Part shown: positions 1-40,817 of the stretch, in pieces | How the letters are laid out: the number at the start of each line of letters is the position of its first letter | Position numbering within the stretch: the first letter of the stretch is position 1 | Source: Methylosinus sp. Sm6 | GTDB lineage: Bacteria; Pseudomonadota; Alphaproteobacteria; Rhizobiales; Beijerinckiaceae | NCBI RefSeq assembly: GCF_019802345.1 | Contig: NZ_JAINDZ010000040.1 | Location: 1-40,817, forward strand | Reading direction: 5' to 3' | Length of the DNA: 40,817 nt | The notes under the pieces: generated by a model | The model's database searches: none | Seen by the model: the letters and a program-made list of their open reading frames with translations, nothing else | Told to the model about the DNA's origin: nothing | Program-made: the position numbers and the translations under genes

Positions 1-743
1 TGGACGATGAGCCGGATGTCGAAGGCGAAACTTCTGAGCGTCGCGAGGCTGCCGGATTTTTGATGCAGATGCGGGATGTCGAAGCTCCAGCCCTGCTTCT
101 GGCGGCCGGCGTGCTTGCGGGCGACGCGATAGAGCCAGCGCTCGACGCCGCCCGTCAGCCGGAAATAGGCAGGATCGATGGCGAGCACGAGCGATCGGTC
201 GATGACGCCGCGGTAGAACCATTCCGGGAGGACGAACTCCATGCCTTCGACGCGGCCGCCGCGCGTCACGCACTCCTCCCATTCGTTGATCCAGGAGAAT
301 TGGCTGCGACGCCAATGCTCGCCGTTGCGAATGGTGGTGCAGATAGCGGTCGATTGCAGGCGGGTGAGCGCGCCTTTCAGCAGCTTGTAGTCACGAGCGC
401 CGGTCGCCCGTCCGACCGCCTTGAGGAGTTGATAGGGCGTGAAGCGCAGAAAGCGGGAGGTCGTGAGGCCATGGTTCTCGGCCTCGACGATCTGGCTTGC
501 CGCCCAGATCAGCACGTCGGCGTCCCAGATGGTCGCCATGCCGTGCTCGGGCATGGCGAAGACTTCCACGCGCGCGCCGGCCGCCTCGTAGAGGATCGGC
601 GCCGTGCGCTTCGCCTTGGCGAGCGAGAAGAAGGGCCGCTCCATGAGATCGCGCTGATCGCGCGGCGAAGCGTCCCCCGTCGCGATGACGAAGGGGTGGA
701 GCCGGCTTCGCTCGCTCGAGATGACGGGGAGGTGGCGCGGCAT
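1..743 (-). CDS. Replication initiator protein A (RPA family), C-terminus cut by window edge
   Basis: I translated the minus strand from the ATG at 743 and the frame stays open to base 1, giving about 247 residues of an incomplete protein. The sequence reads like the plasmid/ICE replication initiator RPA family: an N-terminal MERPFFSLAKAKRT segment, then SRFLRFTPYQLLKAVGR, and YRVARKHAGRQ near the visible end. Proteins of this family sit beside parA and conjugation genes in Rhizobiales plasmids and ICEs and are thought to start replication of the circular form. An in-frame stop four codons upstream fixes the start at 743. The gene begins 12 bp after the HTH gene ends and is probably co-transcribed with it. 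The long open frame on the opposite strand (60-1028) is a shadow. Confidence 0.85.
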   Translation of the reverse strand, partial: MPRHLPVISSERSRLHPFVIATGDASPRDQRDLMERPFFSLAKAKRTAPILYEAAGARVEVFAMPEHGMATIWDADVLIWAASQIVEAENHGLTTSRFLRFTPYQLLKAVGRATGARDYKLLKGALTRLQSTAICTTIRNGEHWRRSQFSWINEWEECVTRGGRVEGMEFVLPEWFYRGVIDRSLVLAIDPAYFRLTGGVERWLYRVARKHAGRQKQGWSFDIPHLHQKSGSLATLRSFAFDIRLIV

Positions 744-755
744 GGCGGCGTCGCC

Positions 756-1040
756 TCAGCGGTGGGAGTTCAGGCGGGCGATGCGCACGCCGGTGTCGAA
801 CCGGACGGCGTCGCGCGCTTCGACATATTGCGGATCGGATGTCGAGCGACAGGCGGCCCCATCGGCCCAGGCCTGCAGATCCTCGATCGCATAGACGACG
901 CGCCCGCCGAGCTTGCGGAATGTCGGGCCGGCGCCGTGACAGCGGTATTTTTCGAGCGTGCGCGCGGAGAGGCTGAGCATTCGCGCGGCTTCATGCGTCC
1001 GGACGAAGCGCGTGGCGCCCTCGGGTGATTTGTCGCGCAA
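756..1040 (-). CDS. Excisionase-like HTH protein (RdfS-like recombination directionality factor)
   Basis: This 94-aa protein has an HTH_17/MerR-like helix-turn-helix at about residues 14-58 (THEAARMLSLSARTLEKYR, then GGRVVYAIEDLQAW), typical of DNA-binding excisionases. The start is a TTG at 1040-1038 preceded by GGAGG at a good distance; no ATG is available upstream. It is followed closely by the RPA initiator gene. In the ICEMlSymR7A family the small HTH protein RdfS heads such an operon, is switched on by FseA, and directs the integrase towards excision. The position next to an fseA-like gene supports that role, but RdfS identity is inference from size, fold and neighbours. It could instead be an ordinary regulator of the replication gene. 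Confidence 0.75.
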   Translation of the reverse strand: MRDKSPEGATRFVRTHEAARMLSLSARTLEKYRCHGAGPTFRKLGGRVVYAIEDLQAWADGAACRSTSDPQYVEARDAVRFDTGVRIARLNSHR

Positions 1041-1210
1041 GAGACGCCTCCGTAGCGGTGAGGTGCGCCGCAGGGACGTCGCGGCGTTTCGAGATCACCG
1101 TGGCGGAGAAGAGAAGTGCAGGGGGAGGACGAAGTTTTGGGGCCGATCCGTGTCCCCCCTTCCGCGAGGCGCGCCGGGATGTCCAAGGAGACGGACAATG
1201 CGGAAGGTCA

Positions 1211-1994
1211 TCAGCCGCCGCGAAGCAGCCGCTTGTAGCCGCCGTCCATTAGCGCGATGGAATCATGGATGAGACGGTTCGCCTTGCGGCGCGTCGCCGA
1301 GCTCTTCCACTCGAGCGCGGGAAGCGCAGCGTCCTCGGCGTCGATCAGGGCCGCGGCGATGTCGCGTGGCCCTGCGCCGCCGAGCCGAAAGTCGAGCGCG
1401 TGGAGCAACAGGATGAGACGCGCGCGTCGCTGCGCGGTCAATTGTAGCGCTCGAGGTAGCGGCCCTGCCGCCCCGCCCTGAAGGAGCCGAACGAGTCGGG
1501 ACGCGCTTTCGAGCCGGATTTCGAGTGACGCGTCGAGCGGCAAAATGATCGCGGGACGGCTCGGCGCGCGTTCGTTCATCCAGAGATGAATCTCGCCTCG
1601 GGCGTCGCCGATCACGACCCGCCTGTCCCCCTCGGCGGACATGTCCGCGACGACCTTGCCGAAGGCGGTCGGATCGAAGGTCCCATCCGCCGCGAAGCGG
1701 GGCGGCGCCGAAGCGATGATCAGCGTGCCGGGGTCGACCTCAGGGAGCCAGAGCGCTGGCTCCCTTCCTGCCGGAGATTCCGGGTCATGAGCGAAATTGC
1801 AACCCCCAGCGACGCGCGAGGCTCGACAGCGCGGTCGTTTCGTCGACGGCGCCGCGTTCAATCCGCCTCAGCGTCTCGCGATAATCCTGGCGATATTTGG
1901 GGTTCCGGCGCAGGAATTCGAGCGCGAAACCGGAAGGGGTGAGCTCGTTCAATTGCTTGATGGAATCGGGAGTTTTCCAAAAATTCGTCGGCAT
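1211..1994 (-). CDS. fseA: FseA-like excision activator made by +1 ribosomal frameshift (DUF6499 + DUF2285)
   Basis: Two overlapping frames encode one protein. Frame one starts at the ATG at 1994 and gives 69 residues with a DUF6499 domain, ending WGLQFRS-stop at 1785. Frame two carries the DUF2285 part down to 1211. The join is the UUU codon at 1796-1794 followed by C. Slipping one base to UUC (1795-1793) continues as AHDPESPAGREP and gives a 260-aa product. Family knowledge: in ICEMlSymR7A, genes msi172 and msi171 are joined by +1 slippage of tRNA-Phe from UUU to UUC to make FseA, the activator of rdfS. The domains, frame relation and slip codon agree here. The alternative is two separate proteins, the second starting at 1861, but that start has no convincing function and residues 1-20 of that frame are just the antisense of good coding sequence. 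A sequencing error is less likely given the known mechanism. Confidence 0.82.
1793..1796 (-). promoter_or_regulatory. +1 programmed frameshift site (UUU-C) in fseA-like gene
   Basis: On the minus strand the codons read TGG GGG TTG CAA TTT CGC TCA TGA. The UUU at codon 67 is followed by C, so tRNA-Phe can re-pair with UUC after a +1 shift. The zero-frame stop is two codons further on. Translation in the new frame enters the DUF2285 protein without any gap in similarity (GLQF then AHDPE). The same UUU-to-UUC slip is established for FseA of ICEMlSymR7A. No strong Shine-Dalgarno-like stimulator or downstream hairpin is obvious by eye. Confidence 0.8.
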
Positions 1995-2132
1995 GAAGCG
2001 CTCCTCGGCTTGGCCTCGTAGCTCGAGCGGCGACTTCGACGATTCCGGAATGGCAGAACCAAAACTAGCCCAAAGGGTTGCATCGCGTGCCGCGAGCGCC
2101 CGTGACCTTTTTATGGCAGGCGAGAAGAGAGA

Positions 2133-2396
2133 CTATTGCGCGCGCGTGCCCAAAAGCTGCCGATAGCCGGCCGCGGACATCCATCTCGCTCTGGCCAAAT
2201 GGCTTTCATGGATGATCTTCGCCCGTTCCGGCTCGCGATCCGGATCGATCCCGAAAATCACCGCGACGACCTCGCGCCAATCGGCGCCTTCTTCGGCCGC
2301 GTCCAGCAGTCGCAGGTAGATCGTGAGGTGACGTTCGTCGTAGGCGTTCACGTGCTCGGTGAGAGGCGGACGATCTTCGAAGGCTGGCGTGTTCAT
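2133..2396 (-). CDS. qseM: QseM-like antiactivator (single-domain DUF2285 protein)
   Basis: This 87-aa protein is almost entirely one DUF2285 domain: NAYDERHLTIYLRLLDAA, then WREVVAVIFGIDP, then SHLARARWMSAAGYRQLL. The same pattern appears in degraded form at the end of the FseA-like protein. In ICEMlSymR7A the small DUF2285 protein QseM binds and blocks both TraR and FseA, holding excision and transfer off. Here it lies between the fseA-like gene and a divergent XRE regulator, the qseM-qseC arrangement. No traR is visible in the window, so which activators it binds here is unknown. The start at 2396 is the first ATG of the conserved region. Confidence 0.82.
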   Translation of the reverse strand: MNTPAFEDRPPLTEHVNAYDERHLTIYLRLLDAAEEGADWREVVAVIFGIDPDREPERAKIIHESHLARARWMSAAGYRQLLGTRAQ

Positions 2397-2573
2397 TGCG
2401 GACCTACCTGTCGCTCTATGCCGGCGAATTCATGGCGAGACAGCAGGATTATATCCCAGGATTGGTTGCAGCTCTATTCCGACGGTGATGCAATCGGCGC
2501 ATCGCGTTGTTCGGTGGGGCGGAAGACTCACCGGATCGGCGGTAGGCAATTGTAGCATGGCGGCCGACGAATC

Positions 2574-2602
2574 AGAACGTTCATTCCTGGAATGAACGTT
2601 CT
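2574..2602. promoter_or_regulatory. 29-bp perfect palindrome, likely QseC operator
   Basis: Arms AGAACGTTCATTCC (2574-2587) and its exact reverse complement (2589-2602) flank a single T at 2588. Each arm holds its own 8-bp palindrome, GAACGTTC, at 2575-2582 and 2594-2601, spaced 19 bp centre to centre, so two regulator dimers could bind on nearly the same face of the helix. The site ends 21 bp before the XRE gene start and lies in the divergent qseM/qseC-like intergenic region, where QseC operators are known in ICEMlSymR7A. Binding here is inferred. Confidence 0.75.
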
Positions 2603-2623
2603 TGACTCGGCTTCCATGCCGCC

Positions 2624-2851
2624 ATGGAAATAGAGGAGGTCATAGCTACGAATGTGCGCCGCCTGCGTAACGCCAGGAACTGGACGCAGGAAGCGCTTGC
2701 CGAGAAGGCGCAGCTGAGTTCTCGCTATGTCGGTGCGATCGAGCGCGCCAATGTGTCGGCGAGGGTGGGTATTATAGGGCGGATCGCCGATGCTTTCGGC
2801 GTAGAGCCCGCCGATCTTCTCAAGCGCAGCAAACCGAGAACCCGTGGTTGA
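2624..2851 (+). CDS. qseC: QseC-like XRE-family repressor
   Basis: This 75-aa protein is one Cro/C1-type HTH domain: NVRRLRNARNWTQEALAEKAQLSSRYVGAIER followed by a dimer helix with FGVEPADLLK. It is divergent from the QseM-like gene, with the perfect palindrome immediately upstream. In ICEMlSymR7A, QseC represses qseM and controls itself, giving a bistable switch that decides which cells become transfer-competent. No clear ribosome binding site precedes the ATG at 2624 (the palindrome ends at 2602), so the transcript may have a very short leader. The role is inferred from arrangement and family. Confidence 0.8.
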   Translation: MEIEEVIATNVRRLRNARNWTQEALAEKAQLSSRYVGAIERANVSARVGIIGRIADAFGVEPADLLKRSKPRTRG

Positions 2852-2893
2852 GTTCGGCAAGCGACCCAAGGCTGGGCAGGACCGGCGCAACGT

Positions 2894-3244
2894 CTATTTG
2901 ACGCCAAAATTTCCCTTCGCCCATGGTACCGGTGCGCGCGAGACCTCGGCATCGGCGGTGATGAGAGGGTGAGAGGCTGCGATGGCGGGGATTTCTCCCT
3001 GCGATGCGGCGAACTCCGCTAGCATGACGGAGCAGCGCGGCGAAAACTCGAAATCGAAGCCGCCGATCTCGCGACTGTGATTGGACCATGCTTCGCCTAT
3101 TTCGGCGCGCCGCGCCTGGAACAGGCGCTTTAGCTGCCGCTTTGACTTTTCAGGCGGCGAAATTTTCTGAAATTGCGCGTGGTCAACTCTGATTCTGTCC
3201 GCTCCTTCTAGGCACCGCTTGTCGACGAAATTCGCTCTTATCGT
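2894..3244 (-). pseudogene. Possible gene remnant, no start codon
   Basis: The minus-strand frame from a TGA at 3247-3245 to the TAG at 2896-2894 is open for 116 codons and has coding-like composition: charged helices such as EKSKRQLKRLFQARRAEIGEAW, then GGFDFEFSPRCSVMLAEF. There is no ATG, GTG or TTG near its beginning, and the frame closes 70 bp downstream of the GIY-YIG gene. I do not recognise the family. It may be the tail of a gene lost when the restriction operon arrived. The open frames on other registers here (for example 2820-3089 minus) look like shadows. Confidence 0.3.
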
Positions 3245-3315
3245 TCAACGCGGCTTTGGAACGGGCTATGCTGGACTGGACTCTACCCGGCGCGATCAGG
3301 CCCGGTTTGCAGCCG

Positions 3316-4248
3316 CTAGGACGCCGAACCTCCAGCGGTCAGCGCTTTTTCTTCCTGCCATTGATGGTAGGTCAGCTTTGATCCAACAACCTTCCATTCT
3401 GAACGCCCGTTGGAATTGCGATCCAGAACCACCGCGGCTGCTGCCGAGGGGCTCTTGAACGCATAGGGCTTGGAGAAGGTATAGAATTTCGCCTCAGGCG
3501 TCGCGCCGAGTACTCCTTGTGCAATCAGTTCCTGTTTCAGTTCGCCGTAAGAATTTGTCCCCTGATAGCCGGCGTCCTTGAGGGCTTCGCTTCCCTGAAG
3601 GACCACGAATTCACCGTCTTCCTCGACGCCGGTCGCCTTTACGCCGCTCTTGTGACGGATCTCGAACCTTGTCTCGTCTAGCGTCGTTGCTTGCCCAGCC
3701 GCTTTGGTCGCTGAAACGGGGCGTGGCTTGAGCAAATCCAGACCGATAACGGGCAGAACAGTCTTCAGGTTTGCGAGGAATGCCTCCATGTTGGCCCGGT
3801 CGGCCTCCGGCATTCGCCGCTTGTCGGCGCTAGGCGCCTGGCCGTTGTCCAGGCTGACCCTGCCGGCGTTGATGGCGAGTTCGATCAGTCGCGCTTCGAG
3901 ATAGCGGACATGGCCTTTGGTCAGGGCCTCATCGCTTGTCGTGATGACAACGGCTGTCTCCCAGAACCCTCGATCCGCGGCACTCTGCGCGATACGATCT
4001 CGAACGCTATCGGCTTCGCCGATGTAGGCGCGCATCGAAAGCGCATCCGTCGGGTCGGGACCGAATAGGATGTACACTCCGGTGCGATCGACTTCCGGCC
4101 GGGAAAGCAGCTTCGCAAAGGTTGACTGCGTCGCGACAAGAACCGAGCCAGTCCAGCCGTGGATAGAGGCGATGGTCAACCCATTGGGGTTTCCATTGAC
4201 GAGAAACAGCTGGATTGTGCGCCCGAACGTTTCGACTGGCTGGCTCAT
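3316..4248 (-). CDS. GIY-YIG nuclease-fold protein with C-terminal DUF4357
   Basis: This 310-aa protein shows a GIY-YIG core: GVYILFG at about 57-63, AYIGEAD at about 74-80 with the following arginine, and the likely catalytic glutamate in RYLEARLIE near 118. The C-terminal part (about 215-290) matches DUF4357, a domain common in restriction-linked proteins. The ATG at 4248 overlaps the stop of the metalloprotease (ATGA), so this start is preferred over the ATG two codons earlier. It is the last gene of the restriction operon. GIY-YIG/DUF4357 proteins often accompany type I systems, but their job there is not established. A nicking or DNA-repair accessory role is inference. Confidence 0.8.
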   Translation of the reverse strand: MSQPVETFGRTIQLFLVNGNPNGLTIASIHGWTGSVLVATQSTFAKLLSRPEVDRTGVYILFGPDPTDALSMRAYIGEADSVRDRIAQSAADRGFWETAVVITTSDEALTKGHVRYLEARLIELAINAGRVSLDNGQAPSADKRRMPEADRANMEAFLANLKTVLPVIGLDLLKPRPVSATKAAGQATTLDETRFEIRHKSGVKATGVEEDGEFVVLQGSEALKDAGYQGTNSYGELKQELIAQGVLGATPEAKFYTFSKPYAFKSPSAAAAVVLDRNSNGRSEWKVVGSKLTYHQWQEEKALTAGGSAS

Positions 4249-4997
4249 GGGCATCCCTTCCGGACTCTCATCCGTTCAGACCGTGAAAGCCAGCTCTCAG
4301 CAGACAATGGAAGCTCGTTCAATTCCGAACGTACGACGGACCAATTTGGGTAAAGGCGATCCAAGTGCTGGAAGAACGCCTTGGTATGCTTGGTTTCAAT
4401 CAGGTGGATCATCTCATGCACAATCACGTATTCGAGCATATCGCGCGGCTTCTTGGTCAGTTCGGTGTTGATTCTGATCGTCCTGCGCTGAGGGTTGCAG
4501 CTTCCCCATTTTGTCTTCATCCGCTGCAGGAAGTAGCCGCGAACTTTCACACCGATGCGGGCTTCCCACTTGCGGATCATCTCGGGAATCGCGTCGTGAA
4601 GAAGTCCCAGATGCCATTCGTGCATGATGCGCGCTCGCTGGTCCCGGGTGGTTCCTGGCCGCACCTGTAGATGGATCGTCCGGTGATCAACTTTGATCGT
4701 CGGCTTCTCGTCTCGCTCGGTCAGCTTCAGGAGATGCCTGCGGCCCCAGAGATAATGGGTTTCGCGCCCGCTGTATTGACGCGGCGCCTCGCGCGCCTGC
4801 TTCGCGAAGCGGTCGCGTTGCTGCCTGATCCAGCCAATGCGCGTGATCGCGTAGGCCCTCGCAATGTCTAATCTCGTTGCTGTTGGCGCGACAAGGGTCA
4901 CGCGCCCGTCAGGCGGATGGACAGACAGATGGACGTTTTTCACGTCCTTCCGCGTCACACTGATCGCGATATCGCCGAGTTGAATGAGTTCAGCCAT
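4245..4997 (-). CDS. YgjP-like M48 metalloprotease (DUF45) of type I restriction locus
   Basis: This 250-aa protein has the YgjP/DUF45 (SprT-like) signature: the KTKWGSC motif at about 161-167 and the zinc site HEMIH at 194-198, with a further histidine in TKH at 204. The ATG at 4997 overlaps the hsdR stop (ATGA), so translation is probably coupled; the 40 codons of upstream open frame lie inside hsdR and are not used. Genes of this family are repeatedly found next to hsdR. In E. coli, HsdR is controlled by ClpXP proteolysis, so a dedicated protease might limit the nuclease subunit, but that is a guess here. Confidence 0.88.
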   Translation of the reverse strand: MAELIQLGDIAISVTRKDVKNVHLSVHPPDGRVTLVAPTATRLDIARAYAITRIGWIRQQRDRFAKQAREAPRQYSGRETHYLWGRRHLLKLTERDEKPTIKVDHRTIHLQVRPGTTRDQRARIMHEWHLGLLHDAIPEMIRKWEARIGVKVRGYFLQRMKTKWGSCNPQRRTIRINTELTKKPRDMLEYVIVHEMIHLIETKHTKAFFQHLDRLYPNWSVVRSELNELPLSAESWLSRSERMRVRKGCP

Positions 4998-7900
4998 CAA
5001 TACCCCGGCTGGTTCTTGATGATTTCGAACATGGCGAGAGTTGCGTCGCGGTCTCGATTGAACAATGGGAACAACACGTTTTTGACCTCCCGCTCCCGGA
5101 CTGCGTCGCCTTTCCATCCGGCAGGAGCGTACTCGCGAACTGTGCGATCGATTTCCAGCGCCAGCTTCGCCTTTTCGTCGTCATCGGTCGGACAGGTGAA
5201 GCTGCTCGCCAGGATCGAAGCCAGATTGTTGAAGATCACCGTGGCCTCTCGGTTTCCATGAAGCGCTGCCGGCACGCCGTCGCTTTGGGTCTTGGCCGCT
5301 AGACGCTTGATGAGGTCCTCGGCATTTCGCAAGAACTCTTCATAGGACTCGGCGCTCTCGCGGGTTTGCCTGATCAGATCCTCCAAGAGTCGAGACATCT
5401 CATCGTAAAAGCGCGGATCGGTCAGTTGATCACGAATAATCGTTTTCCGAATGTTGTTGATAATGCCCTCAGCGACCGCGTTCTTCGAGAGCTTGCCCTT
5501 TTCGTTCAACTGCCTCGCGATGGCGTCGTGTATGCCCGTCTCAATGATCGCCTGCGTCAGGGAAACGCCTGAAAGGCTTCCGAGGGCCTGCGCCGGATCG
5601 GCCTGGATGTACGTGTTGAGAAGATGCCGCATATCAGCCTCGTACGGCTTGATATCGAGCTCTTCCCCGGAGTGTTTTTTGATGGCCGCGCGTAGATCTG
5701 AGTAAAGTTCCACCTCGCGCAGGATTGCGGCCTGCGCCATCGCATCGTATCCGGCTTCCTCGAGGTTCTGGGCGACCGCCGCATAGGCCCTCACGAAAGA
5801 CGCGACCGCCTTGTAGAAGGATATTCGAAGCGCCTCCGTCTCGTCGAGCGCGTTCGGATTGGCCACATCGCCGCAGAAGTAGCGAAGATACTGCTCGATT
5901 TCCTTCGGGGGTGGCACCTGATCGCAGAGGTAATGCAAGGCCTCCCGGGCAGCGTCGAGACGGGCCTTGCCTTCTTCCAGCCAGCCCTTGATCTCGACGT
6001 TATTGTCGCCGCCGCTGCCCTGATCGATATCGAGTTCATCCGAGCTGTAGACCGCGATGGCGTGCTGGACGTTCCCAAAAAGCTCCTTGAAATCGACGAT
6101 GTGACCAAAGATCTTGTCGTCGCCGTCGATCCGGTTGGTCCGGCAAATCGCCTGGAACAGCGTGTGATCACGCAGCTTGTCGTCGAGATAGATGTAGGTG
6201 CAGCTCGGCGCATCGAAGCCCGTGAGCAGCTTCGAAACGACGATCAGGAGCTTTGTGTTCGCCGGCTCCTCGATGAAGCGGCGCTTGATCTCGGTTTCGT
6301 AGGCGGTCGTGCTCTGGCCGCTCTTGAGGACGAACTTGGTGTAGGTGTCGAATTTGTAGCGCTCGTCGCTGTTGGCCGGTTCCCTTGAGATCGCATTGTG
6401 GTTCGGCTCGAAGGACGTGACGATCCCGACATGCGGGCCGAGCCGGGTGTTCTGGAACTCGCGGAAATACTCGCATGCGTCGCGGATCGAAGAGGCCACC
6501 AGAATGGCGGTCCCGCGGTCGTCGCTTAGGCGCGGTTTCAGATCGAAGTCCTGGACGATCTCGGCCACGATTCGCCGCTTGCGTTCGGTCGCGCTGAGCA
6601 ATTCCTCCATGGTCGCCCAACGCTTCCGAAGCACGGCCTTCTGGAAGTTGTTCAGCCCCTTGGTCTTCTTCTCGAACCAGGCATCGATGGCGGTCGGGTT
6701 CGTCATGCGCTGAGGCACGTCGCGCGCTTCGTATTTCAGATCGAGGACGACCTTGTCGCGCACGGCCTCCTGGAACTTGTAAGTGTGGATATAGGTGCCG
6801 AAGACCTCGCGGGTCGTCTTGCTGTCCTTCTGAAACAGCGGCGTGCCGGTGAAGCCGACGAAGATCGCGCCTTCGAGCCAGCGCTTCATCTGCTTGTTCA
6901 TGTCGCCGCTCTGGGTGCGGTGGCATTCGTCGACAAACACGTAGAAGCGACCGGTCACCCGCGGCGGCGGGCCGGAAAGGTCGGTGGAATCGAACTTGTG
7001 AATCAGTGCGCAGATCAGCCGCGGCGACGGCGTCCCCAGCCAGCTGACGAACTCGTCGCGGCGAGTGACGCGGGGCGACGGCGCCTCCGACCCGAGCACG
7101 CCCGCGTTGCGCATCACGCCTGCGATCTGCTTATCGAGTTCGTCGCGGTCGGTGACGATCAGCACCCGCGCATCGGGCTCGCGTTCCAGAATCCATTTGG
7201 CGAGCAACACCATGAGGATGCTCTTGCCCGAGCCTTGCGTGTGCCAGATCACGCCGCCCTCGTGCCGGGCCAGGCGTTCCTGCGCCAGCTTCAGGCCGGT
7301 GAACTGGTGATGCCGCGGCACCTTTTTGATGCCGGCGTCGAAGATCACGAAGTTGCGGATCAGATCGAGTAGCCGCTCCTTGTGCAGAAGTTGGCCCATC
7401 GGCCGGTCAAGAAGCGCGCCAGCAGGGAGTTCGCCTTCGGGCGGGTTTTCATCGCGCCATTCGACAAACAGGGTTTCGGGCGTGCCGATGGTGCCATAGC
7501 GTAGGCCCTGCGCATCGCTGGCCGCCAGCAGAAGCTGGGCGGTGGCGAAAAACGGTGCGTTGAAAATCTCGTCCTGATTGGAAATCAACTGGCGGACGCC
7601 ATCGCCGATCTCGACCGCGGCGCGCTTCAATTCGGTCACCGCGACAGCGAGCCCGTTGAGATAGACGACGAGATCGGGGCGCCGCTCGTGCCCGCCCTTC
7701 AACGTCACTTCTTCGGCCAGGGCGAAGTCGTTGGCGTCGGCGTTTTCCCAATCGATCAGGTGCACCTTTTTGAAGGGCGCGCTGACGGAGGTTTGCACAT
7801 CTACGCCATAGCGCAGCAGCGTGTAGGTCTTGAGGTTCGCCTGATAAAGCGTCGTGCCGGTGACCTCGATCGCCTGCATCAAACGGGTGAGCGCCGCATC

Positions 7901-8092
7901 GATCTCCGGCTTGGAATAGCCGCGGGCGGTGAGGTTGGCGCGCAGAAGTTCCGGCTCGACGCAGCGGTTGCCCGGCCGGCCCGACCAATCGCCGAGCTCC
8001 CGATAGCCGAGGCCGTCCGCAGCTTTTGCTTTGGTGATGAAGGCGGCGAGACGATTTTGCGTGACGCGTTCGCTGCGTGGGCGGTCAGGCAT
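4997..8092 (-). CDS. hsdR: Type I restriction enzyme, R subunit (nuclease/translocase)
   Basis: This 1031-aa protein is the DNA translocating and cutting subunit. The N-terminal nuclease domain has the PD-(D/E)xK residues D140, E154 and K156 (RRPD... TELK). The motor has Walker A HTQGSGKS with K290, DECH at 388-391, the VGFTGTPL motif, and QAICRTNR as motif VI. Length and domain order are normal and the frame is intact, so the enzyme is probably active. I place the start at MPDRPRSE (8092), because the ten upstream codons are an arginine-rich stretch within hsdS. The start overlaps the hsdS stop by 8 bp. Confidence 0.93.
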   Translation of the reverse strand: MPDRPRSERVTQNRLAAFITKAKAADGLGYRELGDWSGRPGNRCVEPELLRANLTARGYSKPEIDAALTRLMQAIEVTGTTLYQANLKTYTLLRYGVDVQTSVSAPFKKVHLIDWENADANDFALAEEVTLKGGHERRPDLVVYLNGLAVAVTELKRAAVEIGDGVRQLISNQDEIFNAPFFATAQLLLAASDAQGLRYGTIGTPETLFVEWRDENPPEGELPAGALLDRPMGQLLHKERLLDLIRNFVIFDAGIKKVPRHHQFTGLKLAQERLARHEGGVIWHTQGSGKSILMVLLAKWILEREPDARVLIVTDRDELDKQIAGVMRNAGVLGSEAPSPRVTRRDEFVSWLGTPSPRLICALIHKFDSTDLSGPPPRVTGRFYVFVDECHRTQSGDMNKQMKRWLEGAIFVGFTGTPLFQKDSKTTREVFGTYIHTYKFQEAVRDKVVLDLKYEARDVPQRMTNPTAIDAWFEKKTKGLNNFQKAVLRKRWATMEELLSATERKRRIVAEIVQDFDLKPRLSDDRGTAILVASSIRDACEYFREFQNTRLGPHVGIVTSFEPNHNAISREPANSDERYKFDTYTKFVLKSGQSTTAYETEIKRRFIEEPANTKLLIVVSKLLTGFDAPSCTYIYLDDKLRDHTLFQAICRTNRIDGDDKIFGHIVDFKELFGNVQHAIAVYSSDELDIDQGSGGDNNVEIKGWLEEGKARLDAAREALHYLCDQVPPPKEIEQYLRYFCGDVANPNALDETEALRISFYKAVASFVRAYAAVAQNLEEAGYDAMAQAAILREVELYSDLRAAIKKHSGEELDIKPYEADMRHLLNTYIQADPAQALGSLSGVSLTQAIIETGIHDAIARQLNEKGKLSKNAVAEGIINNIRKTIIRDQLTDPRFYDEMSRLLEDLIRQTRESAESYEEFLRNAEDLIKRLAAKTQSDGVPAALHGNREATVIFNNLASILASSFTCPTDDDEKAKLALEIDRTVREYAPAGWKGDAVREREVKNVLFPLFNRDRDATLAMFEIIKNQPGY

Positions 8093-9374
8093 GCGCAGCC
8101 TCCTTCGTGTGCGGCGCCTCATCGCGCCGAACCGGCAAGCGCACGCGCCCAGTGAGCAGCGCCTGCATCATCGCCTGCTTGAGCGCGAGGGTCTTGTCGA
8201 AGCGGGTTTCAAGGGCGGAGATTTCGGCGTCCATATCCGAGAGCACGCCTGCAATAGCGGCTTGTTCGTTCTCGTCTGGTACGCTGATCTCTATCGCGGC
8301 AAGCGCCAGCGCCCCGATATGGACCACGGCGTCGCCCTGGCCCTTGTTGGCCTTCTGACGCACCACGTGCGGCGTGTTCAAGAGGTAGCCTAGAAATACT
8401 GGATCGCCGCTGGTCGGGCGCAGGATAATGATATCGCCGCCAGCATAAGCTTCAACATCATGGGCGAGCGCGACACACTTCCCAATCTCTTCCTTCGTCT
8501 CACCAGAAGCGGCGAAAAGTATATCGCCGCGCTGAATCCGCGTCGCACTGTGAGCCACGGCGCGCGAGATGTACGAGGCAAAGTGACGAACAACGTTTTG
8601 GTGCGTTGTGTAGATTTCCCCATACCGAACGCAAGGGATGTCTCCCGACTGCGCTTCGTCGCGGCGCACACCGCTACCCTTCATAAACCGACCAAGTGCT
8701 CCCAGCCGCTTCTCCTGCCACGGGGCGGTAAAGCCCGGCAGGCGGGTCTGGCCGGTGAGCAGGCGTTGCATCGCGCCTTGCCGCAGATCGCGCTTCTTGG
8801 CGATCAGGTGAGACAGCGCTGAGGTCAGATCCTCGATCTCTGACAACGCACAGGCGATCTCCTTTCGCTCCGCCTGAGAGGAAGGCATTGCAATTGCGAA
8901 CTTCCGAACGGCAGAAATTGAAAATTCAAGACGGGTGGTGCCTACAACTGCATCGTTTATTCTACGTTGAGTGTGGTTGCCCTCAAGTTGACACATAACG
9001 AAACGCGGGTATTCCTCGTTCTTGATGCGCAGACGGGCGATTTCTCGGGCAATGTTTCCCTCGAAATGGTCCGGAACTATGCCTACTCGCCCAATGGTAC
9101 CCTTCACTGAAAGCAGGACATCACCGGCACAAATCCTACTTCCCGCAAACCTCGCTTCTATAGATCTTGCTGATCTTGGGAGTGGTGCTGACGATATCTC
9201 CTTTATGAACTTTATTGGAACGATTGGAATCCCGCTTGGCGTGTCTGAGCCAATTTGCACGACACCATACCTAATGGGAGCTCTTGGATCGGTGATACTT
9301 TCGAGCGTCACGACCAGCCAATCCTCTGGGATTACGCCAATCGCGGTTGTCTTGTATCCGGGCCTCAGTGCCAT
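8085..9374 (-). CDS. hsdS: Type I restriction enzyme, specificity subunit
   Basis: This 429-aa protein has the two-half layout of HsdS. The first target-recognition domain covers about 1-165. A conserved helix follows, ending KRDLRQGAMQRLLTGQTRLP. The second recognition domain covers about 220-370, and a second copy of the helix ends LALKQAMMQALLTGRVRLP. The duplicated helices set the gap between the two half-sites of the DNA target, and the recognition domains fix the bases. The target cannot be read from the sequence. The ATG at 9374 overlaps the hsdM stop by 10 bp, and the gene end overlaps hsdR, so the three subunits are translationally coupled. Confidence 0.92.
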   Translation of the reverse strand: MALRPGYKTTAIGVIPEDWLVVTLESITDPRAPIRYGVVQIGSDTPSGIPIVPIKFIKEISSAPLPRSARSIEARFAGSRICAGDVLLSVKGTIGRVGIVPDHFEGNIAREIARLRIKNEEYPRFVMCQLEGNHTQRRINDAVVGTTRLEFSISAVRKFAIAMPSSQAERKEIACALSEIEDLTSALSHLIAKKRDLRQGAMQRLLTGQTRLPGFTAPWQEKRLGALGRFMKGSGVRRDEAQSGDIPCVRYGEIYTTHQNVVRHFASYISRAVAHSATRIQRGDILFAASGETKEEIGKCVALAHDVEAYAGGDIIILRPTSGDPVFLGYLLNTPHVVRQKANKGQGDAVVHIGALALAAIEISVPDENEQAAIAGVLSDMDAEISALETRFDKTLALKQAMMQALLTGRVRLPVRRDEAPHTKEAAHA

Positions 9375-11842
9375 GTGGCCCCCATCGCCTTAAGGTGACT
9401 GGCGACACGCGCGGCCAACAAATCGACCTTTTCCTCCAGCTTCGGCAGCGGCTTCTCGTAGCGCTCGGCCAGCTCACGCACGCGCGTCGTCAGGGACTGC
9501 GCCACGCGCGCGACTTCGCCGCCGACCCGCTCATCGATTGTAGCCAGCCATTTGTCGGCCACGACGAGGGTCTTCACCTCGTCGTCCGTGAGCGCGGCGT
9601 AGCGGGCGTGAACCTTGGCGAAAAGCTTTTCCTCCGCCGCCTTGCGCTTCTTCTTGGTCTCGTCGAAATTGTCGATCAGCGCCTGATAGGCGAGCAGAGC
9701 TTCTCGCTCGTCGGCCAGATCGGCGTCGCGCCCGATCTCCTTCAGCCGCGCTTTGATCGCCTTGGCCGTGATCTTCTGCTTCTCGCCTTCGCCTTCGATC
9801 ACCTCGGCGAGCAGCCCGTCCTCGCCCGCACCTTCTTCAAGCTTCTCGGCCATCTTCTGTTCGAGTTCGGCCATGCGCGCGTCAAGCGCATTGATCACTA
9901 ACTGATCTGCCGCGAAGTAGCGGGCGATGATCAGGCGCGACGGCGCCAGATCGGACGTGAAGCGGCGCTTACCGACCTGGTAATCGCCGGGCTCGGGCCA
10001 GACCAGCTTGCCCTCCTTGTTCTTGCGCTTGATGATTTCGCGTGGACGCACGCCTGCCGCCCAGCCGACGGCAGCAATCAGATACGCGTCGTCCTGCATC
10101 GACTCGGCCCAGTAGTCCATCAGGTGCTGATAGACGTCGTAAGGGTCGACGAGCGGTGCCTTGCGGAAGACTTCGAGCAAGTCCTCCGATAGAGCCTCGA
10201 TGAATTCCTTCGGGTGTCCGCCGGGACCGAAGGCTCGCGCCGCGGCTTCCGTCCGCGCGCGCCAGGCGGCGAAGGTGTCGCCAGCGGCCTTGGTGAAAGC
10301 CTGAAACTCGGGATGGCCTTCGATCGTGGGCTTCACCTCGCCGACCGGCAACGTGAGCGACAGATATCCCAAGCGCAGATCGGCGAAGAGCTTGCCGCGA
10401 AGGGAGGGCATAACCTTCCACCACGCCGAAAGCGCCTCGATATCACGAGCCGGAATGCCGCCGTTCAAATGGGCGTCGATATCGTGGATGTCCTCGGCTT
10501 CGGAACTGTCGATATAGCGCGGCAGGTTGAGGTTATAGGCGTTCTTCGGGTCCGCGATCTCGTCATGGGGAACCATACGGGCGTAGCCGGGCACGTCGAC
10601 GACGCGCGCAAAGGTATCGACGATGCGATGGATGTCCTGCTCGCGCAGCCGGTTCTTCGGGCCGTCCTTGCGGAAGCCCTTCGAGGCGTCAATCATGAAC
10701 ACGCCGCGCCGGGTGGCGGCGTTCTCTTTGTCGAGCACGACGATGCAGGCGGGAATGCCCGTGCCATAGAAGAGGTTCGGCGGCAGGCCGATGATGCCTT
10801 TCAGATAGCCGGACTTGACCAGCGCCTCGCGGATCTCGGCCTCGGCGTTTCCACGGAACAGCACGCCATGCGGCAGGATGCAGGCTGCCTTGCCGGTGCT
10901 CTTCATCGAGCGGATGATATGGAGCAGATAAGCGTAATCGCCCTGCTTGCGGGGCGGTGCGCCCCAGCTGAAACGCGCGTGCGGGTCGCGCGCAGTATCG
11001 ATGCCGTTCGACCACGCCTTGTCCGAAAAGGGCGGATTGGCAACCACGTAGTCGTATGTGCGGAGTCGGTCACCATCGAGGAATTTCGGGCTGGCGAGCG
11101 TGTTACCGGCGATAATCTTCGCGGTCGGAAAGTCGTGCAGGATCATATTCATACGGGCGAGACCGGCCGTGGTCACGTCCTTTTCCTGACCCTCGAGCGT
11201 TATGCGCTTTCCTGCCTCGGCAGCCACCTTCAGCAACAACGATCCCGAGCCACATGTGGGGTCGTAGGCGGTCGTGCCCGCGACCGTGTTCTTCGGCGAG
11301 ATGCCGATCACCTTAGCAATGATGCGGCTGACTTCCGACGGGGTGTAGAACTGGCCCTTGCTCTTGCCGCTCTCCGTCGCGAAATGCCGCATCAGATATT
11401 CATAGGCATCGCCCAGAATGTCGTCATGATCGGCCCGGTTCTTGGAGAAATCGAGATCTGGGCTTTCAAAGATCGCCACGAGGTTCGTGAGACGCTCGAT
11501 GCGATCATTGCCGTCCCCGAGTTTGTTCGGGTCGTTGAAATCAGGAAAATCTGTGCGCGCTAAGCTTTCGTTGCTGTCGACCAGGGGCTGAATGATCTGC
11601 GTGTTGATCAGATCCCCGATGTTCGGATTGCCCTTGAGGGCGATCATGTCGTCGAAGCTGGTGCCTGGCGGGATTGTGATTGGCGGCGCTAGATCGTCAC
11701 TCTTTGCGTACTTGTCGGAAACATATTTGATGAACAGCATGAAAAGGACGTAGTCCTTATACTGGCTAGCATCCATTCCGCCGCGCAACTCATCGCACGA
11801 CGCCCAAAGAGACGAATAGAGATCCGACTTTTTTACTGCCAT
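9365..11842 (-). CDS. hsdM: Type I restriction enzyme, N6-adenine methyltransferase subunit
   Basis: This 825-aa protein methylates adenine in the host target and, with HsdS, gives immunity to HsdR. The SAM-binding motif DPTCGSG is at 194-200 and the catalytic NPPF at 269-272. The N-terminal helical domain (MAVKKSDLYSSLWASCDELRGG) is typical. The ATG at 11842 has GGAAG about 8 bases before it; the 76 upstream codons of open frame have no such support. The protein is longer than the usual 500 or so residues. Roughly residues 540-825 form a charged, mostly helical extension with probable coiled coils (AELEQKMAEKLEEGAGEDG), as seen in one HsdM subgroup. Confidence 0.92.
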   Translation of the reverse strand: MAVKKSDLYSSLWASCDELRGGMDASQYKDYVLFMLFIKYVSDKYAKSDDLAPPITIPPGTSFDDMIALKGNPNIGDLINTQIIQPLVDSNESLARTDFPDFNDPNKLGDGNDRIERLTNLVAIFESPDLDFSKNRADHDDILGDAYEYLMRHFATESGKSKGQFYTPSEVSRIIAKVIGISPKNTVAGTTAYDPTCGSGSLLLKVAAEAGKRITLEGQEKDVTTAGLARMNMILHDFPTAKIIAGNTLASPKFLDGDRLRTYDYVVANPPFSDKAWSNGIDTARDPHARFSWGAPPRKQGDYAYLLHIIRSMKSTGKAACILPHGVLFRGNAEAEIREALVKSGYLKGIIGLPPNLFYGTGIPACIVVLDKENAATRRGVFMIDASKGFRKDGPKNRLREQDIHRIVDTFARVVDVPGYARMVPHDEIADPKNAYNLNLPRYIDSSEAEDIHDIDAHLNGGIPARDIEALSAWWKVMPSLRGKLFADLRLGYLSLTLPVGEVKPTIEGHPEFQAFTKAAGDTFAAWRARTEAAARAFGPGGHPKEFIEALSEDLLEVFRKAPLVDPYDVYQHLMDYWAESMQDDAYLIAAVGWAAGVRPREIIKRKNKEGKLVWPEPGDYQVGKRRFTSDLAPSRLIIARYFAADQLVINALDARMAELEQKMAEKLEEGAGEDGLLAEVIEGEGEKQKITAKAIKARLKEIGRDADLADEREALLAYQALIDNFDETKKKRKAAEEKLFAKVHARYAALTDDEVKTLVVADKWLATIDERVGGEVARVAQSLTTRVRELAERYEKPLPKLEEKVDLLAARVASHLKAMGATWH

Positions 11843-12263
11843 GCGTCGCTTCCCGAGCTGAACTGCGATATCTGCGACTTCAAAAAGCGCGATTCGCCGT
11901 CCCCATTTTTGACCACCATAAACGGCGACGCCGACGACGCGAAGGGGCGGCCAGTGTTGTGCAGCATTTTCTAGGCCGCGCGTTTGCTGCGCCCGGTCGC
12001 TTGCACTTCTCTCGCGCGGCTGGATCGTGTTTCTGAATGGCCCGAAATAACGGACACGGCGTGGACACAAGGGAAAGCCCCTTTGGCGAGAGCTAAATCG
12101 AACGTCGCATAAGCAATTGAATATCTTATAGTTTTGTTGCGAGAGCCAGATGTGAGCTAACTACCTTCAGGTTATGAGCCTAACGATCGCCAGCTGGGTC
12201 GTTTTTTCGCGTTCGCGGATCGTGGCCCTACCCGGAAAGCGATGCTCGGAATTTGCAGGGGGA
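11843..12263. other. Intergenic stretch upstream of hsdM
   Basis: I see no gene in this stretch. It must carry the promoter for the leftward restriction operon. An A+T-rich patch near 12110-12140 (minus strand CTATAAG) is the best candidate -10 region, but no convincing -35 pairs with it. The upstream open frame joined to hsdM (to 12070) lacks a ribosome site and looks non-coding. A GTGGACACA sequence at 12061 resembles the repeated GTGGACACC beside the tRNA at 33687-33706, which may be chance. Confidence 0.4.
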
Positions 12264-12288
12264 GCGCCCCGCCGGGAAGGCGGGGCGC
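12264..12288 (-). terminator. Hairpin downstream of DUF736 gene
   Basis: Perfect 10-bp arms GCGCCCCGCC (12264-12273) and its complement (12279-12288) enclose a 5-base loop, starting 8 bp past the DUF736 stop in the sense of transcription. There is no T-run after it, so it may be a weak terminator or a 3' stabilising structure. Confidence 0.6.
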
Positions 12289-12296
12289 AGTGCCGC

Positions 12297-12623
12297 TCAG
12301 TCGCCGTTGCGGCGGCTCGGGCGGGACCAGATCAGGCTGTAGCCTTCGCCGCTCTCGTCGTCGAAGAGATTGGCGAAGATCGGGGCGTTGAAGCTCGGAT
12401 CGTCGAGCTTGACGCCGAGATAATCGCGACCCTCATTGGAGCGCTTGGACCAGGCGGCTCCGATCTCCACTCGGCCCACGAAGACGCGGTGGCTGGGCGC
12501 ATTGTCACCGGAGCGGCTGGTTTCGGGGACGATGCGAACGTTCTTCGCCTGGACGGAAAGGGTGATGATTTCGCCGGTGAACTCGTTGTTGCCGGTCTTC
12601 TTGAAGGTGCCGATGGTCGCCAT
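12297..12623 (-). CDS. DUF736 family protein
   Basis: This 108-aa protein begins MATIGTFKKTGNNEFTGEI and has the family's RIVPETSRSGDNAPSHRVF and GAAWSKRSNEGRDYLGVKLDD segments. DUF736 proteins are small conserved passengers of alphaproteobacterial plasmids and ICEs, usually near parA, traF or relaxase genes. Their biochemical role is unknown. An AGGAG sequence lies about 9 bases before the ATG. A hairpin follows the gene, and the structured repeat at 12748-12801 lies about 125 bp upstream in the presumed leader. Confidence 0.9.
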   Translation of the reverse strand: MATIGTFKKTGNNEFTGEIITLSVQAKNVRIVPETSRSGDNAPSHRVFVGRVEIGAAWSKRSNEGRDYLGVKLDDPSFNAPIFANLFDDESGEGYSLIWSRPSRRNGD

Positions 12624-12747
12624 TTTGAATTCTCCTCGATCTGAATTTCCGAGCCCGCCAGTGCGGCCTCGATGGCGATCGAAGGGCCGGAGGCGATCGG
12701 CGCGGCATCGCTCGCGACCGCAGCGTCAGCGGAGGATGGCGCAAGAG

Positions 12748-12801
12748 CGACTTTGTTGTTTCGCGAGGAATGGCGGCGCAGCCGTCAGGGGAAGAAAGTC
12801 G
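12748..12801 (-). repeat. Stem-loop repeat, copy A (upstream of DUF736)
   Basis: Arms CGACTTT (12748-12754) and AAAGTCG (12795-12801) enclose a 40-base loop containing TTTCGCGAGGAA. The flank CAGCGGAGGATGGCG (12727-12741) matches the flank of copy B (CAGCGGAGGACGGCG at 15612-15626), and the loop also matches (TCTCGCGATGGAA). The arm sequences differ between copies while pairing is kept. Both copies lie 110-125 bp before a minus-strand start codon. Confidence 0.6.
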
Positions 12802-12979
12802 ATCGGCGCCATTGCCGCATAGGCGATCGAGGCGCAGCCGGCCTTCGGCCAGATTCGCCCATCAAAGAGGCCGTTATGGAGCGCTTGGCCTGAAGGGATC
12901 GGGGCGAATTCGGCGACGGCATGCGACCGCAAAGATTCGGCGACGAGTGCCGACGATGATGACGATCCTCTGTCCGGCT

Positions 12980-13207
12980 TCAAAATTTCGTCATCGTCGC
13001 TTCCGAGCCGCTTATCGCGATGCCTCCCACCCCGCTGATTATCGGACGCCGTGAGATCGCTCTCGCCGAAGGATTGCTCCGAGGAGCATCACAATTTCGA
13101 CCGCCTCGCCACGAAGATTCGAACTCGCCGCCGTAATAGCCGCCGTGTGTCACGACGATGAATTCGGAGAGATGCAGATCGACATGCGCCCACAGGAGCG
13201 GCTGCAA
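12980..13207 (-). pseudogene. Coding-like stretch, possible small gene or remnant
   Basis: From the TTG at 13207 the minus frame reads LWAHVDLHLSEFIVVTHGGYYGGEFE with strong G/C at third positions, then becomes arginine/serine-rich and unconvincing after about residue 40. There is no clear ribosome binding site. It lies just after the membrane-protein gene and in another frame. I do not recognise it. The stretch 12810-12979 between it and the stem-loop repeat shows nothing further. Confidence 0.22.
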
Positions 13208-13212
13208 CGGCG

Positions 13213-13653
13213 TCAGGCCCGCGCGAGACGCGCTTGTTCCCGCCCCGGCGGGGCGGTTCCGGCGATGCGGATCAAAGCGGTGACGCCGACCGCGACCGCG
13301 CCGACGAACGAAAAGATCATCTGCCATGTCGCGGACGGCATAGCCATCTGGGCAATACCGTGCGTGGCGTAATAGCCGGCGATCGTCGCCGGCGCAGCGT
13401 AGACGAGCACGATGGCGAGCCGGAGCCATGTCCAGGGAACGAAGGCGAGCGCCAGTTGCCCGACGCCAAACGTCACACCTGCGGCGATGACGCCAATGAC
13501 GGCGCCGCCGAGCCAGCCGGCGCCCGTGTGAAAAGCCCAGGCGCCAACCGTCAGGCCGGCATAGAAAGGGAGCGCGAACACCGCGAACGTGAACAGCAGC
13601 CAGCAGAAAAAGCCGATGCCGGCGATGACGAATAGAGGTCCGAAGATGATCAT
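13213..13653 (-). CDS. Small membrane protein of the element backbone
   Basis: This 146-aa protein has about four hydrophobic segments: MIIFGPLFVIAGIGFFCWLL, then TFAVFALPFYAGLTVGAW, GAVIGVIAAGVTFGVGQLAL and LRLAIVLVYAAPATIAGYY, and a last one near 115-135. The C-terminus is basic. I place the start at 13653, where GGAG lies about 9 bases upstream. The open frame extends 81 codons further up but that part is low-quality sequence spanning the hairpin at 13750-13774. Similar proteins recur near DUF736 genes on rhizobial elements. No function is known; inner-membrane location is predicted from hydrophobicity only. Confidence 0.75.
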   Translation of the reverse strand: MIIFGPLFVIAGIGFFCWLLFTFAVFALPFYAGLTVGAWAFHTGAGWLGGAVIGVIAAGVTFGVGQLALAFVPWTWLRLAIVLVYAAPATIAGYYATHGIAQMAMPSATWQMIFSFVGAVAVGVTALIRIAGTAPPGREQARLARA

Positions 13654-13749
13654 AGCGGAGGTCTCCGTGAGACAAAGGTCTGACGAGCGCGCCTTCCACC
13701 ACCACCACGGCGCGGCAGCGAGTCTAGCCGGAAAGATGAGAGAGGGCGA

Positions 13750-13774
13750 GCGAAAATCCCCGCAGGATTTTCGC
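13750..13774 (-). terminator. Perfect 10-bp hairpin between two small genes
   Basis: GCGAAAATCC (13750-13759) pairs exactly with 13765-13774 around a CCGCA loop. On the minus strand it follows the 57-aa gene and precedes the membrane-protein gene by about 100 bp. It could end the first transcript or act as a processing or attenuation structure; there is no clear T-run. Confidence 0.55.
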
Positions 13775-13801
13775 CGCTCACAGTCGCAGCTTTCACTTCC
13801 T

Positions 13802-13975
13802 TCATCGCTGGAAGGGATCAAATTCATGTACGATGAAGGCGGGATCGCCGTCGTATTCGGTCGACGGCATGACGCCGTAGTCACCCGCGCCGTCATGGAA
13901 GACGACGACGCAGATCATGAGGGTGTTCGCGAGGTCCCAACCACGAGCGTGGGCGAAGGTGAGGTTTCGAGACAT
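13802..13975 (-). CDS. Small conserved protein of the element (57 aa)
   Basis: The frame reads MSRNLTFAHARGWDLANTLM, then a hydrophobic ICVVVFHDGAG segment and an acidic tail ending VHEFDPFQR. An AGGAG sequence lies about 8 bases before the ATG at 13975, which is why I reject the 26 upstream codons. I do not know the function. It precedes the membrane-protein gene on the same strand, with a hairpin between them. Confidence 0.65.
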   Translation of the reverse strand: MSRNLTFAHARGWDLANTLMICVVVFHDGAGDYGVMPSTEYDGDPAFIVHEFDPFQR

Positions 13976-14283
13976 CGATCGGCTCCTGTTCTGAGGCGGG
14001 GGCCATCCCCGCGCGACAGGCGCCCGATGTGTCCGGCCGATGGCCGCGATCACCGCGCAGGTGAAGCCAAAGCGGCGGCACGCTCGCGTAGCCGACCCCT
14101 TGTGGGTTGATGGCGTCAGGCCATCGGTCGGATAGAGGATCAGCGCCGATCAGAGCGGGGTGGCGCTCGCCGACAGGAGTCGATTGCTTCGAAATCATTG
14201 ACCCCGGTGGTGGATTGCTCGAACCTCCTCTATTGTCGGCCGACGACAGCGCATGTGCGGAGCGAGCGGGTCAGGATGCCGGC
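13976..14283. other. Intergenic stretch, no gene recognised
   Basis: This 308-bp gap separates the leftward 57-aa gene from a rightward 69-aa gene, so promoters for both should lie here. I see no clear promoter, RNA gene or repeat. A short GC-rich hairpin (GCGGGG/CCCCGC near 14000) is the only visible structure. Confidence 0.4.
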
Positions 14284-14493
14284 ATGGCGGAGTTCACGGG
14301 GCATGACCTTCATCTTATGAAGAAGGCGCTCGTCATCGCGGCGCTGGCGATCGAGGGGCCGCCGGGGCCGTTTCAGTCCGCCTCGCATTTCAGCGACAAG
14401 AAGGCGTTGCTCGATGAGATCATAGAGAACGATACGGAATTGGCGCATGACGCGCGCGCGGCGAGGATCGCCGTGATCGGCGCGCCAGACTGA
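14284..14493 (+). CDS. Small protein on the opposite strand (69 aa)
   Basis: The frame gives MAEFTGHDLHLMKKALVIAALAIEG, then PFQSASHFSDKKALLDEII and a tail HDARAARIAVIGAPD. It looks like a compact helical protein. Similar short proteins occur on alphaproteobacterial plasmids, but I cannot name the family. The start at 14284 has AGGA about 8 bases upstream. It is the only rightward gene among the backbone genes, and ends 75 bp before the converging DUF2493 gene. Confidence 0.55.
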   Translation: MAEFTGHDLHLMKKALVIAALAIEGPPGPFQSASHFSDKKALLDEIIENDTELAHDARAARIAVIGAPD

Positions 14494-14559
14494 AATAAGC
14501 CTTTACGGAGAGGCGGCGACACGCTTTTGCGTTTCGACGCATTTCCGGCTCTGAGGGTC

Positions 14560-14579
14560 GGCGGCGCTCACGCGCCGCC
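14560..14579 (-). terminator. Hairpin overlapping DUF2493 stop
   Basis: GGCGGCGC (14560-14567) pairs with 14572-14579 around TCAC, which contains the TGA stop of the DUF2493 gene. It lacks a T-run. It could act as a bidirectional end for the converging transcripts. Confidence 0.45.
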
Positions 14580-15506
14580 TGCTCCGAAACGCCAAACCGG
14601 AATACCGAGCTTGCGAGCCTTGTCGGCGAGGTTTTCCTGGATGCCGGTTCCGGGAAAGACGATGACGCCGATCGGCAGGATTTCCAGCATCGCGTCGTTG
14701 CGCTTGAAGGGCGCGGCCTTCGCGTGCTTGGTCCAGTCGGGCTTGAAGGCGATCTGCGGAACCTTGCGGTGATCGGCCCAGCGGGCGGCGATTCGTTCGG
14801 CGCCTTTCGGACTGCCGCCATGCAGCAGCACCATGTCCGGATGCTTGGCGTGGACCTGGTCGAGCTTCGCCCAGATCAGGCGATGGTCGTTGAAGTCGAG
14901 GCCGCCGGTGACGGCGATCTTCGGACCGGCGGGCAACAGCACCTCGTTGTCGGAGCGCTTCTTCGCGGCGAGGAAGTCCCGGCTGTCGATCATCGCCGAG
15001 GTGAGATTGCGGTGATTGACCATCGATCCGCCGCGCGGTCGCCAGGATGATCCGGTGTGACGCTCGTAATGCTCGGCGGCCTGATCGCGCATCAGCTCGA
15101 ATGCGTCCCGGCGCTCGAGGAGAGTCTGCCCTTCGGCGGCGAGCCGCTCCAGCTCGACGGATTTCACCTCGCCGCCATCCTGCTCGCGCTGCGAGCGGCG
15201 TTGCGCCTGCTCATTGTCGTCGAGTTCGCGCTCGATCCGCTCCACGGCGCGGTGAAAGAGATTGACGGTCGACCAGAGCAGGTCGCCGAGATCCGGTTCG
15301 AGGCGCGTATCCTGCAATGCCGCGATCAGCGCGTCGAAGATATCGGCGACGGCTCCCGAGACGATGCGCCCTTCCGGCAATGGCCTCGGATCGGGTTCGT
15401 CCTGAAAGGGGCGATAGCCATAGAGCTGGAGTTCCTGGAGGATATGGTCGGTCGGGGATGACGCGTGCGGCGGCTCGTGGCGGTCATCGTCGCGATCGGT
15501 GATCAT
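14568..15506 (-). CDS. DUF2493 (SLOG-type) protein
   Basis: This 312-aa protein has a charged helical N-terminal half and a C-terminal Rossmann-like DUF2493/YspA domain (about 195-300): KIAVTGGLDFNDHRLIW, then LLHGGSPKGAERIAARWA, and VIVFPGTGIQENLADKARKLG. This fold belongs to the SLOG group, which may bind nucleotides or nucleotide-derived ligands. Plasmid and ICE copies are common near Toprim and strawberry-notch genes, but their role is unknown. The ATG at 15506 has AAGGAAG about 6 bases upstream. A structured repeat lies about 120 bp upstream. Confidence 0.87.
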   Translation of the reverse strand: MITDRDDDRHEPPHASSPTDHILQELQLYGYRPFQDEPDPRPLPEGRIVSGAVADIFDALIAALQDTRLEPDLGDLLWSTVNLFHRAVERIERELDDNEQAQRRSQREQDGGEVKSVELERLAAEGQTLLERRDAFELMRDQAAEHYERHTGSSWRPRGGSMVNHRNLTSAMIDSRDFLAAKKRSDNEVLLPAGPKIAVTGGLDFNDHRLIWAKLDQVHAKHPDMVLLHGGSPKGAERIAARWADHRKVPQIAFKPDWTKHAKAAPFKRNDAMLEILPIGVIVFPGTGIQENLADKARKLGIPVWRFGAGGA

Positions 15507-15628
15507 GGCGCTTCCTTTCGTCGGATCGACCGCGCCCATCGCGGCCTTCATGGCGACGAAAGCGGCAGGCGGAACGGACCTGCACCCGCGGCGAAGCGAA
15601 GGGCCGGAGCACAGCGGAGGACGGCGAA

Positions 15629-15689
15629 GGCCGGCTATTTTGTCTCGCGATGGAAAGCGGCCGCGGGCCGCGCCGGAAAATAGCCGGCC
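15629..15689 (-). repeat. Stem-loop repeat, copy B (upstream of DUF2493)
   Basis: Thirteen-bp arms GGCCGGCTATTTT (15629-15641) and the exact complement at 15677-15689 enclose a 35-base loop with GTCTCGCGATGGAA. Copy A at 12748-12801 shares the loop core and the outer flank but has different arm sequence that still pairs. This is the mark of a selected secondary structure rather than a simple sequence repeat. The remaining 150 bp up to the Toprim gene stop shows nothing. Confidence 0.65.
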
Positions 15690-15836
15690 GCAGCCGTTGC
15701 CGATCCGAGCCGCCTGCCGATCGATCGCCCTCTGAAGAAGGCCGTGGGGGCGGACCTCTCCGACAATTCAGGAAGCGTCATCATTCATCGTGACGTGAAG
15801 CCGCCGGCAGGGAGCGTCAACCCCTGCAGCCCGAGC

Positions 15837-16898
15837 CTATGCCGCCAGCTCCATGAAGCGCGCGACGTCCTGCGGGGCGATCTGCACACGTACGGCGGCC
15901 CGAAGCGCATCGAGCCCGAGCAGCCGCAGATCTTCGTTGAAGTCGCCGAGCGCCGGAGACAACACAATCGCCTCGATCCCGAGCTGCCGAGCCCGGTCGA
16001 TCAACGCCGTCACCGCGCCGTCGCCGGCCGGATCGTCGTCTCGCGCGATGTAGAGTCTGCGCAATGTGTCGGAGAAGAGGATGGCGGAGAGATGCGCCGC
16101 CGACAGAGCCGCGGCCATCGGCATGGTGGGAAGCGCCGATCGCAGCGACAGAACGGTTTCGACGCCTTCGCCCGCCGCCATGACCTCGCCTGACACGCCG
16201 AAGCGGACCGCATGGCCGTTGAGATCGCCCATCGCCCGCCTCGGAGTTTCGATCGGCGCCTTTCCGAGCGTCGTCTCAGAGAAGCCGCGAGGATCGAGCC
16301 ATGTGCGATGCACGCCGGTCAGGCGCCCGTCGAGGTCCGTGACGGAGGCGATCATCGCCGGCCAGATTTCGGTCGCGGAATGCTCGTCTGGCCGGTGATA
16401 GCAGCGGGGATGAAATCGGAGCGATGCGGTTTCGTGCAAAGCCGTAATGCCGCGATTGTGCAGATACGCTTCTGCGAGAGTCCCGGAAATCGGCTGCGAC
16501 ATAGCGAAAAGCCGTCTTGCCGACTCCCGCGAGTTGGCAGATGTTGAAGGTGATTTCGTCCTCTTCTTCATCGGCTCCGGCTCAGGGCGCGATAGTCTCA
16601 GGAACGAGCGCGCCTCATCGACAGTGTCCTTGAAATCGGCGAAGCCGCAACTCTCCTGGATGACGTCGAGCAGATCGCCATGTTCGCCGGTGGCGGCATC
16701 GGTCCATTTGCCGGCGGCGCCCTTGCCGCTCTTCGTCCCGATCAGTCGGACGAACATGGAGCGGCCGGGTGTGTTGTGAACATCGCCCACCAGCCAATAG
16801 CGGCCATCGCGATGTCCATTGTGAAGATAATGACGGCACACCGCCTCGGCCTGAAGGCCGAGACGCTGCGCGAGATCGGAGGCGTCATGACAGGCCAT
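15837..16898 (-). CDS. Toprim-domain primase-like protein
   Basis: This 353-aa protein has an N-terminal DUF7146-like region and a C-terminal Toprim domain (about 235-330). The Toprim residues are visible: GEGVE at 243-247 with the acidic residue, and ARDDDPAGDGA with D287-D289. It resembles plasmid primase/helicase-associated Toprim proteins that lack the helicase part. The ATG at 16898 follows the stop of the strawberry-notch gene with one base between (TGACATG), so the two are translationally coupled. A role in element DNA replication or conjugative priming is likely but inferred. Confidence 0.87.
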   Translation of the reverse strand: MACHDASDLAQRLGLQAEAVCRHYLHNGHRDGRYWLVGDVHNTPGRSMFVRLIGTKSGKGAAGKWTDAATGEHGDLLDVIQESCGFADFKDTVDEARSFLRLSRPEPEPMKKRTKSPSTSANSRESARRLFAMSQPISGTLAEAYLHNRGITALHETASLRFHPRCYHRPDEHSATEIWPAMIASVTDLDGRLTGVHRTWLDPRGFSETTLGKAPIETPRRAMGDLNGHAVRFGVSGEVMAAGEGVETVLSLRSALPTMPMAAALSAAHLSAILFSDTLRRLYIARDDDPAGDGAVTALIDRARQLGIEAIVLSPALGDFNEDLRLLGLDALRAAVRVQIAPQDVARFMELAA

Positions 16899-16899
16899 G

Positions 16900-19800
16900 T
16901 CACGCGGCCTCCTTTTCGCTGACGCGATGGAGCGGATAGCGCTCCATCAGCGTCGCGAGCACCGCAGGTCCGCTCGCGTCGACGGGCACGAACATGCGCA
17001 GCTTCCAGGAGATGATCTCGTGGAATAGCCCATAGGCAGAGAGACGCTCGCGCATCGCGTCGGTGAAACCCGACAGCTCGATGCGGTGCGCGCCCATGAC
17101 GCGAACGCGGCGAAGCTGGAGATCCTCGGCGAGGTGGATTACGGCGCGGCCATCCGTCAGGGCGGCGAATGCATCCTCTGCGGAGAGATCGGCGCCAGCT
17201 GTGAGCGCTCCAGCGACCCAGGCAGGCGTGACCCGGCGGCCGATGATGCGCTCGCCGTCGTCGGTCTGAAGGCGGTAGACCCGTGTCGAATCCTTCGGGA
17301 GGCGTTTCCATATCGGCAGTAGCAGGCCCGCGACGATATGGATCGTGCTGTCGGAAAATTCCGGCACTGTAGCGACCTCGGCGCTCCACGCGGCGGCGAA
17401 AGCGCGCCCATCGGCCTCGGTCCAATTGCTTTCCTCCATCACCTTCAGCGACGCATAATGCTGCTCCATCGGCCGGACGAGGCGCACGCGCCGCTCGATC
17501 TCGCCATCATCGAGCATCAGCGACGGCGCAGGCAGTTGGATCGCCGATCGGCCCGAGCGCTCGTTGACGAGTGGCACAGCGTGCCGATCGGCGAGAAGAT
17601 CGAGCGCCCGGTCGAGCGTCAGGGGATGATTGCGCTCGCGCTGCGTGATCGTCAGAAGGCGCGTCTCCGCCCCGGTGCCGAGATGGACGTAAATGGTCCG
17701 GCGATCGGTGACGAGGAAACTCTCGGCCCGCAGAGTTTCCAACCCGACGTCATAGACGCCGGCAACGATGGCGCCTTCGACCTTGGCGTTCAGCAATTGC
17801 TCGAACGCTGTGAACAGCACGCCCTGGAGTTCGATGGTCAGCGCCAGCAATCGATTGAGGAAGGTCGTGATCGGCGGCAGGTCGTCCTTGATCCCATTCG
17901 AATCCGTCAGCGACAGTCCGGTCGCCTCTTCGAAGGTCTGCAAAGAGCAGCCCTCGATCTTGCCGCGGACGAGCAGCAGATAGAGCTGGCGTAGCGCGCC
18001 GCGCGCATAATGGCTTTCGAGATTGTCTTCTGGACGGAACAGGCCCTGGCCGCCCGTTTGACGCTGCCCGCGCGTGATCGCGCCGAGCGTGTCGAGCCGG
18101 CGCGCGATCGTCGAGAGAAAGCGCTTCTCCGCCTTCACATCGGTCGCGATCGGCCGAAATAGCGGCGGCTGTGCCTGATTGGTGCGATTGGTGCGACCGA
18201 GGCCCTGGATGGCCGTGTCGGCCTTCCATCCGGGCTCGAGCAGATAATGGACGCGGAGCCGCTGGTTCCGGGCCGAGAGCTCCGCATGATAGCTGCGCCC
18301 GGTGCCGCCAGCGTCGGAAAAAACCAGGATGCGCTTCAGATCATCCATGAAGGCGGCGGTTTCGGCGAGATTGGCCGAGCCGGCGCGGCTTTCGACGGCG
18401 AGGCGGTCGCCCCTACGCACGATGCGCCGCGAGCGCCCCGTCACCTCGGCGACCGCATCGGTCCCGAAGCGCTGGACGATCTGGTCGAGCGCACCAGGAA
18501 CCGGAGCCAGGGAAGCGAGCTTTTCGATCAGCGCAGTCCGACGGGCGACCGCCTCGCGGCTCTCGACCGGCTGGCCGTCGCGAAAGACTGGTCGGGACGA
18601 CAGATTGCCTTCGCTGTCGGTGAAAGGCTCATAAAGCTGCACCGGGAATGAATGGGCGAGATAGTCGAGCACATATTCGCGCGGCGTGATGTCGACATGG
18701 ACGTCGTTCCACTCCTCGGTGGGAATTTCCGAGAGGCGTCGCTCCATCAAAGCTTCGCCGGTCGAGACGATCTGGACGACGGCGGCGTGGCCTTCCTCCA
18801 AATCGCGTTCGATCGAGCGGATCAGCGTCGGCGTCTTCATGCTCGTCAGCAGATGGCCGAAGAAACGTTGCTTTGCAGATTCGAAGGCCGATCGTGCGGC
18901 GGCTTTGGCCTGCCGGTTGAGCGTGCCGGTCGCGCCGGTGACGTTCGCCGCCTGCATGGCGGCATCGAGATTATTGTGAATGACGGCGAAGGCTTCGGCG
19001 TATGAATCGTAGATGCGGATTTGCTCCGGCGTCAGCCGATGTTCGACCAGCTCGTATTCGACACCCTCATAGCTGAGCGAGCGGGCTGTATAGAGGCCGA
19101 GCGCGCGAAGGTCGCGGGCGAGCACCTCCATCGCTGCAACGCCGCCGGCTTCGATCGCCTCCACGAATTCGGCGCGCGTCGCGAAAGGAAAATCCTCGCC
19201 GCCCCAGAGGCCGAGGCGCTGGGCGTAAGCGAGATTATGGACCGTGGTGGCGCCGGTCGCCGAAACATAGACGATGCGCGTATTCGGCAGGGCGTGCTGG
19301 AGGCGAAGTCCTGCGCGCCCCTGCAGCGAGGCGGCCTGGTCGCCGCGTTCGCCCTTGCCGCCGGCGGCGTTCTGCATGGCGTGGCTCTCGTCGAAGATGA
19401 TCACCCCGTCGAAATCGGGGCCCAACCATTCGACGATCTGCCGCACGCGGGAAGCCTTCTCGCCGCGCTCGTCGGACCGCAGCGTAGCGTAGGTTAAAAA
19501 TAGGATACCTTCCTGCAGCGAAATCGGCTTGCCCTGCGGGAAGCGCGAGAGCGGCGTGACGAGCAGGCGCTCCATGCCGAGCGCCGACCAGTCGCGCTGC
19601 GCATCTTCGAGCAGCTTGTCGGATTTGGAGATCCACAGCGCCCTCCGGCGGCCCTGCATCCAATTGTCGAGGATGATCCCGGCCGATTGGCGGCCCTTGC
19701 CGGCGCCGGTGCCGTCGCCCAGCATGAAGCCGCGGCGGAAGCGAACGGCATTCTCCGCACCGTCGCGCGCCGCGGCGACGACGTCGAAGGTCTGGTCGAC

Positions 19801-21219
19801 CGTCCACGAGCCGGCGAGAAACGCCGAATGGGCTTCGCCGGCGTAGATCACTGTTTCGAGCTGGGCGTCGGACAAAAGTCCGTCCGAGACGATGTTCGCC
19901 GGCAGCCGCGGCCGATAGCTGGGCTTCGGCGGCGCAACCGAGGCCATGGCGGCGGATTGCACCAGCTTGTTGGGATGCGGCTGAGAGCCGGGAATACGGA
20001 TCGACTGCAATCCGTATTCTTCATAGATCGCATCCGTCAGCCGAGCGCCTTCTGATGGCGTCCAGTCGACGATCTCATAGGTGAGCGCGGCGCTCTCGGG
20101 CGCGCCGGGGAGCGTCTCTCGGCGAACCGGAGCGTTTCGAACGGAAACGGCTGGCGCCGTGCGCGGCCGCGGACCGCAGGCCGGCGCCGGCAAGGCGACC
20201 GGCAGGCGCGGCGGCGCCAGCTCACCAATCCAGGCGAGGAGTGTCGCGACATCGGGCGCGATGCCGGGCGACGCCGAAACGACGGTCGGGTCCTCCGCCG
20301 GCAGTTTGTCAATGATGGTCAGTCGCGTCTCGATCGATGTGCCGTGCTTGGCGTAGACGGCGCCGTCTATCGCGGCGGAAAAGGCGACACGGCCACGCCG
20401 CTGAAGGCCGATGAAGGCGTCTCGCCAAGCAGGCGCGTCGGGCGCGAAGTTCGCGCCGGTGATCGCGACGAGGCGGCCGCCGTCGGCCAATCGCGCCAGA
20501 GCGGAGGCGATGTGACGATGAGCGGCATCCGCCATGCGGCCGGAGACATTCGCCATGGCTGAGAACGGCGGGTTCATCACCACGACGGAAGGAACGATTG
20601 CCGGATCGAGATGATCGTCGATCTGCGCCGCGTCGAAGCGAGTGACCGGAGCGAAGGGAAAAAGAAGAGAGAGAAGCTCCGCACGGGTTTCGGCGAGCTC
20701 ATTGAGAATGACCGATGCGCCGACCGTCTCAGCGAGAACGGCGAGCAGTCCCGTGCCGGCCGAGGGTTCGAGGACTCGGTCAGAGGGCGAAGTCGCCGCA
20801 GCGGCGAGAACAGCGAGGCCGAGCGGGATCGGCGTCGAGAATTGCTGGAAAGTCTCGCTTTCCTCCGATCGGCGCGTATGCGTCGGCAAGAGGTCTGCGA
20901 TCTTCGACAGCATCGGAAGGACGGCCGCCGGAGAGCCGGCTTTGCGGAGAAGCGCCTTTCCGTATCTGCGCAGGAAAAGGACTGTCGCCGCCTCGCAGGC
21001 GTCATAGCCCATTTTCCAGTCCCAGGCGCCGGAGGCGTCCGACGCGCCGAAAGCGGATTCCATCGCTGCGCGCAGGATTGCGGCGTCGACGCGGCGGCCC
21101 TGTTCGAGATGAGGAAGGAGACGGCGAGCCGCATCGGCGATCGCGGAGCCGGCAGAAGCGTGACAAGCGAGAGTCGACGTAGCCGCGTCGGCGGCCGCGA
21201 GAGCAGACATTTTGAACAT
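16900..21219 (-). CDS. Strawberry-notch-like helicase with N-terminal methylase domain
   Basis: This 1439-aa protein joins two enzymes. An N-terminal methyltransferase-like domain has EPSAGTG at about 151-157 and NPPF at 216-219. The strawberry-notch type superfamily 2 NTPase follows, with Walker A in GDGTGAGKGRQSAGII, DESH in the FDESHAMQNAAGG motif, YVSATGAT, and the C-terminal SNO segment with GWKADTAIQGLGRTNR. Such proteins are hallmark passengers of alphaproteobacterial plasmids and ICEs, thought to remodel or protect incoming DNA; the substrate is unknown. I take the ATG at 21219; a second ATG at 21210 is equally possible and neither has a strong ribosome site. Downstream it is coupled to the Toprim gene. 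Confidence 0.88.
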   Translation of the reverse strand: MFKMSALAAADAATSTLACHASAGSAIADAARRLLPHLEQGRRVDAAILRAAMESAFGASDASGAWDWKMGYDACEAATVLFLRRYGKALLRKAGSPAAVLPMLSKIADLLPTHTRRSEESETFQQFSTPIPLGLAVLAAAATSPSDRVLEPSAGTGLLAVLAETVGASVILNELAETRAELLSLLFPFAPVTRFDAAQIDDHLDPAIVPSVVVMNPPFSAMANVSGRMADAAHRHIASALARLADGGRLVAITGANFAPDAPAWRDAFIGLQRRGRVAFSAAIDGAVYAKHGTSIETRLTIIDKLPAEDPTVVSASPGIAPDVATLLAWIGELAPPRLPVALPAPACGPRPRTAPAVSVRNAPVRRETLPGAPESAALTYEIVDWTPSEGARLTDAIYEEYGLQSIRIPGSQPHPNKLVQSAAMASVAPPKPSYRPRLPANIVSDGLLSDAQLETVIYAGEAHSAFLAGSWTVDQTFDVVAAARDGAENAVRFRRGFMLGDGTGAGKGRQSAGIILDNWMQGRRRALWISKSDKLLEDAQRDWSALGMERLLVTPLSRFPQGKPISLQEGILFLTYATLRSDERGEKASRVRQIVEWLGPDFDGVIIFDESHAMQNAAGGKGERGDQAASLQGRAGLRLQHALPNTRIVYVSATGATTVHNLAYAQRLGLWGGEDFPFATRAEFVEAIEAGGVAAMEVLARDLRALGLYTARSLSYEGVEYELVEHRLTPEQIRIYDSYAEAFAVIHNNLDAAMQAANVTGATGTLNRQAKAAARSAFESAKQRFFGHLLTSMKTPTLIRSIERDLEEGHAAVVQIVSTGEALMERRLSEIPTEEWNDVHVDITPREYVLDYLAHSFPVQLYEPFTDSEGNLSSRPVFRDGQPVESREAVARRTALIEKLASLAPVPGALDQIVQRFGTDAVAEVTGRSRRIVRRGDRLAVESRAGSANLAETAAFMDDLKRILVFSDAGGTGRSYHAELSARNQRLRVHYLLEPGWKADTAIQGLGRTNRTNQAQPPLFRPIATDVKAEKRFLSTIARRLDTLGAITRGQRQTGGQGLFRPEDNLESHYARGALRQLYLLLVRGKIEGCSLQTFEEATGLSLTDSNGIKDDLPPITTFLNRLLALTIELQGVLFTAFEQLLNAKVEGAIVAGVYDVGLETLRAESFLVTDRRTIYVHLGTGAETRLLTITQRERNHPLTLDRALDLLADRHAVPLVNERSGRSAIQLPAPSLMLDDGEIERRVRLVRPMEQHYASLKVMEESNWTEADGRAFAAAWSAEVATVPEFSDSTIHIVAGLLLPIWKRLPKDSTRVYRLQTDDGERIIGRRVTPAWVAGALTAGADLSAEDAFAALTDGRAVIHLAEDLQLRRVRVMGAHRIELSGFTDAMRERLSAYGLFHEIISWKLRMFVPVDASGPAVLATLMERYPLHRVSEKEAA

Positions 21220-21248
21220 GGGAGAGGTCTCGGGAGAGCGGGAGAGCA

Positions 21249-21286
21249 CGAGCCGACTGGCGCTTTCTCTCGGACCCGCCGGCTCG
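21249..21286 (-). promoter_or_regulatory. Possible fourth structured leader, before strawberry-notch gene
   Basis: Seven-bp arms CGAGCCG/CGGCTCG (21249-21255 and 21280-21286) enclose a loop that on the minus strand contains GGGTCCGAGAGAAAG, resembling the GGGTTG...GAGAGAGG part of the three clearer leaders. Its span of 38 nt is also similar, but it ends 30 bases before the start codon rather than beside the Shine-Dalgarno sequence. Confidence 0.35.
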
Positions 21287-21411
21287 CCTCCCTTCCGGCC
21301 GGACTCTTCCTCTCACCGCGATTCCGACGACTCGTGGGAGAGCACGGTTATTCGGAATGGCGTGAGGCGAGGCCACAGGCGCTCGATGATGGAATTCTCG
21401 ATCGCGGGCAT

Positions 21412-21444
21412 GAAAAATGGCGGAGCGCATTTCAACGCTCCGCC
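21412..21444 (-). terminator. Rho-independent terminator after ParB-domain gene
   Basis: Arms GGCGGAGCG and CGCTCCGCC (21436-21444 and 21419-21427) pair perfectly over 9 bp around an 8-base loop. On the minus strand they are followed by ATTTTTC. It lies 11 bp after the ParB stop and is the best terminator in the window. The strawberry-notch gene therefore probably has its own promoter. Confidence 0.82.
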
Positions 21445-21454
21445 GAACGACCAT

Positions 21455-23566
21455 TCAGCCGCAATCGGAATCGGCGCTCTCGGCTGCTTCATCGTCCGAG
21501 AGAAATTCGGGCAACTCTTCGGATTCGTCGGCTGCTTCGCCAGCCGCAAGCTCTGCCTGCACACCGTCGTCGACTCGCAAAGGCTCCGGCAGCCAGCCGG
21601 AGTCGGCGAGCAGGCGTTCGGCTTCGACCGCCATCTCGCCCTTTTTCAGATGTTCGATGAGCTGAATAGCCCGTTCTCCCTTGGCCTCGCGGACGGCGTC
21701 CAGGATCCGTCGCTTCGGCACGCGACCGAGATAATTGTCGACGGTCGGCTTCCAACCGGCGTCGACCATGTTCAAGCCGACCGCTCGAGCGAGTCGGTCG
21801 GCATTCTTCAGGCGCTGCTGCACCGAATGCGCGGTGAGCGCGCCGCCGCCGTAGCGGTCCGCCTTCTCATGGAGGGCATTGACGCCATGGCTGACGCAAT
21901 GCGCGAGCAGTGCGAGGCGATGCGCGTCGTCGAGGCCGACGAGCCAATCCCAGAGCTCCTGGTCGTCTCTGGGAATGCTCGATTTCCACGCGTCCTGCCG
22001 CTCCGTGATCGCGTGTGAGCTGGCGCTGTTCTTCAGATCCGTGGGCTGGATCGGAAAGGCGATCTGACGCAAGGAAATTTCCAAGCCGGAGGTCGAAGTC
22101 GACGCGTAATGGAAGGTGTCCGCGACGAGCTTGTGCAGGAGCGCCGTCATGGCGACACGCGGATTATTCGCGACGGCGTTCTGCAACGCCAATGTTCTGT
22201 GCGCGGTCAGCTCGATCATCAGCCGCTCGGGCAATGGCGTGAGCGCATCGGCTTCATCTTCCTCCGAGTCGACCGGGCGTCCTTCGATGGTGATGACGGG
22301 CTGCTGTGTGGTCGGAGCAATCGCTGGTGAGAATTCATCTGCGCCCGCGTCATCGTTCGTGCTTTTCTCATGAGCGGGCGGCTCGTCCTCGGGCCGCACA
22401 TAGCCGCGATCGACAGAGAGAAGGCCTTCGGCGTCGATGCTGACGAATGCTCCAGCGCGCGCGACGTCGCCCGGGTCGAAGCTCCGCGGTCGATTTTGCA
22501 GCTCGGCGAGCGCCGTTTCGATCTCGCCCAGGCGCCGGTCGACATCCTCCGGCAGTTCGTCGACTTTTTCATATTCGGTCTCCAGGCTCTCATGTTCGGC
22601 CTCGAGCGAATCGATCGTCGCCTGTTCGTCGTCGGTCAACTCGGTGGACGCGCCGACGAGTTCTCTCAGCCTATTCGTATGTCCGAATGGAAACGAGACC
22701 GCGATCTCGATCCATTTCCAGCCTTCCGCGGCGACGGATTCGGCCGCCACCTTCAACTTCTCGATGACGAGGCTGTCGAGCAGCGCGACATTTTCCAGCC
22801 AGCCGCCGTCGTCGTGCTGGAACAGGTCACGCATGACGATGCCTCCTGCCGCTTCATAGGCGTCGAGGCCGACGAAGACGGCTCGCCGATCGGCGGCGCG
22901 CACGGCTTTTTCTGTCAGCATGCGACGGATCTGGTAAGGTTCCTTCGACCATGACTTTTCCAGCGCCGCCCAGACCTGCTCCTGGCGAGCATGGTCCGAC
23001 GAGACGGTGAATGCCATCAGCTGCTCCAGCGACATTCCGTCTTCGGCATAGATGTCGAGGAGCTTCTCCGACACAGTGGTCAGCCGCAGGCGCTGCTTCA
23101 CGACATTGACGCCGATGAAGAAGGCCGCGGCGATGTCCTCCTCGGATTTGCCCTTGGCCCGCATCGCCTGAAAGGCGCGGAACTGATCGAGCGGATGCAG
23201 CGGCGCACGCTGGAGATTCTCGGCGAGCGAGTCGTCTTCTGCGAGGATGTCGCTCGCGGGATCCCGGACGACGCAGGGGACGGGCGCCGTTTTGGCGAGC
23301 CGCTTCTGTTTGACCAAAAGCTCGAGCGCTCGATAACGTCGGCCGCCCGCGGGAATCTCGAACATGCCGGTCTCGGCGCCATCGGCGTCGAGCACGGGCC
23401 GCACGTTCAGACTCTGAAGCAGCGTGCGCCGTGCGATGTCCTCCGCGAGCTCCTCGATTGAGACGCCGGCCTTCACGCGCCGGACATTCGCCTGGGAGAG
23501 GACGAGCTTGTTGAAAGGGATGTCGCGCGAGGACGACAGTGTGATCTTCTGAGCAGCAGTGGCCAT
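21455..23566 (-). CDS. Large ParB-domain protein
   Basis: This 703-aa protein starts with a ParB/Spo0J-type N-terminal domain: DIPFNKLVLSQANVRRV, the GGRRYRALELL motif, and DSLAENLQRAPLHPLDQFRAF, which is the family's arginine and ENxQR region. A KorB/HTH-like region follows (SEEDIAAAFFIGVNVVKQRL at about 145-165). The long C-terminal half is acidic and not recognised. Proteins of this size on plasmids and ICEs lack a ParA partner and are probably not partition factors. Nuclease or DNA-binding roles have been suggested for the family. The start is the ATG at 23566 behind GGAG, not the earlier ATG at 23581, which lies inside the structured leader. Confidence 0.87.
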   Translation of the reverse strand: MATAAQKITLSSSRDIPFNKLVLSQANVRRVKAGVSIEELAEDIARRTLLQSLNVRPVLDADGAETGMFEIPAGGRRYRALELLVKQKRLAKTAPVPCVVRDPASDILAEDDSLAENLQRAPLHPLDQFRAFQAMRAKGKSEEDIAAAFFIGVNVVKQRLRLTTVSEKLLDIYAEDGMSLEQLMAFTVSSDHARQEQVWAALEKSWSKEPYQIRRMLTEKAVRAADRRAVFVGLDAYEAAGGIVMRDLFQHDDGGWLENVALLDSLVIEKLKVAAESVAAEGWKWIEIAVSFPFGHTNRLRELVGASTELTDDEQATIDSLEAEHESLETEYEKVDELPEDVDRRLGEIETALAELQNRPRSFDPGDVARAGAFVSIDAEGLLSVDRGYVRPEDEPPAHEKSTNDDAGADEFSPAIAPTTQQPVITIEGRPVDSEEDEADALTPLPERLMIELTAHRTLALQNAVANNPRVAMTALLHKLVADTFHYASTSTSGLEISLRQIAFPIQPTDLKNSASSHAITERQDAWKSSIPRDDQELWDWLVGLDDAHRLALLAHCVSHGVNALHEKADRYGGGALTAHSVQQRLKNADRLARAVGLNMVDAGWKPTVDNYLGRVPKRRILDAVREAKGERAIQLIEHLKKGEMAVEAERLLADSGWLPEPLRVDDGVQAELAAGEAADESEELPEFLSDDEAAESADSDCG

Positions 23567-23581
23567 CGGGATAAACTCCAT

Positions 23582-23622
23582 GACGGGCGGCCGAAAGCCT
23601 CTCTCTCGGCTCGCAACCCGTC
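23582..23622 (-). promoter_or_regulatory. Structured leader of ParB-domain gene
   Basis: On the minus strand, GACGGG (23622-23617) pairs with CCCGTC (23587-23582). Inside it GCCGA pairs with TCGGC around a GAGAGAGGCTT loop. GGAG follows two bases after the outer stem and the ATG is 15 bases away. The DUF932 and ArdC genes have the same arrangement. Confidence 0.7.
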
Positions 23623-23697
23623 ACGAAGGACGGCGCCGCCCTCTGCCTCTGAGGACGACGCCGTGGGAACGAGGATCAGATGATGCGGAAATGCACG

Positions 23698-23731
23698 AAG
23701 CCGGAGATACGGATTTCCGCGTCTCCGGCTT
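23698..23731 (-). terminator. Hairpin after DUF932 gene
   Basis: Ten-bp perfect arms AAGCCGGAGA (23698-23707) and its complement (23722-23731) with a smaller inner CGGA/TCCG pairing lie 8 bp past the DUF932 stop. It has no T-run on the minus strand. It is a possible terminator or transcript-end structure. Confidence 0.55.
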
Positions 23732-23739
23732 TCCGGAAT

Positions 23740-24936
23740 TCAGGCTGCGCGATCGAGGAGCTTCTTGGCGCGCGCCTCCATATCGAGACGGGCGTCCTGA
23801 TGGGTCTTGTTCCGCGCGACGGCGGTGATGCCCTGCACGAAATCGAAGATGCTCTCGGGCTTGCGGCCTTCCTCGGCCAACACCGTCTCGATGATCTTCG
23901 CCGTCTCCTTCTTGGAAAAGCCGCGCCGTCGCAGGAACTCGTCGCGGTCCTCGTCGGTGCGCGCGACGATCTTTTCCCGCGCCGCCTTGACGCCGTTCAC
24001 GAATGGCATGGGCGAGGAATCGGCGAAGCGGGTCAGCGCCGGGGCGGCCTCATGCGCGAAGCGTGAGGCGGCGTATTTCGAGTGGCGGATGGTGATCTCC
24101 TCGAAATCCTCGACGCCCCATAAATTCCTATTTTGACATACCGCGCGGAGATAGAAGCTCGCCATGCCGAGCGTCTTTGCGCCGACTTCGGAATTCCAGC
24201 AGTAGAACCCGCGGAAATAAAGATCGGGCGATCCATCCGGCAGTCGACCGGCTTCGATCGGATTGAGATCGTCCACGAGAAAGAGAAAAACATCGCGGTC
24301 CGATGCGTAGAGGGTCGTGGTGTCCTGGGTGATATCGACGTGCGGATGGTAGACGCCGGTCGACCAGTCGAGCACGCCCGGCACCTTCCACCGCGTATCG
24401 CCTGTGCCGTTTCCCGCGATGCGCTGCACCGCCTCGACGAGTTCGTGATCATAGATGCGGCCATAGTCCGGGCCGGTGACGGCGCGTAGCTCAACGCGAC
24501 CATCCTCGATCTCCAGCGTCTTGACCTGTTCGGCGCGATTGGAGGTCAAACCGTATTGCAGGTTGATGCCAGCGAGCGGCGCCGGGAGCTGGCGGAGGTA
24601 GGCGGCCGGCGCGCCGACCAGGCTCGCGAGCTGACCGAAGCTCCAATGCGTCGGCGCGATCGGCGCGTCCGAGCCGGGCAATGTCAGAGTGAGGCGCTCC
24701 GCGTTACCGCGGTCGGCCTCCACCCGGATCGCCGCGCTCTCCACCGTCCGGGTCCGGCTGCTATCGGTCCGGCCGCGCACGGCGGCGAAGAGGTCCGATA
24801 GGGACAGGTAGCGCTCGTCGGCCGGCCGCGAGAACCATTCCGAGGACACGCGGCCGATTCGCTCTCCTCGGCTCACGTCCACCTTGTAACCGCCGGCGCG
24901 ATCGCGAACGGCATCCAAAACCTGCACTTGGGTCAT
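23740..24936 (-). CDS. DUF932 (phage/plasmid-like) protein
   Basis: This 398-aa protein is a full-length DUF932 member: SEWFSRPADERYLSLSDLFAAV near the start, WSFGQLASLVGAPAAYLRQLP, the DITQDTTTLYASDRDVFLFLVDD segment, and FRGFYCWNSEVGAKTLGMASFYLRAVCQN. DUF932 proteins are widespread on alphaproteobacterial plasmids and ICEs with no proven function. The ATG at 24936 is preceded by GGAG at 7 bases, directly behind a structured leader. It heads the leftward backbone block together with ParB. Confidence 0.9.
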   Translation of the reverse strand: MTQVQVLDAVRDRAGGYKVDVSRGERIGRVSSEWFSRPADERYLSLSDLFAAVRGRTDSSRTRTVESAAIRVEADRGNAERLTLTLPGSDAPIAPTHWSFGQLASLVGAPAAYLRQLPAPLAGINLQYGLTSNRAEQVKTLEIEDGRVELRAVTGPDYGRIYDHELVEAVQRIAGNGTGDTRWKVPGVLDWSTGVYHPHVDITQDTTTLYASDRDVFLFLVDDLNPIEAGRLPDGSPDLYFRGFYCWNSEVGAKTLGMASFYLRAVCQNRNLWGVEDFEEITIRHSKYAASRFAHEAAPALTRFADSSPMPFVNGVKAAREKIVARTDEDRDEFLRRRGFSKKETAKIIETVLAEEGRKPESIFDFVQGITAVARNKTHQDARLDMEARAKKLLDRAA

Positions 24937-24949
24937 GGGTCATCTCCGC

Positions 24950-24987
24950 GACGGGCGCCGCAGGCCTTTCCTCCGGCTCAACCCGTC
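24950..24987 (-). promoter_or_regulatory. Structured leader of DUF932 gene
   Basis: GACGGG (24987-24982) pairs with CCCGTC (24955-24950) on the minus strand; inside, GCCG pairs with CGGC around a GAGGAAAGGCCT loop. GGAG follows two bases later and the ATG seven bases after that. The outer stem is identical to the ParB and ArdC leaders, while the inner stem differs in sequence but still pairs. Confidence 0.72.
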
Positions 24988-25014
24988 ACGGCAAAGCCAA
25001 TCCGCGCTCTCACT

Positions 25015-25317
25015 CTAAAGGGGTGAGAGCATGCGCTGCGCTTCTCGGATACTGCCGGTTTGACGTGCAGCATCTGCCCACACCGAGATCGGGAACATTC
25101 CCTCGAAGAGGAGGTCACGTTCGATCCCGAGGCCGAGCGGCAGGCGGACCGCCATCATTTCGGCGAGGCTAAACGAGCCGAGTTCCGGCTCGCCGAGGTC
25201 GGCGAGGCCGAACAATGTGTCGCCATCCGCGTCGAGTTCGGTGGCAAGCCAGACGCCTTTGCCGAGCGGGTTGAAGAATTTGACGACCGGGACGTGGTCG
25301 TCGTCACCTCGATCAGA
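25015..25317 (-). pseudogene. DUF2958 gene lacking its 5' end
   Basis: The frame holds 100 codons of clear DUF2958 sequence: VPVVKFFNPLGKGVWLATELD, then TLFGLADLGEPELGSFSLAEM, then GLGIERDLLFEG. An in-frame TGA at 25320-25318 closes the frame upstream, and the usual first 20 or so residues (a start followed by a leucine-rich segment) are missing. An internal ATG could give at most a 66-aa fragment. The break coincides with the left edge of the methylase/nuclease cargo, suggesting that its arrival removed the gene's start. Confidence 0.72.
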
Positions 25318-25418
25318 TCAGGGTGAGGACCTCGAATTTTCGGTAGCGCACAGCCAAACTGTTCAAGCAGACCTTGATCGACTCGGAGGGAAGGGTTTGA
25401 TAGCCATTTCTTAAAAGA

Positions 25419-25435
25419 TCGGGTAGGTTACCCGA
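25419..25435. promoter_or_regulatory. Inverted repeat before MerR-like gene (likely operator)
   Basis: TCGGGTA (25419-25425) and TACCCGA (25429-25435) are exact inverted repeats around GGT. They lie just upstream of the ribosome site of the MerR-like gene. A dimeric regulator encoded next to its own promoter would be expected to bind such a site. Confidence 0.5.
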
Positions 25436-25450
25436 CCTGAGGGAGCGACT

Positions 25451-25987
25451 TTGCGCTACGTCACAACGCCTCATGCCTGCCAGCTCACCGGTCTTTCTAC
25501 CGAAAAGCTTCGGGAATGGACGAGCCGTCGCGCCTTGATTCCAGCCGACGTGAAGCCCAGACGGAAGGGATCTCCGGCCAAGTACACGTGGCAAACCATC
25601 CTGATTCTAAGGCTCGCAGTGACCCTGCGGGAGCAATTTCATATCGAACTCCAGGCTCATAAGAGCCTTTTCAACAGCCTGCGACGGGAGCTGCGCACCA
25701 AGTCGTTTATCGCCCTCTGCGGACAGAACTTGGCCCTCCTCGGCGGCGACCGATGGACATTCGTGGAGGACGCAGCCGGTCACCTTCCGGCCGACGACGT
25801 CTTGCTCCTTCGCCTACGCGCTCACCTGGATGTGTTGTCGGCAGGCTTCGCCTTGCCCAGTCCGGCTACGGTTTCCGGCCAATTCGATCTATTCCCGGTC
25901 CAGGCCGTCGCTGGCCCGCCAGTCAAACAAGTGCGGCGGCGAGCCCCGAGCAAGCTGACCGTGCCGGCACGGAGGCGTTCGGCATGA
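25451..25987 (+). CDS. MerR-like HTH regulator of methylase/nuclease operon
   Basis: This 178-aa protein starts at a TTG (25451) behind GGGAG, with no ATG available before the conserved region. Residues about 4-70 form a MerR-like winged helix: TPHACQLTGLSTEKLREWTSRR, then SPAKYTWQTILILRLAVTLREQF. A helical middle part and a basic tail (VRRRAPSKL) follow; no metal- or drug-binding cysteines of classical MerR proteins are seen. It is upstream of a 1032-aa adenine methylase and probably controls its expression, as C proteins do in other restriction systems. A structural role in the complex cannot be excluded. Confidence 0.72.
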   Translation: MRYVTTPHACQLTGLSTEKLREWTSRRALIPADVKPRRKGSPAKYTWQTILILRLAVTLREQFHIELQAHKSLFNSLRRELRTKSFIALCGQNLALLGGDRWTFVEDAAGHLPADDVLLLRLRAHLDVLSAGFALPSPATVSGQFDLFPVQAVAGPPVKQVRRRAPSKLTVPARRRSA

Positions 25988-26099
25988 GGCGCGTAATTGA
26001 CCGGGACAACCCGGCTTGCTCGCCCACAGATCGCTTCATCGTCGGGGGAGTTCATGATATGTTCTCATTACTGGGGCGTGAGTATCGGAAGGGACCAGC

Positions 26100-29000
26100 G
26101 TGACAATTTCGCCCCTGCAGAACTGGCTTGAAAGGCTCGGCTATGCCGCCGAGCCCGCCGTGCTGCATCGCCGGGGTGACGACGTCCCGGAAGTTCACCC
26201 CTATGCACTGGAAATCAAGTCGCTCCTGAAGCCGGATGGGTTGATTCGCGCCCAAGCCGTATTCGAGGTGGAGGGCGTGCCGACGGTGGTCTTTGTCGGC
26301 GACAAGGACGAGCCGCTCACCGCCGCCGCCTTGGACGAGATACGTAAGCGGATCTGGAATCAGAATCTCGCCACGGTGGTGATCGAGATCAAGGGCGAGA
26401 CGGCAGTTGCCGTGCCGGCCCGAAAACTCCGCAACGCGGAGGAAACGCTGACGTTCGGCGCAGCGCGTCCCGACGGGCCATTCTCGGCGTTCGACATCGC
26501 TTCAGCCAATCTCTCCCGCCGCGCACCCAAATGGTTCGACATCAAAGCGCGCGTCGACCGCAAGTTGCTCGTCAATCTCTCCAGCGCCGTACTCAAGCTG
26601 TCGAGGGTCGGGTTCCGGGCAGCCATAGAGGCGTCGCTGCGGCGACGTCACGCCGAGTTGCTGATGGGGCAGGTGCTCTTCATCTCATATCTCGAACATC
26701 GCGACATCGTCGGCGCGACCTATCGCCAGAGGCGTGAAGTCGGTCAACTCCATGCTCTGGTCGCTCGCGCCAACCGCAATGGGGTTCGCAGCCTCATCGA
26801 TGCGCTCCGTCAGGATTTCAACGGCGACTTCTTAGGGGACGATCGGCATAATCCCTGGGCGGCGTTGAACACGGAGGGGTTCGCGCTGCTCGATCAATTC
26901 CTGCGCCGGACCGACATGACGACCGGGCAGGGCGATTTTTGGAATTACGATTTCAGCTATATCCCGGTTGAACTGCTGTCTGGCCTCTACGAATCTTTCC
27001 TGTCTCCAGACCAGAAGGCAAAAGACGGCGCTTACTACACGCCGCGTCATCTCGCGATGCTGGCGGTTGATCAAGCGTTCGTCACCTCGGCTGATCCTCT
27101 CTCCGAGACAATCTTCGACGGAGCCTGCGGATCCGGAATTCTGCTTACCACGGCCTACCGGCGTCTCATCGCGCTGTCGGAGGCGCGCGGCGGCCGCCAA
27201 CTCAGTTTCAGGCAGCGTCGAGAGCTTCTGATCAATCGCATATTCGGCGCCGACATCAATCTGATGGCTTGCCGCGTCACGGCCTTCAGCCTCTATCTGT
27301 CGTTGCTGGAAGGTCTCAACCCCGCTGATATCATGGAGGCGCAGGAGCGCGAAAACGAGAAGCTGCCATCGCTCGACGGCAGCAATCTGCGCCATGGCCC
27401 CACGGCAGACTTCTTCGGACCCAAGCACGGCTTTGCGGACAAGCGCTTCTCTCTCATTATCTCCAATCCGCCGTGGTCGGAGCCCGAAGGCGAAGACGTC
27501 ACGTCCGCCGACGTTTGGGCGGAGCGGGCCGGCGCCCCATTCGTTCGACGCCAGATCGCCGGCGCCTATGCCCTGAGAGCGATCGACTTCCTGGCCGAGC
27601 AGGGGCGCGTCTGCCTCATCCTGCCGATTGGACAATTTTTGGGACCGTCCAGCGCATCGTTCGTCGCGCGCCTGTTCAGCTTGTTCCGACCGGCGCGTCT
27701 CATCAACTTCGGCGATCTTCAAGGATTGCTGTTTCCGACGGCCGAGAACACCTGCCATGTGTTCCTCGGGCAACGCCGAAGCGTCGAGGCGCAGATTCCA
27801 TTTGGCGAGACTTTCGACTACTGCGTGCCGAAGGCGGACATGAGTCTGGCCTTTGGCCGGCTCACCATGCAGTCGGCCGATCGGCACGTTTTGCAAACCC
27901 GCTCCGTCGCCCAGGATCCGCAGCTTCTCGTCACGCTGATGTGGGGCGATGCCAACGATATGACTCTGTGGACGCGCCTGACGGCGCGCGGAACGTTCAG
28001 CGACTTCTGGAAAAGGCCGCAACCATTCCGGCGATGGGTCAATCGCAAAGGCATTCATCTTAACGACAAGAGCCGCACCGCGGTCAGCGCCGGCCGGTTG
28101 CGCAAGATGCGGTTCGTGCCCGTACCCGCGCTCAGCGCGGGGTCGCCCGTGCTGCATCCCGATCTCTTGAAGCCGTGGCCGCGGGCGCAGACGACTGTCG
28201 TTGGTCTCAACGACGAGGTGATGGCGGTTTTCGACGGTCCCCGCGTGCTCTTCCCGGACGGGTTCTCGAAACTCGAACATACGGTCCGCGCAGTATATTA
28301 CGATGGCCCGGCCACCTTCACGCATAGCATCGGCGTCATTTCCGGATCGACCCAGGATGCGGCGCTGCTCCAGTTCGCCGCGGTCTATCTGCGATCCAAG
28401 CTCGCCCGTTACTTCCTCATGATGCGCGGCTGGAAGATGCTCTGCGAACGCAACGGCGTCCATCTGTCCGATGTCGAAACCTTCCCGTTCTTTGACATCG
28501 AAGCGGCGCCCGATCCGAAGGCGGCTAAAGCGGCGCTCGCAAGGGTCGGCACCTATATGCAAGAGCTATCCGATTTGCCGGAACTCGATCAACGCCGTCG
28601 CTACGGCGAAATCCAGAATGCCCTCGACAAGGCCATCTTCAAGTATTTTGGCCTGAACGAGAGCGAGCAGGCGCTGGTTCGCGAAACCGTCGACATCCTG
28701 ATGCCTTCGATCCGGCCACGAAGCTTCAAAAGTCTCGACACGCCGGCCCAAGCCACCGCTCATCTGGAGGATTTTCGGACATACGGCGAGGCGCTGGCTG
28801 CCTCCTTGACCTCTTGGCGCGAACGGACCGGTGGCGGTGGCCGGTTTCACGTCGCCGTTGTGGCCAGTGATCCGGCTCGCCAAGGCCCGTCGGGAATCGT
28901 TCGGGTGAGCTACGCCAAAGAGACAACCGCGCCGGCCACTTCCAGCGCTCAGCTCAATGACGATCTGGTCCTGACGACGCTCGCTCAACTTCGCGCAGCG

Positions 29001-29198
29001 GGGCTGATGGCGATTTCATCGGGCGATGCCCTTCAACTTATCCCCGATGCACATGTTTGGACTGACGGGGCGCTCTATCTGGTGCGCCCATTGTCTCGAC
29101 GCAGTTGGACCGTGCGGCAGGCGCTTCGCGATGCGGAGCACATCGTACGGTCTGTTCAGAGCCGGCTGTCGCCCGCGATCCGCCCGGAGGTCGCGTGA
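26100..29198 (+). CDS. Large N6-adenine DNA methyltransferase
   Basis: This 1032-aa protein carries an N6-adenine methylase core: FDGACGSGILL at 339-349 (SAM binding) and SNPPW at 455-459 (catalytic). GAYYTPRHLAMLAVDQAF precedes motif I, as in type I/IIG and BREX-type enzymes. Residues 1-130 form a separate domain (LEIKSLLKPDGLIRAQAVFEV, VPTVVFVGDKDEP) that resembles an inactive nuclease-like or DNA-sensing region without obvious catalytic residues. The long C-terminal part (about 600-1032) probably reads the DNA target. The GTG start at 26100 has GGAAGGGA upstream. Its stop overlaps the nuclease start (GTGA). It is not PglX: no PglZ, BrxC or BrxL is nearby. Confidence 0.87.
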   Translation: MTISPLQNWLERLGYAAEPAVLHRRGDDVPEVHPYALEIKSLLKPDGLIRAQAVFEVEGVPTVVFVGDKDEPLTAAALDEIRKRIWNQNLATVVIEIKGETAVAVPARKLRNAEETLTFGAARPDGPFSAFDIASANLSRRAPKWFDIKARVDRKLLVNLSSAVLKLSRVGFRAAIEASLRRRHAELLMGQVLFISYLEHRDIVGATYRQRREVGQLHALVARANRNGVRSLIDALRQDFNGDFLGDDRHNPWAALNTEGFALLDQFLRRTDMTTGQGDFWNYDFSYIPVELLSGLYESFLSPDQKAKDGAYYTPRHLAMLAVDQAFVTSADPLSETIFDGACGSGILLTTAYRRLIALSEARGGRQLSFRQRRELLINRIFGADINLMACRVTAFSLYLSLLEGLNPADIMEAQERENEKLPSLDGSNLRHGPTADFFGPKHGFADKRFSLIISNPPWSEPEGEDVTSADVWAERAGAPFVRRQIAGAYALRAIDFLAEQGRVCLILPIGQFLGPSSASFVARLFSLFRPARLINFGDLQGLLFPTAENTCHVFLGQRRSVEAQIPFGETFDYCVPKADMSLAFGRLTMQSADRHVLQTRSVAQDPQLLVTLMWGDANDMTLWTRLTARGTFSDFWKRPQPFRRWVNRKGIHLNDKSRTAVSAGRLRKMRFVPVPALSAGSPVLHPDLLKPWPRAQTTVVGLNDEVMAVFDGPRVLFPDGFSKLEHTVRAVYYDGPATFTHSIGVISGSTQDAALLQFAAVYLRSKLARYFLMMRGWKMLCERNGVHLSDVETFPFFDIEAAPDPKAAKAALARVGTYMQELSDLPELDQRRRYGEIQNALDKAIFKYFGLNESEQALVRETVDILMPSIRPRSFKSLDTPAQATAHLEDFRTYGEALAASLTSWRERTGGGGRFHVAVVASDPARQGPSGIVRVSYAKETTAPATSSAQLNDDLVLTTLAQLRAAGLMAISSGDALQLIPDAHVWTDGALYLVRPLSRRSWTVRQALRDAEHIVRSVQSRLSPAIRPEVA

Positions 29199-29902
29199 TA
29201 ACCGGACAAGATTGGCTTTCTGCCTTCCCGATCCGCCCTGCAACCGACGCAGTCGATGCCCTGCGGGAGAGCTGGCGAATACTCGCCGCACAACCGAGAG
29301 CCCATTTCCATCCGGGAATGAAAGAGCCCACCCTCACCAAGGCTCTCAAGGCCTATGTCGAAAACGTCACTGCTCGGGAGCGCGGCTTGCTTGGTATGTG
29401 GGCCGCCGAAGGCGTCCTTCACAACATCGATTTGGAAACAGCAAAGCTCACCCAGGAACGCCGCACGGACATCGTCTATGGATGGAATGACGATACTCGT
29501 CGCATCGAACTGGTATTCGAATTCAAGAAAGTAGGCCGGCAGAAGAGTCATCGCACCCATTACCTGCGCGAGAAGGGGCTAGGTCGTTTTGTCACCGGCA
29601 TCTACAGCCGCCGACAAGCAGTTGCGGCGATGGTCGGCATCCTGATCGATACGGAGGACGAGGTGGTCCCGCCGCTGCGCGACGCGCTTGCCGATGCGAG
29701 CCTTGTCGCGGAACTGAAGATCCGGCCAACCGCGGCGGGCAGTTCCTACGAGCGACCTTCAGTATTATTTTCAACCGCAGACTTCGACACGGAACACGAA
29801 CGCGACCCCGATCTGGCGCCGAGCCACGGCACCATTCGCGTCGCCCATTTCTTTCTGGCTTTCGGCTATCCCACCAGCACCAAGAAGCCAGCAAAGTCTT
29901 GA
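29195..29902 (+). CDS. PD-(D/E)xK nuclease coupled to the adenine methylase
   Basis: This 235-aa protein shows a PD-(D/E)xK arrangement: RRTDIVYGWN with D92, then IELVFEFKK with E109 and K111, and a possible helical glutamate in KEPTLTKAL (E44). It starts at the GTG at 29195, overlapping the methylase stop; the upstream 30 codons of open frame lie within the methylase. The coupling suggests it is the cutting partner of a split restriction enzyme whose methylase gives both recognition and protection. I do not recognise a named family. Cleavage activity and need for the methylase are inference. Confidence 0.7.
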   Translation: MITGQDWLSAFPIRPATDAVDALRESWRILAAQPRAHFHPGMKEPTLTKALKAYVENVTARERGLLGMWAAEGVLHNIDLETAKLTQERRTDIVYGWNDDTRRIELVFEFKKVGRQKSHRTHYLREKGLGRFVTGIYSRRQAVAAMVGILIDTEDEVVPPLRDALADASLVAELKIRPTAAGSSYERPSVLFSTADFDTEHERDPDLAPSHGTIRVAHFFLAFGYPTSTKKPAKS

Positions 29903-29927
29903 GCCGAAGGTTTCGCCCTCTCGACGA

Positions 29928-31115
29928 TCAATCAGCGAGGTTGAAAGACGCCGGTCGTCCGTTCCAGCGCCTATATCCCTTCGATCCGTCCCAATAGGAC
30001 ACCGTCCCATCGATAATATTGCGCTTCACGCGCCAGACGGTGTCGGCATTTTGCATCGCGAGGGCAGTTTGGTCGAATACCGGCACTTCAAAGCCAGCCT
30101 GCCCGTAGCCGTCGTGGGATACAATCTGCTTCGGCAGCGCCATCAACAGGGCAGCATGCTTTGTCTCCTTGATGACAAGCGCGAAACTGTTCACCGTCGT
30201 GTTGTAGCCGTAGGTCGCGTGAACGACGCGATGGTCTGCAACTCGGGATACGTCAGCGACAATGCGGCTGACGTGAGGTTTTGACACCAGAAGGGATTTG
30301 TCTGCGATGATTCCGGCCGATGCGGTTTCGCACCACGTGGCGACGTCCCGTGATGCGGCTAACGCCATTGCGCCGGACGTCCTTGCGGCGAACCGCTTTG
30401 CCACCGGCTCATAGGCAGACGTCGTCACGAAAAGAGTTTTTTGTGCGCCCTCGACCGCCGCAATGCCATACAACGCCGCGACCGCATCCAGTTGGATCTT
30501 TCGATGCGGGGCGTATTTCTTTGCCTGGACCAACGTGAGAAGATCGCCGATCGGATCGCGTTGCAGCAGCCGGATATCAACGCCGCCATCCCCTCGGCCT
30601 GGTCCCAGCTCCGAGTGAAAGCCCTGATTCTGGAAAATACGATGCAGCAGGATTTCAAACTCGCGCCAGTCGAGACGGTGAAGATCGTCCGGACGCTGCG
30701 CGAAGTGCGCGTACATTTCCTCGTAGACGTCATCGCAGTCGGGTTGGATAAGCGAGCAGACCCACCGCCAATGAAAATATGAATCGAATGCAGACGAGAG
30801 GTGCGGATCAGTCGCAAAAAAGGCGACGCTGCTTCCGTCCTGATTTTCGCATTCAAAACCCAGGCTGTGAACGAGTGCATGAAACTCGTCGTACGATCCG
30901 TCATCGTCGGAGAAGCCGTTGAACAGCGAATGCAGCGGGCCATCGAAACAAAGCAATGACACGATGGCGGGAGAGCCCGGCTCGCCATCGCTGTGTTCTT
31001 CGTAGGTCTGGAAGCCACAATCAAACCAGAGATCTTTGGTCCGCGCCCAGTGCTCGATCGCGGCCTGCAATGCGGACATTTTCGCGATGAGTTCGTGGTC
31101 GCTATACGCTTGCAT
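29928..31115 (-). CDS. Mrr-like restriction endonuclease
   Basis: This 395-aa protein has a central Mrr_cat nuclease domain (about 148-245): REFEILLHRIFQNQGF with E154, GPGRGDGGVDI with D180, and LVQAKKY with Q197-x-K199, the Mrr variant of PD-(D/E)xK. The N-terminal 140 residues are acidic and unfamiliar. The C-terminal 130 residues may form a sensor or adaptor (NTTVNSFALVIKETKHAALL). Mrr enzymes usually cut modified DNA. It is the last gene of a leftward three-gene operon and ends 25 bp from the converging nuclease gene. How self DNA methylated by two resident methylases is spared is unclear. Confidence 0.85.
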   Translation of the reverse strand: MQAYSDHELIAKMSALQAAIEHWARTKDLWFDCGFQTYEEHSDGEPGSPAIVSLLCFDGPLHSLFNGFSDDDGSYDEFHALVHSLGFECENQDGSSVAFFATDPHLSSAFDSYFHWRWVCSLIQPDCDDVYEEMYAHFAQRPDDLHRLDWREFEILLHRIFQNQGFHSELGPGRGDGGVDIRLLQRDPIGDLLTLVQAKKYAPHRKIQLDAVAALYGIAAVEGAQKTLFVTTSAYEPVAKRFAARTSGAMALAASRDVATWCETASAGIIADKSLLVSKPHVSRIVADVSRVADHRVVHATYGYNTTVNSFALVIKETKHAALLMALPKQIVSHDGYGQAGFEVPVFDQTALAMQNADTVWRVKRNIIDGTVSYWDGSKGYRRWNGRPASFNLAD

Positions 31116-31156
31116 GAGTCAAATATCACCGTACGAGAGCTTTGCGGTATTCACCA

Positions 31157-32008
31157 TCACGACGTACGCCCGCTCAGGCGCGCGTGCTCTCCGATGAGAA
31201 AGGTGATGTAACTTCGGATCAGGTTGCAGTAGAGGCGGGCTTCGTTGATGTGCAGCGCGAGACCGTCGCGCAGATCGACGCCGTGGCGAACCCCGCCGCC
31301 AGTTGGTGAGGACAGATAGCCATGCAGCGTCATCATCCATCGCAGGATCTGATCCTGATGACCGCCGCGTCCGCGTGATTTCAGTTCGCCGATGATCTTG
31401 TTGAAATATCGCCCCTGGATGGATCCATCAAGAATGTCCTCGCTTCGGAATGCGGTCGAAACCGTCTCGAGCAGCCATAGGACTTCCTGCACCGCCTGCC
31501 GGCCCTTTCCTTCGGCGAGGGCTCTTTCCGACGCCTGAAGTGCGGTGTCGATCAGGGTTCGGGCCTGGGCATCAAGGGAAGGGGCCTGCTCCGGAACCGC
31601 GATTGGGATGTGCGTCCGCGTCGCAACTAGGTTCGGCGGATCGATCTGATAGCCCACGCCGCGATCGGTCAGGATGCGGTTGATGCGGGCGCCGTCGGGG
31701 AGGGCCATTTCGGGGGCGCGCTGCTGCAATTGCTCGCAAGCAGCGTAAAAGGCGTTGATGAACAAAGGTGCGTTCGCGGCGGCCTCGTCCATTGCGCGTT
31801 CGAGATCGCTCGCCGCCCAACTCGCATCGCTGCTTGATTGATAGGGTAGCCCGGCCGCGGCGGAGAAAGCCGACTTAAAGTGCTCACGGACGGCTTTTCG
31901 CGACCCTTGGCCACTGATGCGGTTGATCAGGTCGAGAAAGTCGCCGACGACGCCGGGTTCGATCGGCCCGGGGCTATCAAACCGCCATTGGTTGTTGAAT
32001 CTCAGCAT
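31157..32008 (-). CDS. Abi_C (abortive infection C-terminal domain) protein
   Basis: This 283-aa protein ends in an Abi_C-like domain (about 195-275): GRYFNKIIGELKSRGRGGHQDQIL, then WMMTLHGYLSSP and GVRHGVDLRDGLALHINEARLYCNLIRSYI. The N-terminal part is helical with no recognised motif. Abi_C proteins are linked with phage abortive infection; their mechanism is little known. It lies 41 bp upstream of the Mrr-like gene and 6 bp after the unknown 257-aa gene, so the three are probably one operon. A role as sensor or trigger for the nuclease is inference. Confidence 0.8.
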   Translation of the reverse strand: MLRFNNQWRFDSPGPIEPGVVGDFLDLINRISGQGSRKAVREHFKSAFSAAAGLPYQSSSDASWAASDLERAMDEAAANAPLFINAFYAACEQLQQRAPEMALPDGARINRILTDRGVGYQIDPPNLVATRTHIPIAVPEQAPSLDAQARTLIDTALQASERALAEGKGRQAVQEVLWLLETVSTAFRSEDILDGSIQGRYFNKIIGELKSRGRGGHQDQILRWMMTLHGYLSSPTGGGVRHGVDLRDGLALHINEARLYCNLIRSYITFLIGEHARLSGRTS

Positions 32009-32014
32009 CGGTGG

Positions 32015-32788
32015 TCAGCCCTGCGTGTTCAGCGGCTCGGATTCGTCGAATTCCACGAGTCCCTCTGTGATCATGAGCTTCACAGCGCGATTGAGCGCTG
32101 CGCGCTCGCGGTCGGTAAAGGCATGGTCCGGATATCTCTCGTCGTAATCGAGGCTCAATTCCTCGATCAGACGGATGATCATGTAGATATGAAGTGCAAA
32201 AGAGCGGCGCGCGAGGCCGGTATCGGTCTCGGGAAAGTAACGGGTCTTGGCAGTCGGCCCCGGAAGATTTTCCATTGGACCGTCCCAAGCCGTCGCGGTT
32301 TCGACGATGTCGTGCCGCGCCACATGCGCCGCGGCCGTGAGATCGCCATAGAGCCGGCGCAGGGATTTCTCAAGCGAGGTCACGTTGGGAGAACCGTGGG
32401 GCTTGCGCCGGCCTTCGCGTACCGCCTTGAGCTGCGCGAGGATTTCCATCTCTTGTCGCAACAGTGCATGAGCCTGCAGATAGCGCGCCTCTTCAATGGC
32501 GCTCTCGCAGGCGTTCAGCCCGATGACAAATCCGGCGAAGAGTGCGTTGCGCTCTTCCGACGTGGCCGTAATCGGTGTCACCACGCCGTTGGTGCGCAGC
32601 AATCCGGCGCCCAGCACCCCCGCCACGAGAAGATGGGCGTCAATGAGTTGGCCGTAAGCCTGCTTGGCCTTCACTCTGGCCCGATCGCCAAACATTTTCT
32701 GAACACCGTAAAGCATAGCCGCCGGATGAATCAGCGCCCGCTTGTGCTCTTCAAGTGACTCATCATCGTCGTCCGCCTTCGCCGGCAT
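32015..32788 (-). CDS. Uncharacterised all-helical protein heading Abi_C/Mrr operon
   Basis: This 257-aa protein is predicted all-helical, with an acidic, low-complexity start (ADDDDESLEEHKRA) and repeated amphipathic helices. It contains SLRRLYGDLTAAAHVARHD, which recalls the YxxLSxxAH motif of HEPN-related and DUF5677-type proteins, but no confident assignment is possible. It is six bases upstream of the Abi_C gene. I see no membrane segment or nuclease motif. Confidence 0.72.
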   Translation of the reverse strand: MPAKADDDDESLEEHKRALIHPAAMLYGVQKMFGDRARVKAKQAYGQLIDAHLLVAGVLGAGLLRTNGVVTPITATSEERNALFAGFVIGLNACESAIEEARYLQAHALLRQEMEILAQLKAVREGRRKPHGSPNVTSLEKSLRRLYGDLTAAAHVARHDIVETATAWDGPMENLPGPTAKTRYFPETDTGLARRSFALHIYMIIRLIEELSLDYDERYPDHAFTDRERAALNRAVKLMITEGLVEFDESEPLNTQG

Positions 32789-33075
32789 GTTTTGCGCCCG
32801 TTGTCATTGTCCTGGTCGGACCGACAATAGATGATTTTGGGGGGATTCGGCGGAAAGTGGCAGCCAAAGGCTCTATACGAAATGGGATCGGGCGTCGCCC
32901 TTTGGGCCGGGCTGTTGGCTACGCCAAAGCCCCGCTTGCCGCGGGTCTTCGCCCCCCGGACTTCCATCCCTGACGCCAGAATCGCTGATTATCGTTGATT
33001 GAAGTGCGTATCACTTGGCGGCGGCGTCTGCCGCAGCATCGCGGCTGAGAGGGAGAGTGAGGGCTGGACTTCCGT
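32789..33075. other. Intergenic stretch between defence operon and ArdC remnant
   Basis: The promoter for the leftward three-gene operon should lie here, and also that of the rightward ArdC gene. Nothing recognisable is seen apart from the ArdC leader that begins at 33076. The open frames across this stretch have poor composition. Confidence 0.4.
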
Positions 33076-33115
33076 GACGGGTTGAGGGCTGGGAGAGAGG
33101 CTTCCGGCGCCCGTC
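33076..33115 (+). promoter_or_regulatory. Structured leader of ArdC gene
   Basis: GACGGG (33076-33081) pairs with CCCGTC (33110-33115); inside, GCTGG pairs with CCGGC (one G-U pair) around a GAGAGAGGCTT loop. GGAG follows two bases later and the ATG seven bases beyond that. Here the element lies on the plus strand, unlike the ParB and DUF932 copies, so it travels with the gene start rather than with the strand. Confidence 0.72.
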
Positions 33116-33128
33116 GCGGAGAACCGCG

Positions 33129-33521
33129 ATGTCCAGGCATGACCGCACTGCGCGCGCCGGCCACGACCGGGCGAGCCTTTACACTGAAATCACCGACAAG
33201 ATCATCGCCGAGCTGGAGGCCGGCCGCGTCCCCTGGGTGCAGCCGTGGGGGACGGCAGCGGCGAATGCGACGATCGCCATACCGCGCAACGCCGCGACGC
33301 AGCGTCGATATTCGGGGATCAATATACTGATCCTTTGGGGCGCCGTGATCGAGCAGGGCTTTACGGGCCAGAGCTGGCTCACCTTCCGGCAGGCGCTGGG
33401 CCTGGGCGGTCATGTCCGGAAGGGCGAACACGGCACGACTGTTGTCTATGCCGATCGCTTCTCGGACGAGCATCGTCGCCGGCTTGCCCGGCACCGTGAG
33501 CGAGCGCGACTTTCATCTTAG
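33129..33521 (+). pseudogene. Truncated ArdC antirestriction gene
   Basis: The first 115 or so residues match the N-terminal ssDNA-binding domain of ArdC: SLYTEITDKIIAELEAGRVPWVQPW, then PRNAATQRRYSGINILILW and FRQALGLGGHVRKGEHGTTVVYADRF. The frame then runs into an arginine-rich tail and stops at 130 aa. Full ArdC proteins are near 300 aa with a metallopeptidase-like C-terminal domain (HEXXH), which is missing. ArdC protects incoming conjugative DNA, so this loss may weaken transfer unless another copy exists. The cut is about 300 bp from the tRNA. A short unrelated coding-like stretch (LPGTVSERDFHLSVSRDILN) follows in another frame. Confidence 0.75.
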
Positions 33522-33686
33522 CGTATCGCGCGACATTCTGAATGACGGAACCTGCGAGGTCGCGATGGTTTTTAGAAGAGCGGGCGGGCGGCGGGCGGGG
33601 GTGTACCCAGGTGCCCCTTGAGAGCGGCCGAGGGTTCTGAACGCGAGACGATGCAGTGACTGGGATGGGAGATGGGGATCGACGTC

Positions 33687-33706
33687 GTGGACACCATGTG
33701 GACACC
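33687..33706. repeat. Direct repeat GTGGACACC x2 beside tRNA
   Basis: GTGGACACC occurs at 33687-33695 and 33698-33706, separated by AT, about 70 bp from the tRNA 3' end. It could be an arm-type site for an integrase or the residue of an integrase gene end; nothing else supports either. The rest of 33522-33686 shows no gene. Confidence 0.35.
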
Positions 33707-33722
33707 AAGCCAAATAAGCGAA

Positions 33723-33742
33723 GGGCCGCCTTTCGGCGGCCC
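33723..33742 (-). terminator. Hairpin downstream of tRNA-Gly
   Basis: GGGCCGCC (33723-33730) pairs with GGCGGCCC (33735-33742) around a four-base loop, 32 bp past the 3' end of the tRNA on the minus strand. The bases after it are CTTCGCTTATTTGG, which is only mildly T-rich. It is a probable terminator of the tRNA transcript. Confidence 0.65.
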
Positions 33743-33774
33743 GTTCATAACGCTCTAATTTTCTTGAGTGATTT

Positions 33775-33849
33775 TGGAGCGGGCGAAGGGATTCGAACCC
33801 TCGACCCCAACCTTGGCAAGGTTGTGCTCTACCCCTGAGCTACACCCGC
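33775..33849 (-). tRNA. tRNA-Gly(GCC), likely integration site
   Basis: The minus strand gives a complete 75-nt tRNA with encoded CCA. The acceptor stem GCGGGTG pairs with CGCCCGC (one G-T pair), the anticodon stem-loop reads AACCTTGCCAAGGTT with anticodon GCC, and the T-arm carries GGTTCGAATCC. It marks the right border of the element: everything to its left on the 3' side is mobile-type cargo, while the genes to the right are ordinary chromosome. A direct repeat of its 3' end was not found in the window. Confidence 0.96.
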
Positions 33850-33884
33850 ATCCGCGGCCGCGCTCCTTGGCTCGACCGTGCGCC

Positions 33885-33913
33885 CTTATGCCGTAAACGA
33901 AACGCCATTGCAA
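33885..33913 (-). promoter_or_regulatory. Probable promoter of tRNA-Gly
   Basis: On the minus strand TTGCAA (33913-33908) and CATAAG (33890-33885) are spaced by 17 bp and lie 36 bases before the tRNA 5' end. This fits a sigma-70 type promoter with a reasonable -35 and a moderate -10. The rest of 33914-34160 shows no gene. Confidence 0.5.
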
Positions 33914-34160
33914 CAGTCTTCCTTCGCCGCCTGGGGCCGCCGCGTCTTTGCAGCGAAGCCCCCGCGGTGACCCGCCATGGGACGTTGTGAAAGAACGCCC
34001 GCCGCAATTGCCGGGCTATGGTCGGCCCGTGGTTCCGACTAGAAAAGAGGGTGTGAAACGCCCCGTCCGGCGTTCGCCCCGATTCGCCGCCGAGCGCCTT
34101 GCGCGCAGGCGCTGTTTTCGTGTAGCGAGCTTCGCTCACGCCTCTAGCAAAGACGCGACC

Positions 34161-34682
34161 ATGCTCAAGCGTTTGTTCGAATCCTTCCTGTTCCTGTCGC
34201 GATGGCTGCTCGCGCCCTTCTTCCTGATGCTGGTCGCCGGGCTGATCGAGCTGCTGCTCAAGGCCGGCTCGCATCTCTGGGACGCGACGATTCGGCTCTT
34301 CTCCTCTTCCGAAGCCAATATGACGCTGCTCGTGCTCGATCTCATCGACACGACGCTCACCGGCGCGCTGGTGGTCATCGTCATGCTGTCGGTCTATGAG
34401 AATTTCGTCTCGAAGGTCGACGCCAAGGCCCATGCCGGATGGCCGAGCTGGATGGGCGAGATCGACTTTTCCGAGCTGAAGCTGAAGCTGCTGTCGACGA
34501 TCGTCGCCATTTCGGCGATCAAGCTGCTCGAAGCCTTCATGGATGTGGAGCATATGGGCGACCGCGATCTGCTGTTTCTCGTCGGCATCCATCTCACCTT
34601 CGTCCTGTCGACGCTCGCTTTCGCGCTCTCCGAGCGCCTGTCCGGCCACCGCGCCGTCGATGCGGACCAGGACGGGCATTGA
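34161..34682 (+). CDS. YqhA-like (UPF0114) inner-membrane protein
   Basis: This 173-aa protein has three to four transmembrane segments and the UPF0114 pattern: LFESFLFLSRWLLAPFFLML at the start, then LDLIDTTLTGALVVIVMLSVYENFVS, and LKLKLLSTIVAISAIKLLEAFMD. The function of the family is unknown. The ATG at 34161 begins the conserved region; the 71 codons upstream are arginine-rich and implausible. It is the first chromosomal gene to the right of the tRNA. Confidence 0.88.
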   Translation: MLKRLFESFLFLSRWLLAPFFLMLVAGLIELLLKAGSHLWDATIRLFSSSEANMTLLVLDLIDTTLTGALVVIVMLSVYENFVSKVDAKAHAGWPSWMGEIDFSELKLKLLSTIVAISAIKLLEAFMDVEHMGDRDLLFLVGIHLTFVLSTLAFALSERLSGHRAVDADQDGH

Positions 34683-34745
34683 AATGGCGCCCGGAAGCGT
34701 CGGGCGGCGACGGCCGCGCGCCTCGTCGACCGATGCGCTCCGACG

Positions 34746-34916
34746 TCAATGCTGCGGCAGAGCGGTCCGCATCTCGTCGCAGGCGCGCAATTGCTCCTGC
34801 GTCGCGGACCAATAGGAGAGCTGGCAGAGAGACTGATAGCGGCTGGCCACGAAGAACGACCACGTCTCATAGCCGAGAATAGCGGCGATCGCCGCCAGCA
34901 GCAGGCCCCTGCTCAT
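34746..34916 (-). CDS. Small single-membrane-segment protein (56 aa)
   Basis: The frame reads MSRGLLLAAIAAILGYETWSFF, a hydrophobic N-terminal anchor, then a short soluble tail with two cysteines (SLCQLSYW and LRACDEM). GGAGGA lies a few bases before the ATG at 34916. I do not recognise it. It lies between the YqhA-like and ROK genes, on the ROK strand. Confidence 0.6.
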   Translation of the reverse strand: MSRGLLLAAIAAILGYETWSFFVASRYQSLCQLSYWSATQEQLRACDEMRTALPQH

Positions 34917-34980
34917 GAGCTCCTCCGCAAGCGCTTCGCAGCGCGCGCCATCCTCGCTCGGAGCCGCCGGGCGGTCAATC

Positions 34981-35023
34981 ATCGTTCCGGCTGCATCGTT
35001 CCGGCTGCATCGTCCCGGCCTGC
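34981..35023. repeat. Short tandem repeat (14-bp unit)
   Basis: ATCGTTCCGGCTGC occurs at 34981-34994 and 34995-35008, then as the variant ATCGTCCCGGCCTGC at 35009-35023. It lies in the gap after the ROK gene. It is probably replication slippage; no function is suggested. Confidence 0.7.
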
Positions 35024-35034
35024 GGCGATTCGGC

Positions 35035-35961
35035 CTATCCGCTCGCGTCCGCGCCGCCCCAGAGCCAGGCCGCGCCGCGCACGCCGCTCGCATCCCCATG
35101 GCGGTTGCGCAGGATCTTCGTGTCGATGGCGTCCGAGAACGCCTGGCGCTCGACGCGCTCGAACAGCCCGTCATAGATGCGGTCGATATTGGAGACGCCG
35201 CCGCCGAGCACGATCACATCCGGGTCGAGGAGATTGACGATCGCCGCGAGCGCGCGGGAGAGCCGGTCGCGATAGACGTCGAGACAGTCGAGCGCCGCGG
35301 CCTCGCCGGCGGCGGCGCGCGCGGCGATCTCTTCGCCCTCGGCTCGCTCGCCGCTGCGCATTCCATAGTCATGGGCGAGGGCCGGGCCGGACAGAAAGGT
35401 TTCGACGCAGCCGTAATGGCCGCAATAGCAGAGCCGGCCGGGAAATTCGGCCGGCGTCATCCAGGGCAAGGGCGTATGCCCCCATTCGCCGGCGACCTTG
35501 TTGACGCCCTGCAGCACCTTGCCGTCGACGACGACGCCGCCGCCGACGCCCGTGCCGAGGATGACGCCGAACACGACGCGCCCGCCCGCCCCGGCGCCGT
35601 CCACGGCCTCGGACAGCGCGAAGCAATTGGCGTCGTTCTCGATGCGTACCGGCCGGCCGAGCAGAGCTGCGAGGTCCTTGTCCAGCGGCTTGCCGTTGAG
35701 CCCGGTGGTGTTGGAATTTTTCACGAGGCCGGTGCGCGGCGAGATCACGCCCGGCGTGCCGAGGCCGACCGTGCCGCGCCCGCCGAGCTCGCTTTCGATA
35801 TCCCGCACGAGCGCGGCGATCGCCTGCAGGATCGCCACATAATCATGCGCGGGCGTCGGCGCGCGGCGGCGCGCCAGCGTCTCGCCGCGCGCGTCCATGG
35901 CGACGGCCTCGATCTTGGTTCCGCCGAGATCGACGCCGATACGGAAGGGCGCCTGTGTCAT
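35035..35961 (-). CDS. ROK-family sugar kinase (fructokinase/glucokinase type)
   Basis: This 308-aa protein phosphorylates a sugar with ATP. The N-terminal phosphate loop is IGVDLGGTKIEAV; catalytic ENDANCFALSE and LGTGVGGGVVVDG follow, and the zinc site is CYCGHYGCVETFLSGP. The EWGHTPLPW segment resembles fructokinase-type ROK proteins (Mak-like) more than NagC-type repressors, and there is no N-terminal HTH, so it is an enzyme. The sugar cannot be fixed from sequence. It ends a short leftward run of genes; a palindrome separates it from the pentapeptide gene upstream. Confidence 0.9.
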   Translation of the reverse strand: MTQAPFRIGVDLGGTKIEAVAMDARGETLARRRAPTPAHDYVAILQAIAALVRDIESELGGRGTVGLGTPGVISPRTGLVKNSNTTGLNGKPLDKDLAALLGRPVRIENDANCFALSEAVDGAGAGGRVVFGVILGTGVGGGVVVDGKVLQGVNKVAGEWGHTPLPWMTPAEFPGRLCYCGHYGCVETFLSGPALAHDYGMRSGERAEGEEIAARAAAGEAAALDCLDVYRDRLSRALAAIVNLLDPDVIVLGGGVSNIDRIYDGLFERVERQAFSDAIDTKILRNRHGDASGVRGAAWLWGGADASG

Positions 35962-35990
35962 CGCCCTTCGTCATCTAGAGCGCGTTCCGT

Positions 35991-36008
35991 TCGAACGAAA
36001 TCGTTCGA
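35991..36008. repeat. REP-like palindrome
   Basis: TCGAACGA (35991-35998) and TCGTTCGA (36001-36008) pair around AA, next to GAGCGCGTTCCGT. The context resembles the short palindromic intergenic elements common in Rhizobiales chromosomes. It lies between the pentapeptide and ROK genes and may terminate or protect the transcript. Confidence 0.5.
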
Positions 36009-36037
36009 GCGATCATAATTCGTTCTGGCGCGTCGCT

Positions 36038-36811
36038 TCACCGGAGCCGCGCGCGGTCGAGATCGAGCGCGCCCTTCAGATCTCCCACGGCGCTCTTGTC
36101 GATCTGCGCCGAATCGAGGGAGAGCCCTTCGGTCACGGCGCCGACGAAGCGCGCGCCGGCGAGATCCGCCCCGGCGGCGTCGGCGTCCTTCAGCGAAGCG
36201 CCGGAGAAATCGGCGCCGGCGGCGCGGGCGAAGCGCAGATCGGCGCGCGAGAGATCGGCACCGTCGAAGCGGGCGCCTTCGAGCTTCGCAGAACGCAGCA
36301 CGGCGCGCATCAGTCCCATGGACTGGTTTTTCATATCGGCCGACAGATCGGCCTTTTGAAAAACGGCGCCGGCGAGGTCGGCGCCGGTCATGTCGGCGGC
36401 GAGGCGGCTCTCGGAGAAATCCGCCTTCGCGGCCTTCGCCCGCTGCATCTGCGCCGCGAACACATGCGCGCCGCGCAGCGAGGCGCCGGAGAGATCGGCC
36501 TCGAGCAGCCAGGCCTGATCGAGAATGGCCCCGTCGAGCTTGGCGCCGGCGAGCTTCGTCTTGATCAGCCGCGCCGCGCGCAGATTGGCGCCGGCGAGGT
36601 CCAGGCCGGAGAGATCCAGGCCGTTGAGGCTCTTCGCGGAGAGATCGAGCCGCGCGCCGGCCGCGATCTTCGCCTCGATGTCCGCGCGCGAAAGCTCCGC
36701 CTGCGAATAGGCGGGCTGCGCGAGATCGACATTGCGCAGCATGTCCTGCGCCGGCGCCGACGCGGGGATGGCGAGGGCGATGGCCATGGCGGCGGCCCAG
36801 CGAAGCCTCAC
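36038..36811 (-). CDS. Secreted pentapeptide-repeat protein
   Basis: This 257-aa protein starts with a signal peptide (MRLRWAAAMAIALAIPASAPAQD), so it is likely periplasmic. The rest is mostly pentapeptide repeats with leucine, alanine or phenylalanine every five residues (LDLSGLDLAGANLRAARL, ADLSGASLRGAHV, FDGADLSRADLRFARAAG), which fold as a right-handed square beta helix. The GTG start at 36811 overlaps the stop of the helix-hairpin-helix gene (GTGA), so the two are coupled. The much longer open frame upstream, to 37579, is a shadow of that gene. The binding partner is unknown. Confidence 0.86.
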   Translation of the reverse strand: MRLRWAAAMAIALAIPASAPAQDMLRNVDLAQPAYSQAELSRADIEAKIAAGARLDLSAKSLNGLDLSGLDLAGANLRAARLIKTKLAGAKLDGAILDQAWLLEADLSGASLRGAHVFAAQMQRAKAAKADFSESRLAADMTGADLAGAVFQKADLSADMKNQSMGLMRAVLRSAKLEGARFDGADLSRADLRFARAAGADFSGASLKDADAAGADLAGARFVGAVTEGLSLDSAQIDKSAVGDLKGALDLDRARLR

Positions 36812-37608
36812 GGCGCGTCTCCCCTCTTCGGCTCCTGCCCCGGCCCATGAGCGGCGTCGGCGAGCTCTTTCGCCTGGGCGACCCAGCGTCCCCGCTCGAG
36901 GCGGCCGGGAATGGCGAAGGCCGCGCTCACCCATTTCACATTTTCCGGCGTCCAGGCGGCGATCTGGTCGAAATGATAGACGCCGAGCGCATGCAGCTTC
37001 TCGACGCTCTTCGGGCCGACGCCCTTGATTTTTGCGAGATCGTCGGGCGTTCCGCCGCGCGGGCCGGGCAAGCCGGGAGGCTGCGCGCCGGGATGCTTTT
37101 TCGGAGCCTCCGCCGGCGCGGCCGAGGGCTTCGGTCCGGCAGGCGGCTCCGCCTTCGCCGCCGCGGCGGGCTGCAGATGCGGCGCAGCCGCTGCGGAAGC
37201 CGCGGCTGGAGGGGCCGCCTCGGCTTCCGGCGCGCGCGGGGCCTGCGGCGGCTCGGGCGCGGGCTTCGGCGCGCCTCTCACGACGACATGGGGCGGCTTC
37301 TTCTTCGCCGGCGCGGCGGGAAAGGCCGCGGCGGCCAGGAGCCGCGCGGCGCCGCCGACCGGGAGAGCGAGGGCGTAGGCGCCCGCGAACAGCAGGCCGA
37401 GGTCGAAATACAGTCCCGCGCGCCCGGGAATGATCTGCAGATTGGACAGAAAAAAGCCGGCGAGCAGCAGCAGCGCCGAGGTCACGACGACGCCGTGGCC
37501 GGAGAATTGGGCGTCCCGGGCGCTGTTGAAGGCCAAGAGGCCGACGACGAGGCCGAGGGCGGCCGCCCCGGCCAGCCATTCCCAGGATGCGGCGAGCAGA
37601 TAGAGCAT
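36808..37608 (-). CDS. Membrane protein with C-terminal helix-hairpin-helix domain
   Basis: This 266-aa protein has three hydrophobic segments in residues 1-100 (LAGAAALGLVVGLLAFNSA, VVVTSALLLLAGFFLSNL, LGLLFAGAYALALPVGG). An alanine/proline-rich linker (about 105-185) follows, then a helix-hairpin-helix pair: DDLAKIKGVGPKSVEKLHALGVYHFDQIAAWTP. That last region resembles the NADH-dehydrogenase-linked and ribosomal L21-linked HHH domains found across alphaproteobacteria. The start at 37608 has AGGAG 8 bases upstream. The function is unknown. It is followed by the coupled pentapeptide gene and preceded by the OmpA gene. Confidence 0.82.
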   Translation of the reverse strand: MLYLLAASWEWLAGAAALGLVVGLLAFNSARDAQFSGHGVVVTSALLLLAGFFLSNLQIIPGRAGLYFDLGLLFAGAYALALPVGGAARLLAAAAFPAAPAKKKPPHVVVRGAPKPAPEPPQAPRAPEAEAAPPAAASAAAAPHLQPAAAAKAEPPAGPKPSAAPAEAPKKHPGAQPPGLPGPRGGTPDDLAKIKGVGPKSVEKLHALGVYHFDQIAAWTPENVKWVSAAFAIPGRLERGRWVAQAKELADAAHGPGQEPKRGDAP

Positions 37609-37636
37609 GCGCGTTCTCCTTCTCCGCGGGGGCCGC

Positions 37637-39355
37637 TCACTCGACCATGAATTCAATGCGCCGATGCGGCGCGTCGCCTCCCGCGGCCGCGCCGCTCGAC
37701 GCCCGCAGCCGCCCCGCCGCGACTCCCGCCGCAATGAGGTAGTCGCGCAGCGTCTCGGCGCGACGTCGCGCGATCGTCTGGTTCTCCTCCGCCGAGCCCG
37801 CCCCATCGAAATAGCCGATGATCTCCAGGACGGCGCTCGGGCTGCGCAGCAGCGCGAAGCCGAGCGCGTCGGCGATCGGCAGCGAGTCCTCGGCGAGGGC
37901 CGTATGGTCGGCGCTGAAGGAAAAGCCGGGAGCGACGGTCTTTGCGACCGTCGCGCGGAGCTCGGCCGGGGTGATCGGGTCCGCCGGCGAGGCGACGCCG
38001 ACCAGAGCCGAGGCCTCGAAGCCCTCTGGCGTCTCGCTGGCGAGGCGCGTCTTTATGTCCGCCGCCGCGGGCGCGGTGTAGGCGGCTCCTTCGATCGCGA
38101 TGCGCCGGTCCGAAATCGCCGCCGCGCCCGTGCGCAGCCGCGCCACCGCGCGCAGCGCGGCCTCCGCCGCCTTTGCGAAGCCGGCGGGCGCGCCGGCCGC
38201 GAGGTCGACCCCGGCGGCGATCTCGCCGCCGAAGCGCCGCCGCGCCGAGGCCACGAGGCGGGCGCGCGTCGCGTCGTCGGGCGCATAGCCGGAGAGGGCG
38301 AGCGTTTCGTCCTGCTTGCGGGCGGTGAGCACATAGGGCGATGCGACGCCCGCCGCGATCTTCGTTTCCCCGAGCGCAAAGCCCTTCGGGAGAGCGGCGC
38401 GCAAGCCCGCTTCCACCGCGGCCGGCGCGACATTCGGCTTGCCCGAGCCCTCGATGGACAGGCTGGCGTCGGCGAGCGCCGCCTTGCCGCTGTCGAGGCC
38501 GGCGAGGGCGCCGAGGGCGAGCCGTGCGGCGGCGGCGAATTCGGCCGGGGCGCCGCTCGCCACCCGGCTCTGATCGGCGACCGTCCCGGCGCCGGCCAGG
38601 GCGGCGGCTTCGCTCGCCAGCGCCGCGCGAATCGCCGGCGTCGGCGCATAGCCGAACAAGGACAGGGACGCCCCGCTCTTGACCGCGCTCCAGACGAAGG
38701 GCGTGACGCCCGGCGGCGTGACGTCGACCGCCTTCGCCTCGATCCCGGCCGGAGGCGAATCCAGCGCCGCCAGCGCGCGATCATAGGCGTCGAAGCTCGC
38801 CGGCGCTCCCGTCGCCGTCAGCGACGCGCCCGAAAAAGCGACCTTGCCGTCGCCGAGCGCGTCGAGCACGCCGACCGCATAGCTCGCCAGCGCGGCGAAA
38901 TTCGCCGGCGCGCCGCGGGCGAGAACGGCCTCGTCCGCGATCTCGAAGCCTTTGCCCGCCGCGGCGGCGCGGATGCGCTCGCGCTCTCCCGGCGGCTCAT
39001 GGCCGGCGAGCACGAGCGTCTTGCCCCGGCGCTCAACCGAGAAGGCGAAAGGCCGGGCGAGAGCTGGAGGCGCCGTCTTGTCGAGGACGGATCGGACGCC
39101 ATCCTGCCGTTCGATCGCGCCGACAATCAGCTCGACGGCCTCCGGCAGCAGGGCCGTTCCGGAGAGCGTGACGTCGCGGCCCTCGATGGCGAGGGCGGCG
39201 TCGGCGAGCGCCTGCGGCGTCTGGGCGCGCGCGAGGCTCGAGCGGGCGCGGCCCGCGATGTCGGCTTCGATCTTCTCGCCGATCATCGTCGCGGCGACCG
39301 CGAACAGGATGGCCAGCGGCGGCAGGCCGATCCACCATTTGCCCGGCTGCATCAT
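37637..39355 (-). CDS. OmpA-family protein with three BON-like repeats
   Basis: This 572-aa protein has an N-terminal membrane anchor (WWIGLPPLAILFAVAATMI) and a C-terminal OmpA-like peptidoglycan-binding domain (about 455-572) with the motif IIGYFDGAGSAEENQTIARRRAET, where the usual D and R residues are present. Between them are three copies of a unit of about 120 residues: L(A/S)G(H/Y)xP at 116-120, 234-238 and 355-359, and (G)APAxF at 148-153, 268-273 and 389-394. Such BON/OmpA proteins tether the envelope to peptidoglycan. The first ATG at 39355 is used, though the second methionine is possible. Confidence 0.86.
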   Translation of the reverse strand: MMQPGKWWIGLPPLAILFAVAATMIGEKIEADIAGRARSSLARAQTPQALADAALAIEGRDVTLSGTALLPEAVELIVGAIERQDGVRSVLDKTAPPALARPFAFSVERRGKTLVLAGHEPPGERERIRAAAAGKGFEIADEAVLARGAPANFAALASYAVGVLDALGDGKVAFSGASLTATGAPASFDAYDRALAALDSPPAGIEAKAVDVTPPGVTPFVWSAVKSGASLSLFGYAPTPAIRAALASEAAALAGAGTVADQSRVASGAPAEFAAAARLALGALAGLDSGKAALADASLSIEGSGKPNVAPAAVEAGLRAALPKGFALGETKIAAGVASPYVLTARKQDETLALSGYAPDDATRARLVASARRRFGGEIAAGVDLAAGAPAGFAKAAEAALRAVARLRTGAAAISDRRIAIEGAAYTAPAAADIKTRLASETPEGFEASALVGVASPADPITPAELRATVAKTVAPGFSFSADHTALAEDSLPIADALGFALLRSPSAVLEIIGYFDGAGSAEENQTIARRRAETLRDYLIAAGVAAGRLRASSGAAAGGDAPHRRIEFMVE

Positions 39356-39469
39356 CGCTTACGACTCCCTCGGGGCGAGAATCATTACGTATGGACGCAA
39401 TGTTCTAGCAGCCTGCGGGGGCGAGACCAACTCGCGCGACACACCGAGCATGTCGCGGCTGGCGGATGG

Positions 39470-39853
39470 TCAGGGTTTTTTCTTGCCGCCCTGCTCGCCG
39501 GCAGCCGGACGCTGGGACGGATAGAGATCGATGGCCTTCTCGTGGGTCCAATAGCAGTCGAGCCCGCCCGAAGGGCGCACGCACCACAGCGGTCCGTCAC
39601 GCTGGTCGACCAGAAGCTGCTGATCGCGCACGAGCTGCACGCATTCGCCGGCGGAGAGCCTGGCCTTGAAATAGGCGGCGTCCTCCTTGGCGGTCTTGTC
39701 GTTGATGGGCTTGAAGGCGCGTTTGATGTCGGCCGGATCGCGGCAGGCGAGCACGGCTCCGCGCGCCACCGCGGCCTGCGCGGCGGGGGCGAGGCCGAGC
39801 GAGACGGCGAAGGCGATGAGAAGAGCGCGCATAAGCAGTTTCTTAGCCGACAT
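39470..39853 (-). CDS. Secreted hypothetical protein with four cysteines
   Basis: This 127-aa protein has a signal peptide (LLMRALLIAFAVSLGLAPAAQAA, with AQA-A as the likely cleavage site). The mature part has cysteines in LACRDP, GECVQL, LWCVRP and LDCYW, suggesting two disulfides. The C-terminus is lysine-rich. Similar small proteins occur in methylotrophs and related genera, but I know no function. The ATG at 39853 starts the frame; the methionine at codon 8 would also give a signal peptide. The 114-bp gap before the OmpA gene shows nothing notable. Confidence 0.72.
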   Translation of the reverse strand: MSAKKLLMRALLIAFAVSLGLAPAAQAAVARGAVLACRDPADIKRAFKPINDKTAKEDAAYFKARLSAGECVQLVRDQQLLVDQRDGPLWCVRPSGGLDCYWTHEKAIDLYPSQRPAAGEQGGKKKP

Positions 39854-39887
39854 TCGCGCGATTTTCCAGCCAGAGGCCGCGCTTCTC

Positions 39888-40628
39888 TCACGGCGCCCGC
39901 TGGAACAGGCCGATGGTGAGCAGCACGCCGACGATGACGACGACGAGGCGCAGACGGTTCTCGGGAATGCGGTGCAGGAGCTTGGCGCCGGCGACGCCGC
40001 CGATCGTCGCTCCCGCCGCGGTGACGAGCGCCTGAGACCAGTGAAGATCCGGCGAGAACAGGAATATGGCGACGGCCGAGGCGTTCATCACCCCCGCCAG
40101 CACATTTTTGGTGGCGCTGGCGACGCGCACATTCTGGCCGGCCATGGTCAGCGCCGCGACCATCAGAAAGCCGATGCCGCCGCCGAAATAGCCGCCATAG
40201 ACGGAAATCAGGAATTGCGCGAGGCCGGCGGCAGGGGCGGAAAGATGCGCCTGCGCCTCGCCGGGCCGGCGAAAAAAGCTCCCATAAGTGAAGACCACGG
40301 TGGCGAACAGCACCAGCCAGGGCACGAGCTTGGCGAAAAAGGCCGGCGGCGTCACCAGCAGAATGGCGGCGCCGACCGCGCCGCCGACGATGCTGATGGC
40401 GAACAGCGCCCGCATGGACAGCCCGCCGGCGCCGGACGAGAGGCCGCGGCCCGCCCAGCCCGTCGCCACCTGCGCCGGAAACAGAGCGACGCAAGAGGTG
40501 ATATTGGCGGCGCGCGCATCCATTCCGGTCAGCATCAGCGTCGGCAGGGTGAGAAAAGAGCCGCCGCCGGCGAGCGCGTTTTGCGCGCCGGCCCACATGG
40601 CGACGAAAAAGAGCAGGATCAGCAGCAT
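39888..40628 (-). CDS. TauE/SafE-family sulfite exporter-like permease
   Basis: This 246-aa protein has seven or eight transmembrane segments and the TauE/SafE (DUF81) signatures: QNALAGGGSFLTLPTLMLTGMDARAANITS in the first half, and ISVYGGYFGGGIGFLMVAAL with TKNVLAGVMN in the second. Family members export sulfite, sulfoacetate or related anions; the substrate here is not fixed. I choose the ATG at 40628 because it begins the first membrane segment; the 26 upstream codons are polar and unlike the family. It is probably monocistronic. The remaining bases to 40817 show no gene. Confidence 0.88.
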   Translation of the reverse strand: MLLILLFFVAMWAGAQNALAGGGSFLTLPTLMLTGMDARAANITSCVALFPAQVATGWAGRGLSSGAGGLSMRALFAISIVGGAVGAAILLVTPPAFFAKLVPWLVLFATVVFTYGSFFRRPGEAQAHLSAPAAGLAQFLISVYGGYFGGGIGFLMVAALTMAGQNVRVASATKNVLAGVMNASAVAIFLFSPDLHWSQALVTAAGATIGGVAGAKLLHRIPENRLRLVVVIVGVLLTIGLFQRAP

Positions 40629-40817
40629 CGCCCGGCTATCCCAGCTCGAGCGGCTAAAATCAAGCTCGGGGCGCTCGAGGACAGGGCTTCGAATCCAGGT
40701 TAACAAATTCTGTGCAACCGCGTCATGCCCGCGCTTGTCGCACGGCTGTCCGGTTCAAGATAGGCATAGTATTATTTCGTATTGGCGTGGGTCCGGCTTG
40801 TTATTCGGCGTCGGCGC

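Follow-up and report, generated by a model that had tools for sequence, protein, structure and literature searches.

The minus strand of positions 1211–1994 in the window, by which we mean the whole 40,817-nt stretch of Methylosinus sp. Sm6 DNA analysed here, very probably encodes a frameshifted FseA whose reading frame moves by +1 at a UUU-C tetramer. Judged from its sequence, this gene is the fseA of an alphaproteobacterial integrative element. In ICEMlSymR7A, msi172 and msi171 are reportedly fused through +1 slippage of tRNA-Phe from UUU to UUC to produce FseA, the activator of rdfS, and QseM has been shown in print to block FseA by binding to its DUF6499 domain. Frameshifted activators of this kind are published and widespread, with ~61% of 4709 FseA homologues needing the shift (PMC10359603, excerpt), and the window adds a further, well-supported case. 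The locus comprises the following features:

1785–1994, minus strand: fseA zero-frame ORF, the DUF6499 half, msi172/rihF1b-like (PF20109, E 1.3e-21)
1793–1796, minus strand: putative UUU-C slip site (TTTC in 72/81 dereplicated +1 genes)
1797–1799, minus strand: CAA, the E-site codon when UUU occupies the P site (CGA in 44/81 dereplicated +1 genes)
1803–1808, minus strand: Shine-Dalgarno (SD)-like UGGGGG, codons W-G, 6 nt 5′ of UUU (UGGGGG is named in PMC10359603)
1211–1792, minus strand: fseA +1-frame part with a middle region and the DUF2285/HeTH domain, msi171/rihF1a-like (domain match, phase)

The zero frame ends on the minus strand with TGG GGG TTG CAA TTT CGC TCA TGA. ORF1 (1994–1785) measures 69 aa and stops two codons past the slip (TTT at 1796–1794, C at 1793), and translation of the minus strand with a one-base advance after TTT yields 260 residues plus a stop, ending at 1211. 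Profile searches revealed PF20109 (Trans_reg_dom, DUF6499; E 1.3e-21) at residues 6–68 of the 69 in ORF1, where ALEFLRRN matches the AWEFLRRN-like motif expected of the FseA N-terminal DUF6499, and PF10074 (RovC_DNA-bd, DUF2285; E 4.7e-30) in ORF2, with a net charge of +6. ORF2 starts with TTG at 1861, overlapping ORF1 by 77 bp. Translation and domain matches thereby reproduced what the first-pass annotation had described, namely a DUF6499 frame ending two codons past UUU-C, a +1 entry into DUF2285, a 260-aa product and a 77-bp overlap; its reading of the gene as an fseA with a UUU-C slip is further backed by homology, codon conservation and the phase of substitution. The C-terminal DUF2285/HeTH domain would come to lie in one product with DUF6499 by way of the predicted shift, and we infer from these sequence features that frameshifting operates in the Methylosinus host.

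To survey the frame state of relatives, PF20109 was searched for in three partly overlapping genome sets and matched 38 of 149 genomes at family level, 13 of 240 at class level and 43 of 398 at phylum level. The 138 loci fetched around the matches gave 140 DUF6499 domain rows; weaker PF20109 places (G248:C39, G275:C3, G483:C174, G730:C1, G558:C21, G739:C1 and G727:C10) were left out, and the window's own copy (L156) was not counted among the relatives. DUF2285 lay in the +1 frame in 106 rows, was fused in one frame in 28 and fitted neither state in six. Leaving out ten rows without a TGG anchor, four of which scored +1, the 130 Trp-anchored rows comprised 102 +1, 23 fused and five others. TTTC was the slip tetramer in 93 of the 102 anchored +1 rows and TTTT in five. 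Dereplication at 80% retained 81 +1 genes (TTTC in 72, TTTT in five, and CTTC, TGTC, ATTC and ACCT in one each) and 21 fused genes, only one of which had TTTC. The slip codon was thus UUU in 77/81 +1 genes, as expected if slippage of tRNA-Phe requires UUU; the exceptions were CTT, TGT, ATT and ACC (one each), and the gene with ACC possesses a TTTC one codon downstream. A stop codon directly followed the slip codon in none of the 81, and the window has CGC at this place. Among the matches listed from a longer set, 30 loci from another family (three of which repeat genes of the first set) included 29 in the +1 state, all 29 with TTTC; apart from these 30, genome G760 of that set was considered.

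The phase of substitution supports translation of both frames. In 33 gapless pairs from 36 loci of moderately diverged relatives, substitutions at the three codon positions numbered 165/149/346 in the zero frame up to the slip and 123/95/323 in the +1 frame beyond it, third positions being the most affected in either part, and the +1 frame is under purifying selection. The window itself aligned without gaps, and with an equal phase change at the slip, to three loci of the same genus and to the copy that its own genome carries on a second contig. A sequencing error or a pseudogene is therefore extremely improbable as the source of the split frame: two family members (L060 and L106) do run off frame further on, but the junction recurs in these same-genus loci, on the second contig and in 102/130 anchored rows, besides the purifying selection on the +1 frame. 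On the tree, the frame state changes ~10 times, and at least eight times when judged by supported branches. One fused locus, L041, matches the shifted L044 at 781/799 aligned bases and has a one-base difference at the slip. We rejected L041 as a proven natural loss of frameshifting, given that its assembly contains N bases and an error is likely; it was still counted as fused, both in the 23 rows and in the 21 genes left by dereplication. In three other loci with a +1 fseA (L123, L124 and L125), the zero frame stays open for more than 600 nt past the slip, which would furnish the unshifted product with a long tail.

Could the two halves instead be separate proteins, with ORF2 initiating on its own in a manner coupled to ORF1? 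We consider this very unlikely. ORF2 does have its TTG at 1861, some +1-frame start lies 5′ of the slip in 54/102 relatives (ATG in 30), and one of four named plasmid records gives separate, overlapping DUF6499 and DUF2285 CDSs (the other three show no such CDS beside a QseM-type gene in an incomplete gene table). Yet 48/102 relatives lack any +1-frame ATG, GTG or TTG 5′ of the slip, in line with the earlier proposal that the overlap is not needed for initiation, and an SD-like stretch precedes such a start in only nine of 102. Independent initiation is likewise at odds with the constraint on TTT and the codons at the junction, with the existence of fused homologues, and with the failure of either half alone to complement in Azorhizobium (PMC9601964, excerpt). 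The annotated split in that plasmid record exemplifies the expected division by gene callers, a point already in print (PMC10359603, excerpt).

Comparison of codon choice between the two gene classes points to a signal of three parts, i.e. pairing with the anti-SD, usually a CGA before UUU, and UUU-C itself, which fused homologues appear largely to lack. In +1 genes, TTT made up 77/77 Phe codons at the slip (18.2 expected from own-gene codon use), GGG 52/74 Gly codons (9.7), TTG 41/75 Leu codons (7.9) and CGA 44/55 Arg codons before UUU (5.4). Fused genes had a mildly raised GGG (7/20; 2.9 expected), and none of TTG (4/19), CGA (1/11) and TTT (2/6) was raised in these small numbers. The GGG and TTG biases fit pairing with the anti-SD of 16S rRNA: the duplex energy averaged –7.83 over the 81 +1 genes vs. 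–5.32 upon synonymous resampling (z –16.4), and –6.11 vs. –5.70 in fused genes (z –1.1). Seven +1 genes have replaced the Gly, four of them with AGG, which pairs better still, and the others with GAG (moderate) or TGC and AAC (poor). Transcriptional rather than ribosomal slippage as the way in which the frame is restored is hardly conceivable, as the run of three Ts on which it could act is short, and both the upstream codons and the anti-SD pairing are conserved.

Pairing with the anti-SD gives no account of the CGA bias, nor is an A before UUU preferred as such, only one of 26 non-Arg codons at this position ending in A. Bacteria are generally considered to decode CGU, CGC and CGA with one tRNA-Arg(ICG) (PMC10454642, excerpt), for which reason the feature retained at CGA is probably its weak I-A pair. 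CGA is not required, since CAA precedes UUU in the window and CAG in its nearest relatives. The same bias could reflect out-of-frame decoding, in which peptidyl-tRNA-Arg occupies CGA in the P site with its I-A wobble and tRNA-Phe reads the +1 UUC in the A site, giving a peptide identical to that of P-site slippage. CGC and CGU should be read by the same Arg tRNA, so that it is the codon and not the residue that is kept (44/55 Arg codons vs. 5.4 expected), and the consensus GGGGG-UUG-CGA places the SD 3 nt from CGA, which is the spacing of prfB. For such decoding, however, any NUU-C would suffice, and yet UUU is found in 77/81 genes with AUU and CUU in one each; moreover, 26/81 genes have a non-Arg codon at the CGA position, and the window has CAA. 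We thus regard out-of-frame decoding as unlikely, the near-invariance of UUU speaking for P-site slippage.

Under P-site slippage, the core claim of a +1 shift is surer than the finer mechanistic steps that we propose here. UGGGGGU would pair with the 16S anti-SD and hold the ribosome while peptidyl-tRNA-Phe rests on UUU in the P site; as 6 nt separate the SD from the slip codon, compared with 3 nt in prfB, it may act as a pause more than as a push. Upon release of the E-site codon (CAA here, most often CGA in the family), tRNA-Phe would re-pair from UUU to UUC, trading a G-U wobble for a G-C pair, and translation would continue in the DUF2285 frame. Only the shifted product would join DUF6499 to the DNA-binding DUF2285 and could thus activate the rdfS directly downstream, and hence excision. 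The neighbouring QseM homologue is predicted to bind DUF6499 and thereby block FseA that has already been made. As input, a divergent XRE regulator is more probable than quorum sensing, because the host genome (listed as 99.99% complete) gave no match to a LuxR-type receptor (PF03472) in a search whose E. coli control was positive. In this host, the switch probably works without TraR.

The surrounding regulatory module consists of the following features:

2624–2851, plus strand: divergent XRE-family regulator gene, QseC/RihR-like by place and fold family (HTH_3, E 9.2e-12)
2574–2602, no strand assigned: perfect 14-bp inverted repeat between qseM and xre, a candidate operator (sequence)
2133–2396, minus strand: QseM-like antiactivator gene, a lone DUF2285 (PF10074, E 1.8e-8)
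1121–1159, minus strand: conserved inverted repeat upstream of rdfS, a candidate FseA box (window and 14 clade relatives)
756–1040, minus strand: RdfS-like excisionase/regulator gene (HTH_17, E 1.7e-7), the presumed FseA target
3–743, minus strand: replication initiator protein A gene after rdfS, running off the contig (PF10134, E 2e-78)

Transcription on the minus strand would follow the order QseM-like gene, fseA, RdfS-like gene and replication initiator, with the XRE gene diverging from qseM. The QseM-like protein matched PDB entry 7uqt, 'Quorum sensing master protein', with an E of 4.7e-20, and its net charge of –4 makes it acidic, as in the QseM family. A palindrome with a TTCCAGGAA core lies between qseM and xre in some relatives (L034, L054, L055, L056 and L117). 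Downstream of fseA, an rdfS-like match was present in 85/102 +1 loci. The published FseA box is said to consist of two hexamers 15–16 bp apart. The inverted repeat upstream of rdfS was rejected as a family-wide feature and is a clade feature at best, its pattern matching only 6/80 loci. Type I restriction-modification cargo (HsdR, specificity and HsdM domains) occupies 4997–12070 on the minus strand, near the regulatory module, and an N6 methylase/Eco57I-type gene (plus strand) and an Mrr_cat endonuclease gene (minus strand) at 26100–31115 possibly form a second defence cargo.

The apparent integration site of the element is a further feature of the window:

33775–33849, minus strand: tRNA-Gly(gcc) gene, whose 3′ 48–53 bp recur exactly elsewhere in the genome

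A pattern search placed copies of this 3′ end at C94:5456–5477, C85:96232–96253, C85:116216–116237 and C120:13088–13109, and none of these four stretches showed a tRNA gene; a copy at C120:14797–14818 corresponds to a second tRNA-Gly(gcc). Over the 100 bases beyond the tRNA copy, the window agrees with C94 at 72 positions vs. 27–33 at the other places. Immediately ahead of the C85:96232 copy is an integrase domain, and the ORFs scanned in the 40,817-nt window included no integrase. The host genome gave three matches each for fseA, lone DUF2285 and TraG-type genes. This arrangement fits related elements inserted, perhaps as a chain, at tRNA-Gly(gcc) on contigs C97, C94, C85 and C120, one of them with the C94 fseA copy.

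In the family, a lone DUF2285 gene was located upstream on the same strand in 75/102 +1 loci vs. 1/23 fused loci, the latter being the doubtful L041. Ten of the 27 +1 loci without such a QseM possess one downstream on the opposite strand (L018, L019, L020, L023, L025, L029, L037, L038, L103 and L104). By tree row, a lone DUF2285 accompanied 68/82 +1 and 2/21 fused genes, and a wider view of 17 of the 28 fused loci, taken ~10 kb in either direction as far as the contigs extended, revealed it in none. A likelihood test for correlated evolution of frameshift and QseM returned p 0.0015, or 0.00013 without L041, L135 and L132; a test on independent pairs was not significant, with on average 2.1 to 0 of eight pairs, all informative ones pointing in one direction. 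Both tests scored L150 as lacking QseM, its second DUF2285 being assigned to another fused fseA. The lone QseM gene thus often stands beside a shifted fseA and rarely beside a fused one, an association that is suggestive, resting as it does on few independent events, with on average just 2.1 of the eight pairs being informative. A partial literature search found no published test of frameshift against QseM presence. According to the printed stalling idea, the SD-like stretch may stall translation and let QseM bind the nascent DUF6499 (PMC10359603, excerpt), and qseM copies are described on Mesorhizobium ICEs (PMC8627217, excerpt). Tentatively, and with more doubt than belief, we suggest that the frameshift signal and QseM together make up a single co-translational checkpoint, and that elements which have lost QseM tend in turn to give up the frameshift and fuse the gene. 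Under such a checkpoint, the anti-SD pause and the CGA E-site codon would let QseM seize the nascent DUF6499 before DUF2285 exists.

The survey also covered Azorhizobium, for which a contrary statement has been published. At 4.43 Mb, genome G760 (a single contig of 5,369,772 bp) carries fseA, qseM, divergent XRE and tyrosine integrase genes. The integrase gene ends at 4,433,676, i.e. 87.6 kb from position 4,346,061, and the symbiosis region of A. caulinodans ORS571 is described as an integrase-bounded 87.6 kb at a Gly-tRNA at 4,346,061 (PMC2443382, excerpt); because of this agreement, G760 is probably ORS571. Both G760 and the 95% identical locus of A. doebereinerae UFLA1-100 read TGG GGA CTT CGA TTT C, and in both the +1 frame encodes DUF2285. 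The rihF1 frameshift is said to be absent, each ORF having its own start and stop, and transfer was restored by neither half alone (PMC9601964, excerpt). The rihF1 locus thus carries the signal, and the sequence and the failed half-complementation both point to frameshifting there. The Azorhizobium sequence hence speaks against the published statement, and frameshifting would explain why single rihF1 halves do not complement.

What the analysis adds to a known class of activators is the codon-level anatomy of the signal, the link between frameshifting and QseM, a host that apparently lacks quorum sensing, and the Azorhizobium sequence. Frameshift-gated activators help decide the excision and movement of many alphaproteobacterial elements, and annotation pipelines split or miss their genes. 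The anatomy opens direct tests of how a +1 site that lacks a stop codon works, and the QseM association bears on the stalling idea (PMC10359603, excerpt).

Several known systems resemble the locus in part. With RovC, a DUF2285 activator of T6SS genes, ORF2 shares PF10074 and is otherwise distant; searched by sequence against PDB chains, the ORF2 part gave no match at E≤1. In prfB, too, an internal SD is combined with a P-site tRNA that re-pairs to a U-rich +1 codon, but the spacing between SD and slip codon is 3 nt and UGA occupies the A site (PMC12421855, excerpt), compared to 6 nt and a sense codon in the window. FseA of ICEMlSymR7A (Mesorhizobium japonicum) shares with the window gene the DUF6499 and DUF2285 domains, a conserved place for the +1 shift and the SD-like UGGGGG, and its element likewise has a QseM antiactivator and an rdfS-like target. 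The TraR/AHL layer of that system was not found in the window's host, which has no LuxR-type receptor match; furthermore, qseM, fseA and rdfS all lie on one strand in the window, and its element is linked to tRNA-Gly instead of tRNA-Phe. A parallel to this arrangement is offered by ICEAc (rihF1b/rihF1a, rihF2 and rihR), in which fseA and qseM share a strand, the XRE gene diverges and the element is linked to a Gly-tRNA. The first-pass annotation erred in calling the window's element unrelated, as the xre-qseM-fseA-rdfS module is present and the tRNA-Gly-linked ICEAc with xre, qseM and fseA had already been studied. The two differ in that intC adjoins the module in ICEAc, whereas the window has no integrase among the scanned ORFs, and in the published claim that ICEAc lacks the frameshift (PMC9601964, excerpt), whereas the window gene has the +1 layout. 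The slip motif is a shared feature, ICEAc reading TGG GGA CTT CGA TTT C and the window TGG GGG TTG CAA TTT C.
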